Below the pieces are notes generated by a model. That model made no database searches and was not told where the DNA came from. It saw nothing but the letters and a program-made list of their open reading frames with translations. Of a stretch of DNA of 36,803 bases, positions 1-36,803 are shown in pieces (the first letter of the stretch is position 1; every line of letters begins with the position of its first letter). Location of the stretch: positions 1 through 36,803 of the forward strand of contig JAUYAO010000007.1 in assembly GCA_030692565.1 (NCBI GenBank), given 5' to 3'. This stretch comes from Nitrospira sp. (lineage in GTDB: Bacteria > Nitrospirota > Nitrospiria > Nitrospirales > Nitrospiraceae). The position numbers were made by a program, and so were the translations under genes.

Positions 1-391
1 CCCCAAACCGATCACAATTCCACTCATTGGCACACGTATCGGCCACACCCTTCGGCGGCGGACCGAATCGCTGCTGGTCCTGCCGTGAATCTACGTCTTG
101 TCACGCATGGTCAGCCATTACTCGGACAGGCTCCTAGGGCATGATATTGACGCGGAGTGGCGGGGGCAGGCTTCTCAGTAGGAGCTTGCCCTTTGCGTTT
201 CCTTATAGGGCAGGGAAAAGTAATAAAGGTAGTTAGTGAGAAATGACAACTAACTATGCTGCTGGATTATGATTCCTGTAATGGCGTAGGGGGGTACATT
301 AACAACTAGCCTCTTAGTATTGGCTTCGAGAAGATGGCAGGTACTGTCGGCTTGTCTTAATTTCTTTTGAGGAGTTTAGAGGGGACCTGAC
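1..391. other. Intergenic region upstream of the Mrr-like gene
   Basis: No convincing gene is seen here. The stretch is less GC-rich than the operons to the right and carries two small inverted repeats: TGCCCT/AGGGCA at 187-192 and 207-212, and a perfect TAGTTAG/CTAACTA at 230-236 and 250-256. A weak promoter-like pair, TTGGCT at 320-325 and TACTGT at 342-347 with a 16-nt spacer, could serve the nuclease gene. It matches consensus poorly, so I do not list it separately. Confidence 0.5.
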
Positions 392-1432
392 ATGGGAGAC
401 CGTCGCGTAGATCGAATCGTTCGATTGTTGCAGGGGCGTGAGGGTAGGGCAGCCATCAAAGATCTTCTTACGGAGCTGCGCAGAGAAGAGGACTATCCGG
501 ATCTTCCCCCGCAATCCATTTATATTGCTATAACGCAAGAAAATGACCGTCTGAATGAGCAGGGCGAGCGTACCCGCTTTGTAACTTCTCGTGAGGGAGA
601 GGCGCGAGGGTGGGTTCGTCTCCGTGAGGAGACAGAGATCATATCAGGGTCGGAAGCAACAGAAATTGAGAGGAGTGTAAAGAAACAGAATGAAGACATT
701 GATGGTGATATCCGTGAATGGCTTAGAGGGATGGACTGGAGGACCTTTGAGTCAACGTTTCTTGCTAGGGTGCTTGAGGCTCTTGGTTTTCAGGATGTGG
801 AGATTACCCAGGCAACACGCGATGGCGGTGCTGACGCTCGGGTGAAGTATCGCCGTGGAATAGTTGAAGCACGAGCGATTGTTTCTGCCAAGAGATGGAC
901 AACGAGAACAGTACCAGTTGACGAGGTTCGTCAACTGCGAGGTATTAAGGGGGAAGAGGATACAGCCATCATCGTCAGTACTGGCCAATTCAGTTCAGAT
1001 GCGAAAAGCGAAGCACAGCCTGGGCAGAACCAGCGCATCGTCTATTTGATTGATGGCGATAAGCTTGTCGATATCTGTAAGCGGCATCAGATTGGTGTAA
1101 AGAAGGTGCCACTCCCTGAGCTCTTAGTGCTTGATCCTGAAGTTAAGGAAGTTAAAACTGAGCGCTTGCCCCGCCCTGATTTGGATAATTCTGGAACGGT
1201 TGAGAAGGTGGCGTCTCCCATGCGTCGGCTGCGGGACGAAACCCTTGGAGACTCGGATCAGGGGCTGTCTCCCGAAGAGATTGCTGAATTATCGGGATAC
1301 TCACTCGGTACTGTTCGGAGCTATCTTTCCGATGAGCGTCGCCTTAAGACGCTCGGAGATGCGATTCGAGAGGACTCGCAGGCGCGAGAGAAAGCTCTGG
1401 CAATTATTGCGAGGAAGCGTCGTGGTAATTGA
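392..1432 (+). CDS. Mrr-like PD-(D/E)XK restriction endonuclease, orphan
   Basis: A 346-residue protein with a central Mrr_cat-type nuclease fold, roughly residues 115-235. Visible family marks are WRTFE near 116-120, LGFQDVEITQ at 131-140, the acidic RDGGAD at 143-148, the AKRW core strand at 166-169, VRQLRG at 179-184, IIVSTG.FS at 193-201 and LIDGDKLVDIC at 219-229. In Mrr relatives the strand before the catalytic lysine usually reads QxK; here it reads SAK (165-167), so the glutamine seems replaced by serine. Residues 1-80 look like a winged-helix module. Residues 290-315 (LSPEEIAELSGYSLGTVRSYL) look like a helix-turn-helix. No modification methylase lies beside it, which fits a type IV (modification-dependent) enzyme. 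The ATG at 392 follows a purine-rich stretch GAGGGG. The fold is fairly sure; the DNA target is unknown. Confidence 0.8.
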   Translation: MGDRRVDRIVRLLQGREGRAAIKDLLTELRREEDYPDLPPQSIYIAITQENDRLNEQGERTRFVTSREGEARGWVRLREETEIISGSEATEIERSVKKQNEDIDGDIREWLRGMDWRTFESTFLARVLEALGFQDVEITQATRDGGADARVKYRRGIVEARAIVSAKRWTTRTVPVDEVRQLRGIKGEEDTAIIVSTGQFSSDAKSEAQPGQNQRIVYLIDGDKLVDICKRHQIGVKKVPLPELLVLDPEVKEVKTERLPRPDLDNSGTVEKVASPMRRLRDETLGDSDQGLSPEEIAELSGYSLGTVRSYLSDERRLKTLGDAIREDSQAREKALAIIARKRRGN

Positions 1433-1540
1433 AAAATTACGCACTCGTTGCTCGATCTTGCCATCCACCACGAATACCTCCCGTGAAGTATAGTTTATGG
1501 TTGGTCGTATGCGAGTTGATCGATTAGCTTGATAGCGGGA

Positions 1541-1954
1541 TTAGGTAGGCGCTTTGACGATCGTCGAAGAGAAGGCACGGAAGTCATCGAGTTGTTTGGT
1601 AATGATGGAGTGAACCACTTCCAGGTTCAGGCGGCTGTACCCGTGAATGGCGATGTTGCGGAAGCCGACCATCCGTTGCATGCGGGTTGCCAGATCGGCT
1701 GGCAGGATGCTGGCGGTCTGTAATAGCGTAAATGCGTCACGGCTTTCCTGCGGGGTTCCAAGGCGGCATTGGTTGACCACGTACATAGCGAGGTCAATGG
1801 CGGTCTCGCAGGCGCGCTGAAGGTTTAAGATGATGGCGTCTTGCTTGGTCTGATTCGCCACCAGATTCTGATTATTCCCTGCATACTCTTCGAGGATCCG
1901 CTGGAGGCAGCGTTCGATGCTGGCTGCTTTATTCAGGACCACGTCGTCAGCCAT
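1541..1954 (-). CDS. hepT: HepT-like ribonuclease toxin (HEPN domain)
   Basis: A 137-residue all-helical HEPN protein of the HepT/DUF86 family. The signature RX4HXY is intact as RNIAIHGY at residues 99-106, with R99 and H104 as the presumed RNase residues and Y106 as the tyrosine that MntA-type antitoxins AMPylate. Its ATG overlaps the end of the upstream mntA gene by 8 nt (ATGGCTGA), so the two are translationally coupled. In characterised MntA-HepT pairs, HepT is a tRNA- or mRNA-cleaving toxin neutralised by repeated AMPylation of this tyrosine. Activity here is inferred from the intact motifs and the pairing. The gene converges on the Mrr-like gene across a gap of about 108 nt in which I see nothing. 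Confidence 0.9.
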   Translation of the reverse strand: MADDVVLNKAASIERCLQRILEEYAGNNQNLVANQTKQDAIILNLQRACETAIDLAMYVVNQCRLGTPQESRDAFTLLQTASILPADLATRMQRMVGFRNIAIHGYSRLNLEVVHSIITKQLDDFRAFSSTIVKAPT

Positions 1955-2342
1955 ACACCACTCCGCTTGCTGCGATTCTCTTCAAGATATCTCGCCGTTC
2001 CTCATTCAGCCTGGCATAGTCCGAATAGGTATACATTTCGAACTCCCGTCTGGCCGGCTCGTCCGGTGCATCGAGGCACGTACCTGTCGAGATGACCTGC
2101 ATTCGCATGACCGTTGACGCGCTGCGCAAATCGACGAGATCGACATCGCGATGGAGTTGAATGGCAAGGTCTTGAGCCAGTTCGAAGCGATGCATCGCGG
2201 GAATCGGGTCGCGTGTGAGCAGGGCGAGATCTACGTCGCTGTCCGGACGAGCCGAGCCTTTCGCCTGCGAGCCAAAGCGATACAGAGCGATGAGTCCGGG
2301 GACCGATCTTCTGAAGTATTTAATAAGCGTGCGATCGTCCAT
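1947..2342 (-). CDS. mntA: MntA-like nucleotidyltransferase antitoxin
   Basis: A 131-residue minimal nucleotidyltransferase. The motif GSX10DXD is exact: G24-S25, ten residues, then D36-V-D38. A further acidic strand, DVDLVDL at 66-72, supplies the likely third metal ligand. It lies immediately upstream of hepT and overlaps it by 8 nt, the usual antitoxin-first order. MntA proteins transfer AMP from ATP to the tyrosine of the HepT RX4HXY motif and so silence the toxin. The ATG at 2342 has no obvious Shine-Dalgarno sequence. A sigma-70-like promoter 30-55 nt upstream would give a short leader. The assignment rests on the motif plus operon context. Confidence 0.9.
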   Translation of the reverse strand: MDDRTLIKYFRRSVPGLIALYRFGSQAKGSARPDSDVDLALLTRDPIPAMHRFELAQDLAIQLHRDVDLVDLRSASTVMRMQVISTGTCLDAPDEPARREFEMYTYSDYARLNEERRDILKRIAASGVVYG

Positions 2343-2368
2343 TTTGGGGCTGGCCTTCGTGTTGGTTC

Positions 2369-2397
2369 AGGCTACTGGTTCATCTATGTCCTGTCAA
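2369..2397 (-). promoter_or_regulatory. Candidate sigma-70 promoter of mntA-hepT
   Basis: Read on the minus strand, TTGACA (2397-2392) is followed after exactly 17 nt by TAGCCT (2374-2369). The -35 is perfect; the -10 matches consensus at three positions. Transcription would start about 20 nt before the mntA ATG. It lies in the divergent gap between mntA and hisH (2343-2523). I see no equally good promoter for hisH in that gap. Confidence 0.5.
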
Positions 2398-2523
2398 TCT
2401 TCAGATGAGGGTCTTTGTGACCGTCAAGGGAGGGGGCTTGCTAATGCTGCTCAGGTCGTTTGCCAGTGGCAGGTTGCCGCTGGTTGCGGTATTGTTACGC
2501 CTTTCCTGGAATTGGACAGATTC

Positions 2524-3132
2524 ATGATCGCAATCATCGACTACGGCATGGGCAATTTGCGCAGTGTCCACAAGGCGTTTGAGGCCGTCGGCCATCATGC
2601 GGTGGTGACACGCGATGTGGGCGTGATCAAGAGCGCCAGTCATGTCGTGTTACCCGGAGTCGGAGCGTTCGGCGATTGTATGGCCAACCTCGAACAGTAT
2701 GGGCTGGTTGATGCCGTTCGCATGGCGATTCAGTCGGGTAAACCGTTTCTGGGCATTTGTCTGGGGCTTCAACTGCTGTTCACGGAAAGTGAAGAGTTCG
2801 GCATGCATAAGGGCCTGGACATTATTCCAGGCAAGGTGCGCAGGTTTCCCGCTGATCCCGCGTTGAAAGTTCCTCATATGGGATGGAACCAGGTGAATAT
2901 GCAGCGTGCCTGCCCGGTGTTTGCCGGGATCCCGAACGGCGCGAACTGGTATTTTGTTCATTCGTATTTCGTCGATCCTGTCGAGACGCAGATTGCGGCG
3001 ACAACGACAACCTACGGAATCCCCTTTGTCTCGAGCGTGTGGAAGGACAACGTGGTGGCCTGCCAATTTCATCCCGAGAAGAGCCAGGCGGTCGGCTTGC
3101 AGCTGATCAAGAATTTCGGGGCCTGGACGTGA
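2524..3132 (+). CDS. hisH: Imidazole glycerol phosphate synthase, glutaminase subunit HisH
   Basis: A 202-residue class I glutamine amidotransferase. It releases ammonia from glutamine and channels it to HisF for IGP and AICAR formation in histidine synthesis. The catalytic triad is visible: Cys79 in GICLGLQ, and His183 and Glu185 in QFHPEKS. The N-terminus MIAIIDYGMGNLRSV is the family start, so I place the start at the ATG at 2524. The reading frame stays open upstream, but that extension has no family similarity. The stop overlaps the next gene's GTG by 4 nt. hisH is the first his gene in the window; hisB, hisG, hisC and hisD are not present here. Confidence 0.96.
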   Translation: MIAIIDYGMGNLRSVHKAFEAVGHHAVVTRDVGVIKSASHVVLPGVGAFGDCMANLEQYGLVDAVRMAIQSGKPFLGICLGLQLLFTESEEFGMHKGLDIIPGKVRRFPADPALKVPHMGWNQVNMQRACPVFAGIPNGANWYFVHSYFVDPVETQIAATTTTYGIPFVSSVWKDNVVACQFHPEKSQAVGLQLIKNFGAWT

Positions 3133-3875
3133 GGGTCGCGACTACTCATCTTCAGAGGTTAGGCTTGGTGTGCCTGGCCGGAGCGGTCTTGGCAGTGGCG
3201 GGGTGTAGCGGTTCGAAGGTCACCACGAAGGCGTCGAATGAGCTGCCGAAGTATCAGGTGAAGACCATGGCCTTCGTCCCGTTCACGACGATCGCCACTC
3301 CGCAGGTCCGTGATCAGGGGGATCCGTTCATGTCGGCGCCGCAAAGCGTTCGCCGGTCTGATATTTCGGTCGGGGTACCGTCAAACGTGGAACCTCCTCC
3401 CCGGCAGACGGTCATCGTCCCGGCTGCTGCGGCAGAGAAGGTAACGCAGCTCTTCTGGTCCCGGCTTCGGCATCGCACCGGTGTCGTCGTCTCGTCACCC
3501 GGTGATGCGGGGAAAGCCGCGGCCTCGCTTGGCGGAGATTCGCTGAAGACCACGCCGGAAATGACCGCCGCGGCCGTGGCCAAGAAGCTGAAGCAGGACG
3601 CCGCTCTGATCGGGCAGGTGTTGGTCTATCAGGAGCGAGTGGGCAGTCGGCTCGGGGCAAACCCTCCAGCCTCTGTCGGGTTTGAGCTCAAAGTGGTGGC
3701 AGCAGATGGGCAGGTGTTGTGGGTCGGCAACTATTATGAGCGCCAGCGCCCGATGACCGAAGACTTTATGGGGTTCATTCATCGCTGGGCCTTCGTCACA
3801 GCGGACGAACTGGCGGAGTACGGTGTGGATGAAGTGTTGAAAGAATTTCCATTCGGAGCAGGGGGAGAGAAGTAA
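3129..3875 (+). CDS. Putative lipoprotein of unknown function inside the his operon
   Basis: A 248-residue protein starting at a GTG that overlaps the hisH stop (GTGA). Its N-terminus has a short basic stretch, a hydrophobic run and the lipobox VAGC ending at about residue 26, so it should be lipid-anchored outside the cytoplasm. The mature part contains KTMAFVPF near 43-50, a proline-rich stretch, and a C-terminal half with VLVYQERVG and ASVGFELKVV followed by GQVLWVGNYYE. That pattern recalls small envelope lipoproteins that sense or bridge in the periplasm, but I cannot name the family. It sits between hisH and hisA with translational coupling on the left and a 1-nt gap to hisA on the right. 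An extension upstream of the GTG, open in frame from 2883, would lie inside hisH and is rejected. Confidence 0.85.
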   Translation: MRVATTHLQRLGLVCLAGAVLAVAGCSGSKVTTKASNELPKYQVKTMAFVPFTTIATPQVRDQGDPFMSAPQSVRRSDISVGVPSNVEPPPRQTVIVPAAAAEKVTQLFWSRLRHRTGVVVSSPGDAGKAAASLGGDSLKTTPEMTAAAVAKKLKQDAALIGQVLVYQERVGSRLGANPPASVGFELKVVAADGQVLWVGNYYERQRPMTEDFMGFIHRWAFVTADELAEYGVDEVLKEFPFGAGGEK

Positions 3876-3876
3876 C

Positions 3877-4605
3877 GTGCTTGTGATTCCAGCCATCGAT
3901 TTGAAAGACGGGCGTTGTGTGCGGTTGCGCCAGGGCGATATGGCCGCAGAGACGGTGTATTCGGAGGATGTCCCGGCGGTGGCTCGAAAGTGGCAGCAAG
4001 GCGGGGCAGGCCTCATTCATGTCGTCGATTTAAACGGGGCGGTCGACGGTGAGCCCCGGAATCTTCCGCAGATCGAAGCGGTGATGAAGACAGTGAGTGT
4101 GAAGGTGCAGGTCGGCGGCGGCATTCGCACGATCGAGACGGTGCGGCGTTATCTCAATGCCGGGGTTTCGCGCGTGGTGCTCGGAACCGCGGCGCTTACG
4201 GATCGCGCATTTCTTGAGCAGGCCTGCAAAGAGTTTCCTCAGCGCATTCTGCTCGGGCTCGACGCGCGTGACGGCAAGGTGGCGGTGAAGGGGTGGACGG
4301 CCGTATCGGAAACAAAGGCCATCGATTTGCTTAAAGACCTGGCCGGGCTCGCGATCAGCGCGGTGATCTATACCGACATTTCCCGCGATGGCATGCTGAG
4401 CGGGCCTAACATACCGGCGTTGCAAGAGGTGGTCGACCAGTCCGCCTTCCCCGTCATTGCCTCGGGTGGCATCACGCGCGTAGAGGATCTGCAAGCGGTT
4501 CACGCGCTCGGCCCACGCATTGAAGGCGCGATCGTCGGGAAGGCGATGTATGACGGGAAGTTGGATTATGCCGCAGCGGTTGCGGCCTTGGGCGCACGAT
4601 GCTGA
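3877..4605 (+). CDS. hisA: ProFAR isomerase HisA
   Basis: A 242-residue (beta/alpha)8 enzyme that performs the Amadori rearrangement of ProFAR to PRFAR, the step before HisH/HisF. The N-terminal IPAIDLKDG carries the catalytic base Asp8, and LLGLDARDG carries Asp129. The two phosphate-binding half-barrel motifs are visible as VGGGIRT near 79-85 and ASGGI near the C-terminus. The start is a GTG one base after the lipoprotein stop, in the setting AGAAGTAACGTG. The 3' end overlaps hisF by 7 nt. The HisA/HisF internal duplication is typical and full length is preserved. Confidence 0.96.
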
Positions 4606-5381
4606 CGAAACGAATCATTCCTTGCCTTGATGTCAAGGATGGCCGGGTGGTGAAGGGTGTCAGCTTCGTCAATCTTCGCGATGCGGGCGATCCGGTAGAA
4701 GTGGCGGCGGTCTATGATCGGGAAGGGGCGGACGAGCTGTGTTTTCTCGATATCACCGCGTCGCATGAAAATCGGAAGACGATTATCGACGTGGTCGAAC
4801 AAACCGCCGCGCGTGTGTTCATGCCCGTGACTGTCGGCGGCGGGGTTCGGACGCTCGATGACATCCGCGCCTTGCTCAATGCCGGCGCCGATAAGGTGAG
4901 CATCAATACGGCGGCGGTTCAACGGCCGGAATTTGTACGGGAGGCGGCGCAGAAATTCGGGACTCAGTGTATCGTCGTCGCGATCGATGCGAAGCGCGGT
5001 ATCACGCCCGGTCGATGGGAAGTCTTTACGCATGGCGGGCGAAAAGCCACCGGGCTCGATGCGGTGGAGTGGGCGAAACGGATGGAAACCTACGGGGCGG
5101 GAGAGATCTTGCTGACGAGCATGGATCAAGACGGCCAGCAAAGCGGCTATGATTTAGGGCTGACGGCGGCGGTGTCAGAAGCCGCCTCGATTCCGGTGAT
5201 CGCGTCAGGCGGAGTCGGCACGCTCGAGCATCTCTACGACGGATTTACGAAGGGGAAGGCCGATGCGGTGCTGGCGGCCTCGATTTTTCATTTCCGGACG
5301 TATACGATTCCGCAGGCCAAAGAATATTTACGTGAGAAAGGCGTGCCGGTGCGGCTTGATCACGCCGTACCGGTTGCGTGA
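4599..5381 (+). CDS. hisF: Imidazole glycerol phosphate synthase, cyclase subunit HisF
   Basis: A 260-residue (beta/alpha)8 cyclase. It uses HisH-derived ammonia and PRFAR to make imidazole glycerol phosphate plus AICAR. Catalytic Asp11 ([11 protein letters not shown]) and Asp130 (VVAIDAKRG) are in place, as are the phosphate loops VGGGVRT at 79-85 and ASGGVGT near 222. The ATG lies inside the last codons of hisA (7-nt overlap), so the two should be made in step. hisI/E follows after 4 nt. Length and motifs are standard for the family. Confidence 0.97.
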
Positions 5382-5385
5382 CATC

Positions 5386-6057
5386 ATGGGACAAGGCGAC
5401 GGGGCACAGGCTTTCAAGTTTGATGCGCAGGGGCTGATTCCAGCCGTTGTGCAGGACTGGCTGGACGGAACGGTCCTGATGGTCGGGTATATGAACCAGG
5501 ACGCGTTGAATCAAACCGTCGCCACCAAGACGGTTCACTTCTGGAGCCGGTCGCGCCAGAAGCTCTGGGAGAAGGGGGAAACATCGGGGCACAAACTCCA
5601 TGTGAAAACCCTCTATGTGGATTGTGATCGCGATACCATTCTCGTGAAGGCGCAACCGGTTGGACCGACTTGTCACACCGGAGAACGGGCCTGTTTTTTC
5701 ACGCCGCTGGATGAGTCGGGTGGGGTGGGCCCCGGTAAAACCGATGAGGCTGCAGGCGGCATTCTTGAGGCGGTGCTGCGGACGATCGAGACGCGGCGGG
5801 CCAATCCCCAGCCGGGGTCGTATACGACAAAGTTATTTGAGGGGGGGCACGACAAGATCCTCAAGAAAGTGGCAGAAGAAGCCGGCGAAGTGCTGCTGGC
5901 GTCGAAGGGCGGAAAGAAAGAGGAAATCGTTTACGAGATCGCCGATCTGTTTTTTCATACGCTCATGGTCTTAGGCTACCATGACATTCCTCTGTCCGTG
6001 ATCTATCAAGAGTTAGCGAAGCGGTTTGGGAAGTCCGGCCTCAGGACGGAACAATAG
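5386..6057 (+). CDS. hisI: Bifunctional phosphoribosyl-AMP cyclohydrolase / phosphoribosyl-ATP pyrophosphatase
   Basis: A 223-residue fusion of HisI and HisE covering two early histidine steps. The N-terminal cyclohydrolase half shows WLDGTVLMVGYMN, HFWSRSRQKLWEKGETSGH, the metal-site DCDRDT and GPTCHTGERACFF. The C-terminal pyrophosphohydrolase half starts near residue 120 and shows PGSYTTKLFEGG, KVAEEAGEVLLA and YEIADLFFHTL, the helical NTP-pyrophosphatase signature. I chose the ATG at 5386, 4 nt past the hisF stop; longer upstream starts would lie inside hisF. The symbol hisIE is also used for this fused arrangement. Confidence 0.95.
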   Translation: MGQGDGAQAFKFDAQGLIPAVVQDWLDGTVLMVGYMNQDALNQTVATKTVHFWSRSRQKLWEKGETSGHKLHVKTLYVDCDRDTILVKAQPVGPTCHTGERACFFTPLDESGGVGPGKTDEAAGGILEAVLRTIETRRANPQPGSYTTKLFEGGHDKILKKVAEEAGEVLLASKGGKKEEIVYEIADLFFHTLMVLGYHDIPLSVIYQELAKRFGKSGLRTEQ

Positions 6058-6071
6058 CCAGGGAGGGCACG

Positions 6072-6416
6072 GTGAGTACCTGTATTTTTTGCCGTATCGT
6101 CGATGGCAGCATTCCCGCAAAAGTGGTGTATCAGGACGAGCATACATTAGCGTTCGATGATGTCAGCCCTCAGGCACCCGTTCACACCTTGGTCATTCCA
6201 AAGCGGCATGTCGCAGCCGTTCAGGATTTCGGCGAGGAAGATCAAGCGTTGCTTGGCCGCTTGCTCTTGACTTGTCGGCAGGTTGCCACAGACAAGGGCC
6301 TTGCCGAACCGGGTTATCGAATTGTGGCCAATACAGGGCGAGACGGAGGGCAAACCGTTTTGCACCTGCATTTTCATGTACTTGGCGGTCGTCACCTCGG
6401 CTGGCCTCCAGGCTAG
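6072..6416 (+). CDS. HIT family protein, HinT-like nucleotide hydrolase
   Basis: A 114-residue histidine-triad protein. The N-terminal CIFCRIVDGSIPA and the C-terminal HLHFHVLGGR (HxHxH, the nucleophile region) identify the Hint branch, which hydrolyses purine phosphoramidates such as aminoacyl-AMP adducts. The start is a GTG at 6072 preceded by GGGAGGG. It follows hisI/E by 14 nt and is probably the last gene of the his transcript; a Hint gene after hisIE is a common arrangement. The end at LGWPPG is normal for the family. Confidence 0.93.
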   Translation: MSTCIFCRIVDGSIPAKVVYQDEHTLAFDDVSPQAPVHTLVIPKRHVAAVQDFGEEDQALLGRLLLTCRQVATDKGLAEPGYRIVANTGRDGGQTVLHLHFHVLGGRHLGWPPG

Positions 6417-6432
6417 GCGGTCTCCCTCATAA

Positions 6433-6460
6433 TTGACAGGGTTTCAAGCGGTCTGATACC
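6433..6460 (+). promoter_or_regulatory. Weak candidate promoter upstream of dnaG
   Basis: A perfect -35 hexamer TTGACA at 6433-6438 is followed after 16 nt by GATACC at 6455-6460, which matches a -10 at only three positions. It lies in the 123-nt gap between the HIT gene and dnaG, the only sizeable gap before the dnaG-rpoD unit. The candidate is weak because of the poor -10. Confidence 0.35.
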
Positions 6461-6539
6461 CTGACCAGTCAAATTTTCCGATCATTTACAGGCTAGCTCG
6501 TCGGTCGACCATGACGGGTGCAAAGGAGCCAGGACTCTC

Positions 6540-8363
6540 GTGGGCCGAGGCCTGATTTCTGACGACATCATCAATCAGATTCGTGACCGGATCGATATCG
6601 CGGATATCGTCGGCCATCATGTCTCGCTCACTAGAGCAGGACAGAATCTCAAGGGGTTGTGCCCGTTCCATCAGGAAAAAAGTCCGTCGTTTACGGTGAG
6701 TCCCTCACGGCAGATTTTTCATTGTTTCGGCTGTGGGGCCGGCGGCAATGTGTTTTCGTTTTTGACGCGAATTACGGGAGCCAGTTTCCCTGAAGTCGTG
6801 CGTGATCTCGGTCGAAAGGTCGGGATTGAGGTTCAGGAGTCGGCCGGGGTCAATCCGCAGGCTGCTCAGTTCGGGCGTATCGAGCAAGTGAACCAGGCCG
6901 CGTCTTCGTGGTTTCACAAGAATCTACAGGATGCAAGAGCCGGGGAGCCCGCACGAGCTTATCTCGCCGAGCGGGGCATCGAACCGGCCACGATTACGCG
7001 ATTTGCCATCGGTGTGGCGTTGGGGGAATGGGAAGCCTTGATCAAGGCGTTGACGCATCAAGGGTTTACGGCAGGTGATCTGGCGGCGGCCGGGTTGACC
7101 GTTGCGCGGGAGCAGGCGGGGAAAGGGGCCACGGGCTTCTATGATCGATTCAGAGCCCGCGTCATGTTTCCGATCGTCGATTTGCGCAAGCGTGTGGTGG
7201 GATTCGGCGGAAGGACGCTCGGAGACGGCACACCCAAGTATTTGAATTCTCCTGATACGCCGTTATTCAAGAAGGGGCAGACGCTGTTTGCCTTCGACCA
7301 GGCGCGCGAGGCGATCGCTCGAACGAAGACCGTGATTGTGGTGGAAGGCTATTTCGATGCGATTGCGTTGCATCAGGCCGGGATCACCCATACCGTAGCC
7401 ACGCTCGGCACGGCGCTGACGGCGGAGCACATTCAAGCCCTCCGGCGGTTTGCGACGAATGTCGTATTGCTGTTCGATCCGGATGCCGCCGGTGTGCGAG
7501 CGGCGCTGCGAGGATTGGATTTGTTTGTGAACAGCGGTCTCGGGGTCAAGGTCGTGACATTACCGGACGGAGACGACCCTGACACGTACGTTCGGAAAGC
7601 CGGAGCAGAGGCGTTTGCGCAACTCGAGGCGGCGGCTCCGAGCCTGTTAGACTATGCGTTGGAGCATAGCGTGAAAGAGGCCGAGTCCGGATCGCTCGAA
7701 GGCCGGATCCGCAGTGTGGATGAAATATTACGCATCCTTCAGAAGAGCGAACATCCGATCGAACGGGAAGAACGGCTGCGAGTGGTTGCGGAGCGTCTGG
7801 GGATCAATCAGCAGCGCTTGATTGAACGGTATCCGGCATTAATAGCTGAGCAGCGGAAGACTGCCGGGGTGCCGGCCCCATCACCGAAACCCGTTCCGGC
7901 TTTCAAGGGCGTTCCCGAGGAGCGGGATCTCGCCTTTTTGCTGTTGCAGGGGAAATTGTCTCCGGCGGATATTCGCCGGTTGAAGCCCGAGCTCTTTTCA
8001 ATCCCGGCCTGCCAGAAGCTCGTGGCTTGTGCGTTGGAGCATTTGGGAGCGGATGGACGCGTTGAAGTGCGAGCGTTCCTTGATGCGGCGATGGACGATC
8101 CAGATTGTGGGACGTTGGCCACCGAATTCTCGCTGCGGGACGACCATTTCGACGATCTCTCGGAGCATATCAAGGGCTGCCTGGATCAGCTGGACCGGAA
8201 ACGTTCCGAGGCGGCCATGCGCGAGCTCATCTCACGCCTCAAAGGGGCTGAACGTGAAGGACGTTGGGAAGACGTGCAGTCGATCAATCTGCAAGTGAAT
8301 GAATTGCAAATGCGGAAAGCCGGCACGCCAGTCGCCGGCACAGTCTCATTGGTGAAGGAGTAG
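6540..8363 (+). CDS. dnaG: DNA primase DnaG
   Basis: A 607-residue primase that lays RNA primers at replication forks. The N-terminal CHC2 zinc module is complete: C41, H44, C62 and C65, in [11 protein letters not shown] and [11 protein letters not shown]. The catalytic core follows with the TOPRIM motifs VEGYFDA near 267-273 and FDPDAAG near 312-318. The C-terminal third (about 430-607) is the helicase-interaction region. Translation starts at a GTG (6540) preceded by AAGGAGCC about 13 nt upstream. The stop is 2 nt from the rpoD start. The dnaG-rpoD pair is the core of the classic macromolecular-synthesis operon; rpsU is not seen upstream. Confidence 0.97.
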
Positions 8364-8365
8364 TT

Positions 8366-10195
8366 ATGGCGAAGCAAGAGTTGCTCGGCGAGGTGAAGAA
8401 ACTCATTACGATCGGGAAGGAAAAAGGATTCCTGACCTACGATGAGTTGAATAACACCCTGCCGGCGGAGGTGGTGTCCTCCGACCAGTTCGGCAGCATC
8501 ATGACGATGTTCGGCGAATTGGACATTGAGATTGTGGATGCGCCGGATGGCGAGCGGACACAGAAGCGGACGGAGCGGGGTGAGGCCGCCGACGATACGG
8601 AGGAAGCGGAGACCGAGACCGAGGCGGAAGCCGAGGAAGAAAACGAAAAACCGATCGATCTCACGCCCGGAGCCTTGAGCCGCACCGACGATCCCGTTCG
8701 TCTGTATTTGAAGGAAATGGGCAGCGTCGCCTTGCTGAGCCGCGAAGGGGAAATTGAGATCGCCAAGCGGATCGAAGAAGGAAAGAAGGAAGTGGCGTCG
8801 GTGATCTACGGATTGCCCATGACGATCGAGTTTGTGCTGGCCCTGCGCGATCAGCTCAAGGATGGAAAGATCGATGTGCGCGAGATCGTGCCGGTAAAAG
8901 AAACCGAGGAGGAGCTCGAAGAGGAGCAGCAGCCGATCGAGCGGGACTATGAAGAGCTGCGCGTGAAGACGCTGGAGGCGTTGAACACGGTCCGGAAAGT
9001 CTCATTGTCGCTGAAGGCCCTCGTCGAGAAAGAAAAGTCTCTCGGGAGTGATCCGGCGAAGCAAAAGCAATACAAGAAGCAGTTCGATCTGGCCCGGCAG
9101 CAGGTCGTCGACAAGATCGAGTCGGTGAATTTGCACGGCGTCCTGAAGGATCGCATGGTCCAGCGTGTGCGCGATCTGGCCGTGCAGTTCCGGATGGCCG
9201 AGCGGGAAGTGGCGAGCTGTCAGCGGCGCATTGGAATCGGCGGCGAGGCCGGTGCCGAGCAGCTGAGGAAAATGTGCCGGACGAGGCCGGACTTTCTGGC
9301 CGTCAGGCGAAAGGCCGGAGTGTCCGAGGAGACCCTCTCGGACATCAAGAAAATCTATCAGGCGGCGAAGGCACGGATCAGGCAGCTGGAAACGGAAGAG
9401 GCCTTGGTTCCGGCAGAAGAAATCAAAGATGCTGTGAAGCATCTGGATGTCGCCGAGGATAAGGTCAAGCGCGGGAAGGCGGAGCTGGTTGAGGCCAATC
9501 TGCGCCTTGTGGTGAGCATTGCCAAGAAGTATACGAACCGAGGATTGCAGTTTCTGGATCTCATCCAGGAAGGCAATATCGGGTTGATGAAGGCGGTGGA
9601 TAAGTTTGAGTATCAGCGTGGCTACAAGTTCAGTACCTATGCGACCTGGTGGATCCGGCAGGCGATTACCAGGGCGATTGCGGATCAGGCCCGTACGATC
9701 CGCATTCCCGTGCACATGATCGAAACGATCAATAAATTGATCCGGACCTCCCGGCATCTCGTCCAGAAGCTGGGCCGTGAGCCGTTGCCGGAGGAAATCG
9801 CCGAGCGGATGGACTTGCCCCTCGACAAGGTCCGGAAGATTCTCAAGATCGCGCGCGAGCCGATTTCTCTGGAGACGCCGATCGGGGAAGAAGAAGACAG
9901 CCATTTGGGCGACTTTATCGAGGACAAGAAGGCGGTCTCCCCGCTGGAAGCCGCGATCCGGTACGATTTGCAGCGCCAGATCAACAGTGCGCTGGAAACA
10001 TTGACCCCGCGCGAAGAAAAAGTCTTGCGCAAGCGGTTTGGGATCGGCGAAGCCACCGACCACACGCTGGAAGAAGTCGGGCAGGATTTTGAAGTGACTC
10101 GTGAGCGTATCCGGCAAATCGAAGCCAAAGCACTGCGCAAGTTGCGGCATCCAAGCCGGAGCAAAAAGCTGCGAAGCTTTGTCGAAAGCGTGTAA
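8366..10195 (+). CDS. rpoD: Primary RNA polymerase sigma factor RpoD (sigma-70)
   Basis: A 609-residue housekeeping sigma factor. Region 1.1 is at the N-terminus, followed by a strongly acidic Glu-rich linker at about residues 70-92. Region 1.2 ([12 protein letters not shown]) follows near 108-120. A non-conserved insert covers about 170-340. Regions 2.1-2.4 start near residue 371, with [32 protein letters not shown] and [13 protein letters not shown]. Regions 3 and 4 end in the helix-turn-helix [20 protein letters not shown]. The ribosome-binding site GAAGGAG overlaps the end of dnaG. Its consensus -35/-10 elements match the promoters proposed for the CAT tRNA and rnpB in this window. Confidence 0.97.
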
Positions 10196-10217
10196 CACCA
10201 GGCCGTCCGTGGGCCAT

Positions 10218-10246
10218 TTGACTCCATGGGAGGCGCGGCCTAGAAT
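10218..10246 (+). promoter_or_regulatory. Strong sigma-70 promoter of the CAT tRNA
   Basis: TTGACT (10218-10223), a 17-nt spacer, and TAGAAT (10241-10246) match consensus at five of six positions in each hexamer. Transcription would start near 10253, about 49 nt before the mature tRNA. The leader contains a perfect 7-bp inverted repeat, CGGGTGA/TCACCCG (10261-10267 and 10292-10298), which may be a processing hairpin. Confidence 0.75.
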
Positions 10247-10301
10247 CATCCGACCTGTGTCGGGTGAGCAGAGAGAGCGTGAATCACCGGTTCACCCGAT
10301 C

Positions 10302-10378
10302 GGGCCCATAGCTCAGGTGGTTAGAGCGGCTGACTCATAATCAGCTGGTCCTAGGTTCAAGTCCTAGTGGGCCCACCA
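10302..10378 (+). tRNA. tRNA with CAT anticodon, probable tRNA-Ile2 (lysidine type)
   Basis: A full cloverleaf with encoded CCA. The acceptor GGGCCCA pairs with TGGGCCC, the D arm is GCTC/GAGC, the anticodon stem GCTGA/TCAGC surrounds loop CTCATAA, and the T arm CTAGG/CCTAG encloses TTCAAGT. The anticodon CAT is at 10336-10338. It is not an initiator, because the first pair is G-C. Acceptor pairs C4-G69 and C5-G68 match those of the AUA-decoding tRNA-Ile2 whose C34 is turned to lysidine by TilS. An elongator tRNA-Met reading remains possible. Confidence 0.9.
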
Positions 10379-10440
10379 CATCTGGCGTGGCCCGTTGCGC
10401 CCCGAGTCGTCTCACTACGAATGTCGTGTTAAGGAGTCCG

Positions 10441-11217
10441 TTGAGCCAGAAACTGTCCCCCCTGCTCGCCCTGCAAAAACTGGATCTCCGCATTCTGGAG
10501 ATTACTGAACAGCGTCGGAAGATCCCTGAGCGGCTGAATATCGCCGAAGCGCCGCTTCGCGAGGATACGCAGTTGCTGACCGACGCGAAGACGGGGGTTG
10601 ACGCGCTGGTGAAAGAGCGGCGTACCCACGAAAAAGACCTTGAAATGCACGAAGCGCAGACCGAGAAAATGAAGTCGCACGCCGCGAGTCTGAAAACGAA
10701 CAAGGAGTATCAAGCGCACCTGTTCGAAATTGAATTGGCGAACAAAAAACGTGGAGAGTTCGAAGAAAAGATCTTGGTCTCAATGGACAAGATCGACCAG
10801 CTGCAAGGGACGATCAAAGAGCTGCAGGGGAAAGTGAATGCGGCACAGGCCGTGTTTTCCAAGGAAAAACAAGCGCTCGATGCGGCGGACAAGGAGCTCG
10901 CCACGGAGCTGGCGCAGCTTGAGGCTGAACAGCGCGCGGCGGCGAAACAGATCGACCCCAATCTGCTTGCGCGCTATACGCATATCAAGTTGTCCCGGAA
11001 AGACGGGGCGATTGCTGCCGTGCGTGAAGGGATGTGCGCCGGATGCCGGCTCCAGATCCCGCCGCAGTTGATCGCGCAAGTCAGACGATCCGACGATCTC
11101 CACGTATGCCCCTACTGCCGCCGGATGCTCTATTGGGAAGGCGAGATCCCGACCGAATCCGCTTCAGCCCTGAGTGTCGCCAGGAAGAACGACCTGGAAG
11201 TCGGGGAGTCGGTCTAA
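10441..11217 (+). CDS. Coiled-coil protein with C-terminal C4 zinc ribbon (DUF164 type)
   Basis: A 258-residue protein of the C4-type zinc-ribbon family found next to many bacterial RNA-metabolism genes. Residues 1-190 are charged and helical with long coiled-coil stretches (for example KMKSHAASLKTNKEYQAHL and the following heptads). The C-terminus carries two Cys pairs, CAGC and CPYC, around residues 198 and 222, forming the ribbon. I prefer a TTG start at 10441, which follows AAGGAG by 4 nt and opens with SQKLSPLLALQKLD as in relatives. A GTG at 10387 would add 18 unlike residues. The 3' end overlaps the convergent RNase HIII gene by 4 nt. The exact biochemical role is not established. Confidence 0.85.
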   Translation: MSQKLSPLLALQKLDLRILEITEQRRKIPERLNIAEAPLREDTQLLTDAKTGVDALVKERRTHEKDLEMHEAQTEKMKSHAASLKTNKEYQAHLFEIELANKKRGEFEEKILVSMDKIDQLQGTIKELQGKVNAAQAVFSKEKQALDAADKELATELAQLEAEQRAAAKQIDPNLLARYTHIKLSRKDGAIAAVREGMCAGCRLQIPPQLIAQVRRSDDLHVCPYCRRMLYWEGEIPTESASALSVARKNDLEVGESV

Positions 11218-11870
11218 GCAAGTCCTGCCAGTACGGCCTGGGTAGTTTTGAAGTGCAACTTCGCGACATTCCCAAGGCGCTCTTGTCCGTGTTTTTTGAT
11301 CACCATTCTGGCTGCCAGTTCCACGGTGGCTGATGCTCCCTTCGGAAGTGTCGTCCCTACCTCTTCGGATAATCGTTTGAGTCGAATCAAAAACTCTGCG
11401 CGCGCGAGGATCGACGCGGCGGCGACGGCTATGTCAGACTCGGCTTTTGGCCGCTGTTCCAGCACGATCGTGCGGCCCTTGGCTTGGAGTGCGCTCAGAA
11501 TCAGCCGCTCATCTCCGAATTGATCCGCAATCGCTCGACCGCACGACACCTTGTCGAGCAGGTTTTCCAGGGCACGGGCGTGGCCCCAGGCCAGCAAGCG
11601 ATTCAAGTTCTTAATCTTCGCGTACAGCTCATTGTATTTCTGCGGGCCAATGGCGACGATGCTGTGGGGGCAGATGGTTTTGATATCCGGCGCCATGTCG
11701 AGGATCCGACCGTCCGAGATTTTCTTGCTGTCCCGCACCTGCATGAGAGCCAGCTCGCCTTGGGTGACGGCGTCCACAAAAACGGCGGCGATGACGAGCG
11801 GGCCGAAGTAGTCGCCTTTTCCCGATTCGTCGATGCCGATACGTTCGACCGATGTATGGGTAACTGCCAC
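11214..11870 (-). CDS. rnhC: RNase HIII-like ribonuclease lacking the N-terminal substrate-binding domain
   Basis: A 218-residue type 2 RNase H that would cleave RNA in RNA-DNA hybrids. The signature GIDESGKGDYFGPLV at residues 12-26 contains the GKGD string typical of RNase HIII rather than HII. It also has DSKKISD at 47-53, AIADQF at 113-118 and AESDIAVAAASILAR at 143-157, which supply the other acidic active-site residues. Typical RNase HIII has about 80 extra N-terminal residues (a TBP-like substrate-binding domain) that are absent here. The GTG start at 11870 is preceded by GGGAG, and a promoter lies 30-60 nt upstream, so the short form seems genuine. RNase HII (rnhB) would be the alternative name. 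Confidence 0.85.
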   Translation of the reverse strand: MAVTHTSVERIGIDESGKGDYFGPLVIAAVFVDAVTQGELALMQVRDSKKISDGRILDMAPDIKTICPHSIVAIGPQKYNELYAKIKNLNRLLAWGHARALENLLDKVSCGRAIADQFGDERLILSALQAKGRTIVLEQRPKAESDIAVAAASILARAEFLIRLKRLSEEVGTTLPKGASATVELAARMVIKKHGQERLGNVAKLHFKTTQAVLAGLA

Positions 11871-11907
11871 TACGTGCTCCCGGTAGAAATTTTATCGAGG
11901 GCGCGGT

Positions 11908-11937
11908 AATCTAACGAATTAAAGCGGGGGCGGTCAA
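11908..11937 (-). promoter_or_regulatory. Candidate sigma-70 promoter of rnhC
   Basis: On the minus strand TTGACC (11937-11932) and TAGATT (11913-11908) are separated by 18 nt. The hexamers match consensus at five and four positions. The predicted start near 11901 leaves a leader of about 30 nt with a GGGAG ribosome-binding site before the GTG at 11870. Because it sits so close to the gene, it supports the short N-terminus of this RNase HIII. Confidence 0.55.
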
Positions 11938-11982
11938 TTGAATGACAAGCTTCATCGACGAGTGGTGCGTAAGGGAGAGCCT

Positions 11983-12846
11983 ATGATAGCCAGCATATGG
12001 AGCATGCGACAGGTCGCGATTGGAGCGTTGCTGGGCACGCTGTTGGGGATTGGCGGGTGTGAAACCAATCCTTACACAGGCCGCCAACAACTCCTGATGA
12101 CGTCAGTGGATCAGGAAATGCAAATGGGTACGCAAGCCTATGCCCAGGTGAAGAACGATCCGAAGATGCGGCAGTCCCAGGATCCCCGTGAGATCGAGCC
12201 GGTGAAGCGCGTTGCCGCGCGGATTATTGAAGCAGCCAAACGGTCGAAGTACGGAGAGATGGCACAGCAGTTTCAGTGGGAAGTGACCGTGATTAAGGAC
12301 GACAAAACGCTGAACGCATTTGCGTTGCCGGGTGGAAAGATGGCGGTCTATACGGGGATCTTTTCGGTTGCCAAGACGGAGGCCGGTCTCGCCGCGGTGA
12401 TGGGCCATGAAGTCGTTCATGCTCTGGCGCGCCATGGGGCGGAGCGAATGAGTCAGGGGCAATTGACGAACGCCGCCCTGCAGGTAGCGGGAGCAGCAGC
12501 CGGCGCCAGCGGCGGCGGTGGGTTGATGTCGCAAGCGGCGATGGCAGCGCTTGGTGTCGGCGCCCAGGTTGGGGTATTGCTTCCGTTTAGCCGGAAGCAC
12601 GAGTCTGAGGCTGACTATATCGGCATTCTCTTGGCGGCGGATGCAGGCTATGATCCGCGCGAGTCGGTAGGTTTGTGGGAGCGGATGGCGCAGTTATCAG
12701 GAGGCGGTGGTCCCGCCGAGTTCATGTCAACCCATCCCGGTCACGAGACACGCATCGAACAGTTGAAGCAATGGATGCCGGAAGCTATGGCCATCTACCA
12801 GACGAAACAGCCGGTTCCTCCAATGCTCTTACCCGTGGCCCCATAG
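11983..12846 (+). CDS. M48 family metalloprotease, lipoprotein (LoiP/YcaL-like)
   Basis: A 287-residue zinc metalloprotease of the envelope. The N-terminus is a lipoprotein signal ending in LGIGGC, with the acylated Cys at residue 26. The zinc motif HEVVH is at residues 142-146, and HESEADYIG near 206-214 supplies the third ligand. MSTHPGHETRIEQL near the C-terminus is the conserved M48 tail. Such proteins act in outer-membrane quality control. I use the ATG at 11983, preceded by AAGGGAGAG; an upstream TTG at 11938 has no ribosome-binding site and would bury the signal peptide. No TPR domain follows, so it resembles LoiP/YcaL more than BepA. It is divergent from rnhC. Confidence 0.93.
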   Translation: MIASIWSMRQVAIGALLGTLLGIGGCETNPYTGRQQLLMTSVDQEMQMGTQAYAQVKNDPKMRQSQDPREIEPVKRVAARIIEAAKRSKYGEMAQQFQWEVTVIKDDKTLNAFALPGGKMAVYTGIFSVAKTEAGLAAVMGHEVVHALARHGAERMSQGQLTNAALQVAGAAAGASGGGGLMSQAAMAALGVGAQVGVLLPFSRKHESEADYIGILLAADAGYDPRESVGLWERMAQLSGGGGPAEFMSTHPGHETRIEQLKQWMPEAMAIYQTKQPVPPMLLPVAP

Positions 12847-12871
12847 CGGGCAGTTTGTTGAGACGCTGCCC

Positions 12872-12900
12872 TTGAAAGCCTGGGATTCCAGCCCTATAGT
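12872..12900 (+). promoter_or_regulatory. Sigma-70 promoter of rnpB
   Basis: TTGAAA (12872-12877), a 17-nt spacer and TATAGT (12895-12900) form a strong promoter. The predicted start, 7 nt downstream at about 12907, coincides with the first base of the P1 helix of RNase P RNA, which supports both calls. Confidence 0.8.
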
Positions 12901-12906
12901 GTAGGT

Positions 12907-13347
12907 GCGCGAGAGAGGAGACTGGGTGATCGCTCGGCACCTTGTGTGCCGGGAGGAAAGTCCGGACTCCATGGGCGGGGCGCTGGGTAATTCCCAGGCG
13001 GAGTAATCCGACACCTGCACCACAGAAAACAAACCGCCGATGGCCAAGGCGACGGGATCCCATCTCGTCGCTACGGATCAGGTAAGGGTGAAACGGCGGG
13101 GTAAGAGCCCACCGCAGGGATGGTGACATCGCTGGCACGGTAAGCGTCGCCCGGTGCAAGGCCAAATAGGAAGACACGTGCGGTGCTCGCAAGGGCACGG
13201 CGCAACGACTGGCCCGGTCGAGGTCTTCGGGTAGGTCGCTCGAGGTTCGGGGTAACTCGAATCCCAGAGAAATGATCACCCAGGCATGAACTCCGGTTCA
13301 TGCGGGACAGAATCCGGCTTATAGGTTTCCTCGCTCGCGCTTTTTTT
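12907..13347 (+). ncRNA. rnpB: RNase P RNA (class A), with intrinsic terminator
   Basis: The catalytic RNA of RNase P, which matures tRNA 5' ends. The universally conserved core GAGGAAAGTCCGGACTCC lies near 12952-12969. The matching 3' core is ACAGAATCCGGCTTATAGG near 13307-13324, so the P4 strands are present. GGTAAGGGTGAAACGGCGGGGTAAGAGC and similar blocks in the middle also fit class A RNAs. Helix P1 is formed by GCGCGAGAGAGG (12907-12918) with CCTCGCTCGCGC (13329-13340), one mismatch. T7 follows at once, so the 3' strand of P1 doubles as the terminator stem. No protein gene is read here. Confidence 0.96.
13329..13347 (+). terminator. Rho-independent end of rnpB
   Basis: CCTCGCTCGCGC (13329-13340) pairs with the 5' end of the RNA about 410 nt away and is followed by seven T. 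The stem is long-range rather than a local hairpin. The position and U-tract suggest this is where the transcript ends, though a purely local terminator hairpin is not visible. Confidence 0.55.
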
Positions 13348-13413
13348 GTGTTAAGCGGTGCTTCAATTGTTCTCCTCGGCTGTGCTGATGAGGGGGGATG
13401 GCCCTGGCGGCTC

Positions 13414-13442
13414 TTGACCCTCATCTAGCGTGGTGTTAGGAT
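13414..13442 (+). promoter_or_regulatory. Candidate promoter of the ilvBNC-psd-pssA operon
   Basis: TTGACC (13414-13419) and TAGGAT (13437-13442) are separated by 17 nt. They match consensus at five and four positions. The start would fall near 13449, leaving a leader of about 124 nt. In that leader I see no clear attenuator, T-box or leader peptide rich in branched-chain codons, only a repeated TGGCCA (13487-13492 and 13505-13510). Confidence 0.55.
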
Positions 13443-13572
13443 CTCGCATTCTTTCCTATTGATATTGCACAAATTTCCGTGTGGATTGGCCAGAGGTTCT
13501 AGGATGGCCATTTCGTGAAGGGCTGCACGTTCTTGAAAACAGTACTCCGGGCATCCGGGGGAGGGAAACGAT

Positions 13573-15348
13573 ATGAAGCTCAACGGGTCTGAGATATTGA
13601 TCGAGAGTCTCAAGCGGGAGGGGGTCAAAACGATCTTCGCGCTTCCCGGTGGCGTGGTCCTCAAGATATTCGACATGCTCCATCAGCAGAAAGACATAGA
13701 CGTCATCTTGACGCGGCATGAACAGGGTGCCGGCCACATGGCCGAAGGCTATGCCAAAGCGACGGGGAAAGCAGGCGTGTGCTTGGTGACGTCCGGTCCC
13801 GGCATGACCAACGTCATTACCGCCTTGGCTGATGCCTACATGGACTCCGTTCCGTTGGTCTGTTTCAGCGGCCAGGTGCCCACGAGCCTGATCGGCAACG
13901 ATGCGTTTCAAGAGGCCGACAATATTGGATTGAGCCGACCTTGCACGAAGTACAACTTCCTCGTGAAGGACGTCAACGATCTCGCGATGACCATTAAAGA
14001 GGCGTTTTATATCGCGACGACAGGCCGCCCGGGTCCCGTCCTTGTCGATATTCCCAAAGACGTCTCGATGGCCACAGCCGAATTTGTCTACCCCACCTCC
14101 GTCTCAATTCGGGGGTATAACCCGACGTACGACGGCAACAAGTGGCAGATCAAGCAGGCGGCCGAAGCCATCATGAAGGCCAAGAAGCCGATTCTCTATG
14201 TCGGTGGCGGCGTCGTGTTTTCAGGCGCCTCGGCCGAATTGATCGAGCTGGCGGAACTGACGCAAATCCCGGTCGATATGACCCTCATGGGGCTCGGGGC
14301 ATTTCCGGGAGAACACCAGCTCTCCTTGGGGATGCTGGGTATGCACGGCACCTATCAGGCCAACATGGCCATGCACTATTCTGATCTTGTGATTGCAATC
14401 GGGGCGCGCTTTGATGACCGCGTGACGGGAAAGGTCTCGGAGTTCTGTCCTCATGCCAAGGTCATTCATGTCGATATCGATCCGACATCGATCAGAAAGA
14501 ACATCAACGTCGATATTCCGATCGTCGGGGATTGCAAGACCGTTCTGCGGGAGCTGAATCAGATTCTCCGCGCGTCGGTCAACGGGGAACAGAAGGAATT
14601 ACGAAAGCCCTGGTGGAAGCAAATTCGTGAGTGGGAATCCGCTCATCCGTTGTCGTATCAGCAGGATGCGGACGGACCGATCAAGCCCCAGCATGTGGTG
14701 AAGCGGTTGTATGAACTGACGAAGGACCGGGACCCGATCGTTTCAACCGATGTGGGCCAACATCAGATGTGGGCCGCCCAATATTTCAAGCTGGCCAAGC
14801 CGAATCGCTGGTTGACGTCCGGTGGGCTGGGGACCATGGGCTTTGGGTTTCCCGCGGCGATGGGCGCGCAGGCGGCGTTTCCCGGTCGGTTGGTGCTGTG
14901 CATTGCGGGGGACGGCAGCATTCAGATGAATATGCAGGAGATGGCCACGGCGGTGGTAAGCAAGCTTCCTGTGAAGATCATCGTACTGAATAACCGGTTC
15001 CATGGCATGGTCCGGCAGTGGCAGGATTTGTTCTACCAGGGCCGCTATGCCTCCAGCGACCTCGAGAATACTCCGGACTTTGTGAAGTTGGCAGAAGCCT
15101 ATGGGGCCGTCGGGTTGCGCGCGAACAAGGTGGGCGATCTCGACGCGGTGCTTAGGGAAGCCATCGCGGTGGATGGGCCGGTGATTGTGGATGTGCCGAC
15201 CTATCGTTTTGAAAACGTGTATCCGATGATTCCGGCCGGAGGGTGTAACCACGAGATGATCTTGGAAGATCCGCCGGAGTTGAAAAATAAACAGGCGAGC
15301 ACATCCAAAGTGACGCCGGACGGTACCGATACCGTCCTGACCGCCTAA
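13573..15348 (+). CDS. ilvB: Acetolactate synthase, large catalytic subunit
   Basis: A 591-residue thiamine-diphosphate enzyme that condenses pyruvate to acetolactate (or with 2-oxobutyrate to acetohydroxybutyrate), the first common step of valine, leucine and isoleucine synthesis. The catalytic Glu50 lies in TRHEQGAGHMAEGYA. A central FAD-binding domain follows. The ThDP/Mg motif GDGSIQMNMQEMATA with NNRFHGMV near 474-479 is in the C-terminal third. The ATG at 13573 is preceded by GGGGGAGGG. The regulatory subunit gene ilvN follows after 11 nt. Length and domain order are normal. Confidence 0.97.
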   Translation: MKLNGSEILIESLKREGVKTIFALPGGVVLKIFDMLHQQKDIDVILTRHEQGAGHMAEGYAKATGKAGVCLVTSGPGMTNVITALADAYMDSVPLVCFSGQVPTSLIGNDAFQEADNIGLSRPCTKYNFLVKDVNDLAMTIKEAFYIATTGRPGPVLVDIPKDVSMATAEFVYPTSVSIRGYNPTYDGNKWQIKQAAEAIMKAKKPILYVGGGVVFSGASAELIELAELTQIPVDMTLMGLGAFPGEHQLSLGMLGMHGTYQANMAMHYSDLVIAIGARFDDRVTGKVSEFCPHAKVIHVDIDPTSIRKNINVDIPIVGDCKTVLRELNQILRASVNGEQKELRKPWWKQIREWESAHPLSYQQDADGPIKPQHVVKRLYELTKDRDPIVSTDVGQHQMWAAQYFKLAKPNRWLTSGGLGTMGFGFPAAMGAQAAFPGRLVLCIAGDGSIQMNMQEMATAVVSKLPVKIIVLNNRFHGMVRQWQDLFYQGRYASSDLENTPDFVKLAEAYGAVGLRANKVGDLDAVLREAIAVDGPVIVDVPTYRFENVYPMIPAGGCNHEMILEDPPELKNKQASTSKVTPDGTDTVLTA

Positions 15349-15359
15349 GGCATTCGAAT

Positions 15360-16948
<1,589 letters not shown>

Positions 16949-16962
16949 AAGGGGCGAGCCCT

Positions 16963-17613
16963 GTGGCTGATCGTGCCGTCGGTGTCCCGTTTGCCAAAGA
17001 GGGGTTTCCCTTCATCGGTGCGGCAGCGGGCGTTACACTCTGTGCTGGATGGATGGGTTGGACGCCGGTTGCCGCGGTGGCGGCTGGTCTGACACTGTTC
17101 GTGTCGTGGTTTTTCCGCAACCCCGCGCGGGTGATTCCGGAAGGCTCTGGACTGATCGTGGCGCCAGGCGACGGGAAAATCATTGCCATCGAAGAAGAGT
17201 TCGAGCCTCGCTATCTCAAGGACCGCAGCCTCCGGGTCACGATCTTTCTGAACGTGTTCGACGTTCACATCAACCGGATTCCCTGCGAAGGGGTCATTGA
17301 AGATGTGCAGTACCAGCCGGGACTCTTTTTGGTTGCCAGTAAGCCGGAGGCGACGATCAAGAATGAGCAAAATGCGCTGATGATTCAAGCGGCCAGCGGT
17401 GCAAGGGTCTTGTGCGTGCAAGTGGCGGGGCTCATTGCCCGGCGCATTGTCTGCTGGGTCTCCCCTAAAGATCGGGCAAAGCTCGGAGAGCGGTTTGGTT
17501 TGATCCGATTTGGTTCGCGGATGGACACATTTCTTCCCATCGGTACGAAACTCAGAGTGGCCGTTGGAGATCGTGTGAAAGGCGGAGCAACCATCTTGGG
17601 AGACCTACGATGA
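16963..17613 (+). CDS. psd: Phosphatidylserine decarboxylase, short type
   Basis: A 216-residue proenzyme that makes phosphatidylethanolamine from phosphatidylserine at the membrane. Two hydrophobic segments at about 15-31 and 35-50 anchor it. APGDGK near 67-72 and NVFDVHINR near 97-105 contain the conserved Asp and His. RFGSRMD, with Gly184-Ser185, is the self-cleavage site that yields the pyruvoyl cofactor. This GS-type small form is distinct from the longer LGST form of E. coli. Translation begins at a GTG (16963). The stop overlaps pssA by 4 nt (ATGA), so the two enzymes of the pathway are coupled. Confidence 0.95.
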   Translation: MADRAVGVPFAKEGFPFIGAAAGVTLCAGWMGWTPVAAVAAGLTLFVSWFFRNPARVIPEGSGLIVAPGDGKIIAIEEEFEPRYLKDRSLRVTIFLNVFDVHINRIPCEGVIEDVQYQPGLFLVASKPEATIKNEQNALMIQAASGARVLCVQVAGLIARRIVCWVSPKDRAKLGERFGLIRFGSRMDTFLPIGTKLRVAVGDRVKGGATILGDLR

Positions 17614-18413
17614 AGGGAAACGGCTTGCGACAATCGTTGGGGAAGGAAGCGCGGAAACGTCAGGCGATGCATCTGATTCCCAATCTCTTCACGACGGGGA
17701 ACCTGTTTTGCGGTGTCTATGCCATCCTGTCTGTCTTCAATGCCAACTATATGGCGGCAGCGATTGCCATTTTGGTCGCAATGATTTTCGATGTGTTGGA
17801 TGGAAAGTCGGCCCGACTGACGAACAGCACGAGCCATTTCGGATTGGAGTATGACTCCCTGTCCGATGTGGTGTCGTTCGGTGTCGCCCCGGGTCTCCTG
17901 ATCTACTCCTGGGCGCTGAGCGGACAAGGTATGTTCGGTGTCGCCGTGATGTTCGCCTATGTCGCGATGGGGGCGGTCCGGCTCGCGCGTTTCAATTCAA
18001 CGGTCGCGCTGGCTGACAGCAAGTACTTCACCGGGTTGGCGATTCCCGCGGCTGCCGGAGTGGTCGCGTCGCTGGTGATTCTCGACCATCATATTGTCCG
18101 GATGGGGACGGAAGTGAAGCCGGTGTTAGTGTTGGTCATCACGCTCGCTCTTTCCTTCCTCATGGTTAGTACCGTGAAGTATCGCAGCTTCAAGGATATG
18201 AAGTTCAAAGGCCGCCAGCAGATTACCTATCTAGTGTGGGGCATTCTTGCGCTCATGATGATTGCGGCCTGGCCTGAGGTGATGCTGTTTGTGGTATTTT
18301 CGGGCTATGCGTTGATGGGACCGACCGAACGATTGTTCTGGTTGATGGCGAAAGCCGTTGGGAAGAAACCTCTTTCCAAGTCTGACCAGCCTGTGATAGA
18401 ACCCAAATCGTAA
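17610..18413 (+). CDS. pssA: CDP-diacylglycerol-serine O-phosphatidyltransferase
   Basis: A 267-residue integral membrane enzyme that joins serine to CDP-diacylglycerol and releases CMP, giving phosphatidylserine for Psd. The CDP-alcohol phosphatidyltransferase signature DGX2ARX8GX3DX3D is exact: D64-G65, A68-R69, G78, D82, D86. About six to seven hydrophobic segments follow one another through the protein. The start overlaps the psd stop. The stop codon is directly followed by the T-box leader of leuA, so the ilv-psd-pssA transcript could also run into leuA under T-box control. Confidence 0.95.
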   Translation: MKGNGLRQSLGKEARKRQAMHLIPNLFTTGNLFCGVYAILSVFNANYMAAAIAILVAMIFDVLDGKSARLTNSTSHFGLEYDSLSDVVSFGVAPGLLIYSWALSGQGMFGVAVMFAYVAMGAVRLARFNSTVALADSKYFTGLAIPAAAGVVASLVILDHHIVRMGTEVKPVLVLVITLALSFLMVSTVKYRSFKDMKFKGRQQITYLVWGILALMMIAAWPEVMLFVVFSGYALMGPTERLFWLMAKAVGKKPLSKSDQPVIEPKS

Positions 18414-18420
18414 GGCGACG

Positions 18421-18670
18421 ACGAGGAGTAGTAGGCGAGCCGCACAGATTTGAGAGAGCCGGCGGGTGGTGCAAGCCGGTCTGTGTGTCGCCGAACTCGC
18501 CTCTGAGCCGAATCCGTGAACCCCGAGTAATGGATTCCGCTTCGCTCCCGTAAGGGGCCAATGAAGGGTGATGGATGACCGGATGTCATTCGTTGCCGAA
18601 CCAGGGTGGTACCACGAAGCGCGCGAAGCCTTCGTCCCTGACCGTAATGGGGGGGGCGAAGGCTTTTTCT
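18421..18670 (+). promoter_or_regulatory. Leucine-type T-box riboswitch controlling leuA
   Basis: The RNA senses uncharged tRNA-Leu. Stem I: GAGG (18423-18426) pairs with CCTC (18500-18503), and GGCGA (18434-18438) pairs with TCGCC (18488-18492). Between them is an internal loop with AGTA (loop E, 18427-18430) opposite GAACTCG. The codon CTC at 18496-18498 (Leu) is the specifier. Higher up, CACAGA/TCTGTG and GCCGG/CCGGT carry the typical GGTGCAAGCCGG apex. The T-box AGGGTGGTACCACG is at 18603-18616. Antiterminator: AGGG (18603-18606) pairs with CCCT (18636-18639), a 7-nt bulge TGGTACC follows, and ACGAAG (18614-18619) pairs with CTTCGT (18630-18635). The fourth bulge base T suits the A discriminator of tRNA-Leu. 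Confidence 0.95.
18626..18668 (+). terminator. T-box terminator hairpin, exclusive with the antiterminator
   Basis: AAGCCTTCG (18626-18634) pairs perfectly with CGAAGGCTT (18657-18665), extended by TCCC(T) with the G run at 18652-18656, and the T tract ends at 18668. The segment CTTCGTCCCT (18630-18639) is shared with the antiterminator, so only one of the two can form. Without bound uncharged tRNA, transcription should stop here. Confidence 0.9.
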
Positions 18671-18674
18671 ATTT

Positions 18675-18841
18675 GAGGCTGCTGAAAAAGCTCCCCTGCA
18701 GTGTTCTCGGTCATTCGACCCCTTCGACGTACTGCGGCAGTACGCCTTGGGATCGCCCTCTCTGCCGCCTGCCCGTGGAGCGGCGCGTCTCGGCGCGCCG
18801 GGGCTGGGTGGGTGAGAACGGGGGCCTGTTTGAGCATCCTG
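18675..18841. repeat. Palindromic REP/MITE-like element between the T-box and leuA
   Basis: About 167 nt bounded by imperfect 22-nt terminal inverted repeats, 18675-18696 and 18820-18841, with 16 matching positions. Nested inside are GTTCTC/GAGAAC (18703-18708 and 18814-18819) and a perfect 8-bp palindrome with one central base, CGTACTGC-G-GCAGTACG (18728-18744). The unit therefore can fold as one long broken hairpin. No target-site duplication is evident and no protein is encoded. It resembles short dispersed repeats I associate with Nitrospira genomes, but only one copy is seen in this window. Confidence 0.6.
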
Positions 18842-18866
18842 ATGGAAGCGTGAGGGAGGAGAAACC

Positions 18867-20414
18867 ATGGAACGGATGATTCGCATTTTCGATACGACGT
18901 TGCGCGACGGCGAGCAGTCGCCCGGCGCCAGCATGAACGTGGAAGAGAAAGTCATGGTGGCGAAGCAGCTGGCGCGGCTTGGGGTCGATATCATCGAAGC
19001 CGGCTTTGCCTACAGTTCGCCCGGAGATTTTGAGGCGGTTCGCCGGATTGCGTTGGAGGTTGAGGGACCGACGGTCTGCAGTCTGGCGCGGGCTCGTCCG
19101 GAGGACATCGATCGGGCCTGGGAGGCGCTCAAAGGCGCGCCGAAGGCCAGGATTCATACGTTCCTCTCGACGTCCGACATCCATTTGAAGCATCAGTTCA
19201 GGATGACGCGGGAAGAGGCCAGGAAGCGTGCGGTCGAGATGGTGCAGCGCGCGCGGAGCTATATGCCGGACGTGGAGTTCTCGCTGATGGATGCGAGCCG
19301 CTCGGACCAGTCCTACGTCTATGAGGTCATTGAAGCGGTGATTGCTGCCGGGGCGGGAACGATCAATATTCCCGATACGGTGGGCTATGCCGTGCCGCAA
19401 GAGTTCGGCGCGTTGATCAAAGGGATTTTCGACAAAGTGCCGAATGCCAAGCAGGCCGTGATTTCAGTCCACTGCCACAACGACTTGGGTGTCGCTGTGG
19501 CGAATAGTTTAGCGGCGATCGTCAATGGCGCGGGCCAGGTGGAGTGCACGATCAACGGGATCGGCGAACGGGCCGGCAACACGTCGCTGGAAGAAATCGT
19601 CATGGGGCTCCGGACCCGGAAGGACTTTTATCAGGCCGATACCGGCATCCGGACGGAGGAGATTGCCAAGACGAGCCGGTTGGTGAGTAAGATTACCGGC
19701 ATGGTCGTGCAGCCGAACAAGGCCATCGTCGGTGCGAATGCGTTCGCTCACACGTCCGGGATTCACCAGGACGGGCTGTTGAAGGATAAGACGACCTACG
19801 AAATCATGCGGCCGGAATCGATCGGGTTGATCGAGAGCAAGATGGTCATGGGCAAGTTGTCCGGGCGTCATGCATTCCGGCAGCGATTGGATGATTTGGG
19901 GTACAAGCTCAGCGAGGAAGAGCTCAACCATGCTTTTGAACGTTTCAAGAAGCTGGCCGATCAAAAGAAGGAAATTTTCGAAGAAGATTTAGAAGTGATT
20001 GTGTCGGAAGAGTTGGCCAAGATGACCGAGCGGATTGTGTTGAAATCGTTCCATGTCGAAAGCGGCACGAATCTCGTACCGACGGCGACGGTGGAATTGA
20101 ACATTGACGGACAAGTGATCAAGGAATCAGGCACCGGCGACGGGCCGGTCGATGCGGTCTATCGGACGATTGCGGCCATCACGAAGACGAAGAGTAAGCT
20201 GTTGATGTTCGGCGTCAACGCCATTACCGGCGGGACAGATGCGCAGGGAGAAGTCTCCGTGCGCGTGGAGGAAGACGGCCGCACGGTCTCGGGTCATGGA
20301 GCCGATACGGATATCATCATGGCCGCGGCCCGGGCGTATCTCAATGCGTTGAATCGACTCGCGTATATGGCATCGAAACAGGCAGAGGGAGAGCAGAAAG
20401 TCCGCTTGATTTGA
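18867..20414 (+). CDS. leuA: 2-Isopropylmalate synthase
   Basis: A 515-residue enzyme that condenses acetyl-CoA with 2-oxoisovalerate, the first committed step of leucine synthesis. The HMGL-like TIM barrel begins with [17 protein letters not shown]. The metal site is in [13 protein letters not shown] near 200-212, followed by [13 protein letters not shown]. Residues 390-515 form the C-terminal leucine-binding regulatory domain. The ATG at 18867 is preceded by GGGAGGAG. Expression should be set by the T-box upstream and activity by leucine feedback. The gene is separated from the T-box terminator by about 198 nt that mostly hold the palindromic element. Confidence 0.97.
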
Positions 20415-20447
20415 CCGTTCCCGCCACGCTAGAGTGACGGCCCCTGG

Positions 20448-20481
20448 TGTCCGCAAGTGCCGGTTGGTTTAGTTGCGGACA
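20448..20481. repeat. Perfect 9-bp inverted repeat between leuA and the cupin gene
   Basis: TGTCCGCAA (20448-20456) and TTGCGGACA (20473-20481) are exact inverse complements separated by 16 nt. No T tract follows, so it is not a standard terminator. It could be an mRNA hairpin or an operator. It overlaps the alternative GTG start of the cupin gene and favours the ATG at 20499. Confidence 0.6.
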
Positions 20482-20498
20482 GGTTGGGGTTGTCTCCC

Positions 20499-20861
20499 AT
20501 GCTCAAGCGCACTCTCTTGGAATGCCCTGAATTTCTTGCCGGAGACCATACGGTTCTTCGCGAACTGTTGCATCCGGCCAAGCAGCCGGTGCAGCTGGGT
20601 TACAGTCTTGCGCATGGCCGATTGGCTCCCGGCTGCCGGTCTAAGCGGCACAAGCTGGCTTCGTCAGAGGTGTACTACTTTATCGCCGGGCAGGGCCGCT
20701 TCAGTATCGGGAGTGAGACCGAGCTCGTCGAACGCGGATCCATCGTGTACGTGCCGCCTGGGGGGAATCAGTCGCTGGAAAACATTGGTACGACGGAAAT
20801 AGAATTTTTGTGTCTGGTTGATCCGGCCTGGCGGAGTGAGGATGAGCAGGTCGAGGAGTAG
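20499..20861 (+). CDS. Small cupin-domain protein
   Basis: A 120-residue single-domain cupin. The beta-barrel motifs are visible as HGRLAPGCRSKRHKLASSEVYYFIAGQGRF and GSIVYVPPGGNQSLENIG. The first has H and E ligands as in metal-binding cupins, and the second replaces the usual late histidine with N-Q. The substrate is unknown. I take the ATG at 20499 as start because residues after it look conserved and a 9-bp hairpin precedes it. A GTG at 20457 would add 14 residues. It lies between leuA and leuB, 36 nt upstream of the latter, so it should be co-expressed with leucine synthesis. Confidence 0.85.
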   Translation: MLKRTLLECPEFLAGDHTVLRELLHPAKQPVQLGYSLAHGRLAPGCRSKRHKLASSEVYYFIAGQGRFSIGSETELVERGSIVYVPPGGNQSLENIGTTEIEFLCLVDPAWRSEDEQVEE

Positions 20862-20897
20862 AGAGTCCAGTCTGTTCGCAGGAAGGAGTGGTGTGAC

Positions 20898-21971
20898 GTG
20901 AAAGCGAAGATTGCAGTCTTAGCGGGTGATGGAGTCGGGCGTGAGATTGTTCCCGAAGCGGTCAAGGTGTTACAGGCTATCGGAGAGAAGTATCAACACT
21001 CGTTTGAATTCACCTCGGCCGACATTGGCGGACAAGCGATCGACAAAGTGGGTGTGCCGCTGCCGCACGAAACCTTGGCATTGGCCAAGCAAAGCGACGC
21101 GGTATTGCTGGGAGCGGTTGGGGGGCCCAAATGGGAAGGGTTGGAGTACAGCCTTCGTCCTGAGCGGGCGCTGCTGGGTATCCGCGAGGCCTTAGGGTTG
21201 TATGCCAATTTACGTCCCGCCAAGGTATACCCCAATCTGGTTGATGCTTCGACGTTGAAGCGCGAGGTGATCGAAGGGATCGATATTCTCGTCGTGCGAG
21301 AGCTGACCGGCGGCATCTATTTCGGGAAACCGAAAGGGATTGAAAAGCTGCCGAACGGCGAAGAGCGCGGAGTGAACACCGAAGTCTACACGACCGAAGA
21401 GATTCGCCGGATCGGCAAGGTGGCCTTCGAAGCGGCGCGCAAGCGGCGGAAAAAGGTCACGTCGGTCGATAAGGCGAATGTGCTGGAGTCGTCCGAGTTG
21501 TGGCGTCGTGTGATGATCGAGGTGCAGAAGAGTTATCCGGACGTCGAGTTGCATCACATCTATGTCGACAATGCCGCGATGCAATTGGTCCGCAACCCGC
21601 GCCAGTTCGATGTCCTGGTGTGCAACAATATCTTCGGAGATATTCTGAGTGACGAAGCGGCCATGCTGACCGGATCGATCGGCATGCTGCCGTCGGCCAG
21701 TATCGGCGCCAAGGTCGGATTGTTCGAGCCGATCCATGGTAGCGCGCCCGATATCGCGGGAAAGAACATCGCGAATCCCATTGCGACGATTGCCTCTGTG
21801 GGCATGATGTTGTCCTACGCGTTCAAGCTCGAGAAAGAAGCCGAAGCAATCGAGCAGGCCATCGTCAAAACGCTCGATATGGGATACCGCACCAAGGACA
21901 TTCAGAGCCCGGGAACCAGAGTCGTCGGCACGACCGAGATGGGCGACGCCATTCTTCGCAATTTAAACTGA
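20898..21971 (+). CDS. leuB: 3-Isopropylmalate dehydrogenase
   Basis: A 357-residue NAD-dependent decarboxylating dehydrogenase of leucine synthesis. It opens with [18 protein letters not shown]. Substrate-binding residues lie in [14 protein letters not shown] and the signature [25 protein letters not shown] is near 240-264. The NAD-site string is [21 protein letters not shown]. The start is a GTG at 20898 with AGGAAGGAG 10-18 nt upstream. leuC and leuD, the isomerase genes needed between LeuA and LeuB, are not in this window. Confidence 0.97.
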
Positions 21972-21985
21972 GGCGGGACTCTCGC

Positions 21986-23188
21986 ATGGCAACCTTGTTC
22001 ACATCCTGGACTCTTGCGACGCGGGCTGGCACTGGCGAGCCCGGGTTCAGCGGTGACGGCGGGCCGGCCTCGCAGGCGTGCCTGAATGAGCCGAAGGGCC
22101 TGGCGATCGATCGCCAGGGAAATCTCTTTGTTGCAGATTCTGAAAACCACGTCGTGAGGCGAGTGGATTGCGTCACTGGCCTGATTTCCACTGTGGTCGG
22201 CTGCGCACCTGAAGCAGTCGCGTCGACCCCTCCCTTGGGTGGTGGCGATCTGGTCCCTGAGGAAGACATTGATCCCTTAGCCGAGACGAGCCACAAGACG
22301 ACGGAGCAGTTTACCCAACAGACGGATCTGAGCGGGACAGTGCGCTATCTCGTCGGAGCCGCGGCCCCGAAACGGTACGGCGGAGATGGCGGACCCGCCA
22401 CGGAAGCGCTGCTTAATTTCCCCACAGCGGTCGCCATTGATGCGCAGGGCCATCTGTACATCGCCGATATGATGAACCATCGAGTTCGCCGCGTGGATGC
22501 CCAGACCGGGATCATCACGACGATGGCCGGCACCGGGCAGGCACGGTTTTCCGGCGACGGCGGGCCGGCTGATCGTGCGGCCCTGAACGAACCGGCCGCC
22601 TTGGCGGTCGACGCGCAGGGGCAGTTATATATTGCCGATCAGAGTAATAACCGAGTGCGGGCCGTCGACCTGAAGACCGGGATGATCCGTACGGTCGCAG
22701 GAATGGGATCGGCGGCATACGATGGAGACGGTAAACCGGCGGTGGAATCGAGCCTGGCCGGGCCCAGCGGGTTAGCGGTCGCGGCGGGGACGCTCTATAT
22801 TGCCGATACGTTCAATAGTCGCATCCGATCCGTCGATCTTGTCACCGGTATGATTGCGACGGCGGTTGGTGACGGAGGAAGTTATCGCTATCAGTCGCCC
22901 GATGATCCGCCGTCTCCAAGTGTCTCCCGGCCCTCAGGGATTGCGCTGGATCGAGAAGGCAATCTATTTCTGACTGATTCTGACAGCCACCTGATCCGTC
23001 GATGGGACCGCACCACGGGTCACTTGACGCGCATGGCCGGTACCGGGTCTGCCTCGTCTGTCGGTGACGGCGGATCGGCATTGGATGCAGGGTTGTGCTA
23101 TCCCTTCGGTATTGTCGCGGATGGCGAGCGGACACTCTTGATCGCTGACACCTTTAATCACCGTATTCGTGCCCTCTCGCTGGAATAG
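21986..23188 (+). CDS. NHL-repeat beta-propeller protein
   Basis: A 400-residue protein made almost wholly of about six NHL repeats. Each repeat has the pattern LNxPxxxAxDxxGxLYIADxxNxRxRxVD followed by TGxIxTxAGxG and GDGGPA; examples begin near residues 30, 138, 193, 250, 313 and 368. Repeat one is separated from repeat two by a less regular insert (about residues 75-125). No signal peptide or membrane segment is seen, so it may be cytoplasmic, which is less usual for such propellers. The function is unknown. It sits 14 nt after leuB and 10 nt before asd in the same direction and is probably co-transcribed. Confidence 0.9.
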   Translation: MATLFTSWTLATRAGTGEPGFSGDGGPASQACLNEPKGLAIDRQGNLFVADSENHVVRRVDCVTGLISTVVGCAPEAVASTPPLGGGDLVPEEDIDPLAETSHKTTEQFTQQTDLSGTVRYLVGAAAPKRYGGDGGPATEALLNFPTAVAIDAQGHLYIADMMNHRVRRVDAQTGIITTMAGTGQARFSGDGGPADRAALNEPAALAVDAQGQLYIADQSNNRVRAVDLKTGMIRTVAGMGSAAYDGDGKPAVESSLAGPSGLAVAAGTLYIADTFNSRIRSVDLVTGMIATAVGDGGSYRYQSPDDPPSPSVSRPSGIALDREGNLFLTDSDSHLIRRWDRTTGHLTRMAGTGSASSVGDGGSALDAGLCYPFGIVADGERTLLIADTFNHRIRALSLE

Positions 23189-23198
23189 GATTCGTCAC

Positions 23199-24221
23199 AT
23201 GCTTAAGAAAAAGTCCGCCTACACTGTGGCCATTCTTGGCGCGACCGGCGCGGTCGGCAAGGAGAGTCTGGAAATTCTCGAAGAGCGAAACTTCCCGCTG
23301 GCTGCACTCCGGCTGTTTGCGTCGAAGCGCTCCGCCGGCGAAGTGATGACCTGTCAGGGCAAGGAGTGGACGGTTGAAGAATTGACCGAGTCCTCGTCTT
23401 TTGCCGGCGTTGATTTCGCCTTCATCTCCGCGACGGATGCCATCAGTAAGGAGTATGGCCCTCGCTTGGGTGCGGCCGGGGTCGTGGTTATCGACGACAG
23501 CGGGGTCTTTCGGATGGATCCGCAAGTGCCGCTGGTGGTGCCGGAAGTGAATGCCTCGGCGTTGCGATCGCTTCCCCGGGGGATCGTGTCCATTCCCAAT
23601 TGCACAACGACCCCGTTGGTCATGGCGCTCAAGCCGCTGCATGATGCGGTCGGGGTGAAGCGAGTGGTGGTAACGACCTTCCAGTCGGTGTCAGGGACCG
23701 GCGCCGCGGCGATGGACGAGTTGCTGGACCAGACGAGGGCGCTGATGGCCTTTCGCGAGGTGAAGGCCGAAGTTTATCCCTATCAGATTGCCTTCAATCT
23801 ATTGCCGCATATCGGGTCATTTTCCGAGGGCGGCGAATGCTCTGAAGAGATCAAGATTGTCAGAGAGACGAGAAAGATTCTGGATGCACCCAAGATGCGG
23901 GTGACGTCCACCACGGTGCGGGTACCGGTGTTGCGCTGCCATTCCGAGTCCATCAATGTGGAGTTGGAGAAGCCGTTGACTCCCAATGAGGCTCGCGCGG
24001 CGCTGGCGGCGATGCCGGGGGTGCTGGTCTACGACGACCCGTTGAAGAAGCTCTATCCCATGCCATTGGACGCGACGGGGAAAGACGACGTCTACGTCGG
24101 CCGCATCCGTGAAGATGCCTCGGTGACGAACGGACTCAATCTGTGGGTCGTGTCCGACAATCTTCGAAAGGGCGCCGCTTTGAACGCCGTTCAAATCGCC
24201 GAGTGTCTGGTGCGGGACTGA
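23199..24221 (+). CDS. asd: Aspartate-semialdehyde dehydrogenase
   Basis: A 340-residue NADPH enzyme that reduces aspartyl phosphate to aspartate semialdehyde, the branch point to lysine/diaminopimelate, threonine and methionine. The nucleotide loop is VAILGATGAVGKE. The active-site Cys135 is in SIPNCTTTP, and His248 is in VLRCHSES. The start is placed at the ATG at 23199, which gives the normal N-terminus MLKKKSAYTVAILGATG; a GTG at 23169 would overlap the NHL gene. The stop overlaps the next ATG by one base (TGATG). Confidence 0.96.
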   Translation: MLKKKSAYTVAILGATGAVGKESLEILEERNFPLAALRLFASKRSAGEVMTCQGKEWTVEELTESSSFAGVDFAFISATDAISKEYGPRLGAAGVVVIDDSGVFRMDPQVPLVVPEVNASALRSLPRGIVSIPNCTTTPLVMALKPLHDAVGVKRVVVTTFQSVSGTGAAAMDELLDQTRALMAFREVKAEVYPYQIAFNLLPHIGSFSEGGECSEEIKIVRETRKILDAPKMRVTSTTVRVPVLRCHSESINVELEKPLTPNEARAALAAMPGVLVYDDPLKKLYPMPLDATGKDDVYVGRIREDASVTNGLNLWVVSDNLRKGAALNAVQIAECLVRD

Positions 24222-24475
24222 TGGGCGAATGGGGCGCCTTCGGGAAGCTCCTGATTGCAGCCGGGTGCGGATTGGTCGTGGTGGGGCTGCTGTTCGTCCT
24301 GAGCGACCGGATTCCGTGGGTGAGCGGATGGTTTGGGTGGGTCGGGAAACTGCCGGGCGACGTTTCAATTAAGCGCGATCATTTCTCCTTTTATGTTCCC
24401 CTTGGGACTAGTCTGGTGATTAGTATCGGACTAAGTCTGCTATTCTATCTTCTATCATGGCTATTCAGACGATAG
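24221..24475 (+). CDS. DUF2905-type small membrane protein
   Basis: An 84-residue protein with two predicted membrane segments, about residues 8-28 and 60-80, joined by a short loop. The loop contains the family hallmark GWVGKLPGDVSIKRDHFSFYVPLG. The ATG shares its A with the asd stop codon, so translation is coupled. The 3' end overlaps the SpoIID-like gene by 19 nt. The family is widespread and has no assigned function that I can state. Confidence 0.88.
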   Translation: MGEWGAFGKLLIAAGCGLVVVGLLFVLSDRIPWVSGWFGWVGKLPGDVSIKRDHFSFYVPLGTSLVISIGLSLLFYLLSWLFRR

Positions 24476-25683
24476 GACATCTTCGTCGGTTGGCAGGTCT
24501 CTGGGCGGTGTGCGGGGCGGTCTTCACCCTCAGCGCGCCGGTTCAAGCGGCTGAGTCCATTCGGGTCTTAATGGCGTCCGATGTCCACCGACTCGATGTG
24601 CGCGCCGAAAGTGCGGTGTGGCTCACCGATGGACAGAGTCGGTCGCATTCGTACAACACGGCTCTGCATATCGAGTTGCGCGGGGCGGCGCTCCTCGTCA
24701 ACGGGACGCGGGTGGCGGGGGAGCAGTTTACGCTGCGTGCGGGCGAGCATGACCTAAAGCTCTGGTTGCCACGTGTGCCCGGCGGGAGCCATGGCGCCGT
24801 GCTGCATCCTGCCGATGAGCGGGGCGCTCTCCATGTGAGCGGACTGGTGCATGTAGTCCGGCGCGGGAAAGGCCTGCTCGTGATCAATCAGGTGGATCTT
24901 GAGGAGTATGTGAAAGGGGTGGTGCCCGCTGAAGTCAATTCGACCTGGCACCGCGAAATGCTCAAAGTGCAGGCCGTGGCGGCGCGAACCTATGCGCTGT
25001 ATCAGCATATGCTGAGCGCGTCGCGTGATTATGACGTGGCGGCGAGTATTCAAGATCAGGTCTATCGAGGACGGCAGGGAGTGGACGCGCGTGTGCAGGA
25101 AGCGGTGGAATCGACCCGTGGCCTGGTGGTGACTCATGATGGTGCGCCGATCTATGCCGCGTTTTCTTCGACTGCGGCAGGGATCACCGAGGATGCGATG
25201 GTGGTCTGGTCGAAGGATCTGCCGTATCTGAAAGGCGTGGAATGTCCTTTCGATGTGGCGTCTCCGTACTACCAGTGGAAGGCGTCCTTCAGAGTGACCA
25301 CGCTGGAGCGTAATCTGAGGCATCAGGGATTTTCGGTGGGGACGATCGCCACGATGACGCCGGTGGGCTTCAGTCGTGCCGGGCGGGTTTCTAAACTACG
25401 CATTCTGCATTCCAAGGGCGAACTCATTCTGCGCGGTGAGGATCTTCGGAAGGCGGTTGGGTATACCGTTGTGCCGAGTACGCAGTTCACGATCGAGTCT
25501 ATGGGGCAGGACATTGTGTTGGCAGGATACGGCGCCGGGCATGCCGTAGGGCTCTGTCAGTGGGGTGCGAAGGAGCTGGCCGAGCTCGGGTATTCCTTTT
25601 CCTCGATCCTACGGTATTACTATCCCGGCACTGAGTTGCAGAATGTGGCATTGACGAAAATGCCCCCGGTTCCGAGTTCCTAG
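24457..25683 (+). CDS. SpoIID/LytB-domain protein, probable peptidoglycan-acting enzyme
   Basis: A 408-residue exported protein. Residues 1-31 form a signal peptide ending near VQAAES. The SpoIID core runs from about residue 140: VDLEEYVKGVVPAEV holds Glu159, the position of the catalytic glutamate in SpoIID lytic transglycosylases. AVAARTYAL and AFSSTAAGITEDA follow, and GYGAGHAVGLCQWGAKELA leads to ILRYYYPGTEL at the end. In sporulating bacteria SpoIID trims denuded glycan strands; outside them relatives are thought to remodel cell wall. The start at 24457 overlaps the DUF2905 gene. The stop is immediately followed by the queA ATG with no intervening base. Confidence 0.92.
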   Translation: MAIQTIGHLRRLAGLWAVCGAVFTLSAPVQAAESIRVLMASDVHRLDVRAESAVWLTDGQSRSHSYNTALHIELRGAALLVNGTRVAGEQFTLRAGEHDLKLWLPRVPGGSHGAVLHPADERGALHVSGLVHVVRRGKGLLVINQVDLEEYVKGVVPAEVNSTWHREMLKVQAVAARTYALYQHMLSASRDYDVAASIQDQVYRGRQGVDARVQEAVESTRGLVVTHDGAPIYAAFSSTAAGITEDAMVVWSKDLPYLKGVECPFDVASPYYQWKASFRVTTLERNLRHQGFSVGTIATMTPVGFSRAGRVSKLRILHSKGELILRGEDLRKAVGYTVVPSTQFTIESMGQDIVLAGYGAGHAVGLCQWGAKELAELGYSFSSILRYYYPGTELQNVALTKMPPVPSS

Positions 25684-26703
25684 ATGAATCTCTCTGAATT
25701 CGATTTTCCGTTCGATCCCGCACTGATCGCCTCCGAGCCGGTACTGCCTCGCCATGCCGCGCGCTTACTGTGTCTCGACCCACGGACAGGAAGCTTGTCG
25801 AATCGGCATGTGGCCGATCTTCCGGAGTTGTTGGCGCCCGGGGATCTGCTTGTGGTGAACGACACGAAGGTCTTGGCCGCTCGTCTGTCCGGACGTAAAC
25901 AGCCGACGGGCACGGTTGTGGATGTGCTGTTCGTCAAAGATCTCGGCGATGCGGTCTGGGAGGTGATGCTCAAAGGTCATTTTCGCGTGGGCCAGACGAT
26001 CCTGTTTGAGGGGGATGCTCGTGCGACGGTCGTCCAGCGCGATGAGCATGGCACGAAAATCAAGGTTGTGAGCCCGGTTCCGGTTGTCGACTTCCTTCGG
26101 GCTTACGGGTGTATGCCGCTTCCCCCCTATATCAAGCGTTCGGCGCAGCCGGAGGATCAGGTCTGGTATCAAACCTGTTTTGCGGATCGAGAGGGGGCGA
26201 TCGCGGCTCCGACGGCCGGTCTGCACTTCACGCCGGAGCTTATGGTTCGGTTGCGGGAACGGGGCGTTGAGACGGCAGCGGTGACGTTGCATGTAGGACC
26301 TGGGACCTTTAAGCCGGTGGTCGTCGAGCGAATTGAAGAACATCAAATGGGAGAGGAATGGTTTGAAGTGAGTGAGCGGACGGTAGCGGCAATCCTCAGG
26401 ACGAAACGAGCCGGAGGACGAGTCGTTGCGGTCGGGACCACCGTGGTCCGTGCGCTCGAATCGGCTGCGCAGCAGGCCGGAGGGCTTCAGCCGACAACCG
26501 GGGAGAGCCGGCTGTTTATCTCGCCGGGATTTCACTTCAACGCGGTTGATGCTCTCATGACAAATTTTCACCTCCCTCGCACGACGCTTCTGATGCTGGT
26601 CTCTGCGCTAGCCGGCGTGGAGATGATGCGGAAAGCCTATGCTGAAGCGGTGGAACAGCGCTACCGCTTTTATAGCTATGGCGATGCGATGCTGATCCTC
26701 TAA
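25684..26703 (+). CDS. queA: S-adenosylmethionine:tRNA ribosyltransferase-isomerase QueA
   Basis: A 339-residue enzyme of queuosine synthesis. It moves the ribosyl part of SAM to preQ1 in tRNA to give epoxyqueuosine. The conserved strings are FDFPFDPALIA, LVVNDTKVLAARL, PLPPYIKR, CFADREGAIAAPTAGLHFT, HVGPGTFKPV, VVAVGTTVVRALES and TNFHLPRTTLLMLV. These cover the whole family length. It abuts the SpoIID-like gene. The gene ends the + strand run: the next gene is convergent after 46 nt and no clear terminator is seen between them. Confidence 0.97.
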   Translation: MNLSEFDFPFDPALIASEPVLPRHAARLLCLDPRTGSLSNRHVADLPELLAPGDLLVVNDTKVLAARLSGRKQPTGTVVDVLFVKDLGDAVWEVMLKGHFRVGQTILFEGDARATVVQRDEHGTKIKVVSPVPVVDFLRAYGCMPLPPYIKRSAQPEDQVWYQTCFADREGAIAAPTAGLHFTPELMVRLRERGVETAAVTLHVGPGTFKPVVVERIEEHQMGEEWFEVSERTVAAILRTKRAGGRVVAVGTTVVRALESAAQQAGGLQPTTGESRLFISPGFHFNAVDALMTNFHLPRTTLLMLVSALAGVEMMRKAYAEAVEQRYRFYSYGDAMLIL

Positions 26704-26749
26704 GCAGGCGGGGCGGAGCCAGCGGCCAGCGCTCTCTGCGCGATCGGTG

Positions 26750-27448
26750 TTACAGCAGTTCCCGATGAACCTTAACGGGGATTTTGCCTTTGAGCGACTC
26801 CTGAAACGCCACCAGCGCGCGCTGCTGTTTTTGGAAGAGCATATCTTCCAGCACGCGATCCTTTGCGGCGGTGGCTTTCGTGGGGTCAGCGTCCGGCTGC
26901 CTGGTCATCAGGGCCTGTCCTTCGGAGATCTCCGACGGCGTTAAGGCAACGGCATCCCGGACAAACATCCTCGCTTTATTGCCGAGAATTTCTTTGGCCT
27001 GCGCCTCTTCAAAGACTTTGGGGGTGAGATGGTTCGCGGCCAGGAGTCGCTGGTAGAGCTCCGGATCGAATGCCCCGTTCTTTTGAAACTCCGGGACTTG
27101 CACGATCATTTCGCGCAGGTCTCCGTCGGAGACGGTGATGCCCATGTCTTTCGCGGCCATCAGCCAGAGGCGGTTGTCGACGAGTTGTTCGATCACAAAT
27201 TGCTTGATCGTTTCGTCCTTGAACTCTCCCGGCACTTTTTCTTTGTAGAAACGGTACATGTTCTCGTAGGCGCGCCGAAACTCATCGCGCGTGACGGCCA
27301 AATCGCCGACGGTGGCGACGGTGTTTCCCGGCTGGTCCCCGAATCCCCACCAGCCCATGGTAATCACAAAGGCGATGGCCAGGATGCCCATGATTGATTT
27401 CAACAGCCAGGGATGATTGTGCGATGCGTCCCGCATTACCTTGATCAT
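26750..27448 (-). CDS. Membrane-anchored SurA-N domain protein (PpiD-like, no parvulin domain)
   Basis: A 232-residue protein with an N-terminal uncleaved anchor, about residues 14-35 (WLLKSIMGILAIAFVITMGWWGFG). It is followed by a SurA_N-type chaperone domain with VATVGDLAVTRDEFRRAYENMYRFY and VIEQLVDNRLWLMAAKDMGI. PpiD and SurA continue into one or two parvulin isomerase domains; this protein ends about 30 residues after the SurA_N segment and none is visible. The role is probably periplasmic chaperone or scaffold. The start at 27448 is preceded by GAGAGGAT. The frame is open for 22 more codons upstream, but those residues do not resemble the family. Confidence 0.85.
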   Translation of the reverse strand: MIKVMRDASHNHPWLLKSIMGILAIAFVITMGWWGFGDQPGNTVATVGDLAVTRDEFRRAYENMYRFYKEKVPGEFKDETIKQFVIEQLVDNRLWLMAAKDMGITVSDGDLREMIVQVPEFQKNGAFDPELYQRLLAANHLTPKVFEEAQAKEILGNKARMFVRDAVALTPSEISEGQALMTRQPDADPTKATAAKDRVLEDMLFQKQQRALVAFQESLKGKIPVKVHRELL

Positions 27449-27479
27449 GCAAATCCTCTCAGTCGCAAAATGGTTCCGG

Positions 27480-27508
27480 ATTGTACTTGGCGCTGGGGCT
27501 GAAGGCAA
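27480..27508 (-). promoter_or_regulatory. Candidate sigma-70 promoter of the SurA-N protein gene
   Basis: On the minus strand TTGCCT (27508-27503) is followed after exactly 17 nt by TACAAT (27485-27480), with four and five matches to consensus. The start near 27473 gives a 25-nt leader before the ATG at 27448. The position also argues against the longer upstream start. Confidence 0.6.
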
Positions 27509-27687
27509 GATCATGGGCGGCCATCGACCGCGAACGGTCTCGAGAAGGACGATAGGTTCGCGAGGACACGGAGTAGATCAATGGACGAAGCAGTCTCCGT
27601 ATCCGGCCACGTATTATCCCTATTGGCGCCTGCCAGGGTCGTTTCGAAGAAAAATTCGCACAAGTATGAGGAAAGAATGCTGTTTGT

Positions 27688-27716
27688 TTGTGCAAGTTGT
27701 TTGATTTTGTTATACT
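27688..27716 (+). promoter_or_regulatory. Candidate promoter of the RDD protein gene
   Basis: TATACT (27711-27716) is a near-consensus -10, with TTGTGC at 27688-27693 as a poor -35 at 17-nt spacing. The segment 27660-27735 is distinctly AT-rich within this GC-rich window. The rest of the gap from 27449 holds the minus-strand promoter above and a 6-bp inverted repeat ACGGAG/CTCCGT (27568-27573 and 27595-27600). Confidence 0.5.
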
Positions 27717-27741
27717 TTGCTATTAATTAGAAGGAGATTCC

Positions 27742-28200
27742 TTGATAGGGGTAGGGCCAGTTGCGAAGCTCATCGAAGGAGCGGTCTATCCCAAGGCGTA
27801 CGTACTTAATCGGTTTATTGCGAAGCTCATTGATTTGTTCATTGTCGTGGCCGCTGATGAAGTTGCGCCGCCAGTCGGGTTTCTTTCCGGATTGGCCTAC
27901 ATTCTGATTGCGGACGGATTTGCGGGTGGACGAAGTATCGGGAAGCGGCTGGTCGGATTGCAGACCATGCGTCTCGATGTGCGGGAGACGGCCGGATTTC
28001 GAGAATCGATTATTCGGAATGTGCCATGCGGCGTCGCCCAGCTGTTGTTCGCGGTGCCGTATGTCGGATGGATCGGGTCTGTGGCGGTCTTGGCCTTTGA
28101 GAGTGTCTTGATTGTAGGAAATGAGCATGGGCGGCGCCTCGGGGACGAGGTGGCGCGTACCCAGGTACTGGATGCAGGACAGTTGGCGGTACCTGACTAA
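27742..28200 (+). CDS. RDD-type membrane protein
   Basis: A 152-residue protein with three likely membrane segments. The first carries the RDD hallmark R.IAKLIDLFIVV near residues 24-36, and GRSIGKRLVGLQ at about 63-74 is the second conserved block. RDD proteins are membrane proteins, in some cases linked to ion exchange, but this role is not established here. The TTG start at 27742 sits 5 nt after AAGGAGATTCC. It lies between an AT-rich promoter and mreB, with a 61-nt gap to the latter, and may be read into the rod-shape operon. Confidence 0.85.
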   Translation: MIGVGPVAKLIEGAVYPKAYVLNRFIAKLIDLFIVVAADEVAPPVGFLSGLAYILIADGFAGGRSIGKRLVGLQTMRLDVRETAGFRESIIRNVPCGVAQLLFAVPYVGWIGSVAVLAFESVLIVGNEHGRRLGDEVARTQVLDAGQLAVPD

Positions 28201-28246
28201 ATTTATGAATAGCGAGGGACTCGCATAGCGGATAGCGAGTTCATGA

Positions 28247-29311
<1,065 letters not shown>

Positions 29312-29326
29312 GGTTCCCTCCTCCCC

Positions 29327-30205
29327 ATGCGGATGGCCAACTTTCGCTCATCATACGGCGCCCGGCGTCTTGCCCTCGGGGTGTTTCTCTCCGTGCTTCT
29401 CGGCTTCTTCCTGCTGCCTCATCAGCTTCAGACTCTGTTTCAGGAAATCGGCGGACCGGTCGGGTGGGTGCTCAGTTGGCCGATCCGTCTCGTCGCCTCG
29501 GTGCAAGGCGGCATCGGGGAGACCTGGAGCCATTACGTGGCGTTGCAGGACGTGGAAGATGAGAATCGGCAATTGCGGAAAGAGCTTGAGCTGTTGCAGG
29601 GGCAAAATAGTCAGCTGCGGGAGGCCGCGTCGGCGACGGACCGGTTGACGGCCTTGCTTGAATTCAAGGCGCAGGCTCTTCCGACGATGATCGCGGCACA
29701 GGTCATCGGCCGTGATACGGGGAATTGGTATCGGACCATTCTTCTGAATAAGGGAAGCGCTGACGGGATACAAGCGGATATGGGTGTGGTGACGTCTGCC
29801 GGCGTCGTCGGACGAGTGGTCAAAACGACGATGGCGACCGCGGTGGTGCTCTTGGTGTCCGATCCCAATAACGCCATTGCCGGGTTGATTCAGCGAACAC
29901 GAGATGAAGGGATTGTCGAGGGAACGACCCCCGGTCTGGCTCGGCTCAAATATATTCCCTTGCTTTCGAATGTTCGTGCCGGCGATCGCGTGGTGACATC
30001 TGGGTTGGTCGGGGGATTTCCGCGTGGACTCGCCATCGGCACCATTACCACCATCAGCAAAGAGGAAGGCGCCTTGTTTCAATCCGCTGAATTGCGTCCT
30101 GAAGTCGATGTGAATCGAGTCGAAGAAGTCCTGGTCATTCAGTCTCCTTATGTTCCTGGCGAGGACGGAAAGAGCGACGCGCCTCTTCCGAAAACCAAGC
30201 CGTGA
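29327..30205 (+). CDS. mreC: Rod-shape protein MreC
   Basis: A 292-residue bitopic membrane protein. A membrane segment lies at about 14-34, followed by a coiled coil at about 72-105 (VEDENRQLRKELELLQGQN). The double beta-barrel periplasmic domain contains VIGRDTGNWYRTILLNKGSADGI, GVVGRVVKT and SDPNNAIAGLIQRTRDEGIVEG. It links MreB inside to PBP2 and RodA outside. The tail is rich in Pro and charged residues. Its last four bases overlap the mreD start (GTGA). The ATG at 29327 is the first of two close Met codons. Confidence 0.95.
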   Translation: MRMANFRSSYGARRLALGVFLSVLLGFFLLPHQLQTLFQEIGGPVGWVLSWPIRLVASVQGGIGETWSHYVALQDVEDENRQLRKELELLQGQNSQLREAASATDRLTALLEFKAQALPTMIAAQVIGRDTGNWYRTILLNKGSADGIQADMGVVTSAGVVGRVVKTTMATAVVLLVSDPNNAIAGLIQRTRDEGIVEGTTPGLARLKYIPLLSNVRAGDRVVTSGLVGGFPRGLAIGTITTISKEEGALFQSAELRPEVDVNRVEEVLVIQSPYVPGEDGKSDAPLPKTKP

Positions 30206-30702
30206 AGATTGTCGTATATGCTGGTGTCGTCGCTGCCCTGGTGGCGCTGCACACCACCGTGCTTCCCTATGTCAGTGTGTGGGGCGTCAAACCGGATCTC
30301 GGCCTGGTGGCCGTCTGCCTGATCGGCCTCCTGTCAGGCGAGTTGGAGGGGTTGATTGTCGGGCTGTTCGTAGGATGGGCCATGAGTTTGTTTTCCGCTA
30401 CCGACCTTGCGGCAAGCATGGTGGCGAAGGGCAGCGTGGGATTTCTTGCCGGGCTGGCCGGCCGCCAGGTGGCGCAGGTCACCCCCTTGGTGTTGGTCAG
30501 CGGCCTTGTTGTCGCGTCAACCCTTTCGAGTCTGCTGACCATCTGGTCGCTCAAACCGAACGATCAGCAAGATATCTGGTGGATGATTCGCACGATCCTC
30601 ATGCCGCAAGCCTGTTTCGACGCGGTCGTCGGAGGACTGTGTTATTGGCTCATCTGGAGCCGGCTGAATCTTGACCGGCTGGCAGAGGGGCGAGAGTTCT
30701 AG
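30202..30702 (+). CDS. mreD: Rod-shape membrane protein MreD
   Basis: A 166-residue hydrophobic protein with about five membrane segments. The conserved patch VKPDLGLVAVCLIGLLSGELEGLIVGLFVGW is typical of MreD (PDL..., G...G...GF). It completes the MreBCD complex that organises lateral wall synthesis. It begins at a GTG overlapping the mreC stop and is followed after 8 nt by mrdA. Sequence conservation is naturally low in this family; the call also leans on position. Confidence 0.9.
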   Translation: MKIVVYAGVVAALVALHTTVLPYVSVWGVKPDLGLVAVCLIGLLSGELEGLIVGLFVGWAMSLFSATDLAASMVAKGSVGFLAGLAGRQVAQVTPLVLVSGLVVASTLSSLLTIWSLKPNDQQDIWWMIRTILMPQACFDAVVGGLCYWLIWSRLNLDRLAEGREF

Positions 30703-30710
30703 GAGTTACC

Positions 30711-32549
30711 GTGGCGACCAGCAGTACCCATGAGTCTGAGCTTGGAGAATTGCAGCGGCGGCTCATGTTGCTGCGTGTGGGGCTGCTCCTGGTCGTCGGG
30801 CTCCTGGCGGTGCGGTTGTGGCATCTGCAGATACGTGAAGGGCCGTACTACCGCGATCTCTCAGAGAATAATCGCACTCGATCGGTGCTGCTGGAACCGG
30901 CCAGAGGGTTGATTTACGATCGGCATGGGGTGCTGTTGGCGAATAACGTTCCGAGCTTCAGTCTCTATGTCACGCTCGAGGATGTGAAGGATCGGGAGGG
31001 GTTGGTCCAGAATCTGGCGGACTTGCTGGGACTCGACCCGGTCATGATCCGGAAGAAATTGGCCGTGCGAGGCAGCAAGATGCTGCCGAAGAAAATCAAA
31101 GACCGGTTGACCTTGCGTGACGCCACCGTAATCGAATCCCATCGCCTCGATCTCCCGGGTGTGATGATTCAGGTGGAGTCGCAACGGAACTATCCCGGCG
31201 GCATGGCTGCAGCCCATCTCCTCGGGTATGTCGGGGAAATTTCCCCTGAACAACTCGAGAAGCCGGAATTTGCGGATCTCCATCAGGGCAGCGTTGTCGG
31301 GCAGTATGGCGTCGAGAAATCGTTTGACCGGCACGTGCGCGGCCAGGCCGGACAAAAAAGCGTCGAAGTGGATGCGTTGGGACATGAGAAGCGGACGGTG
31401 CAGGTGGATAAGCCCCTCGCCGGAAACGATCTCTATCTCACGATTGATATTAAGTTACAGAAAGTGGCGGAGGACCTGCTGGGGGAAGAATCCGGTGCGA
31501 TTGTCGCCTTGGATCCCACCACCGGGGATGTGTTGGCCATGGCGAGTCGACCGGGCTTCGATCCGAATATTATGTCGCGCGAGCTTACGCCAAAACAGTG
31601 GGTTGAGATCGTCCAGGATGAGAGACGCCCGCTCAACAACCGGGCGTCGCAAGGGCAGTATCCTCCCGGATCCACGTTCAAAGTCCCGATGGCCGTCGCG
31701 GCCCTGGAATCCAATACCATGTCGCCGTCGAGTTCCGTGCTCTGCACGGGCGGGTACCAATTCGGCAAACGCATCTACCACGATTGGAAAGCGACCGGCC
31801 ACGGGTATGTCGATCTTCACAAGGCGCTTGTCCAGTCCTGCGACGTGTATTTTTACACGATCGGGCAACGGATGGGGATCGACACCATGGCGGAGTATGC
31901 CAAGGACTTCGGCCTTGGCCATGAAACCGGCATCGAATTGCCGTCGGAGCGAGTGGGGTCGATCCCGTCCACGGCCTGGAAACTGAAAGTGAAGAAAGAA
32001 GCCTGGCTGCCGGGTGAAACGATTTCAGCCGCGATCGGACAGGGGTATGTCACGGTGACGCCCTTGCAGATGGCCAGCATGATCGGCACCGTGGCCAACG
32101 ACGGCGTGAGTTATCGCCCGCGTCTGGTGCAGGCCATCATGGATCGCACCACCGGAAATTTCCAGGAAATGCCGGCGGTGGCCCGAGGGAAAGCGCATGC
32201 GAAACCGGAAACCTTCCGGATCATTAAAGAGGCATTGGCGGCCGTTGTGACGGAAGGGACGGCGACGCGTGCAAAGTCTTCGATCGTGACGATTGGAGGC
32301 AAAACCGGGACGGCACAAGTCGCGGCCTTGGGGAAAGAGAAGAAGGCGGAGAAAGACATTCCCAAGAAGTTTCGAGATCATGCCTGGTTCGTGGCATTTG
32401 CGCCGGTCGATGCTCCGAAGATTGCCGTGGCGGTGCTGGCGGAACATATGGGGCATGGCGGGTCGGCGGCGGCGCCGCTGGCCAAAGAAGTGATTGAGAC
32501 CTATATGAAGCTGCGCGCTCAAGAGCCGGCGGTTGCCCCGCAATCGTAG
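30711..32549 (+). CDS. mrdA: Penicillin-binding protein 2 (elongation transpeptidase)
   Basis: A 612-residue class B PBP that cross-links peptidoglycan during elongation with RodA. It has a short cytoplasmic tail, an N-terminal anchor at about 20-38, and a dimerisation domain with RGLIYDRHGVLLANNVPSF. The transpeptidase active site is complete: Ser321 in GSTFK, SCD at 376-378 (the SxD form used by PBP2), and Lys531-Thr-Gly in GGKTGTAQ. It starts at a GTG at 30711. A 43-nt gap separates it from rodA. The gene order matches the classic mre-mrd cluster. Confidence 0.97.
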   Translation: MATSSTHESELGELQRRLMLLRVGLLLVVGLLAVRLWHLQIREGPYYRDLSENNRTRSVLLEPARGLIYDRHGVLLANNVPSFSLYVTLEDVKDREGLVQNLADLLGLDPVMIRKKLAVRGSKMLPKKIKDRLTLRDATVIESHRLDLPGVMIQVESQRNYPGGMAAAHLLGYVGEISPEQLEKPEFADLHQGSVVGQYGVEKSFDRHVRGQAGQKSVEVDALGHEKRTVQVDKPLAGNDLYLTIDIKLQKVAEDLLGEESGAIVALDPTTGDVLAMASRPGFDPNIMSRELTPKQWVEIVQDERRPLNNRASQGQYPPGSTFKVPMAVAALESNTMSPSSSVLCTGGYQFGKRIYHDWKATGHGYVDLHKALVQSCDVYFYTIGQRMGIDTMAEYAKDFGLGHETGIELPSERVGSIPSTAWKLKVKKEAWLPGETISAAIGQGYVTVTPLQMASMIGTVANDGVSYRPRLVQAIMDRTTGNFQEMPAVARGKAHAKPETFRIIKEALAAVVTEGTATRAKSSIVTIGGKTGTAQVAALGKEKKAEKDIPKKFRDHAWFVAFAPVDAPKIAVAVLAEHMGHGGSAAAPLAKEVIETYMKLRAQEPAVAPQS

Positions 32550-32592
32550 TGCAGGCGAAGATACGCATGCTGCGTGTGACGTGTGAATTGTT

Positions 32593-33714
32593 ATGATTGA
32601 TCGTCTAACCGACAACCGCGGCCTCGATAGTTTCGACTATCGTTTTCTGGCCTTGGTGCTGGCCATCCTTGGGATCGGCGTCCTGTCGATTCACAGCGTA
32701 ACCCATAGCCAGCAGACCGGCCTCGCGCCCTATTACATCAAGCAGATTGCCTGGATTCTCATGGGTAGCGCGGCTTTCGTGTTCATGCTGGTGTCGGACT
32801 ATCACCGCATTGCCCGGATGGCCTATCCGCTCTACGGAGTCGTGCTGCTCATGCTGGCCTTTGTGCTGCTTGAGGGGCGAACGAGCAAGGGGGCGCAACG
32901 CTGGATTGCGCTCGGCCCGTTCAGTTTTCAGCCGTCGGAATTTGCCAAGCTGGTGTTGATCCTTGTCCTGGCGCACTACTATTCGAAGACCCCTCGGGTC
33001 GGGTGGTTGCAACGGGTGATCATGCCGGGGATGCTGATGTTTCCCGGTCTGGTGTTGATCCTCAAACAGCCTGATTTGGGGAGCGGACTGAGTTTCGTGG
33101 CCGTCTATGCGGCCATGCTTTTGATGGTCGGCGTGCGGTCGAAGGCGCTGGGAGTGATCCTTCTTCTTGTGGTCATGTTGTTCCCGTTTGCCTGGGAAGG
33201 GGTCTGGGGGTCCTTGCATGATTATCAACGACAGCGCATTATGGCCTTCGTTGACCCGGAGTACGATCCGGGAGGGAAGGGCTATCACGCCCTGCAGTCC
33301 AGAATTGCGATCGGATCCGGGGAGCTGATGGGAAAAGGACTCTACGGAGGGACGCAAAGCCAGCTGAAGTTCCTCCCGGAAGGCCATACAGACTTTGTGT
33401 TTGCCGTCTATGCGGAAGAATGGGGATTTCTGGGAGTGTTGCTGTTGTTGGTGCTGTTTGTCGCACTGATCTGGCTCTCTCTGGAGATCGCCTCGAAAGC
33501 GAAAGATCAATTGGGCGCGTTGCTCGCCGCCGGTATTGTCGCCATGTTGTGTTTTTGCGTCGTGGTGAATATCGGGATGACGGCCGGGATGTTTCCGATC
33601 GTCGGGATTCCGCTGCCCCTGATGAGCTACGGAGGCAGCGCGACGGTGATGACCATGGCGTCGTTGGGATTGTTGCTGAACGTCAAACGGAGACGGCTGA
33701 GTTTGTTCTATTGA
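32593..33714 (+). CDS. rodA: Peptidoglycan glycosyltransferase RodA (SEDS family)
   Basis: A 373-residue polytopic membrane enzyme with about ten hydrophobic segments that polymerises glycan strands from lipid II. SEDS motifs are visible: GAQRWIALGPFSFQPSEFAKL near 99-119, KQPDLGSGL near 157-165, and the large loop with GTQSQLKFLPEGHTDFVFAVYAEEWG. The end carries GIPLPLMSYGGSATVMTMASLGLLLNV. It follows mrdA, its partner. The 164 nt to rng are G-rich without recognised signals. Confidence 0.96.
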   Translation: MIDRLTDNRGLDSFDYRFLALVLAILGIGVLSIHSVTHSQQTGLAPYYIKQIAWILMGSAAFVFMLVSDYHRIARMAYPLYGVVLLMLAFVLLEGRTSKGAQRWIALGPFSFQPSEFAKLVLILVLAHYYSKTPRVGWLQRVIMPGMLMFPGLVLILKQPDLGSGLSFVAVYAAMLLMVGVRSKALGVILLLVVMLFPFAWEGVWGSLHDYQRQRIMAFVDPEYDPGGKGYHALQSRIAIGSGELMGKGLYGGTQSQLKFLPEGHTDFVFAVYAEEWGFLGVLLLLVLFVALIWLSLEIASKAKDQLGALLAAGIVAMLCFCVVVNIGMTAGMFPIVGIPLPLMSYGGSATVMTMASLGLLLNVKRRRLSLFY

Positions 33715-33878
33715 GCAGGGATACGGGTGTGAAGCGGTGTGAATGAGTGGAGTGTTCTGAGGCGTGGGATTGAGTCGCTGGAATGTGGCGTGGATGGTGG
33801 ATGTGGCGGACCTGGGCATCGTGCCCGCGTCTGTCGCCCATCGCGTCGTTCTAAGGCTCGCAGACTAAAGGAGTAGTT

Positions 33879-35393
33879 ATGGGAATTGAGATTGCGATTT
33901 CGGTCGCACGGGAAGAAACCCGTGTGGCGGTATTGGACGGCGGTGTGGTCACGGATTTATTCGGGGATCGGGCCAAACACAAGGATTTCGTCGGGAACGT
34001 GTACAAGGGGAAGGTCGCGAAGGTGCTGCCGGGTATGCAAGCGGCGTTTGTGGACATCGGTCTGGAAAAGGCCGCGTTCATGCACGTGTCCGATCTCTCG
34101 GAAGACGCCGAGCCGGGTGACACCCTGGTGGATGCCACCGATGACGATGATGATAAGGATGCGGATATGCTCAGGCCGAAACGCCAGAGCGCCAAGCCCA
34201 TCGAGCAGTTGCTGAGCGAGGGGCAGGAGTTGATGGTCCAGATCTCGAAAGGCCCGATCGGGACGAAGGGTCCGCGGGTGACCACCTATGTCTCGCTCCC
34301 CGGCCGGTACCTGGTCTTCATGCCGAATGTCGAGCATATCGGAGTCTCTCGTCGGATCGCGAAGGACGAGGAGCGCGCCCGATTGAAAGACATCATGCGC
34401 CGGGTCCGCCGCCCAGGGTGCGGCTACATTGTGCGCACCGTAAGTGAAGGCGTCAAAGAGGAAGAACTGAAGTCCGACGTCGACTTTTTGCACGTGCTGT
34501 GGCAAGACATCCTGACCAATCGAGAAAAGCTGGGTGCGCCGGCGTTGTTGCATACGGATTTGAGCCTCAGCTTTCGCGTGGTGCGCGATTTGTTCGGGCG
34601 GAAAGTGGATCGCCTGTGGATCGATTCACGTCAGGAGTATGATGCCGTTCGAGACTTCGTGCAGCGGTTTTCTCCGGAGCAGACCTCCCGCATTCATTTC
34701 TATGACAAGGATGAAAGCCTCTTCGATCATCTGGGCATCGAGCAAGAGATCACTCGCGCGACGAGCCGGAGGGTGTGGCTGAAATCCGGGGGCCACTTGG
34801 TGATCGATCATACCGAGGCCATGACGGTCATCGACGTCAATACGGGGCGGTTTGTCGGCAAGCGCGATCAGGAAGAGACGATTCTTCGCAATAATCTGGA
34901 GGCCGCCAAAGAAGTGGCCTATCAGATGAAGCTGCGCGGGATCGGCGGCATTATCATCGTCGACTTTATCGACATGGAACGGGAAAAGAACCGGGATAAG
35001 GTCTATCACGCGCTGGTGGATGCCATGGCGTCGGACAAAGCGCGAACCAGGATCTCCAGGATTTCGGACCTTGGGCTGATTGAGATTTCCCGTGAACGTG
35101 TCCGCGAAGATCTTCTTCGGTCTTTGTCCGAGCCCTGTCACTACTGCGAAGGTCGCGGCTATACCAAATCTCCGACGACGGTCGCCTACGAGATTTTCCG
35201 GGAGATTCGGAAAATCGGCGAATCGGGAGAGAGTCAGCGGATCGTCATCGGGGCTCATCCCACTGTTGTGGGGCTGCTCCAAGATGAAGAGCGTCAAGGC
35301 CTCGAGATGCTGGAGCGTGAATGTTCGGCGAAGATCATCATCACCCCGGACAGTCAGTTGCATCTTGAACAGTATGACCTCGTCGCTTTGTAG
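33879..35393 (+). CDS. rng: Ribonuclease G (RNase E/G family)
   Basis: A 504-residue endonuclease that matures 16S rRNA and decays mRNA. An S1-like RNA-binding domain is at about 37-125, with GNVYKGKVAKVLPGMQAAFVDIG. The catalytic DNase I-like domain carries Asp319 in VIDVNTGRF and Asp362 in IIIVDFIDM. The zinc link is C420-HY-C423 in CHYCEGRGYTKSP. It lacks the long C-terminal scaffold of RNase E, so RNase G is the better name. An acidic insert, DATDDDDDKDADML (about 87-100), interrupts the S1 domain. It starts at an ATG after AAAGGAGTAGTT. Confidence 0.96.
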   Translation: MGIEIAISVAREETRVAVLDGGVVTDLFGDRAKHKDFVGNVYKGKVAKVLPGMQAAFVDIGLEKAAFMHVSDLSEDAEPGDTLVDATDDDDDKDADMLRPKRQSAKPIEQLLSEGQELMVQISKGPIGTKGPRVTTYVSLPGRYLVFMPNVEHIGVSRRIAKDEERARLKDIMRRVRRPGCGYIVRTVSEGVKEEELKSDVDFLHVLWQDILTNREKLGAPALLHTDLSLSFRVVRDLFGRKVDRLWIDSRQEYDAVRDFVQRFSPEQTSRIHFYDKDESLFDHLGIEQEITRATSRRVWLKSGGHLVIDHTEAMTVIDVNTGRFVGKRDQEETILRNNLEAAKEVAYQMKLRGIGGIIIVDFIDMEREKNRDKVYHALVDAMASDKARTRISRISDLGLIEISRERVREDLLRSLSEPCHYCEGRGYTKSPTTVAYEIFREIRKIGESGESQRIVIGAHPTVVGLLQDEERQGLEMLERECSAKIIITPDSQLHLEQYDLVAL

Positions 35394-35512
35394 GCAGGGC
35401 AGCGGCCTGAGCAATATGCAGTCCTAGTCCGGTCGTGGGGGCAGGGGCGCGCGCGTCCATGCCACGCACGTGCATTCAGCCTCACGCAAGCTCTCCCGCG
35501 CAGGCCCGTCGC

Positions 35513-36631
35513 ATGGATTCCATTCAGCTCACATCCTGGCTGCTTCTCCAGTCGATCGACGGAGTCGGTGACCGCACCGTTCTCAAATTGGTGCAGGCGT
35601 TCGGGACTCCGGCAGGGGTGTTGACCTCCTCCGCTGATGACCTGACACGCGTCGGGTGCAGCGCTGAACTCGCTGAGGTGATTAGGCGGGGAGCCGATCT
35701 CAAGGTCCGTCATCTCATCGATCGCCAAGTGAAGCTGGTTGAGCGGCTTGCGATTCATGTCATCACCCTGACCGATCCCTCGTATCCGAAGCGGCTGAAG
35801 GCGATTCCCGATCCGCCGCCATTGTTGTATTACACGGGTTCGCTCCATGAACAAGATGGGATGGCTCTGGCGATTGTCGGAGGGCGGTCTGCGACCACCG
35901 CGGGGAAGGCCATCACGGAAGAGATTGCCCAGGAGTTAGCCCGAGGCGGCTGGACCATTGTCAGCGGGATGGCGCGGGGAATCGATGCTGCGGCCCATCG
36001 CGGCGCGTTGGCGGGGAAGGGCCGTACCATAGCCGTGCTCGGCTGCGGCGTCGATCAGACCTACCCGCCGGAGCATGATCGGTTGCGGAAAGAGATTGAG
36101 GAACATGGGGCGGTGCTGGCGGAGCTTCCGGTAGGTGCTCCGCCTCAGAGTCATCATTTCCCGAGGCGGAATCGGATCATCAGCGGCCTGTCCGTCGGAG
36201 TGCTCGTGGCGGAGGCGGCGATGAATAGCGGCTCGCTCATTACCGCCAAGCTGGCATTGGAGCAGGGGCGCGATGTGTTTGCCCTTCCGGGGTCTGTCAA
36301 AGAAGCACGATGCCGCGGGTCGAACGGATTGATCAAAGAGGGCGCCCGATTGATCGAGTGCGCAGCGGATATGATCGGGGAGTTGCTGCCGCAAGTGGAG
36401 CCCGCTCTTCGAACCCGGGCGCTGGTGGGAGAGGGAGCGTCATCGGCGCCCGCGGGATTGGGGGCGGACGAACAGCGTGTGTACGAGGTGCTCTCCCACG
36501 AGGCGCAATCGGTTGATGTCGTGATCGAACGGACGGGACTGAGTGCCGCGCAGGTCACTGCGACGATGCTGGCGCTGGAACTTCGCGGCTATGTGCGACA
36601 GCTGCCGGGTCCGCAATATCTGCGCCGCTAA
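35513..36631 (+). CDS. dprA: DNA-processing protein DprA (Smf)
   Basis: A 372-residue protein that binds incoming single-stranded DNA and loads RecA in natural transformation; it is also widespread in non-competent bacteria. Residues 1-70 form the SAM/helix-hairpin-like part with LLLQSIDGVGDRTVLKLVQAFG. The Rossmann core contains AIVGGRSATTAG, TIVSGMARGIDAAAHRGAL, AVLGCGVDQTYPPEH, FPRRNRIISGLS, EAAMNSGSLITAKLALEQGRDVFALPGSV and GSNGLIKEGA. The C-terminal 60 residues are the winged-helix DprA_WH domain. I take the ATG at 35513, which gives the family start; GTG 35435 and ATG 35459 are longer possibilities. topA, its usual neighbour, is not seen. Confidence 0.95.
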   Translation: MDSIQLTSWLLLQSIDGVGDRTVLKLVQAFGTPAGVLTSSADDLTRVGCSAELAEVIRRGADLKVRHLIDRQVKLVERLAIHVITLTDPSYPKRLKAIPDPPPLLYYTGSLHEQDGMALAIVGGRSATTAGKAITEEIAQELARGGWTIVSGMARGIDAAAHRGALAGKGRTIAVLGCGVDQTYPPEHDRLRKEIEEHGAVLAELPVGAPPQSHHFPRRNRIISGLSVGVLVAEAAMNSGSLITAKLALEQGRDVFALPGSVKEARCRGSNGLIKEGARLIECAADMIGELLPQVEPALRTRALVGEGASSAPAGLGADEQRVYEVLSHEAQSVDVVIERTGLSAAQVTATMLALELRGYVRQLPGPQYLRR

Positions 36632-36675
36632 CCTGTGGGCGAGTGTATTCCAGTTGCAGGATGTGTAATACCACA

Positions 36676-36803
36676 ATGATAATGTCCGCTTTCACCACAG
36701 TAGAAATGTCCTCTTCGTTGCTAGACTGCCGGCTTTCAGACGGAGGGCTGGATGGTCGGAGAGGACAGGGTCATCATGAGTGTGAAGGAACTGAGACGAG
36801 TGC
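36676..36803 (+). mobile_element. Left end of an insertion sequence, cut by the window edge
   Basis: 45 nt after dprA the sequence changes character. Two copies of AATGTCC lie 24 nt apart (36681-36687 and 36705-36711), in the settings TGATAATGTCCGCTTTC and AGAAATGTCCTCTTCG. Tandem sites of this kind are typical of the ends of integrase-core insertion sequences. A reading frame resembling a transposase start follows. The exact left boundary is uncertain and the right end is beyond the window. Confidence 0.6.
36752..36803 (+). CDS. 5' end of a probable transposase, partial
   Basis: Only 17 codons are inside the window: MVGEDRVIMSVKELRRV, with a second possible ATG at 36776. The MSVKELRRV-type start recalls ISNCY/IS1202-like transposases, whose N-terminus is a helix-turn-helix. 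The call depends on this short string and on the tandem AATGTCC sites just upstream. The family cannot be fixed without the rest of the gene. Confidence 0.5.
   Translation, partial: MVGEDRVIMSVKELRRV

Follow-up and report, generated by a model that had tools for sequence, protein, structure and literature searches.

A class I leucine T-box between pssA and leuA in Nitrospira

Main finding

The leuA gene of a Nitrospira sp. is preceded by a class I (transcriptional) T-box, located at 18414-18668 (+) of the window, the whole stretch of 36,803 nucleotides that was analysed. The identity of this segment as a T-box can hardly be doubted. It very probably responds to the charging state of tRNA-Leu(GAG) and governs transcriptional read-through to leuA, both tRNA binding and read-through being predicted from sequence. 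This explanation is based on the anatomy of the leader, its conservation and covariation, the gene order and a matching tRNA gene. A leuA T-box of this kind is already known from Geobacter; the predicted internal position within an operon and the exchange of sensors among related families are the parts of interest.

Architecture of the leuA leader

The Rfam T-box model RF00230 matches 18409-18642 (+) of the window over all 219 model positions with 96.5 bits (gathering score 93, E 3.5e-20). A covariance search of the leader had been proposed in the first-pass annotation, which placed a leucine T-box at 18421-18670 in a Nitrospirota-like genome. Location and lineage are confirmed, but stem I starts at 18414 and the T-run ends at 18668. 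The motifs named there are all present: AGTA facing CTC, the T-box motif AGGGTGGTACCACG, a two-helix antiterminator, the 7-nt TGGTACC and a terminator sharing CTTCGTCCCT with the antiterminator. Leucine specificity likewise holds, given the CTC specifier and leuA as the target.

Stem I is of full length, and AGTAGTA (18427-18433) faces GAA-CTC-G in the specifier loop. AGAGA and GGTGGTG align to the RF00230 consensus, and their columns are largely invariant across leaders. The distal bulge and the apical loop of stem I (Table 1) are presumably the contacts with the tRNA elbow. With a full stem I and an intrinsic terminator at 18627-18668, the leader differs from the translational type (class II), in which an ultrashort stem I goes with an anti-sequestrator in place of a terminator.

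Terminator and antiterminator are mutually exclusive, having 18630-18638 in common. Folded separately, the antiterminator structure reaches -15.2 kcal/mol and the terminator structure -26.0 kcal/mol. The same genome carries a tRNA-Leu(GAG) gene (L069) with discriminator A and a CCA end, i.e. an ACCA terminus, to which the UGGU of the leader is complementary.

In the proposed mechanism, the CUC specifier of stem I would read the anticodon of tRNA-Leu(GAG), and the distal loops would hold the tRNA elbow. The ACCA end of uncharged tRNA would pair with UGGU in the bulge and stabilise the antiterminator, allowing the polymerase to enter leuA; read-through may extend to the cupin gene and leuB. With leucine-charged tRNA, the stronger terminator would form and transcription would end at 18668.

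Table 1. Coordinates of the leuA leader and of neighbouring genes in the window
Feature	Position	Strand	Basis or remark
Promoter-like site TTGACC-17-TAGGAT, upstream of ilvB	13414-13442	+	Candidate promoter of the whole ilvB to leuA run
ilvB, acetolactate synthase large subunit	13573-15348	+	TPP-enzyme N, M and C domains; precedes ilvN; name inferred
ilvN, acetolactate synthase small subunit	15360-15878	+	TIGR00119 above cut-off
ilvC, ketol-acid reductoisomerase	15932-16948	+	TIGR00465 above cut-off
psd, phosphatidylserine decarboxylase	16963-17613	+	NF003678 above cut-off
pssA, CDP-diacylglycerol-serine O-phosphatidyltransferase	17610-18413	+	TIGR00473 above cut-off
T-box stem I	18414-18509	+	RF00230 alignment, coordinates; all five helices covary
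Stem I base helix	18414-18416/18507-18509	+	
Stem I helices	18423-18426/18500-18503; 18434-18438/18488-18492; 18441-18447/18481-18487	+	
Stem I distal bulge AGAGA	18453-18457	+	Sequence and RF00230 alignment
Stem I apical helix	18458-18463/18475-18480	+	
Stem I apical loop GGGTGGTGCAA	18464-18474	+	Sequence and RF00230 alignment
Specifier CTC	18496-18498	+	RF00230 alignment; fits leuA and tRNA-Leu(GAG)
Stem II, internal-loop strands GTGAA and AGTAA	18510-18537	+	
Stem III	18567-18597	+	
Antiterminator	18602-18640	+	Helices 18602-18606/18636-18640 and 18614-18619/18630-18635
T-box motif AGGGTGGTACCACG	18603-18616	+	Sequence
T-box bulge TGGTACC, 7 nt, in antiterminator	18607-18613	+	Invariant among aligned leaders
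Intrinsic terminator and T-run	18627-18668	+	12-bp helix 18627-18638/18653-18664, then TTTT
Dispersed palindromic repeat between terminator and leuA	18676-18841		Outside the T-box
leuA, 2-isopropylmalate synthase	18867-20414	+	Regulated gene; NF002086 and TIGR00973 above cut-off
Cupin-domain protein	20457-20861	+	PF07883; possibly co-transcribed with leuA
leuB, 3-isopropylmalate dehydrogenase	20898-21971	+	TIGR00169 above cut-off; possibly co-regulated

Distribution and covariation

A survey of 395 genomes of the phylum yielded 125 matching genomes (E ≤ 0.001), with 58 above the cut-off and 24 of 169 genera represented. The window's family (f1) accounted for 108 of them. Two f1 genomes among those listed were without a match; leuA is broken by the contig start in one and missing from the assembly of the other. 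The other matches came from families f6 (2), f9 (4), f15 (3), f16 (5) and f19 (3), and none of the T-box matches of this survey belonged to the sister family f2. In total, 126 T-box loci were obtained from the 125 genomes, G316 contributing two pieces at contig ends. The specifier is always a leucine codon, CTC at 123 and CTG at 3 of the 126 loci. Downstream of the T-box lies leuA in 122 cases, and the remaining four loci end at or near a contig end. The CTG specifiers occur in L017, L132 and L022 (f1g10, f1g8); the T-boxes of L017 and L022 are otherwise intact. Additional T-boxes in the window's own genome were considered and rejected, as a search at E ≤ 0.001 returned a single RF00230 match, in agreement with the claim that the T-box sits on leuA only.

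An exact pattern scan of named genomes matched at least 118 stretches. The matches listed include Nitrospira, relatives of Geobacter and Desulfuromonas, Paenibacillus, Cohnella and other Firmicutes. Among them are also a few titled Chloroflexi, Sumerlaeota and Omnitrophota, a wider range than the Firmicutes and some deltaproteobacteria initially named for such T-boxes.

Covariation in homologous leaders, a further point of the first-pass annotation, was assessed in 70 leaders aligned with MAFFT, using the pairing structure of the window. They were taken from 77 de-duplicated leaders after omission of L004, L005, L006, L007, L008, L020 and L142 (long linker inserts or contig ends). In an earlier step, 40 of 124 leaders had been set aside for stem I inserts, an ultrashort stem I or a start missed by the script, and L123 and L165 had been dropped because the regular expression did not match their T-box motif. 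Standard pairs occupy 92.3% of 3777 cells, compared with a shuffled mean of 81.0. Structures slid by 1-3 columns gave 30-46% paired cells, in a comparison favouring the unslid version, because the pairing scheme was derived from the window itself. Two-sided changes were found at 39 of 55 pairs and in 521 cells, against a shuffled mean of 176.3. Stem II is paired in 98.0% of its cells, with two-sided changes at 5 of 6 pairs, and stem III in 82.3%, with such changes at 11 of 13. The two antiterminator helices are paired in 99.4% and 99.5% of cells. For the terminator helix, the value was 96.8% versus 95.3 in shuffles, with two-sided changes at only 3 of 12 pairs; this weaker support is due to the little variation in the helix. 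Exclusive helices that stay paired over the 70 leaders support the transcription attenuation that had been proposed.

Another reading would combine chance hairpins with a terminator that simply ends transcription of pssA, as the terminator by itself would resemble an operon end. It is refuted by the full-length covariance match, the covariation and the overlap of the terminator with a conserved antiterminator, and its probability is negligible. A decayed T-box remnant that has lost regulation would fit a score just 3.5 bits over the gathering score and a sister family, f2, that seems to have lost its T-box. However, the specifier, the T-box bulge and both the antiterminator and the terminator are intact, the helices are maintained by two-sided changes among relatives, and the T-box occurs in 108 of 110 f1 genomes listed, the other two being assembly gaps. 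Decay is consequently very improbable, and a functional T-box is the preferred reading.

Operon context and promoters

The genes ilvB, ilvN, ilvC, psd and pssA, the T-box and leuA follow each other head to tail. The leuA product has one close match in the genome, the next best being 29% identical. The pssA stop codon TAA occupies 18411-18413, and stem I starts at the next base (gap 0 nt). At 57 of the 108 f1 loci, at most 6 nt separate stem I from the pssA stop, and at 67 at most 20 nt. The distance amounts to 21-62 nt in 34 loci, leaving some room, and is longer in 7; in 6 of these 7 (109-127 nt), the stem I start was misset inside a repeat, which misplaced the promoter scan as well.

Promoters were scanned with the sigma-70 consensus only (maximum score 12), and the 108 f1 loci are related rather than independent. 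Before the f1 T-boxes, a sigma-70-like score of ≥10 was reached at 0 and ≥9 at 1 of 108 loci. The best scores averaged 6.34 and 6.54, compared with 6.39 and 6.75 in shuffled sequences. In a control with the genome's own tRNA genes, 12 of 30 scored ≥9 and 6 of 30 scored ≥10. The region 13300-18900 contains one sigma-70-like site, upstream of ilvB, compared with a shuffled mean of 2.1, so that the site by itself is not above chance. It scores 9/12, below the threshold of 10 applied before the T-box. A site scoring 9/12 upstream of ilvB recurs in 12 of 13 named loci, one of them from f9 (mean 8.8 versus 6.3 in controls of the same length).

Since stem I adjoins the pssA stop and no promoter was found before the T-box, the transcript most likely starts upstream of ilvB. 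A single transcript from ilvB, on which the T-box would form an internal leucine valve of ilvBNC-psd-pssA-leuA, is the probable arrangement as judged from the sigma-70 scan. Expression of the operon would always supply the common branched-chain genes, and the leucine branch would be added only under leucine shortage. Such a valve, if true, would separate the shared supply of branched-chain precursors from the leucine branch within one transcript.

The same T-box may instead be transcribed from a promoter of its own within the 3' end of pssA, which would make leuA an independent leucine-controlled unit. Leaders of the same kind often show a strong promoter just in front of stem I: a score of ≥10 was reached at 6/6 f9, 4/5 f16, 28/36 Firmicutes and 12/32 deltaproteobacterial loci. 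The f9 promoter overlaps the pssA end or lies about 40 nt after it. Family f1 is not alone in lacking a promoter match, as none of 7 loci from f6, f15 and f19 reached 10 either. Against an own promoter in f1 stand the scores at shuffled level before the T-box and the location of the sole sigma-70-like site of 13300-18900 upstream of ilvB. An own promoter in f1 is rather unlikely. The first-pass annotation had assigned ilvBNC a separate promoter, for which the conserved promoter-like site upstream of ilvB speaks. Its conclusion that leuA and ilvBNC are separately controlled units is not supported, given the abutting pssA stop and the lack of a convincing sigma-70 promoter before the T-box at the 108 loci.

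The repeat between the terminator and leuA matches the genome at 21 places, its own position included, and folds to -80.1 kcal/mol. An RNase P RNA (class A) was located by Rfam at 12914-13337, just upstream of ilvB, and a tRNA gene (RF00005) at 10302-10375. The Rfam E-value search of the window gave nothing further except a sub-threshold Plastid-ycf2 match opposite this tRNA gene, probably chance or tRNA-like sequence.

Variants of stem I

In 13 f1 loci (L136, L137, L146, L150-L154, L156-L158, L162 and L165), stem I is enlarged in its 5' arm by about 60-130 nt of inserted sequence; 12 of these loci belong to the window's genus and one to f1g7. In 20 further loci of the window's genus, the arm is about 20 nt longer. 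The T-box of the window has no such repeat in stem I. The 126-nt insert of L137 is MITE-like, a repeat lying within a helix of the riboswitch. It folds to -51.0 kcal/mol with its ends paired, matches 29 times elsewhere in its own genome, and has 4 to 37 matches in each of 17 of the 19 genomes of the genus. The ends of the dispersed repeat in the 5' arm pair as CAGAATGTT/AACATTCTG, and close relatives have a shorter hairpin at this place. An extra hairpin in the stem I apical loop, between GGTGG and GGTGCGAACC, was observed in L164, L184 and L213.

Family f9 has a T-box in 6 of 7 genomes, the seventh being without. The leuA T-boxes of these genomes (L285-L290) combine a stem I of about 4-6 bp with an intrinsic terminator. 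They are preceded by TTGACA-17/18-CATAAT or TATCAT, a strong sigma-70-like promoter. The f9 T-boxes are without the distal part of stem I; in L285, 47 positions of the RF00230 model are skipped with 3 nt left.

A possible leucine sensor in the sister family f2

In f2, leuA was located in 43 of 48 genomes, and 40 loci (L291-L300, L311-L340) were taken, leaving out G409, G414 and G415. In 15 of the 40 loci, Rfam was searched up to E 1 without a match. Leaders were analysed for 39 loci, L336 being excluded for the absence of a pssA stop. A terminator-like GGCTTTTT together with a small ORF was present in 23 of the 39, and 16 were without such a terminator. The ORF starts ≤8 nt after the pssA stop in 22 of the 23. 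Its leucine content exceeds that of the best shuffled ORF (p ≤ 0.05) in 17 of 23 leaders, with p values uncorrected and sequences related. Many of the peptides resemble MDQWQGKGR..LLL..LTLA.LLK. The pattern resembles leucine attenuation mediated by the ribosome, predicted for the same slot between pssA and leuA.

A LeuA tree of 60 rows was rooted at the midpoint. In it, one branch (support 98/92) has the 45 Nitrospirota rows together on the same side, and 12 deltaproteobacterial rows stand apart from them (100/99). Horizontal acquisition of leuA and T-box by Nitrospira from deltaproteobacteria was rejected on this tree. Families f1 and f2 fall together (97/97), f2 standing beside two f1 rows with a CTG specifier (89/81). 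This placement suggests that the T-box was lost in f2.

It was proposed that the f1 T-box lost its own promoter and became an internal valve of an operon of ilv, phospholipid and leu genes, fused to the pssA end, and that the pssA-leuA junction is a slot exchanging leucine sensors at an unchanged place of control. The slot would hold a full T-box in f1 (with a mobile repeat in some), an ultrashort transcriptional T-box in f9, and a leucine-rich peptide with terminator in part of f2, no attenuator being seen in other f2 members. The chances of this scenario are rated as even. Sister families with a T-box or a peptide in the same slot before a vertically inherited leuA would be a natural case of RNA sensor replacement.

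Comparison with known systems

The leuA T-boxes of Geobacter metallireducens (Gmet_P1265) and G. sulfurreducens (GSU1906.1) are predicted readers of tRNA-Leu(GAG) (excerpt of PMC2700814), and the T-box of the window resembles them in target and tRNA. Several deltaproteobacterial loci share with the window pssA, psd and ilvC upstream of the T-box. In the named deltaproteobacterial loci with a pssA stop, stem I mostly follows after 52-133 nt, and a strong promoter match precedes it in 12 of 32 loci, compared with 0 nt and no promoter match in the window.

CUC is the specifier of 74% of the leucine T-boxes in TBDB (excerpt of PMC7778990). The window shows this usual specifier and all core parts of class I T-boxes (RF00230/TBDB). 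Unlike those behind their own promoter, its T-box directly adjoins the upstream gene's stop codon. No T-box report for Nitrospira or Nitrospirae was found in open-licence papers. Control of leucine synthesis by a T-box is predicted throughout this widespread nitrifying lineage.

The ilv-leu operon of Bacillus subtilis carries a tRNA-Leu T-box, and Staphylococcus aureus ilv-leu a leucine-rich attenuator peptide where relatives use a T-box (both from an excerpt of PMC5794164). Window and B. subtilis have in common a leucine-responsive T-box in the synthesis of branched-chain amino acids. The B. subtilis T-box controls the entire operon, whereas that of the window, downstream of ilvBNC, would control only leuA and later genes. 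S. aureus provides a precedent for the exchange of T-box and peptide in f2, although its peptide is placed at the operon start and the predicted f2 peptides lie between pssA and leuA.

An ultrashort stem I is tied to translational T-boxes, and transcriptional ones are said to need a long stem I (excerpt of PMC7583486). The f9 T-boxes share the ultrashort stem I, yet have a clear intrinsic terminator, unlike the translational type. With their leaders it could be examined whether tRNA elbow contact is dispensable for a transcriptional T-box. An ultrashort stem I, a terminator and a strong promoter were likewise observed at the leuA T-box of L262 (record JACQBZ010000060.1).
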